DNA from: an uncultured bacterium
GTDB taxonomy: Bacteria; Patescibacteriota; Gracilibacteria; Absconditabacterales; Absconditicoccaceae
NCBI GenBank assembly: GCA_947168815.1
Contig: CAMVNG010000001.1
Location: 248,001-312,000 of the forward strand
Direction of reading: 5' to 3'
DNA: 64,000 nucleotides
The notes below the pieces were generated by a model. That model did no database searches. It was given only the letters and a program-made list of their open reading frames with translations, and was not told the origin of the DNA. A program made the translations under genes and the position numbers. Shown here one piece after another: positions 1 to 64,000 of the stretch (positions within the stretch are counted from its first letter, which is position 1; each line of letters opens with the position of its first letter).

Positions 1-318
1 ATATTTATCTTTGAGAAAACTTAAAATTGGGAAACTATCATCATATGGAACAATCTTTCCCAAATCTTTTTGCACTGTATTAATAAATGCTTCTTTCTTC
101 TTTTTTGAAGGGAAAGGAATAGCATCTAAAACAGAATCAAAATCTTGTATACTCTTTATAAGATTATATATTTCTTTTTGTTTACTAGCTGAAAAATCCT
201 TCAATACATCTCTAATTTTCAAACCAGAAGGTACTAAAAGAGTTCAATACGCATCAAAAACAATCGTATTAACATCCATCAATTCATTTGCTATAATATG
301 ATCTTCTGTAATTTTCAT
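1..318 (-). CDS. HAD-superfamily hydrolase, C-terminus beyond window
   Basis: Reads from an ATG at 318 leftwards off the window edge, so only the first ~106 residues are seen. Residues ~20-27 are VFDAYGTLL, the HAD motif I (hhhDxxGTh) whose first Asp is the phosphoryl nucleophile; here the G is TGA. The rest is a helical cap-like stretch rich in Lys. The family covers phosphatases and dehalogenases, and no substrate can be named from this part. It is divergent from rarA, with a 160-nt AT-rich gap that presumably holds both promoters. A second ATG 12 codons in is a possible alternative start. Confidence 0.7.
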
Positions 319-479
319 TTTTTCGAAAAAACCTAAATTTCTTCTTTTCTTTCTAGAAACATTATAGGGAAATTTCTGAATACTATCAAGAAGAATTTAT
401 TATACTTTAAACAAGAGATTCCTTGCAATCAAATTAAGTATTATTAATATCATCAACATATTTAAGTTTTTCTATTTTA

Positions 480-1667
480 ATGGAACCACTATCTTCAATT
501 TTACGTCCTAAAACATTAGAACACTTTGTTGGGCAGCATCATTTGGTTGATAAATGAATGCCAATTTCTACGTTCCTAGAAAATAAGAAAATTCCTTCTA
601 TGCTTTTTCGATGACCTCCAGGATGTTGAAAAACAACACTTGCTGAAATTATCGCTCAAAGTATAAATGCTGAATTCTTTCAACTTTCATGAGTAAGAAG
701 TAAAAAAGAAGATTTAACAGAAATTATCAAAAAAGCAGAATTAAATCAAAAATATTGAACACCAACTCTTGTATTTTTAGACGAAATACACCGTCGGAAT
801 AAATCACAACAAGACACTCTCTTACCTTTTGTTGAAAAAGGGACAATAACATTAATTTGAGCAACCACAGAAAATCCTAGTTTCACTGTTAATAACGCTT
901 TACTAAGTCGTTGCCGTCTTTTTGTATTCGAGAGTATTAACCAGGAAGATATTTTTAAATTTCTAAAAGAACAAAAAGACACAATAATAAAACATTACCC
1001 TTGAATAGAAATACCAGATAACGTTCTAGAATTTTTAGCAAAGAATACCAATTGAGACTTAAGAAATGCCATCAATCTTTTAGAATCTGCATTATTACTC
1101 CTTGGAAAATGAGAATTAACAGAAGAACTATTGATAAAAGCATGAACTCAAAAAGTATATTATGATAGAGATGGTGAAGAACATTATAACATAATCTCAG
1201 CTGTACATAAATCACTACGTGATTCAGATCCACATGCTGCATGTTATTGGATCCAAAGAATGCTAGCTTGATGAGAAGATCCACTTTATATTGCTAGACG
1301 CTTATTACGTTTTGCTAGTGAAGACATCTGATTAGCTGATAATAATGCACTTTTATTAGCAAATCAAGTATATGATGCAATTCAAAAAATTGGTATGCCT
1401 GAATGTGGAATATTCTTGATGCAATTAGCTGTATATCTTGCAAAAGCTCCAAAATCAAATCTTGTATATAAAATTGATTTAGCAACAAAAGAAGATATCA
1501 ATAAATTTGGAAATCTTCCAGTCCCAATGCATATTAGAAATGCACCAACCAAAATGATGAAAGATTTATGATATTGAGCATGATATAAATACGCACACGA
1601 TTACCCTTGAGCAAAAGTAGAACAAGAACATTTTCCAGAAGAGCTCAAAGGAAGAAAATATTTTTAA
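480..1667 (+). CDS. rarA: Replication-associated recombination protein A (AAA+ ATPase)
   Basis: 395 aa, a little shorter than the usual ~430. The Walker A motif GPPGCGKTT lies near residue 45 (two of its glycines are TGA). Walker B and the family signature follow: [14 protein letters not shown], then GATTENPSF. The C-terminal RarA helical domain ([13 protein letters not shown]) is complete. RarA/MgsA is a clamp-loader-like tetrameric ATPase that acts at stalled forks with SSB. ATG 480 is chosen because [19 protein letters not shown] aligns with the family N-terminus. murG starts 14 nt after the stop, so rarA-murG-murC probably form one transcript. Confidence 0.95.
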
Positions 1668-1681
1668 TCACCATTACGAAT

Positions 1682-2758
1682 ATGAAAAAGGTAACAATAG
1701 CTCGAGCTGGATGAGGAACATGAGGACATGTGTTTCCTATAAAAAGTCTAATCGAATACCTCAACACTTCTAATCATGCAAAAGAGGTTGAAAAAATGTA
1801 CTGGTTCTGAAAAAAAGCAAGTTTAGAAGAAGAAACATGTAAAACACTTCAAAAATCTATAAATAATCTCTTTTTTCTACGCATTAATTCTTGAAAACGA
1901 AGAAGAGAAAAATCCATCTGAGCATTTATAAAAAATATAAAAGATCTTTTCTTATTCTCCTACTGAATTCTTCAATCACTAATTCTTATCAAAAAACATA
2001 AGATTGATGTTGTTTTCTGTAAATGAGGATATGTAGCACTCCCCGTTGTATTTGCAGCAAAGTTATTATGAAAAAGAATAATTGTCCATGAATCTGATGT
2101 TCATCCATGACTTGTAAACCGCATAGCATCAAAATATGCAGATAAATCATTTACTTGATTTGAAAACGTCTTTCCAAAAGCAACTGTTGTATGACAAATA
2201 CTATCAAATGAACTAATAACTCCTGAGGCAAAACCTTCTCAAAAAACAAAAGTATTCGTAATGTGATGATCCCAAGGATCTAAAGACTTATATGAAGGTC
2301 TAGCAAAAGTGCTTAGTACCAACCAAGAACTTAACAATATGCATTTCGATATAGTTCTATGAAAATTAAATCAAAATTTAAAACCCGTCTTTTCATCAAT
2401 GGAAAACGTTTCTTGCTATGACTTTTTAACACAAAAAGAAATGGGAGAACATTATACTTCAGCTGATATTGCAATAACAAGAGCTGGGACAACATCACTT
2501 GCAGAACAAGAGCTTTTTGATTTGAAACTCATAATGGTTCCAATACCACGAACACACGATCAAAAAGATAATGCAAAACGATATGTAAAACATCATGAAG
2601 GAATACTATTAGAACAAGATGATTCAGAATTCCTAAAAAAATTAGAAAAAACCCTTATTTCTTTGAAATCATATAAGAAAAAATTATCTTGAAGAAACAA
2701 AGAAGAAATCATAAATAAATCAAAAGAATCAATTATCACAACTATTCTTTATTCATAA
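1682..2758 (+). CDS. murG: UDP-GlcNAc:lipid-pyrophosphoryl-MurNAc-pentapeptide GlcNAc transferase
   Basis: 358 aa, normal length. The membrane-associated GT28 enzyme that turns lipid I into lipid II. The N-terminal loop reads AGGGTGGHVFP with two TGA glycines, which is among the clearest proofs of UGA=Gly here. Other family blocks: HESDVHPGLVNRI, VMGGSQGSKDLYE, and the UDP-GlcNAc site TRAGTTSLAEQ followed by VPIPRTHDQKDNA. About 15 of its 25 or so glycines are TGA by hand count. It lies 14 nt after rarA and 10 nt before murC. Confidence 0.96.
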
Positions 2759-2768
2759 AAAAAACAAT

Positions 2769-4169
2769 ATGCATATAGTTATTGTCTGAGCAGGAGGAAG
2801 TTGAATTTCAAACTTAGCTCATATAATATGGGACCTTTGATATAAAAATATTATTGCAATTGATGGTTTTGAAAGCCAAATAACCCAATCATTAGAAAAA
2901 AAAGGAATTAGTGTAAAAATAGGACACTGAAAATATGAAATAAAAGAAGATGATATCGTTATTTATTCAGAAGCAGTTAAAGATTCTCCAGAAGTTCAAA
3001 AAGCTTTTCAATTAAAAAAAGAAAAACATTTACCTTTAAAAATATGGAACTATTTTGAATTTCTTTGAGAACTAAGCAAATATTTTAGAACCATTTGAAT
3101 TTCAGGAACAAATGGGAAATCAAGTTCAACTGCATTAGCAATAGTAAGTTGAAAAAAACTAATAAATGATTTGGGGTTATGAATTGTTTGAGCTCTAGTA
3201 CCAGATCTTTGAAATATGAGCTATTATCTAGCCGAAGATAAAAAAGAAGAATTCCATCAACTATTCGATTTCATTTTTACAGGGAAAAAACTCCCTTATG
3301 AACTTATTAAGAAATACTATTTTATCCTAGAAGCATGTGAATATAAAAGACATTTTCTTCATCTGGATTTAGAATATCTCCTAATAACAAACCTAGAATT
3401 AGATCATACTGATTACTACAAAGATTTTGAAGATTACAAATCTGCATTCATACAAATGAATCAAAATACAAAAAAAGAAACCTTAGTTTTAGAAAATAAT
3501 GATAAAAATACAATAAAATCAGACTTTTCATGATTTAAAAATCTAAAAGAAATTCCTATACAACACTTCGAATTAGAACATGTTCGATGAAAGCACACAG
3601 ACTGTAATGCATCCTTAATTTTATGACTTTTAAAAACGCTTAACCCTAAATTAAGTGATGAAGAAATAATAAAAACATTTTCACCTTTCAAATGAATTCG
3701 AAGAAGATTAGAATACCTCTGAGAAACAGAAAAGGGAAGTAAAATATATACAGATTATGGGCACATAGCATCATCTCTCACACTCTGATATCAAACCCTA
3801 AAAGAACGTTATCCAAATAAAAAAATTATATGAGTTTTCCAACCTCACCAAATACACAGAGTTTTACTAGGATGGGAAGATTTCAAAAAAGCATTACAAC
3901 AATTTGATACTAGTATTATTTATGATATTTATGCAGCAAGAGAACCTCTAGAAAGTTTTAAAGACGAACCATTATTTAAAGAACAACAATTTAAATCAGT
4001 TACAGAATTTTGAGAATACTTTGCTAAAGATATAGGAACTGAATATATCGATTCTTTTGAATTACTAGAAAAAAAACTTAAAGAAATTTCAGATAAGGAT
4101 ACTATTACAGCATTTTTTACAGCTGGAGATTTGGATTTTAAGATAAGAAATTCAGATTTAATCTCCTAA
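2769..4169 (+). CDS. murC: UDP-N-acetylmuramate-L-alanine ligase
   Basis: 466 aa, full length. ATP-dependent Mur ligase that adds the first L-Ala to UDP-MurNAc in the cytoplasm. The N-terminal Rossmann-like domain starts HIVIVGAGGSGISNLA. The central ATP loop is GISGTNGKSS (residues ~110-119), followed by EACEYKRHFLHLD and TNLELDHTDYY, and a C-terminal domain with IYTDYGHIASS and FQPHQIHR. It follows murG by 10 nt. MurC fits better than Mpl because of its place after murG. Its stop is 3 nt from the stop of the convergent deaminase gene. Confidence 0.93.
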
Positions 4170-4172
4170 TAT

Positions 4173-4658
4173 CTAATACTGTTCAACTTCATCATAAACA
4201 AATTCAAGTTGAATACCAACCTGCTTGAACATTTCTTCACTTTCTGCACCAGCATGATATTTTTTTTCGCAAACTACTCTTTTTATTCAACAGTTAATGA
4301 TCATCATTGCACAGGCTCTACATGGAGTCATCTTACAATAAAGAGTGGATCCATCCAAAGGAATTCACAATTTAGCAGCCTGACAAATTGCATTTTGCTC
4401 TGCATGAACAGTCCTCATACAATGTGTTGATACATGTCAAGTTTCATCCTTAACCTCTTTCAATAAATGACCAACATCATCACAATGAGGTAATCCTCTT
4501 GGAGCTCAAACATATCATGATACAAGAATTTGATGATCTTTAGCAATAACGCATCAGCTTTTTCAGCGATCGCATGTAGCTCTTTTTGCTATAGCTCTAC
4601 ACACTTCCATAAAGTATTCATCCCAAGAAGGACGATTATTTCATTGAACGTTTTCCAT
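4173..4658 (-). CDS. Deoxycytidylate (dCMP) deaminase family
   Basis: 161 aa. Zn-dependent deaminase: the HAEQNAI motif (His ligand and catalytic Glu) is followed by TPCRACAMMIINCGIKRVV with the two Cys ligands. The N-terminal SWDEYFMEVCRAIAKRATCDRG block is typical of dCMP deaminase/ComEB. It would turn dCMP into dUMP for thymidylate synthesis. Convergent with murC and divergent from the DUF1846 gene. A second, more distant deaminase lies at 62846-63331. Confidence 0.88.
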
Positions 4659-4735
4659 AGTAATAAATAGAAAATAAAGCATTTTCATATTTTTATTTTT
4701 TGTAAAGGTCTTTTCAAGAAAATTATTTACCCTGT

Positions 4736-4764
4736 TTGACTTTAGACAAGAAAAGTTCTATAAT
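4736..4764 (+). promoter_or_regulatory. sigma70-type promoter for DUF1846 gene
   Basis: TTGACT (4736-4741), a 17-nt spacer, then a perfect TATAAT (4759-4764), ending 36 nt before the ATG at 4801. Confidence 0.8.
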
Positions 4765-4800
4765 TTCTTAAAGGTTTTATTAGTGAAAACAAAAACAAAT

Positions 4801-5724
4801 ATGGGAAACGCTTTTAATTCAAAAAAGTATCTAGAAAAAGTCCTTGAAGAAATCAAGGAAAGAAGCGAGAAAACAAAAGGAAAGCTCTATGTAGAAATCA
4901 ATTGAAAACTCTTAGAGGATGATTTTGCACAAAGAATTTTTCCTTGATATGACGCTGAAAACAAAAAAAAGGTAATTGTAACCTTAAAAAATGAATTAGA
5001 GATTTTTTTATGTGCTAACGCATCTTGAATTATCGAAAATTATCCAATTACAAAAAAACAAATCCCATATACCCAACATCTAGAACATACTTTAAAAAGA
5101 ATTGAAACCATTACTTCAATAAAACCACACCTAGTAATCACTAATATCAATCCTGAAGAAATGTATGATATTATCTACAATTTCGAAATAAGATTTCAAA
5201 AAAAATGATATAAAGTTTGGGAAAACTATGTAAAAAAAGGATTCCCAATGAATAAAACTACTTTACTAAGTGAAAACGGATTCTGAAATGACGACCATAT
5301 CCCTGTTATGAAAAAAATTGTTTTTATAACTGGGATATGAGACAATAGCTGGAAACTCGCAACTGCTATAGGACAAATCTATCAAGACCATGAGATAGGA
5401 ATGGAATCAAGCTTTGCATGTTTTCAAACACTTCCTATTAGTGAATTAAGCCCTGAAGACCCAATTAATCAAGCATGGGAAAAAAGAAGAGCTACAGAAA
5501 AAGCAGTTCAAGATGAATGAGGAGAAACAGTTTGAGATTGTATACAAGAAAGTTTTGAAATTATAAAAGATCTTCTCTGAGAAGTTGTAGAAGATGACAA
5601 CATTATCAAAGGATATACCAAAGCAAGCGATATGATAATTTGCCCTACATTTGAAGCTATAGAAAATATGGAAGAAATTAAAAAACTTGCTGAAAAAGAA
5701 ATCGAAGAACTTAACAAACAATAA
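4801..5724 (+). CDS. DUF1846 family protein, short form
   Basis: 307 aa. The N-terminus (KLYVEINGKLLEDDFAQRI, FPGYDAENKKKVIVTLK) and the middle (GFGNDDHIPVMKKIVFITG, then WKLATAIGQIYQDHEIGME) match the DUF1846 family from memory. Most members are ~500 aa, so about 200 C-terminal residues are missing; the end EIKKLAEKEIEELNKQ is charged and helical. Function is not established. An in-frame GTG at 4783 would add six residues; ATG was preferred. It has its own strong promoter and a terminator, so it is a single-gene unit. Confidence 0.72.
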
Positions 5725-5744
5725 AACTACACTAAAAAAATCCA

Positions 5745-5767
5745 GCACTAATAGTGCGGTTTTTTTT
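5745..5767 (+). terminator. intrinsic terminator after DUF1846 gene
   Basis: Stem GCACT/AGTGC (5745-5749 and 5753-5757) with a 3-nt loop, then a run of eight T from 5760. Confidence 0.8.
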
Positions 5768-5784
5768 ATTACAAAAGAAAAATC

Positions 5785-5813
5785 TTGATTTTAAATCAAT
5801 AATTAAATATATC
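5785..5813 (+). promoter_or_regulatory. putative promoter of the TGA-free gene at 5838
   Basis: TTGATT (5785-5790), a 17-nt AT-rich spacer, then TATATC (5808-5813), 24 nt before the ATG. The -35 is good and the -10 is weak. Confidence 0.45.
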
Positions 5814-5837
5814 TAAAGCAACAAAAACATAAAGCGT

Positions 5838-6308
5838 ATGAAAAAATTCTTACAAACAAAAAGATTCTTTCTCGAAAGAGAAATGACTATTGCTGAATTG
5901 CTTGATCTTCTCAGTGAGATACTTATCTCTTATCTCCCAGCAAACCAAGAAGAATATAAATTCATGGATGAATGGGACACTGCAATTTCCGACGCTAAAA
6001 AACAACCAAGTTTTTATTTCCACAGTAACGGATATTACGAGCAAGAAGATCTCGAATACTTCGAAAGTTGCCTGTTGCATGTCAACAGTGGAATGCTAAC
6101 TATCCTTCACAACAAGAAAAAGAAAAATAATTCATTCCCCATCACTCCAAATGGAACAGAAGAAATTAATGGCTTTGCTATTCTTCCTCCATGGGCAAGA
6201 GAAGAGGACAAAAATGAAAAAATTGAGAACTTTCTCAAAGAATTTGCAAAATGTTCTGAAACCTACTGTAATACAATAGGAGTTAAGATTAGCTTCATTG
6301 AAGGATAA
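5838..6308 (+). CDS. Orphan soluble protein, TGA-free gene
   Basis: 156 aa, family not recognised. It begins MKKFLQTKRFFLEREMTIAE and ends with a KIENFLKEFAKCSETY helix; no membrane segment or signal peptide. All six glycines are GGN and there is no TGA, whereas neighbours use TGA for half or more of their glycines. Codon choice also has more C-ending codons (CTC, ATC, GAC) than nearby genes. It stands alone between two terminators and has its own promoter. Possibly acquired from a standard-code donor or phage; the function is unknown. Confidence 0.7.
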   Translation: MKKFLQTKRFFLEREMTIAELLDLLSEILISYLPANQEEYKFMDEWDTAISDAKKQPSFYFHSNGYYEQEDLEYFESCLLHVNSGMLTILHNKKKKNNSFPITPNGTEEINGFAILPPWAREEDKNEKIENFLKEFAKCSETYCNTIGVKISFIEG

Positions 6309-6320
6309 ACTAACCAATAC

Positions 6321-6356
6321 AGAAGTTATAGATAATATTTATAACTTCTTTTTTTT
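6321..6356 (+). terminator. intrinsic terminator of the 5838 gene
   Basis: AGAAGTTATA (6321-6330) pairs with TATAACTTCT (6340-6349), followed by seven T. Confidence 0.85.
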
Positions 6357-6361
6357 AATAA

Positions 6362-6390
6362 AATAGTAGGATAGGAACTACCCTACTATT
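6362..6390 (-). terminator. hairpin terminating the convergent 6395 gene
   Basis: AATAGTAGG (6362-6370) pairs with CCTACTATT (6382-6390). Read on the minus strand it is followed by TTTATT, so the U-tail is weak. Confidence 0.6.
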
Positions 6391-6394
6391 ATTC

Positions 6395-6886
6395 TTAATA
6401 TTCAGAGAATTCTTCATCTTCAAGATAAGAGTCATGAGATTTTGGATCTCTCCACTCATAATATCCAAAAGTTAAAGTCTCCAATGTACTAGGGATATCT
6501 TCATTATTTTTAAAAATGATTACCCTGTAATTCAAAAGATCCTGAGTCAATTCCGAGAAATTAAAGGGGAAACGACGCTCTTTTTGAACACGTTTGATTG
6601 AAAACGAGATTCGAGGAAGATTACTAACATACGACTTTCCAAGTTTACTCTCTAAAAGCTTAAGATGATCAGTAATATCCTTCACCTCAACCCCCTCAAA
6701 AAGATTAAAATCAATCTTCTCAGCAAAAATCTCACACAGACAATTAAATTCTTGATAAGTCATCTTAAGATCAACTCTCAAATCTCCAAGAAGACGATCA
6801 AAAAAGAACGTTTTTACCTCTAACTGACCTTTCTTCGGAATATTCCTCAGAAACTGTTTCATTCTTAATTTTCTAAAACTTATCAT
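6395..6886 (-). CDS. Orphan soluble protein, TGA-free gene
   Basis: 163 aa, family not recognised. Basic N-terminus (MISFRKLRMKQFLRNIPKKG), mixed alpha/beta middle and a very acidic tail ending DSYLEDEEFSEY. All five glycines are GGN, with no TGA. It is convergent with the other TGA-free gene at 5838, and the two share an 86-nt gap that holds a terminator for each. The promoter at 6914-6942 is close to consensus. The acidic tail suggests a soluble interaction partner, but no function can be assigned. Confidence 0.7.
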   Translation of the reverse strand: MISFRKLRMKQFLRNIPKKGQLEVKTFFFDRLLGDLRVDLKMTYQEFNCLCEIFAEKIDFNLFEGVEVKDITDHLKLLESKLGKSYVSNLPRISFSIKRVQKERRFPFNFSELTQDLLNYRVIIFKNNEDIPSTLETLTFGYYEWRDPKSHDSYLEDEEFSEY

Positions 6887-6913
6887 AACTATTTGTTTTT
6901 TTTGTTTTTACCC

Positions 6914-6942
6914 ACTATAGTTAACTCCAATTCCAAAATCAA
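6914..6942 (-). promoter_or_regulatory. promoter of the 6395-6886 gene
   Basis: On the minus strand TTGATT (6942-6937), a 17-nt spacer, then TATAGT (6919-6914), 28 nt before the start codon. Confidence 0.75.
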
Positions 6943-7021
6943 CCTTTTTAGAAAAGCATATCTTTTTGCTTTTTACATTCCAAAAAGTATACTAACATCA
7001 ACATTTACATGAACCATGTGT

Positions 7022-9130
7022 ATGAAAAAATATATTCTCCTATTATTAATATGAATTCTATGAATCAATACTGCACTATGAGCATCGCATTGTTCTGATA
7101 GTAATATATCCTATTTAAAAGAACAGTTAAATCTTTGTAAATCAGAATGATATATTTGTAACCTATCTACTTCTGAAATAGAAAATCTCATAGAACAAGA
7201 AGAATCAAGATATCAAGAATGCTTAAAAGAAGAATCAAGAATAAACAATTTTAATACACTTCTAGAAAAAGCAAACTCTGCCTTTGACAACGGAAATTAT
7301 AAGGAGGCTATTTCATTATATAAAGCAATGAAAAATTATGATGATTGAACAAATACAAAAACACTAAATAATGCAATTTGAAGATGCTATTTCAATATTT
7401 GAAATGAGGCTTTTAATAAAAAAGATTACAATTTAGCAATCAGCAATTACAAGGAATGTTTAAATCTTGTACCTGACGATCCATCAACACTCTATAACAT
7501 TTGAATCTCATATGTATATCTCTGAGATGCACAAGCAATAACATACTTAGACAAGGCAAAATCACTTGCAAGCGATTCAGAATTAATAGAAAATATCAAA
7601 AAAGTTTATCCGCAAGCTCAAAGACTAGCAGAATTAGAAGAAAGTAAGAAACATCAAAGAACTAATGACCCACTAGCTTATAAACAATATTATCTATCAT
7701 GATTAAATATTTTTTCAGCACGGGAAAAACTACCATTACATTCAACACAAGTAATCATAGCTATTATCGATGATTGAGTTGACACAACACATCCAGATTT
7801 ATCTGAGAACATACGAACTAACCAATCAGAAATTTCATGAAATTGATTAGATGACGATAAAAACGGATATATTGATGATATTCATTGACGGAATTTCACA
7901 GATAATTCAGGAATATTAAATGTTAAAGGGAAACATTGAACGATGGTAGCAGGAATCATCGCATGAAAACTAAATAACAATATTTGAATTGCGTGAATTA
8001 CTCCAAATGTAAAAATTATACCACTAGTCGTAGGAGATATATGAGGGAAAGCTGATGGATATTACATCGCAAAGGCGATAGATTATGCAATAGATAACTG
8101 AGCGAATATTATCAATATCAGTCTATGAGGAGATCGATGAGATTATAAAGACATCTATTCAGAATATTTCAAAAAAGCAAATGAAAAAGGAATAATTGTT
8201 GTAGTCGCTGCATGAAATTGAGATAACGATACAAGTGAAAATAGTAATTGAATTAACACTTCTGTAAATAAAATATCTCCTGTATGTGATGAAGTAAACG
8301 AAAAAACTGTTATTTGAGTTTGAGCATTAAAAACCGATGGAACTTTAACAAAACGATCAAATTTCGGAAGTTGTGTCGACGTTTATAGTTTCTGAGAAGA
8401 AGTTTACAGCACAACAGTAAACGCTTTTGAAAAAGAAGAAACTAAAGAAAATGAACCATATAATTACTGAGCATGAACATCTTTTGCAGCTCCTATGATT
8501 GCCTGAATAATTGGACTCTGATACAACATTTATGGAAAAATTGATCCTATCACAGTATTTGATGCTCTCAAGAATGCTAGAGAAGGGAATATTATTAATA
8601 CTGTTAAATATTTAGACAATCTTTCTGCAACCATAGGAGAATTAAACAGAGCAATTACATGGATGCACGAAAAAGGATTAACAATTCATGATACTCCAAG
8701 CACCTTCAAATATGCAAATCCTTTAAGAAGGGATGAAGCTGCTAAATTCTTTGTACAATATGCAAAAGAAGTATTATGAAAGAAGCCAGACTACAACAAA
8801 GAAAATTGTAATTTCAAAGACTTAGATAAAGCATGGAGCGATCTTAGGAACATAGCCATCGAATCATGCCAATTATGACTCTTCCAATGATCAAATTGAT
8901 ATTTCAAACCAGATAGTCAACTTAGTAATGCGCAAGCAATTACAGTATTTATGAGACTATTAAAAGGATATATGGATGAAAGTTGATCTCACTATGCAAA
9001 TAAATATTTTAGTGAAGCTTGGAATTTAGGACTTATTTCCTGAACAGCCTTAGGGAACAGAAATAATTTTGATATCAGTGCAACAAGATGAGACGTTGCA
9101 TTAATGCTATATAGATGAAGAAATAAATAA
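7022..9130 (+). CDS. Secreted subtilisin-like protease with TPR-like and SLH-like domains
   Basis: 702 aa. A signal peptide (MKKYILLLLLIGILG, then A-L-G-A) is followed by a TPR-like helical region (~residues 75-200; ANSAFDNGNYKEAISLYKAM and similar) and an S8 peptidase domain. Catalytic residues: Asp ~250 in IIAIIDDGVD, His ~305 in KHGTMVAGI, Ser ~487 in GAGTSFAAPM; the oxyanion Asn is in AAGNG. The DKNGYIDDIHGRNF calcium-type loop is also present. The C-terminal ~130 residues resemble the SLH protein at 14675-15322 (RRDEAAKFF, WSDLRNIAIESCQLGLF). It is probably exported and held at the cell surface. ATG 7022 was chosen over 7016 because it starts the signal peptide cleanly. Confidence 0.9.
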
Positions 9131-9219
9131 TAATTATATACAACCCCAATCTGACTTGAAAAAACAATGAGAATAACTACACTTCTCTACAAGAAGTTTT
9201 TTATTATTACATTAATCTC

Positions 9220-10497
9220 ATGGAGAAAAAATTAACAGCATGAACTAAAAGTGACTATGTTATTAGCCTTAGCATTACTGATGAAGACAAAGCTCGTGTT
9301 AGAACTCATGTTCTTAACCATTTTGCTAAAGATATGAAAGTTCCTGGATTTAGAGTTGGAAAAGTTCCTATGCATATAGTAGAACAAAATATTCAACCTG
9401 CATACCTTGAAATGGCAATTGTAGAGCATCTTGTTAATGACGCTATTCAAGAAGTCCTTGAAGAAAATGCTTCAATTAAATTTATTGGAGAACCTTACGG
9501 ATACGATACTAAAACTGAAAAATGAGTTACTAAGGTAAGCTTCCATTTAGATGTATATCCTGAAGTAAGTACTGATGGTAAAAAATGGGAAAGTATTAAA
9601 ATGAAAGCTATTAAAGTAGAAGCTACAGATAAGGAAATTGAAGATTCTCTTCTAAATATCCAAAAAAATTATGCAGATTATAAAGATACTGATACTATTT
9701 CAGACAAGAACACCCTCTCAAAATTATGACTTGAATTCATTGATAAAAAATGAGAAGCTGTAGATAAATGAACTGCATATCTAGGAGAAACTGAATTCAA
9801 TGAAGATAAATTCTGGTCTAAAACTTTTAACGGTAAAAAGAAGGATGAAGTAATTGAACTCGCTTATGATGAAAAGAAATTACCACAAGTATTTCACGCA
9901 AAACACTGAGAACCTAAAACATTAAAAGTAACAGTTAAAGATGTTAAAGAAGTTGTTCTTCCAGAATTAAACGACAAAATGATTGGAAAACTTTTCTGAG
10001 AACAAGCAGAAGTAAAAACATATGATGAACTAAGAGCTTATATTAAAAACGAAATCCTCAAACAAAAACAAGATAGCGAACTTATTAAAACAATTGAAGA
10101 TTATCTAAACGATATTAGAAAAGCATGACTAAATGTTATTATTCCTGAAACAATCATCAATCAAGAATTTAACACAAGGATGCAAAATCTTAAAGAAAGA
10201 TTTGGTTCTCAAGAAAAAGTAAGCGAATACTTTAAACAACTTTGAGAAGAAAAATCTAAAGCATTTGTTGAAGAAGTTAAAAAAGCTGCAACTGAAAGTC
10301 TTGAAAAATTCTTTATTCTTAACAAAGTTACAGAACATCTATGAATAAAGATTGATTGGACATCTAAAGATCAAGACAACCTCTTTGTTGAAAAAGAAAT
10401 ATATAATAAACTCGTTTGAGAATTACCAAACGCAGAAGGGAAAAAAGAGCCAGCTAAAAAAGCTACTAAAAAAGCAACTAAAAAAGAAGAAAAATAA
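9220..10497 (+). CDS. tig: Trigger factor
   Basis: 425 aa. Ribosome-associated chaperone. The N-terminal ribosome-binding signature is FAKDMKVPGFRVGKVPMHIV (family GFRpGKaP), followed by a divergent central domain and the helical C-terminal arms (LKERFGSQEKVSEYFKQLGE). The C-terminus is a repeated Lys/Ala tail (AKKATKKATKKEEK). A clear terminator follows, so it is probably monocistronic. Confidence 0.88.
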
Positions 10498-10508
10498 TTT
10501 AAATAAAT

Positions 10509-10537
10509 GCCCTGAAACACTTTCTTCAGGGCTTTTT
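10509..10537 (+). terminator. tig terminator
   Basis: GCCCTGAA (10509-10516) pairs perfectly with TTCAGGGC (10525-10532), followed by TTTTT. Confidence 0.9.
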
Positions 10538-10558
10538 ATTCTCTCGTTACAACAATAA

Positions 10559-10741
10559 ATGTGGAAATTTATAAAGGATTTTCTCATTTACCCTTTCGAT
10601 TCCAATAAACAGAATAACAAATTTGGAAAATTTTTAACAACACTTTTTAAAGATTTTCCCGCATTTTTTTGGATAAAACCAACATTTAAAAAAGTATTAG
10701 CATTCCCATTTATAGTAATACATGCTCTTTTTAGAAAATAA
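10559..10741 (+). CDS. Small aromatic-rich hypothetical protein
   Basis: 60 aa, basic and rich in Phe (MWKFIKDFLIYPFDS at the N-terminus, IVIHALFRK at the end). The C-terminal third could lie in a membrane. It has only one glycine (GGA) and no TGA. It sits between the tig terminator and the His/Cys-rich gene, whose ATG is 11 nt downstream, so the two may be co-transcribed. Not recognised; it could be a chance ORF. Confidence 0.45.
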   Translation: MWKFIKDFLIYPFDSNKQNNKFGKFLTTLFKDFPAFFWIKPTFKKVLAFPFIVIHALFRK

Positions 10742-10752
10742 TAATCATTTAA

Positions 10753-10962
10753 ATGAAAAACTTAGAAGTAAGTGAAACAACCTATAATAATTTCATGAAA
10801 TTCAAAAAAGCTGTTGAAGATAATTCTTGAGAAAAAGTTACAGACGATGAAGTCCTTGATTTTATGATTAGAGCCATTATGAGCTCAGTTGAATTAGGTG
10901 ATGAAGAAGATGAACATGAATGCGACCATGATCACTGCTGTGGACATTGCCACCATCATTAG
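10753..10962 (+). CDS. Small protein with His/Cys metal-binding tail
   Basis: 69 aa. An acidic helical body (KVTDDEVLDFMIRAIMSSVE) is followed by DEEDEHECDHDHCCGHCHHH, in which about 11 of the last 18 residues are His or Cys. The tail is a plausible site for Zn, Ni, Co or Cu storage or delivery, similar in kind to metallochaperone tails, but no family is recognised. The TAG stop overlaps the stop of the convergent methyltransferase gene by two bases. Confidence 0.75.
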
Positions 10963-12353
10963 AGCTTAATCTTAAGCATTGAATCCACTTGTTTAACTAA
11001 AAATACTCACTTTCACTGAAGCTTTGTAATTAAAAATCCTTTTTCTCAAAAGTTTCATATTAATTGCTTTCTTTCAAATAAAGCCTGAAAATCAGATATC
11101 GTTAATTCAACGATATTTTTTTCTGCGCAGGTTCAAAGTGTAGTCGCAAGTCCTTGTTGTGGAATTAATTCATTATCATACCCTCTCTTAAAAAGAGGAA
11201 CTCAAAGTTTCTCAATAAATAAAGGAGTTTTCTTGAATAAAGATGATGTTAAATAAATCGCTTGTGAAGATGAATAAAAACGATATTGCTCCATTCTAGG
11301 AATTCATCGCTGCTCATAAAGCAAGTTCCAAACATAATTCTGTAAATCAGAAGAAGAATCCAAATCAAACTGCAAGCTTCTTCTATCCTCCTTAAAATCT
11401 GATGAAATAGATTTAATTTTCTTAAATTTTGCAATAAAGAATCCTCAAGTCTTCTGTACATGTGGCCAAAATCTAGCTACTTTCTTTGCTTCTTCACTTC
11501 ATAAATATACTAAATTTCCGTTACTTTTCTGATCAATATCTACATTAACAAGCTCTAATGAATCTGAATATAACTCCAATGCTTTTTTTATGACTCATTC
11601 ATTTTCAATAGGATTCAAAGTACATGTAGAATAAACTAATTCTCATCAAACTTTCAAAGCCTTAAGACCAGAAATCAATAGATTCAATTGTAACTTAGAT
11701 AACTTTTCTGCTGCAACAGGATCCCAATAACTAACATTTTTATCATATTTATATTGCATACCCTCTCATGAACAAGGTGCATCTACTAAAACCTTATCAA
11801 ATGTTTCTCTAGCCAATTCTCAAACTTGAGTACCATCATATGCAGTAATTGCAGTATTAAACATTCAACAACGATTTAAATTATATATCAATGCCTTTCT
11901 TCTAGGATTAGACGGTTCATTTGAAATAAGAAATCATCATCACAAACAATTAAGCCTATCAGCCAATTGAACTGATTTTCATCATGGTGCCGCACATAAA
12001 TCAAGTACCAAATCTCATTTCTCAAGAGAAAGAACCTGAGCAGACAATCATGCTGATATTTCCTGAACATAAAAAAATCAAGATTCATGCAAAAATGAAG
12101 ATCAAAGAGATGCTTTATCCTCTTTCTCAACAACAAGGACATCATCATATAATTCATTACCATTGGTTAATTGTGAACTTTTCAAATTCCAATGTAAATG
12201 AGATATCAATAAATGAAAATCATCTAAAGAAATTTTAGTATTCACTATTTTAATACTCTTAGGAAGCCTTGCTTGATAATATTCTTTAAAAGACAAAAAC
12301 TCCTGCTCAGGCAGAAGTGTTTGAATAAATTCTAAATAAGTTTGTCTTTTCAT
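10959..12353 (-). CDS. NOL1/NOP2/Sun-family rRNA (cytosine-5) methyltransferase
   Basis: 464 aa. SAM site DLCAAPGGKS; catalytic motifs VDAPCSGEG (TCx/PCS Cys) and YSTCTLNPIENE with the second Cys. The C-terminal ~150 residues look like the PUA-like RNA-binding extension of the RsmF/YebU type (length also fits RsmF, ~480 aa, rather than RsmB with its NusB domain). It would methylate a cytosine in 16S rRNA; the exact position cannot be told from sequence. Its stop overlaps that of the metal-tail gene. Confidence 0.88.
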
Positions 12354-12402
12354 ACACTAACAAAGATTCAATAAAGACAAAAATCACTATTTCATACAAT
12401 AA

Positions 12403-13350
12403 TTACTTTCCTCCTCTAAGAAAGCTCTCAGCCTCCAATGCTGCCATACATCATGTTCATGCAGCAGTAATCGCTTGTCTATACTTTTTATCTTGAACAT
12501 CTCATGCCGCAAAAACCCCTTCTACACTTGTTTGCTTTGTTCCTGGAACAGTATTAATATATCAATGTTCATCAACCTCTATTTGTCAGTTAAGGAACTC
12601 AGTATTAGGTCTATGTCATACTGCATAAAAAAGTCCTGCACATTCAATTGTAAATTTTTCATTAGTCTTATTATTAATAGCCGTAACTTTAGTCAATTCT
12701 TTTCAATCCCCTAAAGCTTCAAGTATTTCTGTATTCCATAAAATCTTTATCTTTTCATTTAAAAGTACTTGTTGTTGCATTGTTTGTGAAGCTCTTAATA
12801 CATCTCTTCTTACCAAAAGATTCACTTCACTACCAAATTTAGTCAAATAAATAGCCTCTTCCAAAGCCGCATCTCCTCATCATACAACAAGAAGTCTTTT
12901 GTTTCTATATAATGGAAGTCCTCAATCACAAATAGCACATGCAGAAATACCTCTTTGCCAATATTTTTCTTCTCATGGAATACCTAATCTCTTAGCTGTT
13001 GCTCAAGTTGCAATAATAAGAGCCTTTGAATAATAAACTTCAGTTCAAGAAAAAACCTTAAAAGGTCTCTCTGAAAAATCTACACGATCAATTGTTTTTG
13101 TCAAAATTTCTACTCATTGATTTTGAGCTTGTTTTCTAATTTTTAACATCAACTCCGCTCAATCTACTCCATCTGGGAATCATGGAAAATTATACACTGT
13201 TGTTGTAGTCGTAAGCTGTCCTCAAGCTGGAATTCATCATGCCATAAATCATTCAAACAATAGAGGTTTTAGCAACGCTCTAGAAGCATAAATAGATGCC
13301 GTATATCATGCAGGTCATGAACCGATGATAATAAGATTATGAATTTCCAT
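12403..13350 (-). CDS. trxB: Thioredoxin reductase
   Basis: 315 aa, typical. FAD site IIIGSGPAGYTASIYASRA, redox pair CAIC near residues 138-141 (usually CATC), NADPH loop VVGGGDAALEEA and C-terminal FAD block GVFAAGDVQDKKYRQAITA. Cytoplasmic NADPH-dependent reduction of thioredoxin. It follows 49 nt of spacer upstream of the rRNA methyltransferase on the same strand. The divergent 256-nt region 13351-13606 is AT-rich and presumably contains promoters; no other gene was seen there. Confidence 0.94.
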
Positions 13351-13606
13351 TACTAAAGAGTAGAAGGTAAAGATACTTTATTCTACTAAATTATTTTAAC
13401 AATACAAGAAAGAACTACCTAAAATATAATTTCTACTTGTTATTTTCCAATTTACATACATTATTTGTCTATAATTCAAACATAATAAAAACAGAATTAA
13501 CAATAAAGACACAAAAACAAAAACTCTAGATTTCTCATTTCTTTTTTCTATACTCTATAAATATAGTAAATACCTATAAACAAAACTTTATTATTCTTTC
13601 AATCCC

Positions 13607-14608
13607 ATGAAAAAAGAAGAAATACTAGAAAACACGAATACATTATCCTTCTATTCTCATAATTTCAGATTCTATTTTGCAGGATTTAGTATTGCTGTTG
13701 GTATATTCATCATACTTTTTGTACTATGATTTTTCAGCTTTAACAGAACACCACAACTTCTTAGTAATCCTAAAGTGTTAAACACAATAGAAAAAAATGC
13801 ATTTCAAGATACTTTCAGTTGAACAGAACAAAAAGCTAAAAAATCATCTAAGACAATCTTAAGTTCTTACCCTACCCTTTACCATATTGGAGAGAAACAA
13901 ATTCCAAGTCTCAGCAAGAAATACAATATTCTTAAAAAAATTCCATCAAATAATGCAAAAATATCTCCTCTCATAAAAGATTTAAGGCTACCAGAAATAA
14001 AAACAAATGAATTAAAATGAGGAAGTATCGAATTTATAAGTTTCACAAGCCCTGCAAACAATTATATTATAGATCTCGATAATAAATTAGCTACAATAGA
14101 CCTTCTAAATACTCAAGAGGATTCAACAAATAGCAAAAAAAGTTATACTCAAAAAGAGGTTAAAAAATACATTAAAGGAGAACTAAATTCATTATGATTA
14201 AATTTAAAATACTACTGAGAACCAACCATTTCAGAAGACACTCTTTGATATTTAGATATATTCTATCCTAAAGAAATTAATTGAATACCTATTTGGCTTA
14301 CTGAGAACCAACAAGAAGGGATTCATGCAAGATTCGATTTAAAAACATGAAAAATCTTCAGTTTAATAAATTATAGCATTCAGTCTTATCAAATATCTGA
14401 ACATACATTAAATCAGACAAAAGATACTTTACTAAAAAATCTACAAGCACGTTGAGATATCGATATCTCAAAAAAATGAGGAGAAAGATCTTTAGAAATG
14501 GAAGAATGAGAACTCATTTATCTAGAAAAATGAGATTATCTTATTCCATCACTTCTCTTCAAAGCAAAAAGAGTTAATAGAAACATTATCCTTCCTCTCT
14601 ATATTTAA
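13607..14608 (+). CDS. Single-pass membrane protein with extracytoplasmic domain
   Basis: 333 aa, family not recognised. A short cytoplasmic N-terminus, one TM helix at ~residues 30-50 (AGFSIAVGIFIILFVLGFF), then ~280 mostly hydrophilic residues with beta-rich stretches (GYLDIFYPKEINGIPIWLTE). The anti-sigma or secreted PepSY-like arrangement is possible but not shown. It is the only gene between the divergent trxB and the following terminator. Confidence 0.7.
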
Positions 14609-14622
14609 TAAATCTAATTAAC

Positions 14623-14654
14623 AAAAAATAGCCTGACTCCCCAGACTATTTTTT
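14623..14654. terminator. bidirectional terminator
   Basis: AAAAAATAG (14623-14631) pairs with CTATTTTTT, with an inner CTG/CAG. A and T runs on the two sides let it serve both convergent genes. Confidence 0.7.
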
Positions 14655-14674
14655 AATATAATTTATCTTTTGGA

Positions 14675-15322
14675 TTACTCGATTACTCTAACTACTAATT
14701 TAGCTAAAAGACCCCTTTCAGCAGCAACATCCCATTTAGATTGAGGCATTGAAATATTCTCCAAATATCAATCCTTTTCTAATAATGCTATATACTTTGA
14801 TGCATAATGACCTTTACTCTCATCTTGCATACCATAAAGCATTCTTCAAAGAACAGTTAAAAGTTGTGCATTTGTAATTGATTTTTCAGGATTGAATTTT
14901 CAATTACTTCCTTTAAATAAACCTTTTTCACATGATTCTTTTATAATAGATTTCAAATCAGACCAAGCTGCATTTTCATCATAAAAAGTACAAGGAACAT
15001 TACTAGCTTTTGAAGTCTTATTACCATTAGGTAAATAAGGGACAGCTAAAGTTAACATTTTAGCCGCTTCATCTCTTCTAATATCATTATTAGGTTTAAA
15101 AGAATTCCAATCAGTATGAATTGTTATTCCCTTTTCATGTAAAATGGAAATAATTCAATCCTCAGTTGTTGTATTTCCTCATTGAACAAAAGAACCAGTT
15201 GAAGATATAGCTGTCTTTAATGCATCATTTGAAAGCTTCAATGCTGATTGTAAATCCAGCGCAAATGAAAAATTTCCAAACAAAAGGATAAACAAAGCAA
15301 ATCAAGAAAGTGTTTTTTTCAT
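14675..15322 (-). CDS. Secreted SLH-like domain protein
   Basis: 215 aa. A signal peptide (MKKTLSGFALFILLFGNFSF) is followed almost wholly by SLH-like segments: IRRDEAAKMLTLAVPY, AAWSDLKSIIKESCEKGLFK and SITNAQLLTVLRRML. The same block order is found at the C-terminus of the subtilase (7022-9130), to which it looks paralogous. SLH domains normally bind secondary cell-wall polymer. It is 30 nt downstream of the beta-propeller lipoprotein gene on the same strand, so the two are probably co-transcribed. Confidence 0.8.
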
Positions 15323-15352
15323 AATAAATTAATAAAAGGAAAGTAAAGAAGA

Positions 15353-17455
15353 CTAATTAAACTGGATAGCAGAAGTAGTATTATTTGGATATATGAAATC
15401 TGCAAACAATGGATTAAATGAATACAAAGCATCTCAAACATAACCAACTCTCATATTAGAAGTAAGATACCATTTATTCTTTGAAACAGTTCAAGACAAA
15501 GCAGCATCTTCTAAATAGTTTCTAGCAAAAGTCTCTTTAATACCGTTCTCTACTGAAACATTAAAGGTCTTCAAACCTAAGAATCATTGAGTTTTAGTAG
15601 TAACAGGATAACAATTTTTCTCAATTTCTACACCGTTCTCATCATAACGAATTGAACAATTTTGACCATCAGTTTTCCATTCACTTAAACTCAATGGCAA
15701 TGTTACATTATAATTCTTATCCATAACGAAAAGTCTTGGATTAGTTAACGCTTCAGAACTTGATCATTTACCTCATTGAGACAATGAAGATAATTCTTTA
15801 ACTGAAATATAACCATTATCCTCTTTCTTTGAATAATCAATCTCGAATAAAGAAAGTTTTACTCAAGAATTAACAACACCACCATATCCATTATCAGCTG
15901 TAGAATATCAAAGTCACAATAGATATTGTTTTGTTCAATCAACTTTCAATGGATGTAAATAAGTAGAATATCAAGGAATCTCTAATTCTCAAATAATCTT
16001 TGGATTCTTAATATCTGCAATATCTATAACAAATAATGGATCTATTTGCTCAAAAGTTACTAAATATAATTTATCTCAAATATATCTTGAAGACTTAAAT
16101 TCTTCTCAAGGCTCAATATTCTCTAATTTACCAGCTAAATTAAGCTTCTTATCCAAAACATAAAGATTTGTAGCATCGTTAGGATTCCATACTTCAGTTA
16201 GAATTCTAAAATTTCAATTACCATCTTCGTCCATACTATATTGATTCAATAATCTTCACTGAACAAGAGCAGAATTCTCATAAGCTAATTTTAAACCATT
16301 TCTATTAAACTTATGAACAAGTGTTTGAGTCGTTCATCCAAAATATGATGAAGTACATAAGAATCCTCTAGGACATGACCATCTACTTGATGTATAAAAA
16401 TTAGATACCAAATAAAGAGAATCCATAGACATGTGAATCTCTCAAGATGGAGAAAGAAGTGCTGTAGTTTCTATAGATTTAGAAGTATCTTTAATATTTA
16501 ATGCATTCACAATTGTAAAGGTTGGATTTAACTTTAAATCTTCATCTTCAGGTAAAACATAAGAAATATTTGAACACTCTATAGTTTGTACATCAGCTCC
16601 TTTGTCAGTAACTTCAACACTACTCAATCCCTTAGCAATATTGAAATCATACTTTGGCCAATAATACCAATTTAATGATTGCTGAGTAATAACATATAGT
16701 TGATTATCTATAAGTCTTGCAGTTGAATAATATCATGGAAGATTTTCAAATTTTAGAAGTTTTAAATCATTCACATTTGAAACATCATACACTGCTAAAA
16801 CAGTTCTAGATCAATTAAAAATATATTCACTCTCCCAATTATTAGCCCAATAATTTCACATAAGAACTAAACGATCATTTCCTACAAAAAGTTCAATATC
16901 GTTAAGCCCTTGAGGAATAGCTATCTCTTTCACAATCTTAACATTACCTGGAGTAAGTTTTGCCGTATCCAAATCTAATGGAGATGAAAGAATAGAAATT
17001 TTATCTGTTTTAGAATTGTAATAATAAAAATACTTTCAATCAGTCTTTATAATCTCAGGTTCATCAACTCAAGCCTTTTGAATATTTGTAGTAGAATAAT
17101 CAGTACTTGAAGAAGAGATACTTTCTGAAGCATCCAAACTTAATGAAGCTTCAGCACCCTGAACGCTATCAGATAAACTATTAGTGACACTAATACCTTT
17201 TGCTCATTCCAACATAGGAGTTCACCAAGTATAAGTCTCTCTAACTACAGCCCTTTCTTTCGCATACTTTTTTAACATTTCTTGAATCGTTTCACAAGAA
17301 GTAGCTTGCTTAAACTTCAAAGAAGAAGCACTTACATTATTAGATCAAGAAGCTATTTGATCTAACAATTGTGTATCAGTATTCGAAGTAGCCGATAAAA
17401 AGGAACAACCTAAGAATAAAGTTCCAATCAATAAAAATGAAAGAGGTTTTTTCAT
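15353..17455 (-). CDS. Beta-propeller domain lipoprotein
   Basis: 700 aa. Lipoprotein signal (SFLLIGTLFLGCS, lipobox Cys ~18). The block AGVDEPEIIKTDGKYFYYY is the signature of the secreted beta-propeller family (PF09826, Benprop1 in memory), and repeated strands such as VLAVYDVSNVNDLKLL, LFVIDIADIKNPKII and LSLFEIDYSKKE mark the blades. Family members are extracytoplasmic and mostly uncharacterised. Probably first in an operon with the SLH protein gene. Confidence 0.8.
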
Positions 17456-17525
17456 AACAAAAAACAATAAGAAAGTAAAGATTTCTTATTGTTTAGCATA
17501 GTGTTATTTCACATAAAATCAAATC

Positions 17526-19496
17526 TTAATTTTCAGCAGCTGCCTTAACTTTATCCTTGATAGCACTCCTTGCAGCATCGGTATTTAAGAAAGCTTTCAA
17601 CATAAGCAATCTATTTTTAATCTGTTCTCACTTTGTTGTATCTTCTGTAAATTCTGTAATCTCTTTATATCATGCTTCCTTAAGTCCATCCAAATTTATT
17701 TTTAATATATCTGCCACATCTTTATCTTTATTCTCTATATGTTTTTGTTTTAATTGCTTATCAGGATTAGTATAGAATCCTGTATCCATTCATAGCAACA
17801 TATGAGATGCAGTTTTTGGAGTATCAAATTGTGTTCAATAGTTTTGTGCTAATGCATCATAAACCTGAGTATCCTTAAGAATTCTATATACAATACGATT
17901 TAAATTATACCTTCAAACCTCAGATGGCTTATGACTAGTAGCGTCATACATCTTAATCGCCTGATCTATGATACTTGAACAATCTGCACAATCAAGACTA
18001 TTAAGTTGATCTTTTGAAAACCTTTTTGAATCTATTCAATCTGCTCAGAATAAATCGATTCTCCATTTACTTCATTCAGGATTTTCTCAGAGAGTAACAG
18101 CTCAAAAATGACTTTCCTGCGCATCATTTCCTCTTGGTTTACTACCAAAAAACTCTGTAGATTGTTGATCTCAATTATCTGACTTTATTTCTTTTCATGC
18201 AATCAATACTCAGTTTTCATTAAATGTTCCTATTCTAACAACATCAACATACTCAGTTCTTTGTTCTCAATCAATTTCATAAGTATGTATTTCTCTTTTT
18301 GTTCTAACAAGATCAGTACCTGCACCTATTCATACTTTATCTATATGATATCTCTTATCCCCTATTTGTACAAATTCTCAATTACCATCAACTCACACGT
18401 AATCATCCTTTCATTCAACAGTATTACCAGTCTCTCAATAAAAAGAGAAAGATTCATCTCACCAAACTCACAAATCATTTAATTCAGTCATATTTGTAGG
18501 CATATCAATTTTAGTATATTTTAATTTCTCTGCATCCTCATTTGATTCTCTAACTCCATTTCAAGATAAATCCAATTTTCAATTGTCATTTTGAAATGTA
18601 GGCTTTTCAGCTCAAGCATTAGTATTTACTAAAGCTCTAAGCGTTGCAATTCACAATTTTCAATCATCAATTTTTTTCATTCAATTAAACGCTGAATCAT
18701 TTTGCATTTCTCTTTGTTTTTCCTTTATCACATCTTCCGTAATATTAGATGGATCTCATGTCACTGGTAAGTCAAAAAGTTTCTGAACAGATGCCACAAC
18801 ATACATAGCATAATTATTTCATTTATGCTCCTTATAAAATTGGGCAATTGTTTTTCCATCAGCATCCCCACTGTTGATATATTTTGTAAGTAAATCAACA
18901 GCCATTCTATCAGTCATGTCAGCAAAATCAGCTGCTTCAGTTCCAGACTCCAATTGTGTTAACTGAGCATCATATTTTTGCTGTGTTTGAATGTTATTTT
19001 CATCAACTCAAAATAATGCATTCAATGCCTTTACAATTTCTGTTCATCAAACGATTCATTTCAATTGAGGCAATTCATTTATATAATTATTTTTAAAATT
19101 AGCCTCTCATCAGAACACTCATTTCAAACTAGAAAGATCACCATTAATAGCAATTACATTTCATGTTGTCATTAAATTATTTTGAATTGCATGAATTCTT
19201 AATAATGATTGAATAGCTTTTATAACATCAGAATTATTATAGTTATTATCTTTAACACTATTAATAATATCTTTTGCTTGTTCCTGGAGATTTTGTAGTC
19301 CCTCATTATTTGCATTTAATATATCTTGTCCCACTTGTTTCTTTGCTTCAGGTGACAAATCAGTACTTTCAATAAAAGCTCTTTCTGTATCATCAATCAC
19401 ATTTTTCCCAGCTTCCTTTGAAACCTCATATCAACCATAATTATTGGTCTCAGGACCAGCAGATCATTCAAACAACACTTTAGAATCGTAAATCAT
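17526..19496 (-). CDS. Large orphan protein
   Basis: 656 aa, not recognised. It has no signal peptide or TM segment. An N-terminal helical region (~residues 25-150, ILNANNEGLQNLQEQAKDII) is followed by a Gly/Asp/Trp-rich middle of ~250 residues with many beta-type repeats (GEFVQIGDKRYHIDKV, TYEIDGEQRTEYVDVVRIG), and a helical C-terminus with the pair CADC. Glycines are very often TGA, so it is native in codon use. It starts 24 nt after the 115-aa gene at 19521 and is probably translated from the same transcript. The arrangement is reminiscent of phage-structural or surface proteins but nothing firm links it to either. Confidence 0.75.
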
Positions 19497-19520
19497 TTTC
19501 AATCAAATAAGAATTAAAAA

Positions 19521-19868
19521 TTATATCAAATTTAATATTTCTTCAGCTTCTTTTTCATCTTGTTCTTTCTGTTTCATAGATAATTCATTCAATTTATTCA
19601 TATACTCTTTCATTTTTTCAGCCGCATCAATTTTTTCTTGTTCTTTACCTTCTTCATATGCTTTTAATTTAGCTTCCATAATAATTTTATAAATATTCTC
19701 CATGTACTCTTCTGAAGGATCAAAGCTCTTAAGAATATCTAATGTTGTTGCATAAACATCAGATTCTCATAACGAAGAAACTAAAGAGATAACCTTTTCT
19801 CTTTTTTCTTCATAGGTGTATTTATTAAACACCTCCATTATGGCTAAAAGTTTTTTGTTTTCTTCCAT
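19521..19868 (-). CDS. Small coiled-coil protein
   Basis: 115 aa. Highly charged; the second half is a continuous Lys/Glu helix (KAYEEGKEQEKIDAAEKMK onward) predicted to be a coiled coil. No family recognised. It is immediately upstream of the 656-aa orphan and may be its partner. The 150-nt region on to ileS is a divergent promoter region. Confidence 0.7.
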
Positions 19869-20018
19869 CTATGAACACAGTTTTTAAATATTTTTGTTTA
19901 TCTATTTAAGTATATTCTGAACGCGAAAAAAATGCAAATTTTTATACCATTTTTATCTTGAAAACCTCCCTCGTATACCTATAAAACAATTTAGTTTATC
20001 ATTATAATTAACAAAATT

Positions 20019-23000
20019 ATGGCATCTAATCTAGAACGTATGAATGACATCCTTGATTTTTGGGCTAAAGATAATACTTTTCAAAGATCAATTGATGAAA
20101 GATCAGAAAAAATGAATTATAGATTTTTTGATTGACCTCCATTTGCTAGTTGAACTCCGCACTACGGACACTTATTAGCGGGAAGTATTAAAGATGTCAT
20201 TCCTAGATATAGAACGATGAAAGGATATAAAGTAAAAAGAAAGTGGTGATGGGATTGTCATGGATTACCAGTAGAAAAAGCAGTAGAAAAAGCTTTAGGA
20301 ATCGATTGAAAAAAAGATATCGAACAAAAAATAGGAATCGAAACATTCGTTGAAAAATGTAGAGCTTATGTAAACCAAACAAATGCGGATTGGAAATGGT
20401 TCGTAGATCACACAGGAAGATGGGCTGACATTACAAATCCATATTTCACAATGGATCTAGATTTTATGGAAACGGTGATTTGGTGTTTTTCTAATATCTA
20501 CAACCAAAATAAAGTATATAAAGGATTTAAAGTACAAGGATATTGTCCAAGTTGTGCTACTCCATTAGCAAACAATGAAATTTCTGATGGATATGAAGAT
20601 AGACAAGACATGGCTATTACTATTAAATTCGCCCATAAAGCTCCAAAATCAGAAAAATATGAATCAACAGAAGATGGTTTTGTTGATGTTGTTGCATGAG
20701 TTATCAAAGATAGCGAATGAAAATATGCCATGGTTCACCATGCAAAAGAAAATCAATGGTTCTTCCCTGGAGGTAAAGTAAATCCATGAGAAAGCCTAGA
20801 AGATGCCACAAAAAGAGAACTTAAAGAAGAAATAGGAGTAGATGTTGCTAGCCAAAAATATTTGTGAGCTGTAAAAATTATAACATTATGAAAACCTTGT
20901 AGAGTTCACTGGTTTGAGGTTGAAACAAACGATACTCCATCTATCCAAGAACCAGAAAAACACAATGCATTAGAATGGGTTAAAGAAGAAACAGCTGAAA
21001 ATAAACTTTGATTCGCCCTAAATATCAATTGAAATATTATTGATGATGAAAATGAATTAGTACATGACTTCATCGATTTCCATCTTTTCAAAAACGTTCT
21101 AGATCCAGAAGATAAAGGATTAATCGATGGTAACTTTAACTTCTTAGCATGGACAACAACTCCATGGACATTACCTAGCAATATGTTCCTAGCAGTTGGT
21201 GCTGATATCGATTATGTTACAGTATATGACCCTGACTCAAAAGAATACTATGTAATGGCAGAAAACTTAGTTAAAAAATACTATAAATCACCAGATCAAT
21301 ATAAATTCATTTACAAACAAAAAGGAAAAGAATTAGAGAACTTAACATATAAGCCATTATTTGATTATATTCTCAATTCTAAAATTGCTGATGAATATAA
21401 AAAAGAATTCTTCCATATTCTTATTGCAGATTTTGTAAGTATTGAAGATGGTACAGGAATTGTACATATTGCTCCAACATTCTGAGAAGACGACTTTAGA
21501 GTTGTTGCAAACAGACTTGGAGAACAAAAAGCATTAGATTGGTTGTTTATGCCAGTTGATGATTATGGATGTTTTGATGAACAAGTTCCAGATTATCAAG
21601 GAATGAAAGTTTTTGATGTAAACAAACCTGTTATGGACCTTCTTAAAGAGAAAAAAATAACAGTTAAAGCTGAATCAATCAAACACTCATATCCTCACTG
21701 TTGGAGATGTCACTCACCTCTTATCTACAAAGCTATGTCTAGCTGGTTCATCAAAGAAAAAGAGATGAATGCAGAAAGTTATAAAGATGCTGAAAGCGTT
21801 TCTTTCGTTCCAGAAACTGTAAAAAATAGATTTATAAATGGATTACAACAAGCTCCTGATTGGAATGTTGCAAGAAATAGATATTGGTGATCCCCTCTTC
21901 CTATTTGGCAAAATGTAGAAGACCCTGAAGATCGTTTTTCATTAGGAAGTCTTGAAGAAATCTATCAATTAACAAGAACAGGTTCATTAAACCTTACTAA
22001 AAACATCTTCCTAAGACATTGAAAAACAGATTTCAATGAAAAGAAACATTTTGATGGATTAGGAATGTCTGTTCTCACAGAAGAAGGAGAAGAGCAAGCA
22101 CAAGAAGTTAATAAAGCTTTAGAAAAGCACCTAAAAGAAAAAGAAGAATTAGTTTTCATCATTTCTCCTCTTCAAAGGTCTTGGCAAACAATTAAACCAA
22201 CACTTATTACACTATTCTGAGAAGAAAGAATTGAAGCTGCAGAAAAAAAATATTATGAAACACGAGAAGAATATAAAAAAGTATTCAATGATTGAAGCCT
22301 CAAAGAAATCCTTCAATGAACAGATGCCCAAAATATCTTCAAAATTGATGAACAAGTTTATATTGATTGGAGGATGACAGAACACTATTCTCCAGAAAAC
22401 CAAGATGAGTTTTCAGCATGTAATAGTCTCAATTGGACAAAATATGATGAACCAATCGGAAGCTCAAACAAATGAGAATCACTAAATACTGCCATAAAAA
22501 GAGTTACTAATGCCATAAAATATTGGAACAAAGAATTTGCAACAAAAACAATTATTTGGGCTACTCATAACGACACAATCGTAATGTCAAAAAAAGCTTT
22601 CCGTAATTTCGATTATGGAACTTATAGAGAAAAATATCTATTAAAACATGCAAACTTCGTAATCAATTATTGGGATAATGATAGAAATACAGAAGTTGAC
22701 CTACACAAACCATACGTTGATAACTACCGAGGAGTAAGAAATTGAAAAACATATAAGAGGATAGCAGAAGTAATGGACTGTTGGTTTGAATCAGGTTCAA
22801 TGCCATTTGGACAAGACCATTACCTAGGAGATGAAAATAATTGTGACCTTACCTACCCTGCAGATTTTATTGCAGAAGGACTAGATCAAACAAGATGATG
22901 GTTTAGATCTCTTCATGTTGTAGGACACGCAATTAAAGGAACAAACGCATTTAAAAACGTTATCGTTAACTGATTAATCCTAGCAGAAGACGGTAAAAAA

Positions 23001-24188
23001 ATGTCTAAGAGCTTACATAATTACCCAGATCCTAAAGGACTTATTGAAAAATGGTGAGGTGATGCCTTCAGACTTTACACATTATCTTCTCCAGTAGTAA
23101 GAGCAGAACCTATGAAATTCTCTGAAAAAGGAGTAGAGCAAATGTTTAAAGATTTCAACATTCCTCTAGAAAATGTATATAAGTTCTTTGAAACCTATGC
23201 TAAAATCGATTGATGGAAAACAGATTGAACTGAAGTTCATCTCATAAGACATGCAGATGCTACTTCACAAGACCATGATGCAGAATTAACAGAAGATGGT
23301 ATAAAAATGCTTAATTCTGAAGAAACTCGTGAAAAAATAGTAAGATTAAATCCTGATATTATTATTCATACTCCATTACTAAGAAGTAAACAAACTGCTG
23401 AAATTCTTAGAAATATTCTTAAAGAAACAACATGAAAAGCTGTTGATCTTCAACAAATTAGACCAGACAACAGCCAAGATGCTTCTAAGAGTTATATGAA
23501 AAAATTATATGATGAAGTATTAAGAGAACATCAAGGACAAAAAATATTAATCGTAGGACATGCATATACCTTAAGAACACTTTGGGAAATTCTCTATGAC
23601 AATAATCAAGAAGACTATACTTATAATGAAGTTGAAAGAGAAGTTGGATTAAAACCATTAGAAATTATCAAACTTCCAACTTACCAAATAGCAAATGAAC
23701 TAGATAAATGGATATTAGCGGAATTAAATCAAACCCTTAAAAATGTAGACGAAGCACTTTCTCGTTGTGAAATCGATGCTGCAATTAAAAGCTGAATTGA
23801 TTTTGTAGAAAAACTTACTAATTGGTATCTTAGAAGAAGTAGAAGAAGATTCCGAGGAAGCGAAATGACTACAGATAAATTCTCTGCATACTCAACACTC
23901 TTTGAAGTGCTTAGAACATATCTTAAAATTATGGCTCCATTTACACCATTCATCACAGAAGAAATCTGGCAAAAACTAAATGGATTCATCGAATGAAAAG
24001 ATGCAAATATTAAATCAGATTCTCTCCATCTAAAAATGTGGCCTTTTGCAAATGAAAAATATATTGATGCTCAACTTATGGAAGAAATTACAACTGTAAG
24101 AAAAGCAATCAAGCTTGCACTCTTTATTAGATCAAAGAATAAGATTGCTGTAAAGCAACCACTTCAATCATTACAACTTAAAATATAA
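20019..24188 (+). CDS. ileS: Isoleucyl-tRNA synthetase with inserted Nudix and two histidine-phosphatase domains
   Basis: 1389 aa in one frame. The IleRS core is intact: HYGH (HIGH) in [28 protein letters not shown] of the CP1 editing domain (W ~378), [42 protein letters not shown] and the anticodon-binding bundle ([13 protein letters not shown]). Three insertions: (1) ~207-370, a Nudix domain with a perfect box [17 protein letters not shown] followed by KEEIGV; (2) ~655-890, a histidine phosphatase with LRHGKTDFN (His ~667), SPLQRSWQT and ATHND; (3) ~1070-1222, a second one with LIRHADAT (His ~1078), [11 protein letters not shown] and VGHAYTL. Without them it is ~835 aa, and it ends right after the anticodon domain, lacking the usual long C-terminal extension. 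It overlaps sufC by one base (TAATG). Confidence 0.93.
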
Positions 24189-24901
24189 TGCTAAAAATCG
24201 ATAATCTTTCAGTTCATATATGAGAAAAGGAAATTCTTAATGGAATTTCCTTTGATTTTGAGAAAGGAAAGAATTATTGTATTCTTTGAAAAAACGGTTC
24301 AGGAAAATCTTCTCTAGCAATGACTATTGCTTGAAATCCTAAATACGAAATTAGTAGTTGAGATATCCTTCTTAACTGAGAATCATTAAAAAATCTTAGT
24401 GTTGACGAAAGGAGCAAAAAAGGAATTTTTCTCTCATTTCAAAATATTCCAGAAATCCCTTGAGTAAAACTCTTTGAATTCTTAAAAGCGATTTATGATA
24501 TCAGGCAAGAGAAACCAATTTCTTTTATGTGATTTAAAAAAATCATTGAACCACTTGTTGAAGAATTAGAAATCGATAAATCATTTCTTCGAAGAGACTT
24601 AAATGTGGGATTCAGTTGAGGAGAAAAAAGAAAAATAGAAGTACTTCAAATAAGACTACTAAATCCCTCTATCATCATCCTAGATGAAATAGATAGTGGA
24701 TTAGACGTAAATGCCGTAAAACAAGTTTCAACATTACTAAAAAAAATAAATAGTACTGAAAATACCTTCATCATTATTACTCATCTATTTGAGATGCTAG
24801 AAGGACTTCCAATTGAACAAGTTCTTATAATTGAAAATTGAAAATTAAAAGAAACATGAGATGAAAATCTCATGAACAAAATAAAAAAAGAGGGGTTCTA
24901 G
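24188..24901 (+). CDS. sufC: Fe-S assembly ATPase SufC
   Basis: 237 aa. ABC ATPase with Walker A LGKNGSGKSSLA, the Suf-specific stretch IPGVKLFEFLKAIYD, ABC signature GFSGGEKRKIEVLQ and Walker B IIILDEIDSGLDVNAV. It powers the SufBCD scaffold for cluster assembly. Translationally coupled to ileS by a 1-nt overlap. sufB lies 6 kb away on the other strand, and no sufD or sufS is seen in the window. Confidence 0.93.
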
Positions 24902-26007
24902 ACTACTCTATTATACCTTCATCAGTATCAAATACTTCCGATTTCTGACCTTAAACGGAAGTATTTTTGATATTTTTCTGGATCTGAATATTCAAAACGC
25001 TCAATATATCAATCAATAGCCTCCCATGATCCCCAACTTCACTCTTGCACGTCAATAGTATTGGTAATAGGAATTACACATCATGAATTTAACTTAATAT
25101 AAGTAACAGAAAAAGCATCATGAGCTCAATATGCACCCTTCAAATCATCATGCATACAATTAACATATGGTACTCTAGTATGTTTTTCAAGTTCTGCATC
25201 CGTCAATGATTTTAATCCCTTCTCCACTCAAACAACAACTCAATAAGGTCTTCAAAATAAAGAACCAATAATTTCCCAAAGTTCATTCATTGCATGTAAA
25301 ATTTTCTCATTTTCTCATTGATCTAAAACCTCTTTTAAAAGATATTTAGAATTATCCTGAACATGTTTATAATCCATTAAAGCTCAATCAACAGATATTT
25401 TAAGAGGTCATCTAGAAGAAAGATAATTATTATAATTCGCATAAGTATTATCAGTACATAACTTAGTAAGATACTGATTGAAATACTCTTCTGATATTGG
25501 AAGGTTTATTTTTTTAGCTAAAGTCAAAGAAGAATCATTCATCTCTACCTTCTCTCCTTCCAAATACATAACCTTTAATGTTTGTAAACTTCATCAATCT
25601 CTAGGATTCTTATAAGGAATAGGATAAATATTTAACTGTCCCTCCCTAGAAAAATCAATAATTCTTCAAGGCTTTGTTGATTCATCCTTAATAAAAAAAT
25701 GAGCAGCATGCATTCAACTATTTTTCCATACCAATAATTCACATCAAAGAGAAACTTTTTTCATATCAAATCCGAGTTCCTTGAGTTTCATCAATGCCAA
25801 TAAAGTAACATCAACACAGCTTCACATAAAACAGGTCTCTCATGATTCTTGTATCTCAGAAATTGTTCTCCTTCCTAATTTTGATCTAATATCTTCATTA
25901 GACCATTTATCTTTTTTCAACCAAGAATAAATCTCTTTCAAAATGAGTGCCAAATCATGGCTTCACAGCACTTCATTCTCTTTTGGTTGAAATGATAAAT
26001 TCTCCAT
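24898..26007 (-). CDS. Putative transglutaminase/papain-like fold protein
   Basis: 369 aa, cytoplasmic. Residues ~60-130 hold a possible Cys-His-Asp set: ETCFMGSCVDVTLLALMKLK (Cys), GMHAAHFFIKDE (His), RIIDFSREG (Asp), in the order and spacing seen in transglutaminase-like proteins. The C-terminal half has no recognised fold. The family match is by motif order only. The stop codon overlaps sufC's TAG on the opposite strand (CTAG palindrome), and its last ~25 codons contain sufC's terminator. Confidence 0.6.
24932..24967 (+). terminator. sufC terminator lying inside the convergent gene
   Basis: ATACTTCCG (24932-24940) pairs with CGGAAGTAT (24955-24963), followed by a T-run. It lies within the last codons of the minus-strand gene 24898-26007. 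Confidence 0.75.
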
Positions 26008-26075
26008 TAAAATCTTAGGTATAAAACTAAATATCTTATACTATTCTTTATTTAAAAAATCAAGAGTCATTTAGA

Positions 26076-26307
26076 AGAAAAAAGGAGCACCCTACAACGA
26101 GAATGCTCCACAATACAAAGGAGAAATAAAGATACACAAGGAATATTACCTCTTACTTTTCGCTCGCCACTACTAAGTAGCATCTAAATTTCATTTGAAC
26201 ACTTTATAGAATCTATGGATCAACGTGTATTTGCCACTCCCCAAAGCTTATCGCAGCTTATCACGCCATGTATTCAAATAGTTTGAAACAAACTCCCTAT
26301 GTAAAAC
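26076..26307 (-). ncRNA. Small RNA resembling 23S rRNA 5' domain, with own promoter and terminator
   Basis: Read on the minus strand it contains GGCGTGATAAGCTGCGATAA, then GCTTTGGGGAG, then TTGATCCATAGATTC, and further on CTTAGTAGTGGCGAGCGAAA. These follow, in order, conserved blocks of bacterial 23S rRNA domain I (about E. coli 50-280). The part between the third block and the last is much shorter than in 23S and nothing 23S-like follows. The transcript ends at a hairpin GGAGCA/TGCTCC (26084-26089, 26104-26109) with a T-run. It may be a decayed rRNA fragment or a functional rRNA mimic. No ORF fits the region. Confidence 0.7.
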
Positions 26308-26313
26308 AACAAT

Positions 26314-26342
26314 ACTATACAGAAAGACTCGAATAAATACAA
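26314..26342 (-). promoter_or_regulatory. promoter of the 23S-like small RNA
   Basis: Minus strand: TTGTAT (26342-26337), exactly 17 nt, TATAGT (26319-26314). Transcription would start near 26307. The remaining 100 nt to aqp (26345-26448) is AT-rich and holds no ORF. Confidence 0.75.
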
Positions 26343-26448
26343 GTATTAATGTTAAAAAAACGTCAAGTATCTTTTTTAAAATTAAGATTTGATTTTTTAA
26401 TGAAAGTAGATATTTAACTAGTATCTTTATTTTTTACCAACCTAAAAC

Positions 26449-27111
26449 ATGAAAAAATATATCGCTGAATGTTTAGGAACAATGATTCTAGTAATTTTCT
26501 GATGTTGAGTTGCTGTTCGAACAGGAGTAGATATTGTTGCAACAGCTCTAGCATTCTGACTAGTAATCGTAGCTCTAGCTTATGCAATCGGACCTATCTC
26601 TGGATGCCATGTAAATCCAGCTGTAAGTCTATGAGTTTGGCTTAGCTGAGGAATGAAAACAAAAGATTTTTGATATTATGTTCTCGCTCAATTCATCTGA
26701 GGTATTCTTTGAGCAGCTATCCTAGGTTTCTTATTATGATGATATTCAATCTTAGGTTCAAATAGTCTAGATTGAGTATTTGGAAACGTATGGGTTGGAC
26801 TTCTAGCAGAAATAATCCTAACATTTGTATTTGTATATGCAGTATTAGGAGTAACTTCAAAAGAAGAATTTAGTCCAGTTGCATGATTAGTAATATGAGG
26901 AGCTTTAATTCTCGTACATCTACTCTGACTTTGATTAACTTGAACATCAGTAAATCCTGCAAGAAGTTTTTGACCAGCATTATTTGAATGACGAGAAAGT
27001 CTAAAAATAGTATGGATTTTCATCATTGCTCCATTAATCTGATGATGATTAGCTGCATTAGCTTTCAATTTCTTAAACAAAGAATCAAAAAAGAGAAGAT
27101 TCTGACACTAA
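26449..27111 (+). CDS. Aquaporin (MIP family channel)
   Basis: 220 aa, six TM helices. Both half-helix loops are present: SGCHVNPAVSLG (NPA ~55) and GTSVNPARSFGPA (NPA ~169, with the selectivity-filter Arg). The loop-B Cys-His replaces the usual Gly-His. Water is the likely substrate (AqpZ-like), with glycerol less likely. Nearly every membrane glycine is TGA, so the gene vanishes under the standard code. Confidence 0.92.
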
Positions 27112-27138
27112 AATAGATGTATTTTCAAAAAGACAAAG

Positions 27139-27169
27139 CGAGAGTTTTCAAAAAGACTCTCGTTTTTTT
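27139..27169 (+). terminator. aquaporin terminator
   Basis: CGAGAGT (27139-27145) pairs with ACTCTCG (27156-27162), followed by seven T. Confidence 0.85.
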
Positions 27170-27267
27170 AACTCAAAATTTTCCCATAAACTTTCATCTC
27201 ACATATTTGACAAATATTATTTTTACTATATAATATGTGTAAGGATTTTATATTATAGCGTTATTTT

Positions 27268-29709
27268 ATGAAACAAAAATTATCAATTACATTAGGTACT
27301 ATCATGTTCACCATTCTAGTTACCTCACTTGCATTAGCTGAATATTCACAAGAAGTAAAAAATGCCTACAATTGGGCTTTCTCATACAAAATTACTACCC
27401 AACCAACAATAGATGATGCAAGACTAGATCAAGAAATAACAAGACAAGCAATGGCTAAAATGATTGTAAATTTTTCTAAAAACTTTTCACAAAGAACACT
27501 TGATGAAAGTAAGTCTTGTACTTTCATTGATAATGATATCACAGACGATTTAGTACCATATGTAAAACAAGCGTGTCAATTAGGACTTATGTGACAAAAT
27601 ACAAATATCTTTAAACCTCGTGATTCTGTTACTAAAGCTCAATTTGCAACAATGATATCTAGAAGTATTTGGTGAAATAAATATGAAGGTTCTGAACCAT
27701 ATTATATAGCACATATGGCAGCACTTCAAGAGGCTGGAATCTTAGATAATACCCCTAATCCAGAAAAAGAAAACATGACAAGAGCTAACGTTCTTCTAGC
27801 ATTACAAAAAGCAACAAACATTTCTTGAAAAAGTGCACTTGCTCTAGAAGAAAATAAATGATTCAGCAATTTCTTTGATCCAGAAATTGAAGCACTTATG
27901 AGTAATAAAGAGTTAACAGAAGAACAAAAAAAAGCAATCAGACAAACGCTATTAGATAATGAAAATACTTTCTTAGAAATCGAAGATTTATTAACTTCTA
28001 GTATAGAAGATGATGATTTCACTTTAGATGACGTTAAAGCTAATAAATATATTAAAGCAACAGAGAATATAAAAAATACTATCTTACCAAAATATATTTC
28101 AACTATTAAATCGATTTATAATGGATTATGAGTTGATGTAGAAAAGCAAGATAAATACACAGCAGGAGAAAAGATTAAAGAAATAGAAAAAATGTGAAAT
28201 GCTCTTACAGATTATTTAGATACAAGCGTAGAAGTTCTTAATTTCTTTAGATGAATTTATAAAACAGTTAAAATTGGAGAAGACTGAGATTTTATCTTCG
28301 ATAATGAGGAAATTGAGAATCAAATAAAATCAAAAGCAGAAGAACTAAACAAAAAATGGGAAGATATTAAAGACAAATTCGAACAAGCAACTGAGGATTA
28401 TACAGAGTATTTATCTGAATATCAGGAAAATAATCAATATCGATCTGTATATTCATCTATTCTCAATGATGAGATTGGTGATTATATCCTTGACTATAAT
28501 CCTAATGAAGCAGTATTTAAAAACTGAGTTTATACACGAAGTGATGGAGTTACTTATAAAGGAGAAATCAGCAATAATAAATTCCATGGTAGAGGAATCT
28601 TAACATTTGAAAACTGAAGTTATTACTCATGAGAATTCAAAAACCATTATTATGATGGATACTGAGAATTTAAAGATGATAATTACTATTTCATTTGATA
28701 CCTTAAAAAATGAGAACCAGAATGAACCTGATTCCTAAAAGAAAATGATGAAACCTATTCATGATCATTTAAAGATGGTCAAAAACATGGTTATGGAGAA
28801 TTCACAACACCTGAATATACTTTCAAAGGAATCTGGAATAACGACAAAATGAAAGAAGGAATTATAACAAGCCAAATTGGATACACTTATAGTTGAGGAT
28901 TCAATCAATGAACAATGGATGGATATGGAATCTTAACTTTACCAACTGGAGAAACATACGAAGGATTCTTTGAAGATTGAGAAGCTAATTGATTATGAAC
29001 ATTAACAACTAAAGCATGAGAAAAATATTCTGGAGGATGGGAGAAAGGTTTCCTATCTTGAGAAAATCTCTACTTCTGAGCATGAAAACTAGTCTATGGT
29101 AAAGACATTATTATTACTGAAAATCAATGGAATAATACCATTATTATCAGTGATGGAAAAGATAACTTAACTATTATGAATAAAAATGTTTGAGCAACAG
29201 AAAGCTGAACATGAAAAGAATCTTATGGTTCATTCTTTAAATATGGAAACAATACTCCATTCTCATCAAGTTCAATCAATGAAGATGCCAAAAAATTCCA
29301 AACTACAACAACAGGAACTTGGAAAGAAAAAGAACAATGACCTTGTCCTAATGGATTCCATATTCCAACAAGACAAGAATGGACTTGGGTAATCAACCTC
29401 TTCGATTTAAAAAATCAATTTGATGAAGGTACAGCATGACGAGTTCCATGAGAAACAACAAATAAATTCTCAAGCTCATTACAACTCCCATATAGTGGTA
29501 TACGTTATATTCACGGTGATGAGAATGAAATTACCGACCAAGAATCACAAAATGATGAAAATAAATTATGATATTATTGGACATCAGATAATTACTATAT
29601 GTACTTCTCAAATATGAAAAATAAAGATTGAGAAACTCGTTGATGATTCTGATTCTCAAATAATACAAATAAATGACAAGCCGTATCAATTCGTTGTTTT
29701 AAAAACTAA
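27268..29709 (+). CDS. Surface protein with SLH-like, MORN-repeat and FISUMP domains
   Basis: 813 aa. A signal peptide (SITLGTIMFTILVTSLALA) is followed by an SLH-like region (~25-190; EITRQAMAKMIVNFS, DSVTKAQFATMISRS), a charged helical stalk (~200-420), about seven MORN repeats (~430-610; e.g. YKGEISNNKFHGRGILTFEN, YEGFFEDGEANGLGTL), and a C-terminal FISUMP-type domain (CPNGFHIPTRQEWTWVI, ending AVSIRCFKN). SLH domains anchor to the cell wall; FISUMP domains are known from Bacteroidetes and Fibrobacter surface proteins. The combination suggests a long, wall-anchored adhesin or scaffold. The 155-aa gene follows 30 nt later. Confidence 0.85.
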
Positions 29710-29739
29710 ATATTTTTTATCCTCTAGCAGCTTTACAAA

Positions 29740-30207
29740 ATGAAAGAAAAACTTCAAACAAAAGAATCTTCTAATATTCTAAAACAAAAAATAGAAAGCT
29801 TTAAAGAAAAATCTTCTGCTCGCATAACTAACCTACTATGAAAAGAAGAATCAGAAATAAAACCAAATCATTTTAATTCTTTCATGGATAATTTTTCACA
29901 ACTTACACTAGAAGATAAAATATTAATTACAGCTTTTCTATGAGATTATCTTGAACATCTTTCAGATGGAAGTTATCCTTATGAAATGCTAACAGAAAAT
30001 CTAAAACAGCAATTTGAAAATAATAATTCAGATGCAATTAATAACATTCTCAATCTTATTATTAATAAAGATATCTTTAAAGAAGATTGAGATGATTTCT
30101 ATTTAGCAATGCATCAATCTATTGGAGAAGGAAAACAAACTCATAATGAAAAAGAAATTGAAAAAATAGAAAATAATGCCGTAAAAACAGTACTAGAAGC
30201 AGCATAG
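29740..30207 (+). CDS. Hypothetical acidic helical protein
   Basis: 155 aa, soluble and almost all helix (LKQKIESFKEKSSARITNLL at the start, KEIEKIENNAVKTVLEAA at the end). Not recognised. It uses TGA glycines. It follows the SLH/MORN/FISUMP gene by 30 nt and may be co-transcribed. Confidence 0.65.
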
Positions 30208-30228
30208 AACATAATTAGCAATTTAAAC

Positions 30229-30256
30229 TTGACATATTAAAAAAGAAAGATATAAG
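30229..30256 (+). promoter_or_regulatory. consensus promoter of the 30284 gene
   Basis: Perfect TTGACA (30229-30234), 16-nt spacer, TATAAG (30251-30256), 27 nt before the ATG. Confidence 0.8.
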
Positions 30257-30283
30257 AAGAAAAACTAAAAAAACAAAAAGAAA

Positions 30284-30583
30284 ATGATAAGGTATTACAA
30301 AACAAAATTAGGATCAAAATTGTGTTATGCAATTTCCCTAGTACTTATTATCTTCGGCATGATAGTATTTTCTGTATCAATTACCGGAGATTCACCTAAA
30401 TGTATGTCTATCGTCCATGACTTTTTTTCCTACCTTCCAGATGACGGAATCATCCTTTCTGCATGCGTAATTTTAAGCGCAATCGCATTAACATTGATTC
30501 CATGGCTCCTGGCATGGTTCCTCATAAAGAAAGGATCAAAACTGGATAAAGAAGCTCATCGTCTCAAACGAGAAAAACTCTAG
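30284..30583 (+). CDS. Small two-TM membrane protein, TGA-free gene
   Basis: 99 aa. Two hydrophobic helices (AISLVLIIFGMIVFSVSI and the segment CVILSAIALTLIPWLLAWFL) joined by a short extracytoplasmic loop, with a Lys/Arg-rich C-terminal tail inside. Family not recognised. All five glycines are GGN and there is no TGA; it uses unusually many C-ending codons (ATC, GTC, TAC, GAC) for this window. It has a near-perfect promoter and a terminator overlapping its stop codon, making it a self-contained cassette like those at 5838, 6395 and 33519. Confidence 0.75.
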   Translation: MIRYYKTKLGSKLCYAISLVLIIFGMIVFSVSITGDSPKCMSIVHDFFSYLPDDGIILSACVILSAIALTLIPWLLAWFLIKKGSKLDKEAHRLKREKL

Positions 30584-30600
30584 GAATAACTAGAGTTTTT
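30573..30600. terminator. bidirectional terminator between the 30284 gene and sufB
   Basis: AAAAACTCTA (30573-30582) pairs with TAGAGTTTTT (30591-30600). It includes the stop codon of the 30284 gene and ends 2 nt before the sufB stop. Confidence 0.8.
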
Positions 30601-30602
30601 TC

Positions 30603-31976
30603 TTATCCAACACTTCCTTCCATTTCTAATTCAATCAAACGATTCAATTCTCATGCATATTCTAATGGCAATTGTTTAACAACAGATGAAACAAAACCAT
30701 TAACAAGAAGTGACATCGCTTTTTCTTCAGAAATTCACTTACTCATCAAATAAAAAAGTTGAAGTTCATCTACCTTACCTGCAGACGCTTCATGAGAAAT
30801 TAAAGCAGAAGATTCATTACAATCAATAAATGGAATCGTTCTTGAAACAGATTCCTCATCTAAAATTAAAGCATCACACTTAACAGCACTAACAGCCCCC
30901 TCTGCTCACTCTGCTACTTTAACTAAACCTCTATACGTATTAATACCCCCTTGAAGAGAAATTGATTTAGAAACAATATTAGAACTCGTATTTTTTCAAA
31001 GATGAATAACTTTTGCACCTACATCTTGATCTTGACCTTTAGATGCCATAACAACAGATAAATTATCTGATTTAGCACCTTCTCCCTTCAACACAGAACA
31101 TGGATAAAGCATCGTAGCTCAAGAACCAAGATTTCCACCTATCCATTCCATTACTCAATAATCATCAACAAGAGCTCTTTTCGTATTCAAATTATAAGTA
31201 TTGGTAGACCAATTCTCTACCGAAGAATACCTCATTTTAGCTCTCTTCCCCACATAAATCTCAACACATCAAGCATGTAAAGAAAGCTGATTATATTTAG
31301 GAGCAGAACATCCTTCAATATACTGAGCTTCAGCCTCATCCTCCAAAATAATAATAGTATGTTCAAACTGAGCTCATGCTAAAGTATTCATACGAAAATA
31401 TGCCTGCAATGGCTGAGTTAACTTTACCCCCTTTGGAATAAAAACAAAACTTCATCAACTCCAAACAGCACCATGTAATGCAGCAAATTTATGATCTCTA
31501 GGAGGAACAACTTTCATAAAATGGTCTTTTACCAAATCTGGGTATTCTTTGATTGCATGTGATAAATCTTCAAAAATAATTCCTTGTTCCTTCCAAACTT
31601 CTTTAATCTTATGATAAATTGCAGTAGAATCAAATTGACCTCAAGATCAAGCCAAATATTTCGCCTCAGATTCAGGAATTCATAATTTCTCAAACGTAGA
31701 TTTTATTTCATCAGGCACCTTTTCCCAATCATTCACATAATCTTTTGAACCTGTCTTAGGTTTAGCATAATAAACTAATTTATCAAAATCCAAATCATGA
31801 ATCTTTGGACCATAATGAGGCATATCTAATTCATAAAATATTTTTAATGCCTCTAATCTCTTTTCTAACATCCACTCAGGCTCTTGCAAATCAGCAGAAA
31901 TTTTCTTAACGGTTTCCTCATTAAGTCACTGTAAAAAAACTTCATATTCAACATTATTTGCCTGATCTAAACTCAT
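30603..31976 (-). CDS. sufB: Fe-S cluster assembly protein SufB
   Basis: 457 aa. N-terminal [20 protein letters not shown] and YLAWSGGQFDS, beta-helix core ([39 protein letters not shown]), and the C-terminal functional block with [18 protein letters not shown] and [18 protein letters not shown]. Scaffold subunit that works with SufC (24188-24901). Read with TGA as Gly it is continuous and full length. It lies 22 nt downstream of dnaB on the same strand. Confidence 0.95.
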
Positions 31977-31998
31977 ACAAAAGTTCTATCAATTAAAA

Positions 31999-33354
31999 CT
32001 AATACGTCGCATCGTGAACTGCCTTTTCATCTCTTTGTGTAAATCTCATAATCTCTGGCTCAAAATGAAGCTCAACTTCTCAAACAGCTCAATTCCTGTT
32101 TTTTCTTATACATACATCTGTTGCTCATTTTCTATCAGTATCTGGATCATAATAATCTTCTCTATGAAGCATTAATACTGCATCAGCATCTTGTTCAATA
32201 GCTCCAGATTCTCTCAAATCTGAAAGCTGAGGTTTCTTATCAACCCTTTGCTCAACAGCACGAGAAAGCTGAGAAAGAGCCATAATAGGGACTCAAAGTT
32301 CTCTAGCAAGTTCTTTTAATCCTCTTGAAATTTCAGAGATTTCTTGCACCCTATTTCCAGCAAATGATGTTCAATGCATAAGCTGCAAGTAATCAATAAT
32401 CACAATATCAAGTCCTCACTTCTCTATCTTCAATTTTCTCAATTTTGATTTCAATTCAGGAACAGTCAATGCTCCCTTATCATCAATATAAATCTTAGCT
32501 TCTCAAAGCACTTCCATTGCATCTCACATTTTAGCAAAATCTTGATTATCCAATTCAGCTTTATTAATTTTATACATAGGGACACCTGAAACTTCTGACA
32601 TAATTCTATCAGCAATAGATTCAGAGCTCATTTCCAAAGAAATCATCACTGCAGATTTCTTTTGCTTTAAAGCAATATCAGTCAAAACATTTAATGCAAA
32701 AGAAGTCTTTCACATTGCTGGTCTTGCAGCCAAAATAATTAATTCTCCCGGTTTAAAACCAGTCAACATATTATCAATTCCAGGATATCCTGAATTTACC
32801 TTTTTCTCATTAAATTTATCAGGATTATCCACAATAGTCATATATTCCTCAACTCTTCCCTCTAATATTTGTCAAATAGAAATAATACTATCTCATGTTT
32901 GATGTTGAGTTAAATCAAAAATTCTTTTCTCAATTGAATCAAATATCTCTAAAGTATCTTTCTGCTCATACACATCACCAGAAATTCACTGACAAACTTT
33001 CAGAACTTGTCTAAGTAAAGATTTTTCTTTCACAATTTTGCTATATTCAGCACAAGGTTGTGTTGAAAATAAAAAAGCAGAAAGTTCATAAAGATAGTTT
33101 GTTCAACCAATAACATCAAGATTTCAGTTTTTATCCAATTGATCAGAAAGCGTAACAACATCAATTGTCTTTCTAGCTCCCCAAAGTTGCTGAATAGCTT
33201 CATAAATGAGCGAGAATTCTTTTTGATAAAAATCCTTATAACCTAATTGGTCACTATCATAAATCCACATAGTTTCATTATCAAGCAATACTCAACTTAT
33301 GACTCCTTTTTCAGCTTCAGTGTTATGTGGTGGCAAATTTACAGATTCAGGCAT
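31999..33354 (-). CDS. dnaB: Replicative DNA helicase
   Basis: 451 aa. N-terminal DnaB domain ([20 protein letters not shown]), RecA-like motor with Walker A ARPAMGKTSFALN, Walker [11 protein letters not shown], then [20 protein letters not shown] and the C-terminal arginine-finger block CIRKNRNGAVGEVELHF. Hexameric helicase at the fork. No intein was seen. Confidence 0.95.
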
Positions 33355-33387
33355 TTTCTTACTATGTAGAAATAAATTGACAATGAA

Positions 33388-33415
33388 ATTATAAAAAATA
33401 CGAGAACTATTTCAA
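33388..33415 (-). promoter_or_regulatory. promoter upstream of dnaB-sufB
   Basis: Minus strand TTGAAA (33415-33410), 16-nt spacer, perfect TATAAT (33393-33388), 33 nt upstream of the dnaB ATG. Confidence 0.75.
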
Positions 33416-33475
33416 GTGATTTTTCCAGTTCTTACCTAGGAACTTTTTTAACATTTTAACATTTTTTTAACAGTT

Positions 33476-33505
33476 AAAAAGAAGCAAAAAATTTTTCTGC
33501 TTCTT
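33476..33505 (-). terminator. terminator of the thymidylate-synthase-like gene
   Basis: AAGAAGCA (33479-33486) pairs with TGCTTCTT (33498-33505); on the minus strand the stem is followed by TTT. Confidence 0.75.
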
Positions 33506-33518
33506 TTTTAAATAATCT

Positions 33519-34277
33519 TTAATTACGTTTCTTAAATTCAAAGCGCAGGTTTTTCAGCTCCTCGAGCAAGAAAGCTTTTGAGAGATTCTCATCATCCACC
33601 TGCTGATGATAAGAAAAGAACTGGTTTGCATTCTGACGTAGCATAACAGTATACTCATCATCCTTCTCACAGCTATCAAGATAGTCTTCAACTACCTGAA
33701 GTTGATTCGTAAACAGATGTGGACAATCAACGCTAATAACACATTTTACTGGATTTCTCCTTGTGATATAAGCAACCACTGCCAAAAGCAAATTCATAAA
33801 AGCCATGATAACTGGAGTTTGTTGCCATACATCAAATTCTCCTATACGAGCCTCAAGCCATACTGCATTCCATCCTTCAAAGTGAAGAGCACAATAACAA
33901 GTATAGAATGATTTAGGTTCTGGTCTAACTTCATTAAAACCAGGAAGTAGCATGTAGAATTCTTCTGTAAAACCCACAGAATCAAACTCAGGATTAGCTG
34001 CATCAAGAAGATGTTGATAAAGTCGTTCATTCTCAATTTCTCCAGAATTTTTCATAGAAAGTCTTTCTGAAAAAAGAGAAATAAACAAGTTTACCAGTGC
34101 TTTTAACTCTCCCTCGTTCATACGAACTAAAAGAAAGTTAAGAATCGAATCATAACGATGAGTATAATGATACTCCAAGATTGAAAATTCATACTCATCG
34201 GAAACCAAACGAGTTCCTTCCTCGTTGTGAGTCCCAAGAGCAATCATTTTCCTCAATAAATTTTTGTACTGCTCCAT
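33519..34277 (-). CDS. Thymidylate-synthase-like protein with altered active site, TGA-free gene
   Basis: 252 aa. It follows ThyA order end to end: MEQYKNLLRKMIALGTHNEE resembles the ThyA start; FYTCYCALHFEG matches the catalytic-Cys block (LAPCHAFFQFY in E. coli); ARIGEFDVWQQTPVIMAF matches QRSCDVFLGLPFNIASYAL; DCPHLFTNQLQVVEDYL matches DTHLYSNHMDQ. A Cys and the His of the last block remain, but the paired Arg before the Cys block, Gln of QRS and Asn of PFN are changed, so normal dUMP methylation is doubtful. The eight glycines are all GGN. It sits alone with its own terminator. Confidence 0.6.
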   Translation of the reverse strand: MEQYKNLLRKMIALGTHNEEGTRLVSDEYEFSILEYHYTHRYDSILNFLLVRMNEGELKALVNLFISLFSERLSMKNSGEIENERLYQHLLDAANPEFDSVGFTEEFYMLLPGFNEVRPEPKSFYTCYCALHFEGWNAVWLEARIGEFDVWQQTPVIMAFMNLLLAVVAYITRRNPVKCVISVDCPHLFTNQLQVVEDYLDSCEKDDEYTVMLRQNANQFFSYHQQVDDENLSKAFLLEELKNLRFEFKKRN

Positions 34278-34370
34278 AAACTTTATATTTTTTTCAACAC
34301 TTTTTTATTTTTACATTACTCTACGAATTCGATAAATCAAAATCAAGGAAAAGAATATATTAATTATTAA

Positions 34371-34640
34371 TTAATATTTATTTTTTTCTTTTTCTTTATC
34401 TTTATCTTTTTCTTTTACTTTTTCTTTACGTTTTGGTTTGGTTTTTGTTTGGTTTTATTTTGATATAACCTTGTTTAGTCTTTTGTTGTTGTTTGTTTTA
34501 ATTTCAGTTACTATCAGGTTATATTTTGTTTATATTTTGTTTATATTTTGCTTTGCTTTGATTAATTTTAGTTTATAGTTTGATAATAATTTGGTAATAT
34601 TTTGATTTCTTTTTGATTTACTCTTTTTTATTCTAGGTTT
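34371..34640. other. Strand-asymmetric T-rich noncoding stretch
   Basis: About 270 nt in which the plus strand is mostly T with some G: first pyrimidine tracts (TTTTTCTTTATCTTTATC), then GT-rich text with short repeats (TTATATTTTG three times near 34530). No ORF of useful length on either strand. It separates the TS-like gene from the 34760 gene. It could be a long leader, a replication-related element or a matrix of slipped repeats; no DnaA-box cluster was seen. Confidence 0.5.
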
Positions 34641-34711
34641 CCAAAAGTCAAATACTCTTATAACCTAAACAAAACCAAAAATTTTCAATAACAACATTTT
34701 AAAAATAAAAA

Positions 34712-34733
34712 AAAGAAGACAAACGTCTTCTTT
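34712..34733 (-). terminator. terminator of the 34760-35332 gene
   Basis: AAAGAAGAC (34712-34720) pairs with GTCTTCTTT (34725-34733); on the minus strand a T-rich tail follows. Confidence 0.8.
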
Positions 34734-34759
34734 ACATTAATAAACTTATGATTCAAATC

Positions 34760-35332
34760 TTATAACTTTCAAAGCAAATCTCATAATTTTTCTTCTTGAT
34801 CTGCTTTAATATCTTTAGCCATTTGTTCTCTTCACATAGTATCAATAACTGCTTCCCATTTCTTTAATCTCATTTCTCTTTCAGCATCAATTGCTTGAGC
34901 ACTTTGTTCATCATCTACATTTTCTTTTCTCAAGATTTGAAGATTCATCTGTTCTTCAACATAGATTTCATAAAGTCTAAGCATTTGGAATGACCAAAGT
35001 TCTGATATCGTTTTTACGACACTTTGATCTCAACTCTTAACAGCAATATATAATTCATTCTTTTGAGTTGCTTCATCTAACTTTAATTCATAATCACTTG
35101 AAAATGAACCAGTTACTAATTTTTCTAATAAAGCCCAATCAAAATCATCTCCTAATTCATCTGGTGTAAGAAATGGTACATATGAAAACTTAGAAAGATA
35201 TTCTGTATACCACAATTGATCCTCTGCATCTCATTGAATAGGACCATATAGTTTTTCATACTTTTCTACAATTTCTTTTTTATCTGGCTTTTCTCTCATT
35301 TCATCAATGAAAGCCTGGAAATTAAAGAGCAT
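34760..35332 (-). CDS. Hypothetical soluble protein
   Basis: 190 aa, acidic, mostly helical, no signal or TM. Aromatic N-terminal half (EDQLWYTEYLSKFSYVPFL) and a long charged C-terminal helix (DAEREMRLKKWEAVIDTM). Not recognised. It uses TGA sparingly (four by my reading). Monocistronic with a clear terminator. Confidence 0.7.
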
Positions 35333-35416
35333 ATTCAACTTACATTAAAAATAAAAGTCAAACTTTTCTTAAAGAGACTTATAGTAAAAAATTTCACAAT
35401 TGCAAGTAAAAAATGC

Positions 35417-35444
35417 TTGCAAATAACAAGGAAAAAGATATATA
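35417..35444 (+). promoter_or_regulatory. tRNA-Leu promoter
   Basis: TTGCAA (35417-35422), 16-nt spacer, TATATA (35439-35444), 18 nt before the tRNA 5' end. The -35 also forms half of an inverted repeat TTGCAAG/CTTGCAA. Confidence 0.65.
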
Positions 35445-35462
35445 AAAACTTGTCAAGTCAAT

Positions 35463-35544
35463 GCTCAGGTGATGGAATTGGTATACATGTACGCTTGAGG
35501 TGCGTATGCCGTACGGCTTGTGGGTTCGAGTCCCATCCTGAGCA
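35463..35544 (+). tRNA. tRNA-Leu(GAG)
   Basis: Acceptor stem GCTCAGG/CCTGAGC (35463-35469, 35537-35543), anticodon loop TTGAGGT with anticodon GAG, a long variable arm (class II, TGCCGTACGGCT) and T-loop GGTTCGAGTCC. CCA is not encoded. Followed by its own terminator. Confidence 0.95.
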
Positions 35545-35575
35545 TATTATAGAATAAGAATTCAGCAATATAAAC

Positions 35576-35606
35576 CTTCTAGTTAATAAGAGACTAGAAG
35601 TTTTTT
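35576..35606 (+). terminator. tRNA-Leu terminator
   Basis: CTTCTAGT (35576-35583) pairs with ACTAGAAG (35593-35600), followed by TTTTTT. Confidence 0.85.
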
Positions 35607-35653
35607 ATTTATATGTTTTTATTGAAATCATCAATAATCTTTGTATATTAGTT

Positions 35654-35674
35654 TTGCCAAATCATTATACAGAC
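35654..35674 (+). promoter_or_regulatory. 21-bp element shared with 44930-44950, upstream of the sugar dehydrogenase
   Basis: 21 nt starting TTGCCAAATC and ending TATACAGAC. An identical copy lies at 44930-44950 on the minus strand, upstream of the other arm of the polysaccharide cluster. It contains a TATACA that could be a -10 box, so the transcript would begin just before the hairpins of the leader. Confidence 0.65.
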
Positions 35675-35725
35675 CGAATCGAAACAATTAATAACTAAAG
35701 ATTCGTCTGTCTTTAGTTCTTTTTT
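35670..35725 (+). promoter_or_regulatory. leader with mutually exclusive hairpins (putative attenuator)
   Basis: Hairpin A pairs CAGACCGAATC (35670-35680) with GATTCGTCTG (35700-35709). Hairpin B pairs AACTAAAG (35693-35700) with CTTTAGTT (35711-35718) and is followed by C and six T, a classical terminator. The two share 35700 and hairpin B's loop contains A's right arm, so they cannot both form. The terminator ends 5 nt before the dehydrogenase ATG. Regulated read-through is inferred; the signal is unknown. Confidence 0.6.
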
Positions 35726-35730
35726 GAAAA

Positions 35731-37008
35731 ATGAAAGAAATTGTAACAGTTATCTGAATGTGATATGTTTGATTTCCAACAGCTTGTGCAATTGCTAAAT
35801 CATGATCATATCAAGTATATGGATATGATACAAACGAAGATAAAATAAATAAAATCAATAATAAAATAGCTCCTGTCGATGATAAATTAGCAGAAAAAGA
35901 TATTTTAGAAGTTGATATTAAATGAGTATTAAATCCTGATATTCTTTGAGAATCTAAATATATACTCATTTGTGTTCCTACTCCTATTGATGATCAACAT
36001 AATCCTGATTTAACTCCTGTCATTTCTGCGACTGAAACAATAGCAAAATACTTAAAAAAATGACAATATATTATCCTAGAATCAACTGTTAATCCTTGAG
36101 TATGTAATGAGACAGTTATCCCAATTCTAGAAAAAACATGATTAAAATGTTGAATTGATTTTGAAGTATGACATTGTCCAGAAAGAATCAACCCATGAGA
36201 CAATAAGTGGAATGTTTATAATATCAACAGAAATGTATGAGCAACTACTAGAGAATGAACTAAAGTCTTAGCTAATTTTTATAGATCATTTCTTCATGCA
36301 GAAGTAAATGAGATGAAAGATATAAGACACGCTGAAGCAACCAAAATAGTAGAGAATACATTTAGAGATATCAATATAGCTTATGTAAATGAATTAGCTA
36401 AATCTTTTGACAAATTATGACTTGATATAATAGATGTAATTAGATGAGCTTCTAACAAACCATTTGCATTTATGGCTCATTATCCATGATGTTGAGTATG
36501 AGGACATTGTATTGCAGTAGACCCTTATTATTTAATAGATAGAGCAAAAAAAGCATGATTTGATCATAAGTTTTTAAGAATAGCACGTGAAGTTAACAAT
36601 TCTATGCCAAAATATACAATAGATAAATTATTCATAGCATTAAATAAAATATGAAAGTCATTGAAATGAACTAAGGTAGGATTATTATGATTATCTTATA
36701 AAAAAGATATTGCAGATATGAGAGAAAGTCCTGCTTTTGAAATTTTGAAATACTTAAGAGAATATGAAGCAAATATCGAAATTTACGAACCATATAATTT
36801 AGAAAAATCTACATGTAAATCATTAGACGAAGTGTTAAGTAAATGTGAAGCTATAGTTATAGCAGCTAACCATACAGAATTTGTAGACAATTTAAAAATA
36901 GAAAGTCTTAATAATTCAAATATTAAAGTAATTGTAGATTGAAAGAATTGTTTAGATAAAGAAAGTTTTGAATGAAGTAATATCATATACACGGGCATTT
37001 GAAGGTAA
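35731..37008 (+). CDS. UDP-glucose/GDP-mannose dehydrogenase family (WecC-like nucleotide-sugar 6-dehydrogenase)
   Basis: 425 aa. N-terminal NAD domain VIGMGYVGFPTACAIAKSG, middle ESTVNPGVCNETVIPIL and HCPERINPGDN, and catalytic Cys block YPGCGVGGHCIAVDPYYL. The GVGGHC form is that of UDP-HexNAc dehydrogenases (WecC/WbpA), not UDP-glucose dehydrogenase (GYGGSC), so the product is probably a UDP-HexNAc uronate. First gene after the putative attenuator; a methyltransferase follows by 23 nt. Confidence 0.88.
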
Positions 37009-37031
37009 TAATTTATATTATATAATATGTA

Positions 37032-37676
37032 ATGGAAAAAGAAAAAACACTAGAGCAAAAATATGAAAATTCTAGTTCAATTTCAGCAATTTATCCTTCA
37101 TTTTATTTAATACAAAAAGATTATAAATTAGATGAAAAAAAATGCATCGATTTATGAGCAAGTAATTGAAGATATTTAAAACTAATGGGAAAATGAAGCT
37201 GCTGAGTTGAATATTCCAATATTGATATAGAATATTGTAAAAAAAACTGATTAAACGTTATAAAATGAAATTTAAACAAAGATTTTAATTTCTTTATAGA
37301 CCAAAATTTTGATTTTATTTTTACTTCTCATGTTATAGAGCATCTCGAATCACCTTATCTTTTCTTAAAGAGAATTCATAATTTTGGAGGTAAAGACGCC
37401 AAACTAATATTATGATATCCAATAGAGCATACAATTATAGGATTGTTTGATCCATATTTTAGCCATGATGGACATTTATATGCTTTTTCGCACGCAAATA
37501 TAAAAAAATTATTAAATGAAACATGATTTAAAATAGAAAAAATATACTATAATATTCCTTTAGCTTGAAGATTTAAATTGTTTAATTGGATACAAAGGAT
37601 TGTTCAACCATTACCATATCGAATGGTTAGCCGACGAAGTAATGCTTTATACATTGTTGCTCAAAAAAAGATCTAA
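37032..37676 (+). CDS. Class I SAM-dependent methyltransferase
   Basis: 214 aa. SAM motif I CIDLGASNGRYLKLMG; motif with FDFIFTSHVIEHLESPYLFL (the conserved H-x-x-E-H of MetW/UbiG-like enzymes); C-terminal GRFKLFNWIQRIVQP. Placed in a polysaccharide cluster, it probably methylates a sugar. Its stop overlaps that of the convergent glycosyltransferase. Confidence 0.8.
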
Positions 37677-38854
37677 CATTCTAAAAGATTTTTATTAATT
37701 ATCCTCCAACTAAATTCTTCTTCTACTATTTTTCTGCTTTTTAATCACATTTTTTTAATATCCATCTTAATTATCGTATTTAAAGATTCATATACTGAAT
37801 CTTTCGTTATTGTATTTAATAAATATCCATTTTCTCATTCATAAACTAATTCTCTTGTATACTCTCTATCTTCTATAATTAATGGTAATCAACAGGATGC
37901 CGCTTCCCAAAACACATTACTTCTACTTCATGGCCATACTCAAACATCTGCCATATTAAAATAATTTGGCAACTCTTCGTTTTTTATAAACGGAATGAAT
38001 GTAACAAAATCTATTAATTTATTATCTTCTACAAACTCTTCCATTTTATTTATATAAGATTGATCTCAGTTTCAAATAAAAAATAATCTTAAATTTTTAT
38101 TATTTTTACGCAATTTTCAAAATGCTTCTAATAACTCCATATTCTTTTTACTTTCATTAATTTTTCATGCATTAACAAAAACTATTTCATTATCTTTTAT
38201 ATTATATTGTCTTCTCATTTTATCTCTAATATCTTTACTTGGTTTAAACAACTCTGTATCTGCTCATAATGGTATTATTTCTATCTTTGTTTTTCTTGAT
38301 AAAAAATATTTCTGAGCAAAAGCTTTTTCATTAAATCACGTTGCTACTATTTTATTTGAATATTTTGTTATAATTGGTCTATAAAATATTTTTCGTAACG
38401 TGACATATAATTTTTTTAATATTGAATCTATTGATGTGTTATATTCTGCTTCATGAGTATCTATAATAATTTTTACAGATTTATTATAAAAAATTTTATA
38501 AAAATAAGCCCATATATTATTAGGTTTTATTAAATCATGACATATAATAACATCTGGTTTAATTTTTTTTAAATTTTTTAATATTCACATAAATACAACC
38601 AAAGCACTTGTTGGTATTTCGAATATCGATTTTAATCTTTTTATTACGATTCATTCTTCTTTGAATTCTCAAATTTTCATTATTCTTCCTCATAAAATAT
38701 TTTTATATGTTGTCTCATAATTTGGGAAAGGATAATTTCTATTTGAGGTTAATACAAAAACTTTATCTCATTTTTTTATTTCTTCTCTTGCTAAAAAAGC
38801 TTCTTGATATCCAAGTTTTAATGTAAAATAATCAGATATATGTGCTATTTTCAT
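37673..38854 (-). CDS. GT4-type glycosyltransferase
   Basis: 393 aa. GT-B fold: N-terminal ISDYFTLKLGYQEAFLARE, nucleotide-binding half with VFVNAGKINESKKNMELLEA and the C-terminal donor block GSRSNVFWEAASCGLPLII (E-x7-E region altered). Last gene of the minus-strand operon; its ATG overlaps the stop of the methyltransferase by one base (TAATG). Confidence 0.85.
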
Positions 38855-39552
38855 TATCTCTTTTTCAAAACATAAAATAAATCTCAACATAATAAACTAG
38901 GCCACCAATTTCTTAGTTTATAAAATATTCATGTTCAACTTACTTCAACTACCTCAAATCAAAATTCTTTTAAGAATCTACTAAATTCAGCTTTTGTGAA
39001 CATATGACAAGTTGAACCATCCCATCAGATATTTTTCCATTCAGATTCAGCAAATCAACAAGTTTCAGGATAATATCAAAAAAGAAGTTTTAATCTTCTG
39101 TATATAAATCACATGTTATTAACTTCTAAAATGAATATTCAATTTTCTTTTAATATTCTGTTAACTTCTTTTAATGCTCAATTTAAGTCATATATCCATT
39201 CAAAACATACTAAACTATTCACCACATCAAAATAATCATCTTTAAACTCCATTTTCTCATTCATATCATGAACCATATATGTTATATTCTCTCCCCCTAC
39301 TAAATTTTTACACTGTTCTATACGAGAACTACTAATATCAATTCAATAAATATTTTTATACTTACCAACATTTTTCTTACAAAATTCTCAATTTCAACAA
39401 CCAATATCAAGAATATTATCTCACGATTGTTTTCAATATTTTTCTAGCAACTTTAAAGAATAGTCAACTCTAGATATTCAGAATTTATTTATTAATTTTA
39501 ATAAAGTATTAGAAAACCTTGTTTCAGTTGTTTTCCCATATTGCTGTTCCAT
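38854..39552 (-). CDS. Class I SAM-dependent methyltransferase
   Basis: 232 aa. Motif I NILDIGCGNGEFCKKNVG, then GIDISSSRIEQC, FDVVNSLVCFEWIYDLNGAL and LKENGIFILEVNN. Likely acts on a sugar, perhaps the amino group or a hydroxyl of the dideoxyaminohexose made by this operon. 22 nt after the preceding GT4 gene. Confidence 0.85.
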
Positions 39553-39574
39553 TTTTTCTTGCGATTTTCACATT

Positions 39575-40744
39575 CTAGAATCAGTAAGATTTTAAAAATT
39601 CATCCTTAATAGCCTTCACGTCAAAATGTCCCTTAATTAAACTTATACAATTCTGACTATTTTTTCATATTTCTGTTTGTCTTACTAATCATTCAAATAA
39701 TTTCTCTTCATCATAATCTAATACTAATCATGATCATGCATATTCATCTATAAACGGTATATCAGCCTGTTTAGTTACTACTGCTGGTGTTCAACATGCT
39801 AATGCTTCTAAACTAGCTGTAGATGTTTGCTCAAAATGACTAGGAGCCATAAAATAAACATCACTATCTACATAATATTTCTTTGTTTCTGGATAATAAA
39901 CTGCTCAAGCAAATATAACATTACTTTCTATACCTAAATCCTTAGCTAATTGTTTTAACGTATTTTCAAATCAATCATCTCTTCAAACAATTATCAAATA
40001 ACTATCATCATACTCTTTATGATATTGTGAAAACACTTTAAGCATCATATCTGTTGCTTTATATTCATGTATTCTTCATACAAATAATATCACCTTAGAA
40101 TCATTTGAAATATTATATTTTTTTCTTATTTCTCAAAGCTCCGGTAATTTCTGAAATTTTGTATAATCAACCATCAAAGGAATCAACTTAATATGTTCCC
40201 TTTCTACTCAAAATCTTTCAACTTCTTCAAATTCATCATTTGTTTGAACTGTTACATATTTTGCATTTATCATCATTTCCCTTGCCCATGTTTTATCAAA
40301 GAATTTCTTTATCAAACTCTTATAATCATTAGTATATGGAACTGTTCAAAATGGAGAAACAACATAAGGAATATTATACTTTTTACAAGACTTATAAGCA
40401 TAATAACTACAAAGATTCCTAAAATCTGCTATATGAACAACATCAAATCTCTTAATATTCTCATTTAATCGCTTTTTATACCCTCTAGGTATAGGAAATT
40501 TCATTTTCACTACTAATTTATTACTGAGATTCTTAAAATAATGAACCTTAATTCAATCTACTTCTTCATATTTTTTATCATATCTATTTTCATTATCAAA
40601 AACATCAGTTGCTGCACATTCAACATTATATCAATCCTGTACAAGTTGTACTCATAAATCATACATCACTCTAGGAATTCATCCATAACTCCACGCTGGA
40701 TAAAAATATGGTGTTATGAATAGAATACTTTTTTTATTTCCCAT
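39575..40744 (-). CDS. GT4-type glycosyltransferase
   Basis: 389 aa. Glycine-rich acceptor loop FYPAWSYGGIPRVMYDLG; VILFVGRIHEYKATDMMLKV; donor motif HFEQTSTASLEALACGTPAVV (E-x7-E). Uses activated sugar to extend the polysaccharide. Its start overlaps the end of the aminotransferase gene by 11 nt, so translation is coupled. Confidence 0.9.
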
Positions 40745-41834
40745 AAAATTCCTTTATATTTAAAACAATATAATCAATTTCTTCATCCGTTATAAATGGA
40801 TGAACAGGTAATGATAATATTCTTTGTACCTGATTATCTAAATTTGATAATTTTAAATCAGAATACTTTCAATCAAAAAATGGTTGTTTATGAATTGATA
40901 TAGGATAATGAATTAATGTTGGGATTCACTTCTCCTTTAAATATGTCATCAATTCATCTCTTCTTTCACACTGTATCACAAAAAGATGAAAAGTATGTGT
41001 TGATCATTCTCTTAATCAAGGCAATTGAATTTCTGGAATTCACTGTAATCCATCAATATATTTTTTAGCTACATGCCTTCTCTTCTCTGTATTCTCATCA
41101 ATATGCTTAAGCTGAACTCTCAAAATTGCAGCTTGCATTTCATCTAACCTTGAATTTACTCAAAACAACTTATGTTCATATCTTGTCTCTTGTCCATAAT
41201 TTCTAATCATCTTACACTTTTTATAAATTTCTTCATCATTCGTAACAATAGCTCAAGCATCACCATATGCTCATAAATTTTTGGTTGGATAAAAACTAAA
41301 ACATCATGTATCTCAATAATTACCCAATTTGATTCAATTAAACTCTGTAAAATGAGATTGTGCACAATCCTCAACCAAATAAAGTCCATGTTTATCACAT
41401 ATTCTTTTAATCTCTACTATATCACATGAATGTCCATAAATATGAACAGGCATCACAGCCTTAGTCTTATCTGTTATTTTTTCTTCAATCAAAACACTAT
41501 CAAGACAATAATATTCATCAGTATCTACAAATACAGGGATTGCTCAAACATCTAATATCGCTAAAGTAGTCGCAACAGCACTATGTGATGTTGTTATAAC
41601 TTCATCTCATTCTCAAACTCACAAAGCCATAAGAGAAATTTTTAGTGCATCCAATCAATTTCATATTCATATACAATATTTTGATCAATTTTTTTGAGCA
41701 AATTCTTCTTCAAAAGAAGAAACTTGTTTTCATAAAATAAACCATCATGAATTCAATACTTCATGAATAGCACTATCCATTTCTTCTTTAATTAAACTAT
41801 ATTGTCTTTTAAAATCATTAAACAAAATTTCCAT
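40734..41834 (-). CDS. fdtB: DegT/DnrJ/EryC1 sugar aminotransferase, likely dTDP-3-keto-6-deoxyhexose 3-aminotransferase
   Basis: 366 aa PLP enzyme. Blocks [39 protein letters not shown] and the PLP-lysine loop FYPTKNLGAYGDAGAIV. Its position directly after a 3,4-ketoisomerase gene points to 3-amination (FdtB/QdtB/TylB type), giving dTDP-3-amino-3,6-dideoxyhexose. Gene symbol by context. Overlaps neighbours by 1 and 11 nt. Confidence 0.82.
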
Positions 41835-42241
41835 TATTTTATTCACTTTGCATTTAAAAAATCTTCATAATTTCTTATATAATCTTTCTCATCATATACT
41901 GATGAAGCAACCACTAAAACAATACAATCCTCTGTAAACTGATCCATGGTATGCCAAACCATCTTTGGTATTAACAATCACTCATTAGGTTGATTTAATA
42001 CTATTTCTTGTTTTTCATATCAATCATCAAATATCATCCTTAATGATCATTTTAATACAAACATCACCTGATCTGTTTCATAATGTGCATGTTTTCATCT
42101 TATGCACTGAGGATTTTTGGTATTATAAATATAATATACCCTTTTTATTTCGAATGGAATATCTTTATTTCATTCAAAAAAAGTCAAAGAACCATCATCT
42201 CAAGAATCCTTTTTAGGCAAAATTATTTTTTTAATTTCCAT
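41834..42241 (-). CDS. fdtA: WxcM-like cupin, likely dTDP-4-keto-6-deoxyglucose 3,4-ketoisomerase
   Basis: 135 aa cupin. The motif IRGKHAHYETDQVMFVLKG holds the conserved His pair of FdtA/QdtA; LLIPKMVWHTMDQF is the second cupin strand. It moves the keto group from C4 to C3 ahead of amination. FdtA and QdtA differ in C4 stereochemistry, which I cannot read from sequence. One-base TAATG overlap with fdtB. Confidence 0.82.
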
Positions 42242-42971
42242 TTCTTTTTGATTGAATAAAATTACTTGCTTTAAGCATTGAATCAAAAGTTCATGTATCT
42301 AGCCATTCTCCTGATAATTCTACTGCTTTTAAATTTCACTCTTGCCTATATAAATCATTAATATAAGTTATCTCATATTCTCATCTTGCTGATTTTGGTT
42401 GTCATATACATTTATTAAAACAAGTATTATCATAGATATACGCTCAAGTAACAGCATAATTAGACTTTGGATTAGCTGGCTTCTCTTCTAACGATAATAC
42501 TTTCCCATTTTCATCAATCTCTGCGATTCAGAACCTCTTAGGATCCTGTACTTGCTTAACAAATACTGTTGCTCATCATTTAAAATTAGCTATCTCCTCC
42601 TTTATCTCTTTTGCATTTTCAAAAAGATTATCTCACAATAACAATACACATTCTTCAGTTCATACATAATCCTTTGACATCCACAAACCATCTGCAATTC
42701 ATGTTGGTTGTGTCTGTATAGCATACACTATCTGTATTTTTCTATTATACTTCTCCCTAAATTCTTCTCATGATCATAAAAGATTCACAAAAGCATGTAT
42801 ATGTTCTGGATTTGTAATTATCAAAATTTTATCTATTCAAGATTCCAATAGAATTTCTAATGGATAATAAATCATAGGCCTATCATATATAGGCAATAAA
42901 TGCTTATTGATAGCCTTCGTAACAGGATGTAATCTTGTTCCGAATCATCAAGCAAGAATAATTCCTTTCAT
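42231..42971 (-). CDS. rmlA: Glucose-1-phosphate thymidylyltransferase
   Basis: 246 aa; family members with the full allosteric tail are ~290, so this is the short form. N-terminal [38 protein letters not shown], then [24 protein letters not shown] and [18 protein letters not shown]. Makes dTDP-glucose. Overlaps fdtA by 11 nt. Confidence 0.92.
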
Positions 42972-42981
42972 GAGTAATTAA

Positions 42982-43932
42982 TTAAGAAAGATAAAATTGT
43001 ATTGTTCTTTTTATTCCTTCATTAAACATCACTTTAGGCTCCCATCACAATTCATTCTTAATTTTAGATGCATCTATTGCATATCTTTTATCATGACCTG
43101 GTCTATCTGCAACAAATGAAATATATTTCTCTTCATCTTTTCACATTTCTTTCAATATCAATTTCGTTATCTCTAAATTTGTATACTCATTATTTCATCA
43201 TACATTGTAAATACTTCAAGATTCTCATTTTGTAAATATTGTTCGAATTGCATCACAATGATCTTCCACATATAACCAATCTCTTATGTTTGAACCATCA
43301 CCATAAACAGTAACTGGCTTACCATTTTTTAACAAATCAATAAAATGAGGAATAAGTTTCTCATTATCCTGATTGGGTCAATAATTATTTGAACATCTAG
43401 AAATTGAATAATTTATTCAAAAAGTTCTACCATATGCTTTAACTAACATATCTGCAGCTGTTTTTGATGCACTATAAGGAGAACTTGGATTTAACGGAGT
43501 TGTTTCCTTAAAATATCAAGAATCTGGGATATCTCAATATACTTCATCTGTAGATATCTGATGGAATCTATTAAGATTATATTTTCTATATAAATCTAAC
43601 AAATTTTGAGTTCAAATAACATTTGTCTCAGTAAAAATCTTTGGATTCTTGATACTATTATCAACATGTGACTCAGCAGCAAAATGTATAATATCTGTTG
43701 GATTATATTTCTTAAATACTTCTTCTAATTTATCCAAAACTCTTATATCTACTTTTTCAAAAAAATAGTTCTTTGAATTTTTTACATCATCACTTAAGTG
43801 CTCTAATTTTCATGCATAAGTAAGACAATCTACATTAACATAGTCATTTTCTGGGAACAAAAGCACATACTTATTCAAGAAATTTGAGCCTATAAACCCA
43901 GCTCATCAGGTTACAATAATCGTTCTTTTCAT
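42982..43932 (-). CDS. rmlB: dTDP-glucose 4,6-dehydratase
   Basis: 316 aa SDR enzyme. NAD motif [37 protein letters not shown], active-site [20 protein letters not shown] (Tyr/Lys) and [16 protein letters not shown]. Converts dTDP-glucose to dTDP-4-keto-6-deoxyglucose. 10 nt before rmlA and 3 nt after the GT2 gene. Confidence 0.94.
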
Positions 43933-43935
43933 CTC

Positions 43936-44736
43936 CTATTTTTTTATAAAAGATAAAACTTTATAGATCCAAGTTATCTTATAATAATTGAACTTATGGA
44001 CTAATAACGACAACTTATTTTTTCATCTAGCATACTTCTCAGCTAATCTTAACTCATCTTTAAACTGTTTATCAAAATGAGCTCACGATTTACTCGTATG
44101 ATAGAATCTAAAATTTGCTATATATTCAGGAATATACAACGGTTCAAATTTCTCTCATATTCTTAACCAATACTCATAATCCATACACAAATGTTCATTC
44201 TCATCAAAATACCCACACTTCTCTACAACTTCTTTTTTCCAAAAAACAGTCATCTGAGAAATAAAATTCTCAGACAAAAGTTTAGAATAAGAAAAATTTC
44301 TTCATAAAAGATTCTTATATAGTGTTATCCATTCTCTAATTTCTTTATCTTTTTTATCTATAATTCTACATTTACCATAGCTCCATTTCTTATTTGATTT
44401 TCCAAGGTTATCTACAACTAACTGTAATGCTCATTCTTCTAGTGTATCATCACTATTCAAATACGTTAGAATATCTCATGTAGCTTGTTTTAATCATTTA
44501 TTAATTGCATCAGACTGACCGTTATCTTTTTCTGATACTCGTTTAAAAGTAATTCTTCTGTTCCATGCTAATTCCTTTTCATATTTTTTTAATATTTCAA
44601 CTGTTCAATCTTTAGATCATCAATCCATAACAAAATATTCTATCTCAAAATCTCACTTCTGACTAATCACTGAAAGAATAGTTCTTTCAATAAACTCATC
44701 TTGATTATACGAAGGCGTAACCACTGATATTTTCAT
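43936..44736 (-). CDS. GT2-type glycosyltransferase
   Basis: 266 aa. GT-A fold: VVTPSYNQDEFIERTILSVI, VMDGGSKDGTVEIL, EKDNGQSDAINKGLKQATGD and the DxD-like LNSDD. Typical WcaA-like transferase. First full gene of the minus-strand sugar operon. No membrane segment. Confidence 0.9.
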
Positions 44737-44796
44737 AAACTAGTGCTCATCAAATGAAAAAATCTACTGCGAAAGATCCATCAACCATTCAATAAG

Positions 44797-44910
44797 CTAC
44801 CAAACAAAATAATTTCTAAACAACAAAAAAGGTAACTTATCAAAAGCTACCAAACCATATAATCTTCTCCAATATTCCTCTCTAAAAGAACAAGAATATC
44901 AAAAAAACAT
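44797..44910 (-). CDS. Small aromatic ORF in the operon leader
   Basis: 37 aa, starting MFFGYSCSFREEYWRRLYG and ending in LLFRNYFVW, very rich in Phe, Tyr, Trp, Leu and Arg. It starts ~20 nt after the 21-bp element and ends 60 nt before the GT2 gene. It could be a leader peptide, or the relict C-terminus of a deleted glycosyltransferase. No Shine-Dalgarno is evident. Confidence 0.4.
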
Positions 44911-44916
44911 AATAAA

Positions 44917-44990
44917 CAAAAAACTTGCAGTCTGTATAATGATTTGGCAATGTTCTTATACCATTACAAAACAAGAATGCAAGTTTTTTT
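44917..44990 (-). terminator. long-loop terminator after metK enclosing the shared element
   Basis: AAAACTTGCA-type arm (44917-44929) pairs with TGCAAGTTTTTTT (44978-44990), leaving a 48-nt loop that contains the 21-bp element at 44930-44950. It probably ends metK transcription while the loop carries the start of the next operon. The rest of 44737-45018 holds only the 37-aa ORF. Confidence 0.55.
44930..44950 (-). promoter_or_regulatory. 21-bp element upstream of the GT2-rml-fdt operon
   Basis: Minus-strand copy identical over 21 nt to 35654-35674; it faces the sugar genes in both places. Carries TATACA as a possible -10. Confidence 0.65.
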
Positions 44991-45018
44991 AAAAAGAATA
45001 CTTTACAAAAACAAAGCA

Positions 45019-46140
45019 CTAAATCTCCCAATGTTCCACCTTCTCCCAAGGATACCCCTCAGCCCCAAAATGACCATAAGCAGCAGTTTGTCTATAAAGT
45101 GGTCTTCTTAAATCCAAAAAATTAATAATTCCTTGAGGACTTAAATCATAATGTCCAACAATATATTCAATAATCTTTTCTTTCTCAACACAAGCTGTTC
45201 AAAAATCTTCTAAAAAGATACTCACAGGTTGTTGTACTCAAATAGCATAACTAAGTTGAATCTCACACTTCTTACAAAATCAATTTTCTACAATATTCTT
45301 AGCTAAAAATCTAGCCATATAAGCAGCACTTCTATCTACCTTAGTTGGGTCTTTTCAACTAAATGCTCAACCTCAATGTCTTCCTCCTCCTCAATACGTA
45401 TCAACAATAATTTTTCTACCTGTTAATCCTGTATCTCAAGTAGGTCCTCAAACAACAAAACTTCCAGTAGGATTAACAAATATCCTAGTATCTTTTATTA
45501 TCTCAGGCTCAAAAACAGCATCAATAACAAATTTCTTAATATCTTTTCTAATCTGTTCTTGAGAAATTCAAGCTTGATGTTGTGCAGAAACAACAATAGT
45601 ATCAATTCTTTCTACTTCTCATTTTTCATTACATTCAACAGTAACCTGAGTTTTTCCATCAGGATATAAATAAGGTATAAGCTTAGACTTTCTAGCTTTA
45701 GCTAAATAAAAAGCTAAACTATTCGCATACTCTAAACTAACAGGAATCAATTGATCTGATTCATCAGTAGCATATCAGAACATAATCCCTTGATCTCAAG
45801 CACCTCAAACATCTACACCTTGTGCAATATCAGGAGATTGAGTATGTACTAAAACCTCAATATCTGCATGAGGAGTATCAAACCCTGACTCCTTAGAATC
45901 ATATCAAATATCTAACAACACTCCTCTAGCAACTTCAGCATAATCAACTTGAGCTTTTGTTGTTACTTCTCATGCAATAACTAATTTATCCGTAGTAATT
46001 AAACATTCAACAGCAACTCTAGAATACGGATCCCCTTTTAAACAAGCATCCAATATTGCATCAGAAATCTGATCACATACTTTATCTGGATGTCATTCAG
46101 TCACTGATTCAGAGGTAAAAAGGTAATTTCACTTTTTCAT
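45019..46140 (-). CDS. metK: S-adenosylmethionine synthetase
   Basis: 373 aa, normal. [56 protein letters not shown], and the Gly-rich YGGGGRHGGGAFSGKDPTKV loop (five glycines in it are TGA or GGN mixed). Makes SAM from Met and ATP. Preceded by a SAM-I riboswitch, so it is feedback-controlled at transcription. Confidence 0.96.
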
Positions 46141-46159
46141 TTTCACTTTTCCATAAAAA

Positions 46160-46312
46160 ATAAAAATCTTTCCCGATGCTTAAGGGAAAGAACTCAATGA
46201 CTGAACTCCATAGAATATCTTTCCCAAAGATTGGGTAGGAATTAGCACCTTATCCTGCGACAGGTTGCTGGGATGTACAAACGAGCCTAGTCTCTTCATC
46301 CACTCTTGATAT
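46160..46312 (-). promoter_or_regulatory. SAM-I (S-box) riboswitch with terminator
   Basis: Minus strand ATATCAAGAGTGGATGAAG, AGACTAGGCTCG, CCCAGCAACC and AAGGTGCTAATTCC follow the S-box consensus in order. P1 is ATATC/GATAT (46308-46312, 46215-46219). The expression platform is a hairpin CTTTCCC/GGGAAAG (46168-46174, 46184-46190) with a long T tail; a second GGGAAAG just inside the 3' side of the aptamer can pair with CTTTCCC as antiterminator. Confidence 0.92.
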
Positions 46313-46323
46313 GTTACATCAAA

Positions 46324-46351
46324 AACATAGCAAAAAACACAATAAATTCAA
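46324..46351 (-). promoter_or_regulatory. metK promoter
   Basis: Minus strand TTGAAT (46351-46346), 16-nt spacer, TATGTT (46329-46324), just upstream of the riboswitch. Confidence 0.65.
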
Positions 46352-46360
46352 GCTCATTTT

Positions 46361-46389
46361 TTGCTTTTTTTCTTATTTTCAGCTATAAT
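46361..46389 (+). promoter_or_regulatory. promoter of the secretion ATPase gene
   Basis: TTGCTT (46361-46366), 17-nt spacer, perfect TATAAT (46384-46389), 28 nt before the ATG at 46418. Divergent from the metK promoter. Confidence 0.7.
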
Positions 46390-46417
46390 TAATTAACTTT
46401 TTATACCTATTATTTTT

Positions 46418-49400
46418 ATGCAGAAAGCTGAATGTTTACAGGTACTAAAGAAAACATTTCTTCAAGATACCACACAAAAAAGCAACATTTCAAAGCTTAC
46501 GAGCGAAGCTCGATGAGAAAATAAAACCAATTGTATCAATGAAATTGGTGGTATTACTCAAGTAAAGCTTTCTTTAACTAATATGGAAAAATCAACTATT
46601 GAAGGAGAACATGAAAGTGCATGAAGTAATATAACCCCTTGCCAAGAAAAACTTATTAATACCTTTAGACAAGACTATTCACAAAAAACTAATCCTGCAA
46701 AATTAGCTACAGCAGCTTGGTGAGATGCAAAAGGGAAATGTTTAAATGAAATCTGAGGATACACACCACTTAAAAATTTTCTCAAAAATATTGAAAATAC
46801 CTATCCTGAACTTCATGATGCATCTAATTTAAAAACAGGAGCAATAGGAGATGCTCATGTTGTTTATAACCCATGAACAGACTTTACAATAACAGGAACC
46901 GCACAAACCTGAAGTATTCAAGAACAAGTAATGGAAGATAACTCTTTTGAAATGTTAATGACATTCTGAAGATACGCATTATACGCAATCATTACCTTCT
47001 TTGCAGTTTTTGCTATTATTTGAATCTTTAAACAAACCTTCAGATATATCTACTCATTCCTCAATACTCATAGAATGATTTTTATTAAAGTCCTTCTTCC
47101 AAAAGGAGACTGAAAAACAGATCGTGAACAAGAAAAAGAAGTAGCAAAAGACATGAAAGAAAAAATCTGAAGAATGACTCAGCTCTATAATTCACTCCAT
47201 AAAATTTCAGAACTAAGTACCAAAGAATCAATCATGCACACTTTCTTTGGTAAACAAAAACTTGCAATGATTTACCAATATGAAGGAGGACAATTAAGCT
47301 TTATAGTAGGTACCTATCCTGAATATCAAAGCATTGTAGAAAGTACTATCTCAGCTCAATACCCTACATGTTCACTAGAAAAAGTACATAAACCAAGACC
47401 TTTCCAAAAAAAATATTATGATATCATGACACTAGAAACAAAAAGAGATCCAGTGTTCACTATCAAAACTTTCAAACAAATGCCAGATGATCCAATTAAT
47501 AACCTTATTGATACCATGAGTAAGGTATCCGTTTATGATACCGTAACAGCTATTCTTATTGCAAAGCCTGAATCAACAGGATTCAATGCAAAAAGACAAA
47601 AAGCTGCAGATAGACTTTATAAAGGACTAGACCTTTACACTACTAAATGGTGGCATTGGAAAAATATTCTTAATCCATTTAAGCTTCTTAGCTTCCTCAT
47701 CCACTGACCAAGTGAAAAATTAGTTTCAAATAAAAAAGAAGAAGATAATGTAGCAATGGTAAGAATGGTGAGAACCAAAGAAGAAGCTATGAATACCATC
47801 TGAGAAGAAGCAGGTAACCCAACATATAGATCAGGTATTATCATCGTAAGTTCATCTGATGAACCAGAAAAACCAAGACAAAACTTAAAAGCAATGGAAG
47901 CTGCTTATAACGTATATAACGATGATTACACTAACGGTCTTTCAGATAACAACACAAAACACGATATTTTTGCTGGAGTATTTACTCACTTATGGAAAAT
48001 CGCTGCTAACTACTACCTAACTGGATTCTTCTATAAATATGCATACTTTTCAACAAACGAATTAACATCACTCTATCACTTTGCTGATGGAATCTATAAC
48101 CGTTCTCCTATTATTGAATGGATGCAATATAAGGTACTTCCTGCTCCATCAAACCTTCCTCAATTTACCGATGAAGAATGGAATGGTAGAGTTATGACAT
48201 GAGTTTTAGCTGAGAACTTCAAAGGAGGTCAGCTCTCTGATATTCTAAAAGACGAATATCAAAATCACTGGGCTGTTGGATCAAGAGTTCTTGAAGAAGA
48301 AAAACTTACTCCTCTTGAAGAATATCAAAAGAAACATCCAGGTGCAAAACTCGAAACAAAAAATGAAAAAGATTTCATAGATGATAAACCAATCATCGAA
48401 AAAGATGAAAAGAAATTCGTTAAAGAAATGATTCCATGAAAAACAATATACGGATATAAACTCTATAAAAATGCTGTTCTTCTTGGAACAAATATCTATA
48501 GAAATACTTTCTCTCCTGTATATATCAAAAGAGAAGATAGAACAAGACATCATTATATGATTTGAAAATCAGGTACCTGAAAATCAGTCTTCCTTCAAAC
48601 CATGGCAAGACAAGATCTATGGAATGGTGATGGAATCTGTCTAATTGATCCACATGGAGACTTAGCAGAAGATGTCCTAGATTACGTACCAAAAGAAAGA
48701 GCAAAAGATGTAATCTATTTCGATGCAGGTAATGAAGATAGACCTATGGGACTTAATCTTTATGAAATCAACTCACTAGATGAAGCCGATAGAACAGTAA
48801 ATGATGCAACAGAAATTTTCTTAAAAATGTTCTGACCAGAAATCTTCGGACCAAGAATTCAGGAATACTTTAAATATGGTTCACTTACCGTACTTGAAGA
48901 CTTTGATGATAGACCAACACTTCTAGATATTACAAGACTCTTTACTGATGATGCTTATAGAGAACTAAAAGTATCTAAAGTAACAAATGCCGTTGTAAGA
49001 AACTGGTGGGAAAGAACATATAACGCAATGGGAGATAGAGAAAAGGCAGAAATTATTCCATACTTCTCTTCTAAATTCGTATCATTTAATACCAACAGAC
49101 TTATTAGAAATATCATCGGTCAAACAAAATCAGCATTCAATTTTGATGATGTCATGAATAATCAAAAAATCTTACTTGTAAATCTTTCAAAAGGTAAGAT
49201 CTGAGAAATTAATGCTCAACTTCTAGGTATGATTCTCGTATCTAAAATCTATAACGCAGCAATGTGAAGAGCTAAAATGCCAGCTAAAGATAGAAAGGAC
49301 TTCTTCCTTTATGTGGATGAGTTCCAAAACTTTGTATCAGGAACCTTCGCAGATATCTTATCAGAAGCCAGAAAGTATAGATTAGCTCTTATCATGGCTC

Positions 49401-49822
49401 ACCAATATATCGCCCAGCTGGAAACAAAAGGTTGAGATGGTTGAGGTAAAGCAGATGTAAAAGCAGCCGTATTCGGTAACGTGGGTACAATGATGTCATT
49501 TAAAATCGGTGCACCTGATGCTGAATTTATGGAAAAAGAATACTCTCCACTTCTAGGACCTCAAGATATTGTAGGTATTGCAAACTATAAATCATATATT
49601 AAACTCAATATCGACAATGCTACAACAAAAGTATTTAGCATGAATTCTATCTATACAAAAGATTATCAAAATAAAAAGATAGCTCCATTATTAATGGAAT
49701 ATTCAGCTAAAAAATATGGTAGAGCAAGAGAATTTGTGGATGCTGAAATGTCTACAAGATTAGGAGTAAGTGCTGATCTCGATGCTCTTCCAGGTAGTGA
49801 CCAACCAGCACCTGCTGCATAA
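46418..49822 (+). CDS. Type IV secretion / conjugation-type ATPase (VirB4/TraG-like)
   Basis: 1134 aa. No signal peptide; one TM segment near 185-205 (LYAIITFFAVFAIIGIF) after an N-terminal domain of ~180 residues; a VirB4/TraC-like middle; then a HerA/VirD4-type motor with Walker A IGKSGTGKSVFLQT (~717-724), CLIDPHGDLAEDVLDYV, Walker B FFLYVDEFQNF (~963) and ARKYRLALIMAHQYIAQLE. CPR genomes often encode one such protein beside their type IV pili or conjugation-like systems. It may move DNA or protein across the envelope. No other T4SS gene is in the window. Confidence 0.85.
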
Positions 49823-49840
49823 AAAAACTATAATAAACTA

Positions 49841-49871
49841 AGACCTTTAACTTATTAAAGGTCTTTTTTTT
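49841..49871 (+). terminator. terminator of the secretion ATPase gene
   Basis: AGACCTTTAA (49841-49850) pairs perfectly with TTAAAGGTCT (49855-49864), followed by T-run. Confidence 0.9.
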
Positions 49872-49939
49872 ATAGATAATCTTGATTTTACCTCTCTCAC
49901 AACTATAATGCTGACCGCATTTATATCTTTTCCGAGCCA

Positions 49940-50665
49940 ATGCTTGTTGCCTGTAATAAACCAAGTTGAATCTCAAGCTTTGATGTTGTAAAGATCATCA
50001 GAACACATTTTAATGACAAAGTTGGACATAGCTGAACGCTCGACCCTATGGCAAGCGGACTCATGATTTTATGAGTAGGGAAAGGAACAAAAAAGTTAAC
50101 AAGTCTTATTGGTATGGATAAAACGTATACAACAACTATCGATTTTTCTCTACTCACAGATACTCGAGATGCTTGTTTTTGGGACTATGAAGAAAGATTT
50201 GAGATAACAGATAAAGGACTCCTCAAAAATGATGAAATAATTCCAATCCCCTCCTTAGAAGAAATTAAAGAAAAATTAGATTCAATTCTTTTCCAAGAAG
50301 GAAAAGAAGTTTTACTTCCTCTTCCAACCTTCAGTGCTAAAAAACAAAATGGAAGAAGAATGTATAAAGATGCAAGAAAATGAAAAGCAGAGATTCAAGA
50401 AAAACCAATGAAAATATATAACTATGAAATCATTGAATATAGTTTTCCATATCTAAAAGTTTCCTTCAGCGTTTGATCTTGAACATACATTAGAAGCATA
50501 GGATACTGGTTATGACAAAAGTTAAATCTTTGATGAGCACTAATTACCCTAGAAAGAACATGAATTGGAAACACAAAACTTTCTGATATCTGAGATAAAA
50601 ATTTTGCTAAATGAAATATCAAAGGAGCTGAAAGAACTATCTACTATAAAGAAATTGAAATATAA
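49940..50665 (+). CDS. truB: tRNA pseudouridine-55 synthase
   Basis: 241 aa, short for TruB (~300) because the C-terminal PUA-like tail is lacking. VACNKPSGISSFDVVKIIR, catalytic GHSGTLDPMASGLMILG (Asp ~35), LPLPTFSAKKQNGRRMY, and VGSGTYIRSIGYWLG. It modifies U55 in the tRNA T-loop. ATG 49940 gives a proper N-terminus; no in-frame ATG lies upstream. Confidence 0.92.
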
Positions 50666-50775
50666 AATTTCACCAACTATTTAACGTTCACTGGACAAAA
50701 ATTTCAAAAAAATTGAAAATACGTTCTAAATCACTATATACGTGTTAGTTAATTTTTTAAATTCAATACGATACA

Positions 50776-51528
50776 ATGTGAAGACGACATTCGATTGCTG
50801 CTAAAAAAGCTGCTGGAGATGCTAATAAATCAAGAATATATAGTATCATCTGAAAGAAAATCCAACTTGCTGCTAAAAATGGAGCTGATCCAAAAATGAA
50901 TCCAGCCCTTGAAATGGTTTTGGAAAAAGCACGTTACAATGGATTACCAAAAGATGTTATTGAAAGAGCTATCCTTAAAGGTTCAGGACAACTTGAAGGA
51001 GAAGAAATGAAGGAAGTATTCTATGAAGGTTATGGACCTAACGGTTCTGCTCTCCTTATCAAAGCTGTTACTTCTAACACAAACAGAACATCTCAATCTA
51101 TAAGAACAGCTCTTTGAAAAGCTGGAGGTTCTATGGCTGAAATAGGTGCAGTATCTTGGCAATTTAAAGAACAAGGACTTATCGTAATCGACTGAAAATC
51201 AGAAATGGTTGAAGATAAAGGAAGACAAATCGAAAAGATTACTCCTTTTGATGCAGAAACACTAGAAATGGAAGTAATGGAATTACCTATTGAAGACCTT
51301 AGTATAGAAGAAGGAACTGCAGAAGTATATACTTCTAAAACAGATTTCATTACTGTAAGAAAAGGAATTATTGATCTTTGATATCATATTGCAGAAGCTG
51401 ATATCCATTTCTTTGCTGAGAATACCGTATCACTTTCATGAGAAGATAGAGAAGCATTTGACCGCATTCTTGAATTACTTAATGAAGACGAAGACGTTGA
51501 TCAAGTATACCACAATTTAGCAGACTAA
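50776..51528 (+). CDS. yebC: YebC/PmpR-type protein
   Basis: 250 aa. Canonical MGRRHSIAAKKAAGDANKSR start (the Gly is TGA), ADPKMNPALEMVLEKARYNG, LPKDVIERAILKGSGQL and FYEGYGPNGSALLIKAVT. The family was annotated as a transcriptional regulator and more recently linked to ribosome function at proline-rich stalls. 110 nt after truB; nothing else in the gap. Confidence 0.95.
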
Positions 51529-51554
51529 TTTCTAAAAAGCACATAAAAAATCTC

Positions 51555-52640
51555 ATGATAAAAAAAGGATTGAGTATGATTATAATAAGTTATATTCTTA
51601 GTTGAGCTTGTTTTGCAATAAGCTCTCCTTTTTTTAATTCACATTCTCAAATAGCACAATCAAAAGACTGTAATAATTACGAACGTAAAAAAGATATTAT
51701 CATTTTAGATCCTCAATGTATTTTAGATAAAACCCTCCCTGAACTTTCTCTTCAAGACAAAGTAGATGCAGTAGGGAAAAGAATTAAAAAGATAAAAAAC
51801 ATCTACAATCCAAATAAAAGTTTCATCACCTATAAAGAAAGTACCATTACCTTAAAAGGAAAGAATCTCTACCCTCTTGATTCAGCCTTTAGGAACATAA
51901 TGCTCAACCTTAAAAAAAATCACGAAAAAGCTGAAATTCCTATTGAAGCATTTGCTCCTTATGTAATAGATTCACTTGCTATCTATGCTACAGATAAAGA
52001 TATTTCCATGCTTCTTCCATGTACCAAACAGAACTATCTACTCGCCTTTGAAAATCTAGATAACAAAACAATAAAACCAGGAGAACAATTTAATTTCAAT
52101 AAATACTTAATATATCTTTACGGATATTGTGCAGGAGAAACAGAAGGTGAATTATTATTTTACTGAGGAGTATGCTGAGTAGCTTCACAAATTTTCAGAA
52201 CTGCATTAATGATGCCTAATATGACTATTCCTGTAAGACGAAATCATTGAGAACGGTTTAGTGTATATTATGGAGATAAAATCCAATGAGATGATGCAGC
52301 CGTTTTTGAAACCTCTAAAAAGCTTATTATAGAGAATACTTCAGACACTGATATCATTATGAAAACCTTTCAAGAAGGAAACAAAACATATCTTATGTTC
52401 ATAACCGAAAAAAAAGCAGTAGAAAATAAACGAGTAGAAATAAAAAAAGAATATCCTAATCCTTATAAAGTAATTCTTTATAAATCAATTTATAAAAAAG
52501 AAAAGAAACAGAATCAATGATCCTATTTCTTTTCATCTATGCTACCATTTTTGTTTAAGAGTGATAGCTATGATATTAAATTACTCAATGAACAAGAATT
52601 TGTTTCTAAATATATTGGAATTAATAATGAAAACCGCTAA
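51555..52640 (+). CDS. Secreted VanW-like protein
   Basis: 361 aa. N-terminal signal or anchor (LSMIIISYILSGACFAIS). The C-terminal half has the VanW signature: NKTIKPGEQFNFNKYL and GGVCGVASQIFRTALMMPNM, then HGERFSVYYGDKI. Often linked to cell-wall metabolism, but its reaction is unknown. 26 nt after yebC. Its stop directly abuts the stop of the convergent Cys-rich gene. Confidence 0.8.
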
Positions 52641-55070
52641 TTAGCTACAAACCGTAGATGTAGCTCATGGTATACAAGAACATGAAACACATGGAACACA
52701 ATAAGGATCCGTATCAATATTACAACTATCTCACTTATTCCAAGAAGTAGATCCTATTCAATAACTTTGACTTCTTACTGCTCCAAATGTCTTTGCTGCA
52801 GCCCAACATGAATCAGAATCTCCATATGTTGTAGTTCCAAGAGCACTAGAAGAAACTGAACATCCATATTGATTAGTAAGTTCTTTTTTGTATTGATGAC
52901 AAACAGTAACACAACTTGGTGTAGGAGCCGGACATGATGGTGCAATTCATGAACATCTCCAATCATCTGATGGATATGAAACAGAATCAACAACACACGA
53001 TCACTTTTCTACCTGTGTAGTAGATGAGTTAGGTACCCAACTACTTTCAACACCATTACATTGAATACATGGAGTACAATAAGAAGATCCTTGAGTACAA
53101 GGCCCATAAGGAGAATTCATACTTCTCCAATAATCAAGACCACCATTTCTATTTACTACAGCATTACATGCATCTAATGAATTATAAGTGGTTGTCGAAC
53201 TAGTAAACTCCGCCCCTACATTTCCACATCGTGGAGCTCCACCTGAAGCATTATTCCATGTTATTTTATAGCTTCCATAATGACCACCAACACCAGGAAC
53301 CGTGATAGTTTTATCAGGAGTATATGACATCGAACAAGTAGCATCAGTTCATCCATTATTTGATACACATTTCCATTTATATTCGCATGAATTACTAGAA
53401 ATTATTTGAGGAGTTCACTCAATACAACTAGCTCCATTCTTTCCGTATTCACAAAGACCATTAGTTTTAGTAGGATCAGGTTCTCCTCAATCACCTGGAG
53501 TTTCTCCAGTCTCAGCAGGACAATTTTCTTTAAAACTAACATCAAAACAATAAGGGAAACCATTTACTGCACAATGATTACAATCACTACGTGAAGCTAC
53601 ACATGATTTATTTTCAATAGCATCGACATGTCAACTATTGGTTTTACATCACCATATCGTAGTACCTCAAGCCACAGGGAAATCATAATTACTATAAGTC
53701 TTACTTAGATTAGATATTCAAAAGAATTCACCAATTTCACAAAAAGATCATTCAGAATATACAGGATAACTATCATCGTTCAAATAATATTTTTTTGTAT
53801 TTTCTCAACATTTTGGAGGAACAACTTTCTTATAAGCATTACATTGAACTTTAGGATCCTTATCTGTTAATCATGGACATACCCAAGAAACAGTCATTCC
53901 TGTTCATGGAAAACCAACAACTCAAGGGGCATTACTTTCAAGAGTTCCTACATTAGGTATAGCTCAATCTTTACAAAAATCACTATTAGGTCTCCATGTA
54001 GTCTCCCAAGCCTCATAAATCATTTCTTTTCAATGCTCTTGAGATATTTTTGATCAAGATCATGGATATCCTCTACTACCACATACAGCACTACCATCAA
54101 TCTTTTCATTACCTCACGCACCTTCTGTATTTTTACATGCAACATCACAATATGGTTGATTAGAAACAGCAATACTCTTAGCTGTAGAACCACTAGCAAC
54201 ACAAGCACAAATACAAGCAATTTTTCCATTTGTCTTTGTTGTTCCTGATGCATAATAAATACCACCAATTGTATCCTTACTACATTTTCCTTGTCATAAA
54301 GCAACTCAACCATGAACAGTCAATTTAACAGCTTTTGAATTTGAAACTGTTGATGGAATAATCTTAGGACCTCAAATTACAAGTCAGTGTTCTGCATTAA
54401 TAAAGACAGTATCTTTTAAATTTCAATTAACTGTTCCTCAATTAGCATTAAAAATAAACATTCATCATGTTTGAATATTGATATTACTTCACAATGCTAC
54501 AGAATTAGAACCTCAACTAATAGTAATTTTATCTCAAATAAGTCCTATTGCATATGAACTATCAATATTTGAATTGCTTAATCACATAGCAACACCATTA
54601 ATTTTAGACACATTTGTTTTTTCTGAAGAGAGAATTACCTGATTCGCTGCACTTCCTGTGTTATTTTTTCATCAAAGAATAACAGAACTTTTTACACTTT
54701 TTTTAATTATACTATCTTGACTTCACGCGATTAAAGAGGTTTCATCTCACAAATTTGAATTACCCTTTCATCAAATCACTGAAGAAATATCTCAAGTAAT
54801 AGTATTATTCCTTGTTACAGCTCATAGATTATCACTACCTGAAGTTGAACCAATCAAAAGAACTGGTTTTTTAGTTCAAGAATTAACCAATGCCTCTTTT
54901 ACAGTATTAGTTCCAGTAGAATTTATATTAATTCTCTGAATCCTTTCTTGAGAAACAAATCTCGTAGGATCAATTATAATTTGTGGACCTGCTGCATAAA
55001 TAATTCATCATGCTAATAAGCATGCACCACTCAATGTAAAAAGAAGTTTCTTTGTAACGAATTTTTGCAT
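52641..55070 (-). CDS. Large Cys-rich secreted surface protein
   Basis: 809 aa. A signal peptide (KLLFTLSGACLLAGGIIYAA) is followed by ~250 residues of Gly/Asn/Ser-rich beta repeats (NNTITGDISSVIGGKGNSNL, SYAIGLIGDKITISGGSNSV) resembling YadA-head or parallel-helix repeats, then ~500 Cys-rich residues with dozens of Cys in short spaced pairs (ICACVASG, CTPCIQCNGVES, CVPCVSCSC). Likely exported and disulfide-bonded; an adhesin role fits but is inferred. No anchor sequence is seen at the C-terminus. Confidence 0.75.
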
Positions 55071-55212
55071 TTTGTTTTATAGAAGGTAAACGTTATAAAA
55101 GTCTCTCTTGTACTTAATTATAGTTAAAAATCAGATTAATGCAACTTTTAGCCCCAAAAAATACTTAAAAAAATCAAATAAAATAACTTATTAAAAACAC
55201 GAATAAACACTC

Positions 55213-55734
55213 CTAGTTTTCTTCATAATAACCATATTTCTCAGCAAATTGAGTATACTCTCCTTCCAAACTCTTATCTAACACAGCTAATTCTCATGCA
55301 AGCTTCATTGCTGACTGTGAAAATAGCTCTTCATTATCTTTATAAAAACGAGAAACTTGTCCTGTATAATCAACAAGAATTTCTACAACAGGCAATTCAT
55401 ATTTAGCAAAAGCGCTTGTCATTCAAGAAATATATTCAACTACAGCTTCTTTTAAAGTATCATCTCATTCCCATCAAGAAATTGATTGCGCTTCTCATTT
55501 TAATGCATTCAAACTATCCAATGTTCAAGTAAACATTGCAATCAAATTAGTACCATCATATTCTTTTTCTAGTGATTTATAGTAATCTTTCAAGGTATCC
55601 ACAGACTCCTCTTGAATCGTCATCAAGGTATTATTATAGTCCTTAACCTTTCAACTTCACTTACTTCATCAACATCAACTCAAAAAAATAGATAAGAAAG
55701 CCAAGAACAAAACACCATAACAAAACTTTTTCAT
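55213..55734 (-). CDS. Lipoprotein of unknown function
   Basis: 173 aa. Lipobox FLSIFLSGCGGSKGSG (Cys ~23). The mature part is acidic and helical (EESVDTLKDYYKSLEKEY, LAVLDKSLEGEYTQFAEK). Not recognised. It lies upstream of the Cys-rich surface protein gene on the same strand, 142 nt away. Confidence 0.75.
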
Positions 55735-55886
55735 TTTCTTTTTATTTTTTAATAAAGAATACTTTACCTTAGCAATATATCTCATACTTTCAAGAAAAAA
55801 TTCACTTGATTTTTTATTTTGGATTCACATATTTCTTCTCAGAAACAAATCCACTCTTGGATTTTTTTTAGTTAAACGTATTATGT

Positions 55887-56345
55887 ATGAAAGAACAAGA
55901 AATTGAACAAATTAGAAATATATTAACAAACATTGAAAACAGTCAAAAAAAAATTCCCTATCTTTCTGATTTAAAAAAACATACCGTATTCTGACCCATA
56001 TTCTCTTCTCTCTCTCAAAAAGAAGAAACTGAAGTTGAAAATGTAATCGCCGACTATATAAATGAAAAAATAGAACTCATAAAAAAAACAAAGTGAGGAC
56101 AACTATTTGCAAGATTTGCAGAAAGCAATCCAGAACTTTTCTGGAATTTTCGTAAAGCAAATGACTCAGAATATACAGAAAATGACTTTCAATCGCTATG
56201 AAAACAAGTAGAAACAGAAATGTTCAGACTAGAATGAATTTTAACAGAAAAAATGCTTAAACAAGAAAAAGGATTAGATAAAGTTATAGATTCTTTCTAT
56301 AACATCGTATACCTTTTCTTTCCAAAATTCAACGAAATTGAATAA
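55887..56345 (+). CDS. Hypothetical helical protein
   Basis: 152 aa, soluble, acidic, all helical (EQEIEQIRNILTNIENSQKK at the start; QLFARFAESNPELFWNFRKA in the middle). Not recognised. uvrB starts 33 nt downstream, so they are probably co-transcribed. The ATG two nt upstream (55883) is out of frame. Confidence 0.65.
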
Positions 56346-56378
56346 ACTCATATAATTATTTACTTTCTTCATTCCCTC

Positions 56379-58016
56379 ATGTTCAATCTAAAATCCAACT
56401 ATCAACCGGCATGAGATCAACCTAAAGCGATTAATCAAATTGCTGAAGCTTTTGAAGAATGAAAAAATAAAATCACACTACTTTGAGCAACATGAACAGG
56501 AAAAACATTTACAATTGCAAACATTATTCAAAAAGTTCAAAAACCCACACTTGTAATTTCTCACAACAAAACTCTCGCAGCACAACTTGCAACAGAGTTT
56601 AAAGCTTTTTTCCCAGAAAATGCTGTTCACTATTTCATTTCATATTTTGACTATTATCAACCTGAAAGTTATCTTCCATCAACAGGAACCTATATCGAAA
56701 AAGAAGCAACGATAAATCAAGAAATTGAAATGTATAGACTCGCTACTATGGCTTCTCTTCTCTCAAGAAAAGATGTAATAGTTGTTGCCTCAGCATCATC
56801 TCTATATGGTTTATGACAAAGTAGATTCTTTGAAGAAAATTGTCTTCAACTCTATGTTGGTAAAAAATATGATTTCAATGAAATTAAAAGACAGCTTCTT
56901 CATATGCAATATAAACCTGTTCAATGAAAAATAGAACCTTGAATGTTTGATATGAAAGGAGATATTTTAGACATTTTTTCATCAACTGAGAAATTCCTCT
57001 ATCGTTGTTTTTTTGATGAAGACACTCTAGAAAGAATCGAACAAAGAGATTCTCTAACTTATGAACTAAAAGCTCCTGTCCAAAAAGCAATGCTTTGGCC
57101 TGCAACACAATATCTACAGGACCTTTCAGATCTAGAACGCATCTTATCTCAAATTAATGCTGAAAAAGAACTACGTATTAAAGAATTCGAAAAACTTGGA
57201 ATGATGGTTGAAGCAGAAAGAATAAAGAAAAAAACAGAATATGATATTAGAATGATAAGAGAGACAGGATTTGTTAACGGTATTGAGAACTACTCACTCT
57301 ACTTTGATCAAAGACTTCCTTGAGAACCACCTAACACTATCTTCGATTATTTTCCTGAAGATTTTCTTCTAGTAATAGATGAGTCTCACATGACAATACC
57401 ACAATTAAGAGCAATGGCTCAATGAGACAGAGCAAGAAAGAACAACCTTATTCGTTACTGATTCCGCCTCCCATCAGCCATTGATCATAGACCATTAAGA
57501 TTCGAAGAATTAGAAACAACACTAAACCGAAAAGATATTTCAGAAATACAACTTGATGAAGCAGCTGCTGATTTAGAGCTTGTTTCTGAAGCACATAAAA
57601 AAATTATAGAACAAAGAGATAAAGATAATAACAAAGAAGAAAAAGTATCTTCATCTATAATCAACCGTGAAGCCAGACAAATCAATCAACAAGAAACACT
57701 AACCCGTAAAACTAAAAAATGAGTAAAATCTATATTTTTGTCAGCAACTCCAGCAGAATACGAATTAGAGCTTTCAGATAAAGTAGTAGAACAAATCATT
57801 AGACCTACTGGTCTTTTAGATCCTGTAACTTTCGTATATCCAAAATCAGGAAATTATAATCTTCTTTTAGATTCTCTTCCTAAACTAATAAAAAAGAAAC
57901 CTTTTCTTAATGATTTTCTAACAAAAGAAGAAAAAGTTTCTGAAGAAGGTCATAAAACAAACTTAGAAGAAATCTTTTGAACACAAGAAATTGAAAATAC
58001 AGAAAAACCTGAATAA
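56379..58016 (+). CDS. uvrB: UvrB lacking the second helicase domain
   Basis: 545 aa against the usual ~660. Domain 1a with P-loop [17 protein letters not shown], the beta-hairpin [60 protein letters not shown] and motif [15 protein letters not shown] are present, as is [14 protein letters not shown] ~60-residue charged insert (around [14 protein letters not shown]) precedes SATP. After GLLDP the reading goes into a short unrelated tail and stops; helicase motifs IV-VI and the UvrC-binding C-terminus are absent. No frameshifted remainder is seen downstream. Confidence 0.85.
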
Positions 58017-58083
58017 AAGCTATTCAGATCTTTTACGGAAAATATCAGTAGAATAAATTAGATAACTTTCTAATTAATTTATA

Positions 58084-58305
58084 CTATTTATTAAAAGCTA
58101 CTTGTTGAGCTAATGAAGCACATTCAACTTCAATTTCGTGTGATTCAGCATCAATTACTAAGAAAGTCATCACAGCTGCATAAACAACCACTCCAAAAAA
58201 TACAACGTCTCTAATAATTTTTTGAGCCTTTGATCTTTCAGTTTCTGGCTTATGAAGTCCAATCTTCTTAGCAGCAGCCTTAACTTTTGTTACAGTCTTT
58301 TTCAT
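58084..58305 (-). CDS. Small single-pass membrane protein
   Basis: 73 aa. A basic N-terminus (KKTVTKVKAAAKKIGLHKP) is followed by one TM helix (VVFFGVVVYAAVMTFLVI) and an acidic outside tail with one Cys. Both glycines are GGN. Not recognised. Faces uvrB across a 67-nt gap. Confidence 0.65.
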   Translation of the reverse strand: MKKTVTKVKAAAKKIGLHKPETERSKAQKIIRDVVFFGVVVYAAVMTFLVIDAESHEIEVECASLAQQVAFNK

Positions 58306-58479
58306 TGTTTTGTTTTAAAAGGAATAAATAGAACACAATTATTATACTAGACATTTTTAAATTTGTCAATTTTTTATAAACTTTTTTAATATATAAGAGA
58401 AAACCTTATATTTATCTTGCATTTCATCCATAAAATACTATTTATTAATTATTAACTTTATCCATCTACTAACATAATA

Positions 58480-58872
58480 ATGCGAGGATATATACTACTT
58501 GCCTTACTTATATGATGAGTTCTATGATATCTTGTTTTTTATTTTCAATACGAGCACAGAGACGTTGTAGGAGAATTAAGAAAAAATTTAAAACAAGCAA
58601 ATGATCAGCTCATCTCACTCCAAGAAGAAATGGAAGAAATTACTGCACAAAATGAACTATTTAGAGAAAAGACAACTGAACTTCTTGAAAAAAATGATGA
58701 GTTATCTGATGTTGTAGCAGAACTATGAAAATATTATGTTCATATGAAAAAAGCCTCTGAAAAAACGGCAGAACTATCAAAATATCTACACGATCCAGAT
58801 GAAGAAATGCAAGAAAAATTAGACTCTCTTTCAGAAAGTGAAAAAAATCAATTAAAAAATAGTTTTTTCTAA
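58480..58872 (+). CDS. Membrane-anchored coiled-coil protein
   Basis: 130 aa. N-terminal TM helix (GYILLALLIGGVLGYLVFYF) followed by a long coiled coil (LRKNLKQANDQLISLQEEME onward). Not recognised. First of three genes (58480-61516) that look like one membrane-protein operon. Confidence 0.7.
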
Positions 58873-58968
58873 AAAGACGAGATACAAAAAATGCCCTATT
58901 AGTATTGATTTTAACGACTATTTGGATAAAAGTTTTTATTCATAGACACTTTATTTATTTCAGCCTTC

Positions 58969-60129
58969 ATGTTCTTTCATCTTACTTGATTAAAAGATAC
59001 TACAGAGAAGAACTATACACTTGATTTTTTGATAGAAAGTGAAGATATTATCAAGGCTAGAGCCTTCCTATCAGAAGAAAAAGTAATTACTCTTGGACTA
59101 GATGAATATAAAGAAGAACCTCAAAAATATTGAGATTTTTTTGCTGAAATAAAATCAAAATCTGGAGTTACTGCAACTATAATTTGACCAAAAAAAGAAG
59201 GTGAAAAAATTGATAACTTCATAGCCCTTCTAGTAAATCTCAAATTTGATATCGTTAAAGCAGATAGCTATTCAAACCCAATTCCAGAAGAAGACACAAA
59301 AAAAATAATCGAGAAACTTGTAAAACAAGAAGAAGAACACGAGGCCTTACTCAAAAAACAAAAAGAAGAAGCTGAGAAAAAAAATAAGCTTAATTATACT
59401 GACGATAAACTATTAAAATCTTATGAAGCAATTGATCAAGTAGTTGATCAAATAGATCAACTTATAAAAATCTGATGAAATAACATTCTTCCAGAAACAA
59501 AGAAGAAGTTTGATGATATGAGATGAGAAATTGCAAAACTGCGTCTAGCAACCAATCTAGATAAAATTATTGATGAGCTTCATAAAGCATTAAATCTTAT
59601 CATCGATACTCAAGATTTCTTACTTTGAAAACTTGAACAAGAAAAAATATATAAAATCATTCCTGGATCTCAAACAACCAATGTAGAAGTAATTAGAGAA
59701 CAAGCAAGACTATTTAAAGCAAAGTTACTCTCAACATTATGAGCCCCTCTTTCTGCAGAAGAAAAAACATATATTTCATTAGGATATACAAAACTCTTTG
59801 CTGAATATCTTAAGAAAGATTTAGAAGTCGCAGTCCAAGACAAATTCGCAATAGTAAAAGGAATCTTTTGATGAGCTGAACTTATGATTCTATTCATACT
59901 CCTTGAAATGGTAATAATGTCTGTTTTCTGAAAATACATAGGTGTAGAACTATCTCTTCAAAGATATGCAATAATGTTTATCTATCTTGCTATGGCAGGA
60001 TGGCTATTCAGAATTATCAATAGTTACATACGTCCAAAAACAATATTTGTATATGTAATGTGTTTGTTATGATTACTTCTCATTTACGCAGGACTTGTTT
60101 ATGCCACTAAAATAATTTTAGTTTTCTAG
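58969..60129 (+). CDS. Coiled-coil protein with C-terminal membrane domain
   Basis: 386 aa. A soluble N-terminal domain (~1-130; FLIESEDIIKARAFLSEEKV) is followed by a charged coiled coil (EEEHEALLKKQKEEAEKKN), a helical region with LLSTLGAPLSAEEKTYISLG, and three or four TM helices at the end (AELMILFILLEMVIMSVFG, YVMCLLGLLLIYAGLVYA). The early segment resembles the T2SSE-N/GSPII-like or type IV pilus membrane proteins only weakly. Not recognised. Confidence 0.7.
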
Positions 60130-60139
60130 TCAAAATACC

Positions 60140-61516
60140 GTGATATATTTCCTCGTTTTAGTTCTTTGTTTAGCATTTATTGCTTTCTTTGCGCTCCTAG
60201 AACTGCGGTATTTTTGAATTTTTCCTTTGTTTTTCTTGATTGTTTTTTTCTCTCAAAGTTTTGTTGACATGAGAATGACTTTTCAAGGAACTGATCTTCT
60301 AAAAAAATATGGTCTCTACGCCTTTTCACTACTCATGTTCTTTGGATTACTAGGAATGCTAGAATTCTTTAATTTTTCTTATCAATCATCATTTTTCATA
60401 CTCCTTACATTATGTTGGGTTGCCCGATATGCATCATACTTTTTTGAATATCAAGATTGAAAAAATTTATTCTTTCACTGATTTCTATTTATTCTAATCC
60501 TCTTAATAGGAAATAGCTACTCTACCAGTTGATTTTTTGGATTAAAAAACATGAGTATAATTGTACTCATCACAGCAATTCTATGATTTTGATGACTCTA
60601 TTATTGAGTATGACTTTTTAAAGAAGTAAAAAAGGATTATGAATACTATTTTTTTCTAAGCATCTTTATCTGTATTCTTGATATACTATTCCTTAGTATT
60701 CCAAACCAACTATATGCACTAGATATTAATCTACTAGTCTATCTATGTGTACTGGGAATATTATCGTATGCCTTAGCAATATACCGTCCCAAAGAACCTG
60801 AATTAAGAAGAGAAATATCTCTGAGAAGAGTTCTAGCCTGAGAAAAAATATTAGAATCCAGAAAAAAAGCCAATCAAACACCAGCCTTACAAAAATTTTC
60901 AGAATTTGTTCATAATACACCATTACTGATAAAATACCTACTTGAATATATTAATGTAATTCTGCTAATAGGTATCATCCTTGCATATCTGATACCAATT
61001 TTTCAATGAAAAATGCTTCCACAAATGCGGTATCGATGAGGTATTATTATTTTCTTAATCAATGCATTCTTACTAAAGAAATATTGGATTTTTACTGTTT
61101 TTACAAGATTTGCCGTTGTAATTATAGTAAATTTCTCACTCTACATCAGTCTTTTGACTTTTGGAGATGCAATAACTGATATGGTTCCTTGGCTTATTGC
61201 TTGGAATATCCTTTGTGGACTCGTAATGTTTTATACAAAACTTCCTTGAGTTAGACAATATATCAAACCATCCGACATCATTTTCCGACATATAACATCG
61301 TTAGTTGCCATGCTATTAAATATAGTACTTTTACTAAGACTTGATGCAATTACCTGACAAATCGTCTTTTCGTTAATATTCCTCTATCTTGGACTACGAG
61401 GACGAATTTCTTATTACATCATCCAACTCGTAAAAGATTATCCTGTGCTGATAGAACAAGAAAAAGAAGACCCATTAGATAATCTTCTAGAAAAAGAAAT
61501 AAGTATCAAATCATAA
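60140..61516 (+). CDS. Polytopic membrane protein
   Basis: 458 aa with about 11-12 hydrophobic helices and a central charged cytoplasmic loop (RPKEPELRREISLRRVLAGE). A GTG start at 60140, 10 nt after the previous stop, is taken because the first helix begins at once (VIYFLVLVLCLAFIAFFALL); the next ATG is ~43 codons in. Family not recognised. Confidence 0.7.
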
Positions 61517-61522
61517 AAAATA

Positions 61523-61933
61523 CTAAGCTTCATCCTCTGTTAATTCAGGGATTTCTATAGTAATAACATTTTTTTGCAAATTCGCATTCTTGGGTGTTGA
61601 TAGCTGATCCCAATTCACTTTCTTCTTCCTAATAACCTCAAGCTTTTCAATATCACTTTTTTCTCTTGATGCATTCAACTCATATGTTGCTAATTTCATA
61701 AAGTATCACTCAGTTGAAGCTTTATTAATATAATACAAAAATAAGATTCAAAACAAAACCACAAAACCAAAAAGACCTCATACTTTTATCATATCTGATA
61801 AATCTCTTCTTTCTCTATACTTTGTAAGCCAACTTTTATAAGACTTATGAAAATTGCTATAGGATTGATATACAAAAGTTTTTATCTTATGATGAGTATT
61901 CTCTAACATATTTATTGGAGCAGATTCTTCCAT
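61523..61933 (-). CDS. Bitopic membrane protein in the ftsL position
   Basis: 136 aa. A basic cytoplasmic N-terminus, one TM helix (VGGLFGFVVLFGILFLYYI) and a ~70-residue outside part starting with a short helix (YFMKLATYELNASREKSDIE). It lies 14 nt downstream of rsmH, where ftsL sits in most dcw clusters. FtsL-like by topology and place only, since the sequence is not diagnostic. Confidence 0.6.
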
Positions 61934-61947
61934 AATTATTAATAATT

Positions 61948-62820
61948 CTAAAGTTTCTCAATTATTCTTAGCTTTGCACTTCTAGCAGCCTTATTCTTCT
62001 GAACTTCAGTATAATGAGGTACAATAACTTTCTTATTAATCAAAACAAATTCTCAACCTTCAGACAAAGCTTTAAATGCATTTTTAGTAATTCTATCTTC
62101 GACACTATGATAAGTAATAATAAAACATCTTCAACCCTTTTTTAAGGTTCATGGAAAATCAACCAAAAACTTTTCTAATTGATCTAACTCTTGATTAACC
62201 ATAATCCTAATTACCTGAAAAATAACCGCTATTTTCTTTTGATTAAAATGATGATGTAACAAAAAATCTTTTAAGGAAAACGTAGTCTTAAAAGGATTCT
62301 TTTTTCTCTCTTCAATAAATAATTTTGAAAGATATTCGGATGTTTTCTCACTAAAATCACCATATTTAATCAAAGCATTCATAACAACCTCTCATGAACT
62401 TTTTTGAAGCCATTCCTCAGCTGTAATTCATGACTCCTGATTAAATCTCATATCCAAAGGAGCATCTTCTTTTATAGAAAATCAACGACTTCAATCCTTA
62501 AAATGTTCTAAATTAACTCAAAGATCTAATAATTCATAATCAAAACTTTTTCATAGATTTTGAATATCAGCATAAGAACAATGTTTTATATCAATATAAT
62601 CAGCATAATTTTTCGTTAATTCCCTAGCTTTATTTATCATACGAACATCAACATCTGTTCAGATAATCATCATTCAATCAAGACTTCTTTTTTCTTTTTC
62701 ATGCGATAAAAAAAATTCAGCATGACCTCAATGTCAAAATGTTCCATCAAATCAATCAACCCATCATTGAGGAAGATAATCATAAATCTCTTGTGCTAAA
62801 ACAGGTATATGACGTAACAT
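61948..62820 (-). CDS. rsmH: 16S rRNA (cytosine-1402-N4)-methyltransferase
   Basis: 290 aa. HIPVLAQEIYDYLPQGWVDG start, FGHGGHAEFFLSHE (SAM site), LDLGVNLEHF and DMRFNQESGITAEEWLQ, then IITYHSVEDRITKNAFK. MraW family; modifies C1402 in the decoding site. The LGVSS loop is LGVNL here, a change in an otherwise conserved block. Confidence 0.92.
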
Positions 62821-62845
62821 AAAAATATAGTTCTAAGTTAAAATA

Positions 62846-63331
62846 TTATTCTTCATATTGATAAGACAATAAATTATATTCTTCCGTATTATAAGCAGTA
62901 ATCCCTTCATCATGCCAAAGGACAAATTCTGCAACTCAAAGTTCTAATGCCATCTTAGAACAAATAGTACAATATGGCTTTCCAGCTCTTGAAAGATTTC
63001 AATCTTTATCCAAACGAATAAAATAAAGAATCGATCATTCAATTTGTTCAGGATGATTTCTCAACGCATCAAATAAAGCTCTCTGCTCTGCATGAATACA
63101 ACAAGTTTTGTCAGTAACCTTTCTATGATAAGACATTTTATCAGCACTACATCTCCTCTGTGATTCTAACTCTTTTGCAGGAGAATTATATCAAGCTCAA
63201 ATACAGACTCAATCTTTTACAACAACAGATCAACATTTAGACCTTTCACAACTTGCATATTGAGCTATTTCTCAAGCTTTCTCCATCCACATTCTAGCCT
63301 GTTTTTCTTCATCTCAAACCAAGATTCTCAT
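62846..63331 (-). CDS. Second cytidine/deoxycytidylate deaminase-like protein
   Basis: 161 aa. CCIHAEQRALFDALR supplies the Zn His and catalytic Glu, and GKPYCTICSKMALELGVAE the two Cys ligands. The region before is Cys-rich (YASCERSKCGSVV, RRCSADKMSYH). Same length as the dCMP deaminase at 4173-4658 but clearly different. Substrate unknown; nucleotide or modified base. 25 nt before rsmH. Confidence 0.8.
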
Positions 63332-63336
63332 CTGCA

Positions 63337-64000
63337 CTATAATGAATTTAAAATTCTTTCAAATAATGACATAGCATTAAAATCAGTCTCCTCAAATTGA
63401 TATTCAGCAAAAATACTTCTTAATTTTTCATAATGAGGTGTATAGAAAACAACTTCTTTTCATAAACTTTTCACTTTCTTTTGAAGCTCCTCACTTGGAA
63501 GATGATCAAGAATTATTCATACCTTCTTTGCATCAGAAAAATATGCCTTAGTTTCATTCAAAAACAATAAGTTCCACTGACTTAAAACATGTAATGAAAT
63601 ACGCTCTTCTCTCATCGCTAAAAGCTGAGATAACTTAACAAGCTCTTCAAAATGGTTTCACATTCAGAACAAACAAAGATCTGCTTTTTCAGGAGAAAGC
63701 AATGATAAAATATTCTTTTTATCAATTAATGATTTATCAATAAAAGCAACTCATTCTTCCTCATCATTTGAAGAAGCATAAATATTTTCAGGGATTTCCT
63801 GATTACTCAATGGAATAAAAATATTTTCTCCTCTCTTTAACGCCTTAAGAAAACTTTCTAAATCCCATGGATAATGAATTTCAAATCTTTCCAAACCTTC
63901 TTTTTCTAAATGTTCAATTTCTGGATTTAATTTTTTAATAAAACTAGCTCATCAAGAAAAACAACTTAAAATACATACAGAATGAAAATCATTAAGATAT
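63337..64000 (-). CDS. Transketolase C-terminal-like protein, N-terminus beyond window
   Basis: The last ~220 residues are in view. FEIHYPWDLESFLKALKRGE then NIFIPLSNQEIPENIY resembles the transketolase/PDH-beta block before the C-terminal domain (normally arginine-rich RLSRQ), followed by ADLCLFGMGNHFEELVKLSQ, ERISLHVLSQWNLLFLNE and FYTPHYEKLRSIFAEYQFEE in the order of the transketolase C-terminal regulatory fold. The match is fold-level only. Confidence 0.45.

Follow-up and report, generated by a model that had tools for sequence, protein, structure and literature searches.

An isoleucyl-tRNA synthetase gene with predicted Nudix and histidine phosphatase domains nested in its surface loops, from an uncultured member of the Absconditicoccaceae

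Introduction

Few known enzymes are as conserved as the aminoacyl-tRNA synthetases, and the repeated uptake of whole, catalytically intact enzymes by such proteins bears on how domains enter essential proteins. The ileS gene of an uncultured bacterium of the Absconditicoccaceae (phylum Patescibacteriota) raises this question in a pronounced form, since the isoleucyl-tRNA synthetase (IleRS) that it encodes contains a Nudix hydrolase domain and two histidine phosphatase domains (HP1 and HP2). The window, which is the whole stretch of DNA that was analysed, comprises 64,000 nucleotides of contig CAMVNG010000001.1 (assembly GCA_947168815.1). Is the gene authentic, how widespread is such nesting and what might the guest domains do? 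The answers bear on how reduced genomes retain small activities and on unseen chemistry around translation in uncultured bacteria.

The ileS Gene and Its Synthetase Core

The host genome decodes TGA as glycine (code 25), and ileS is a single frame of 1389 codons with 27 TGA codons read as glycine and a TAA stop. The borders of the inserts were mapped onto a core profile built from 13 insert-free Patescibacteria IleRS. All features lie on the + strand:

20019..24188, +, ileS, 1389 aa (translation table 25, TAA stop, Pfam, NCBIfam)
20019..20642, +, IleRS core segment 1, aa 1-208, first Rossmann half with HYGH (core HMM mapping)
20643..21128, +, site A insert, MutT-like Nudix, aa 209-370 (Pfam, alignment, model)
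20772-20840, +, Nudix box, aa 252-274, inside the site A insert
21129..21980, +, CP1 editing region and return to the Rossmann fold, aa 371-654 (motif, structure match)
21150-21167, +, WTTTPW, inside the CP1 editing region segment
21981..22694, +, site B insert HP1, histidine phosphatase branch 1, aa 655-892 (Pfam, alignment, model)
22695..23228, +, second half of the catalytic domain, aa 893-1070 (motif, core HMM mapping)
22998-23012, +, KMSKS, inside the second half of the catalytic domain
23229..23681, +, site D insert HP2, SixA-like histidine phosphatase, aa 1071-1221 (alignment, model)
23682..24185, +, anticodon-binding helical bundle, aa 1222-1389, without the usual C-terminal domain (Pfam Anticodon_1)
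24188..24901, +, next gene, SufC-like ABC ATPase, not part of the synthetase

The protein belongs to the NCBIfam ileS family (TIGR00392, 797.3 bits against a cutoff of 621.4) and possesses the HIGH-type motif (HYGH, aa 48-51), the CP1 motif (WTTTPW, aa 378-383), KMSKS (aa 994-998) and an anticodon domain. A Pfam search of the code 25 translation detected tRNA-synt_1, Anticodon_1, NUDIX (60.6 bits, aa 223-326) and two His_Phos_1 domains (94.4 bits, several stretches). Site A precedes WTTTPW, site B lies between RYWGSPLPIW and DLHKPYVD, with CP1 on one side and the remaining half of the catalytic domain on the other, and site D precedes the anticodon domain. The original prediction, made from the DNA alone, had described this frame, its core motifs and three inserts of these two families, and its coordinates and motifs agree with ours. 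It had also called the IleRS core complete, which holds for the motifs and the anticodon bundle but overlooked the C-terminus: the protein ends at position 828 of the 962 in the core profile and lacks the usual C-terminal tRNA-binding domain, as do its three-insert relatives. This absence lowers only the claim to a complete canonical IleRS, as the family cutoff is still passed. A split gene with the missing domain in the next ORF was ruled out because that ORF encodes the unrelated ABC ATPase, whose ATG shares one base with the ileS stop (TAATG, 24186-24188). Further along the window, positions 27268-29709 hold an 813-aa ORF that contains MORN repeats and weakly matches the Fib_succ_major domain.

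AlphaFold modelled the Nudix, CP1 and HP1 regions with confidence, and likewise HP2 together with the anticodon domain (pLDDT 84, pTM 0.82), as the nested-hydrolase prediction would have it; its model of the Rossmann core was poor, a probable result of the shallow alignment. Foldseek searches with the predicted model retrieved IleRS first, followed by the IleRS editing domain (the CP1 region matches solved structures of it), phosphoglycerate-mutase-like proteins (HP1) and a Nudix RNA pyrophosphohydrolase.

The Nested Nudix and Histidine Phosphatase Domains

All three guests retain the catalytic residues that the original prediction ascribed to them. The domain at site A contains a perfect GX5EX7REUXEEXGU box (G252-V274), in which E267, E270 and E271 are invariant across 25 aligned sequences of relatives. 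The box, the Pfam score and the confident model place it in the Nudix family as a predicted hydrolase. Its highest profile scores are with MutT and CTP-pyrophosphohydrolase models and with solved MutT proteins. A PADLOC match over the Nudix part (PDC-S07) was read as a Nudix family match and gives no evidence of defence. The genome also encodes a free Nudix protein, an IPP isomerase and a third Nudix protein.

HP1 possesses R666, H667, R720, E820 and H850; with the RHG motif, the second arginine, the general acid, the second histidine and the fold, it is a member of histidine phosphatase branch 1. Its nearest relatives by sequence profile are phosphoserine phosphatase 1, PhoE-like and CobC proteins. 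HP2 possesses R1077, H1078, R1122 and H1181. By sequence profile it is weakly nearest to phosphoserine phosphatase 1 and SixA, and in its fold and its best structural matches it resembles SixA; it did not reach the cutoff for the SixA phosphohistidine phosphatase (TIGR00249, 38.9-48 bits against 74.5). No histidine phosphatase other than HP1 and HP2 was detected in the genome. This matters for annotation, as the sole histidine phosphatases detected in this genome are hidden within an ileS gene, and nested domains are likewise the sole histidine phosphatases detected in 17 of the 39 genomes of the class that were scored.

Conservation and Selection in Related Genomes

All three inserts occur at identical points in 19 genomes of the same family, as would be expected if the prediction described a genuine protein, and in the two of these genomes that belong to the same genus the protein is about 90% identical. 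In a tree of the IleRS core, the three-insert proteins and close partial copies form one clade (24 rows, support 100). Comparisons within the genus gave dN/dS values of 0.03-0.05 (core), 0.08-0.09 (Nudix domain), 0.13-0.15 (HP1) and 0.03-0.13 (HP2). The core and all three inserts are therefore under purifying selection, with the guests evolving faster than the core in most comparisons. The shared inserts and the dN/dS values rule out an assembly join or a chance frame.

The guests are not equally constrained. The catalytic R, H, R and H of HP1 are kept in 19 of 19 copies from the window's group (f1), and neither HP1 of complete copies nor the Nudix domain has lost catalytic residues. Several relatives have lost those of HP2 (genomes G005, G015, G023, G031 and G033), so not every nested domain is needed.

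Inserts in Other IleRS of the Patescibacteria

The original prediction regarded this IleRS as a single odd enzyme; it proved to be one member of a phylum-wide pattern. About one fifth of the IleRS frames found in the phylum sample exceed 1120 aa. The IleRS sample comprised 126 sequences, most of them from Patescibacteria, and over-represented long frames. Of these sequences, 71 carry an insert at site B, usually a catalytically intact histidine phosphatase, and 41 are free of inserts at A, B and D. Gains and losses of inserts are frequent on the IleRS tree, where the history of site B alone needs 24 changes over the 126 rows. In IleRS from other groups than that of the window, His_Phos_1 accounts for 40 of the 45 inserts at site B, and R, H, R and H are kept in 55 of 55 site-B histidine phosphatases of non-f1 IleRS, a set that came from a profile search and is biased towards well-preserved domains. 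Named hosts of site-B histidine phosphatases include MAGs of Peregrinibacteria, Nomurabacteria and Yanofskybacteria. The most histidine phosphatases in one IleRS is three (G053).

Different guests can occupy one and the same site. Site A holds Nudix or GNAT (the latter in G011) and site C holds a histidine phosphatase or GNAT (the latter in G041 and G058). In family f26 (L167-L169, L203), site A of IleRS is filled by about 100 aa and site B by 129 aa, with no Pfam match in the members scanned. One IleRS contains a Y1 transposase-like domain (PF01797) in frame within its CP1 region (G042, L065:1357-1923). Among the matches that one search gave outside the Patescibacteria, aligned lengths are too short for such inserts except in L086, from a MAG labelled Spirochaetia. 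Its histidine phosphatase falls among the site-B histidine phosphatases of Patescibacteria, and L086 is possibly misbinned.

Nested Domains in Other Host Proteins

Among 40 genomes of the class, nested histidine phosphatases were found in IleRS, ValRS, AlaRS and UvrB. Nearly all are in IleRS or ValRS, with the ValRS of two families containing one to three each; AlaRS and UvrB are single cases. This bias suggests either some benefit linked to aminoacyl-tRNA synthetases or unusually tolerant loops. Phosphatases with intact catalytic residues are nested repeatedly in housekeeping enzymes of the phylum.

In AlaRS, a class II synthetase, the histidine phosphatase follows the catalytic domain and precedes the later ones (G058, L253:1297-4482). 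In UvrB (L248 and L274, G043:C69), the nested histidine phosphatase is followed by an RBBP9-like serine hydrolase. The same genome encodes a LeuRS with two tandem Nudix domains, in a frame that reaches the contig end (L267:318-3626). At least eight genomes of the class encode a UvrC whose RNase H endonuclease domain is split into two halves by a GNAT domain (loci L280-L285, L271 and L272; genomes G044, G038, G055, G039, G050, G192, G053 and G042), and a UvrD-like helicase of G053 carries GNAT as well. An EPSP synthase (AroA)-like protein appears, from its sequence, to have a C-terminal Nudix domain in two genomes (L268 in G190, L269 in G198).

How the domains came to reside in these hosts may be reflected in the histidine phosphatase tree, in which nested domains group mostly by host and site and not with free histidine phosphatases. 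The UvrB domain pairs with the IleRS domain of its own genome (SH-aLRT 96), the two being each other's best hit, and the AlaRS domain groups with those of ValRS (support 84). A distinct lineage of nested domains, mainly histidine phosphatases, might have spread between essential proteins (IleRS, ValRS, AlaRS and UvrB) by intragenomic copying and not by recruitment of free enzymes, a form of homing-free mobility in which the guests are kept active. We put this forward tentatively and give it a rather low probability. Hopping between hosts stays a suggestion since AU tests did not reject a placement of the UvrB domain with free histidine phosphatases (p 0.25) or of the ValRS domains without the AlaRS domain (p 0.65).

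Possible Functions of the Nested Domains

The guests are homologous to Nudix hydrolases and histidine phosphatases, keep their catalytic residues and are inherited across the whole lineage. The reading that we favour, to which we give about an even chance, is that of a working IleRS with a type 2, eukaryote-like core and three compact hydrolases nested in its surface loops, in other words a multi-enzyme whose guests are real hydrolases, as predicted. Each nested domain would fold independently and act on small soluble phosphorylated substrates, which would make ileS a gene for several enzymes. The Nudix domain would be a MutT-type nucleotide pyrophosphohydrolase, and HP1 and HP2 would be small-molecule or phosphohistidine phosphatases. 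Nesting within an essential gene would provide co-expression and protect the guests against loss, and a dedicated coupling to tRNA charging would not be required. The multi-enzyme is favoured because the link to Ap4A and MutT1 is weakened, a role in glycolysis is disfavoured (both discussed below) and the nested histidine phosphatases are the sole ones detected. The exchange of guests within one site and the range of unrelated hosts (AlaRS, UvrB, UvrC, UvrD-like helicase and LeuRS) support it; the strong host bias of nested histidine phosphatases and the residue losses in HP2 speak against it.

That host bias is an argument for a coupling in cis, in which the guests would process compounds that the synthetase releases as by-products or makes in error (dinucleoside polyphosphates, adenylates, AMP or further phosphorylated ligands), to keep charging going or to signal. 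A role coupled to aminoacyl-tRNA synthetases is possible given the enrichment of nested histidine phosphatases in IleRS and ValRS, which are editing synthetases of class Ia (with one AlaRS besides), and the two Nudix domains of LeuRS in one genome and the location of site B beside CP1 point the same way. We nevertheless lean against the coupling in cis. The original prediction had suggested, with mycobacterial MutT1 as a precedent, that the enzyme may clean up its own by-products (Ap4A among them), edit adenylates or degrade an alarmone or synthetase inhibitor. Its link to Ap4A and MutT1 lacks support: the nested Nudix domain is MutT-like and resembles neither Ap4A hydrolases nor MutT1. With the MutT1 model NF052459 (cutoff 475) it scores 30.6 bits, against 47.7 bits for the free Nudix protein of the same genome, and the guest domains are not in tandem. 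Clean-up also leaves aside the hosts UvrB, UvrC and UvrD-like helicase, which carry guests of the same families (histidine phosphatase or GNAT) but form no adenylate by-product, and the 41 sampled IleRS without an insert at A, B or D count against coupling too. Those DNA repair-type hosts are equally unexplained by self-protection, in which a nested Nudix, phosphatase or acetyltransferase would modify nucleotide-like or phosphorylated inhibitors beside their target. Acetylation and the cleavage of phosphoesters or phosphoramidates are known routes for the inactivation of aminoacyl-nucleotide inhibitors, chemistry that suits the alternation of GNAT, histidine phosphatase and Nudix in the same loops, and the core resembles type 2 IleRS structures; but we know of no synthetase inhibitor for these organisms and consider self-protection unlikely.

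The guests could instead be passive, tolerated in permissive loops and persisting as structural decoration. The decay of HP2 in several relatives, the frequent gains and losses at site B and the faster evolution of the guests would fit this, but HP1 and the Nudix domain have kept their catalytic residues almost without exception across large divergence, which together with the low dN/dS makes passive insertion improbable as well. Finally, a nested histidine phosphatase might serve as the glycolytic phosphoglycerate mutase of an organism with a reduced genome, a notion prompted by the fold of HP1 and the lack of a detected free histidine phosphatase. We regard it as very improbable: the genome encodes iPGM and enolase, nested histidine phosphatases occur also where enolase was undetected (G043, G046, G056 and G194) and HP1 falls far below the cutoff for the cofactor-dependent mutase (TIGR01258, 32.8 bits against 81.7). 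A negative association between nested and free histidine phosphatases (Fisher p 0.006), as if the former replaced the latter, is largely confounded by glycolysis and was set aside because, among genomes with enolase, free histidine phosphatases go together with a lack of iPGM (p 0.0008). The nested proteins can be expressed from synthetic genes and assayed, which makes the question of their function directly testable.

Relation to Known Systems

A search of the open-access literature found no paper describing these nested-domain proteins, which is not proof of novelty. NCBI recognises an IleRS that likewise carries an extra catalytic domain (NF040702, ileS_w_GNAT), but the guests in the window are Nudix and two histidine phosphatases, Pfam detects no GNAT and the score is 310.4 bits against a cutoff of 1999. 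Mycobacterial MutT1 combines the same two guest families in one polypeptide as a two-domain tandem, whereas those of the window are separate inserts in a synthetase. The solved structures closest to the window model are the type 2 IleRS of yeast and Priestia megaterium (IleRS2), which have no nested hydrolases; P. megaterium IleRS2 has the C-terminal tRNA-binding domain that the window IleRS lacks. Other synthetases have appended domains, such as the MetRS of Mycoplasma penetrans, which is reported to be a reduced-genome synthetase enlarged by N-terminal accessory domains (PMC13215547). The additional domains of the window IleRS are catalytic and are nested at several loops instead of being N-terminal.

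Follow-up and report, generated by a model that had tools for sequence, protein, structure and literature searches.

The question raised by this locus is why a short intergenic stretch should resemble the beginning of 23S rRNA, and whether it is an RNA gene in its own right, a decayed rRNA, a piece of a divided rRNA or the leader of a neighbouring gene. The window (the whole 64,000-nucleotide stretch of DNA analysed) comes from a tiny bacterial genome in which TGA is read as glycine (NCBI code 25), as in Gracilibacteria/Absconditabacteria. The element occupies the minus strand of a 440-bp gap flanked by a divergent aquaporin family gene (26449..27111, plus strand, code 25; Pfam PF00230, E 1e-47) and, downstream, a gene for a protein of 369 aa (24898..26007, minus strand, code 25) without Pfam match; both sides are occupied by ordinary recoded host genes. 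Elsewhere in the window, an isoleucyl-tRNA synthetase-like protein of 1389 aa (20019-24188, plus strand) appeared by eye to contain inserted NUDIX and histidine-phosphatase domains, and a SAM riboswitch was located at 46212-46315 of the minus strand (53.5 bits).

A small RNA of ~230 nt (26078..26307, minus strand) was predicted from a promoter-like site and a terminator. The promoter-like site, read from the sequence, consists of TTGTAT (26342-26337), 17 nt and TATAGT (26319-26314; whole site 26314..26342, minus strand). The sequence-only reading had called it a consensus promoter, which was too strong: it is a weak site that agrees with the consensus at 8 of 12 positions, and it fell under the threshold of the promoter scan, which did not list it. 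The intrinsic terminator proposed in the same reading was recovered by the terminator scan (1 found vs. 0.1 expected) and is a strong one, with a 10-bp stem (26109-26084) followed by TTTTTT (26078..26109, minus strand). Past this terminator, a promoter-like TTGATT-17-TATAAG of the 369-aa gene itself was read by eye. On these signals we infer a small self-contained RNA gene, which would be transcribed.

The sequence blocks from which the likeness to 23S had been deduced (GTGATAAGCTGCGATAAGC, TTGATCC and TAGTGGCGAGCGAAA) were all found on the minus strand, and the covariance check against the LSU model proposed at that time was positive: cmscan matched LSU_rRNA_archaea over 26269-26170 with 40.1 bits (E 3e-10). 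As the Rfam gathering score is 50 bits, the match falls below the cut-off and a default Rfam scan misses the element; the gathering-level scan of the window accordingly gave no LSU rRNA match. The host's own 23S was absent from the assembly, so that the comparison was made with the 23S of the congener G001 (L017) and of 20 other family genomes with 23S matches, and the parts of 23S were assigned with the help of the archaeal LSU model and of the structure that Rfam gives for the 23S of the congener. Only the H5-H6-H7 three-way junction with the kink-turn Kt-7 and helix 13 (H13) were present, corresponding to positions that we take to be ~56-118 and ~235-262, respectively, in E. coli numbering. 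H1-H4 and H8-H12 were missing with respect to the Rfam LSU structure, and no further part of 23S followed H13. The rest of 23S is therefore lacking, as had been stated, but the likeness does not run block by block through the first ~250 nt of 23S, and the element is far from the near-complete domains I-VI of a functional 23S.

Two homologues of the window RNA were identified, one elsewhere in the same genome (L002, G000:C15:3695-3803; BLAST 74% identity, E 8e-18) and one in another genus (L025, G046:C53:50587-50692). The 23S-like three-way junction (26206..26269, minus strand), recognised by the LSU match and by covariation among the three homologues, comprises H5 (26269-26266/26209-26206), H6 (26265-26252) and H7 (26246-26213); these stems hold 16 pairs and covary among the homologues. 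H7 (26213..26246, minus strand) includes a Kt-7-like kink-turn with a C-helix GTG/CAC, a 3-nt bulge GTT, then G.A and A.G pairs (GA/GA), and a terminal loop GCAAATA, in line with the k-turn rules of PMC4316175. The kink-turn is the same in L002, with bulge ATT, and in L025 it has A.U at 2b.2n, a tolerated variant. Shortly before the terminator lies the helix-13-like hairpin (26154..26179, minus strand), with AGTAGTGGCGAGCGAA (26174-26159) held between the two strands of a stem; it has the 23S form stem-AGUAGYGRCGAGCGAA-stem and the same structure in the Rfam LSU model. The minimum-energy fold of the window RNA adds an outer helix of 9 pairs, TTTGAATAC (26278-26270) with GTGTTCAAA (26202-26194), which encloses the junction (26194..26278, minus strand) and is specific to this copy. 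Single-sequence folding (z = -1.83) did not favour the junction, part of which was paired otherwise in the minimum-energy fold.

When the three homologues were aligned, the proposed structure was paired in 97.1% of cells and 10 of the 23 pairs were changed on both sides. None of 500 shuffles reached the pairing or the double-change figure, and sliding the partners lowered pairing to 25-55%. Double changes affected 7 of 9 pairs in the H7 stems and C-helix (stem CTTTGG/CCATAG, TTGTGG/CCACAA and CCATGA/TCATGG; C-helix GTG/CAC, GTA/TAC and ACG/CGT), and 3 of 5 pairs covaried in the H13 closing stem. The loops (H6 GATAAGCT, H7 GCAAATA, and AGTAGTGRCGAGCGAA) were constant in all three homologues while the stems varied. 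This indicated that the fold is maintained and is not debris. Although the composite structure rests on three homologues, which are few, ten double changes would be hard to obtain by decay.

The three RNAs were also clearly different from real 23S. A covariance model (R1) gave them 118-126 bits, in contrast with 33-44 bits for real 23S of the family; the best match in the phylum reached 60 bits, and the best other 23S seen, labelled Verrucomicrobiales, 72 bits. Phylum matches of R1 with E < 1e-7 were ordinary 23S as far as they were checked, and most of the fetched loci had GAAACATCTnAGTA between H6 and H13. The distance from the H6 motif to H13 was 64-81 nt in the three RNAs vs. at least 154 nt in 23S, and the short-spacing composite pattern was found just in these three RNAs, that is, in 2 of 353 class genomes, with no match in IMG/VR. 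A contig scan with TTAGTAGTGRCGAGCGAAA returned ordinary 23S genes, this motif being normal in 23S; plasmid matches covered the H6-H7 stretch only and probably represent rRNA operons, and L041 was set aside as a probable 23S/RNA-phage assembly chimera. No annotated phage was matched in BLAST searches with the window RNA, with L002 or with four stretches of phage RNA, and the literature search found no description of such an RNA.

Helix-13 hairpins outside 23S were six, located in 4 of 49 family genomes, whereas the reversed pattern was never found. They include three more RNA-like units of the family with H13 and without H5-H7 (L003, G000:C1:6737; L313, G027:C1:898044; L314, G024:C24:6973), and in L314 the 23S H12 motif GAACTGAAACATCTAAGTA is placed after H13, unlike the order in 23S. 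The H13 loop was GACGA in all 26 matching 23S of the family whereas five of the six hairpins outside 23S carried GGCGA, which is the general 23S consensus; the window RNA thus did not arise recently by copying from the 23S of its host.

These data bear directly on whether the element is a decayed, functionless piece of 23S. Its clear likeness to 23S, low copy number and patchy spread, as well as its absence from the corresponding place in both congeners, would fit decay. That reading has to face the ten compensatory pairs, an internal deletion of H8-H12 that is identical in all three homologues, a loop that follows the general consensus and not that of the lineage, the presence of terminators, and the order of H12 and H13 in L314, which truncation could not produce; we therefore consider it strongly disfavoured. 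The earlier argument against random debris is upheld by a compact, self-terminated 23S mimic with covarying homologues, and we hold with high confidence that the locus is a maintained 23S-mimicking RNA gene. Such an RNA gene probably has a function.

A second possibility is that the RNA is one piece of a split 23S working inside the ribosome, as the absence of the host's own 23S from the assembly and the separate encoding of domain I pieces might suggest. This is very hard to sustain: complete 23S genes are present in G001 and in at least 15 further members of the family, G046 has an ordinary 23S 5' region alongside the RNA, the two copies in the host genome differ from each other, and the helices needed to connect the RNA with the remainder of 23S are missing from it.

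The maintained RNA gene could also be a cis-acting leader, an attenuator of the downstream gene in the manner of ribosomal protein leaders. The RNA does lie upstream of the 369-aa gene on the same strand with a terminator at its end. The downstream genes of the three copies, however, differ (the 369-aa gene, a GNAT gene and a small protein without match), and none was recognised as a ribosomal protein gene. The promoter scan placed a separate promoter for the next gene just past the RNA terminator in L002 and L025, and L002 presented a better promoter of its own (TTGACT-18-TATATT) than the window copy. Given the three different contexts and these separate promoters, each copy looks like a unit of its own, and we rate a leader as improbable. 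A viral contig contributes one observation of another kind: in L224 (87-179, minus strand) an H5-H6-H7 junction (R1, 53.9 bits), closed by a stem of its own, immediately precedes a reading frame; it is a possible leader and speaks in favour of the leader reading.

Absence from close relatives, together with the lack of a transcript, had been proposed as a sign of decay. The absence itself was confirmed: upstream of their relative of the 369-aa gene (39-40% identical), both congeners have a tRNA-Ser-like gene (tRNA by eye) and, at the corresponding place, no such RNA. This absence is outweighed by the covarying homologues, one elsewhere in the same genome and one from another genus, which point to mobility and not to decay. 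Small genes beside L002 and L025 have no TGA glycine codon whereas host genes use GGN and TGA at about 1:1; GGN vs. TGA codons were 46 to 0 in seven L160 genes and 21 to 0 in four L162 genes. By their codons, these TGA-free neighbours are probably imported. One small protein family (A3), without relatives in IMG/VR, was shared by these two islands of TGA-free genes; it occurred in only 4 of 49 family genomes, among them the two that carry the composite RNA. All these factors taken together suggest that the RNA moves horizontally, as a member of a patchy set of mobile RNA genes. Small TGA-free genes with higher G+C and similar upstream sequences were also seen among TGA=Gly genes in L160, L162, L439, L440 and L441, singly or clustered, and in L439 inside an apparent prophage (by eye); from their sequences they look like a pool of imported cassettes.

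Hairpins of the H13 type were not restricted to the family. In IMG/VR, 35 distinct non-rRNA sites matched AGTAGYGRCGAGCGAA; for a collection of this size, a rough estimate puts the number of matches expected by chance at least as high, so that only stems and noncoding places count as evidence. Closing stems of at least 4 pairs were present in 15 of the 22 sites outside long reading frames and in 0 of the 13 within them, with a background rate of 11% (Fisher p 6e-5, indicative only, as the sites had already been seen when the stem rule and the division by reading-frame length were decided on). Many of the phage sites lie in contigs >140 kb, some close to tRNA genes, and about 15 phage contigs are concerned. 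Noncoding H13-like hairpins with closing stems of their own occur in L042, L164, L165, L172, L173, L174, L180, L181, L184, L191, L194, L198, L201 and L205, the stems being weaker in L042 and L198. By eye, L042/L198 and L164/L184 look like pairs of long related RNAs that carry H13 near tRNA genes; they seem to represent two classes of long structured RNA that lack both a description and an Rfam match. TRNA-like stretches with a Leu-type D arm and the T arm GGTTCGAATCC were recognised by eye in L173 (about 8065-8240), L166 and L179, with the helix-13 hairpin within the D-loop or anticodon region. Outside rRNA, the H12 motif stands alone as a hairpin closed by a stem of its own in L317, L324, L337, L390 and L401 from IMG/VR, and the phage contig L181 has a type-P5 twister ribozyme, a helix-13 hairpin and a tmRNA within 1.3 kb (12687-12763 and 13276-13663).

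These observations bring in the main rival to ribosomal protein capture, namely that the H5-H7 junction and H13 are tertiary-structure blocks (a kink-turn, an AGUA/GAA sarcin-ricin-like loop, a capped hairpin) put to use again in RNAs that serve other purposes, for example large phage RNAs near tRNA arrays, so that the likeness to 23S would reflect a common fold. Stemmed H13 in noncoding phage DNA without H5-H7, the long RNAs of L042/L198 and L164/L184, and the family units L003, L313 and L314 with H13 only all agree with it. The composites, however, keep H5-H6-H7 whole, down to the bases of the L24-bound kink-turn, and join it to a second domain I element, and lone short hairpins between phage genes (L205) fit binding sites more easily. 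We regard this common-fold explanation as a serious possibility, though one that probably does not hold.

Capture of a ribosomal protein is suggested by what the RNA has kept. In 23S, Kt-7 lies in a three-way junction and docks its terminal loop into the arm beside it; it is bound by L24, which joins early in 50S assembly (PMC4316175), and the earliest 50S intermediate consists of domain I with uL22, uL24 and uL29 (PMC9935924). The parts retained in the RNA are those treated as one module in the literature (PMC4316175). L24, one of the partners suggested in the sequence-only reading, would thus be a sensible candidate, as the literature places it on Kt-7 of this very junction (PMC4316175). According to the mechanism proposed here, the RNA would be transcribed and fold as the H5-H6-H7 junction with Kt-7, which is predicted to bind the assembly-starting uL24, perhaps also uL29 or another domain I partner; by holding uL24 in trans, the RNA would act as a sponge in competition with nascent 23S. 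There is good support for the fold; which protein it binds and to what effect, we infer. As a whole, the statement that this is a mobile, maintained RNA mimicking the uL24-binding nucleus of the 50S subunit and acting as a sponge is put forward tentatively, at somewhat under an even chance, and binding of a domain I ribosomal protein as the working principle may be correct but is likewise held with less than even confidence. Kt-7 and uL24 cannot explain the whole set, since three other RNAs of the family carry H13 without H5-H7, and no source naming what H13 binds was found in the literature. A broader proposal, which we consider rather unlikely, is that 23S domain I pieces (H5-H7 junction, H12 and H13) are a mobile RNA toolkit of large phages and imported cassettes that would let selfish DNA seize the proteins initiating 50S assembly, the window RNA being one copy in a bacterial genome.

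Compared with known systems, the RNA shares the order, stems and loops of the H5-H6-H7 junction with Kt-7 and of H13 in 23S domain I (Rfam RF02541/RF02540; covariance match E 3e-10), but it consists of two pieces totalling ~230 nt, without H1-H4, H8-H12 and everything after H13, and has its own terminator outside an rRNA operon. Autoregulatory leaders of ribosomal proteins (S15 three-way-junction operators, L20, L10) are likewise extra-ribosomal RNAs that copy the rRNA site of the protein, a three-way junction in S15 operators (PMC10931766). Unlike them, the window RNA looks like a separate unit with an unrelated gene downstream, and does not lie in the 5' UTR of a ribosomal protein operon. 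Mimics of rRNA are known mainly as such leaders, so that a separate mimic of the uL24 nucleus, if true, would represent a new means of controlling ribosome assembly or of hijacking it. The protein-titrating small RNAs CsrB/RsmZ and 6S RNA copy the normal nucleic-acid target of a protein and soak the protein up; the window RNA would work alike but differs in fold, target and origin. Some H13-bearing phage RNAs are, as the ornate phage RNAs GOLLD and ROOL, long, structured and near tRNA genes; neither GOLLD nor ROOL was matched when the window and 14 further loci were scanned at the gathering level, and the window RNA is much shorter. The recurrence of H13 in phage RNAs raises the testable question of whether phages mimic rRNA to reach the ribosome factory of the host, and the window RNA offers a natural minimal module to study how domain I folding starts. 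We consider that rRNA mimicry, a known principle, is met here in a variant form: a real, maintained and probably mobile RNA gene whose product imitates two pieces of 23S domain I.
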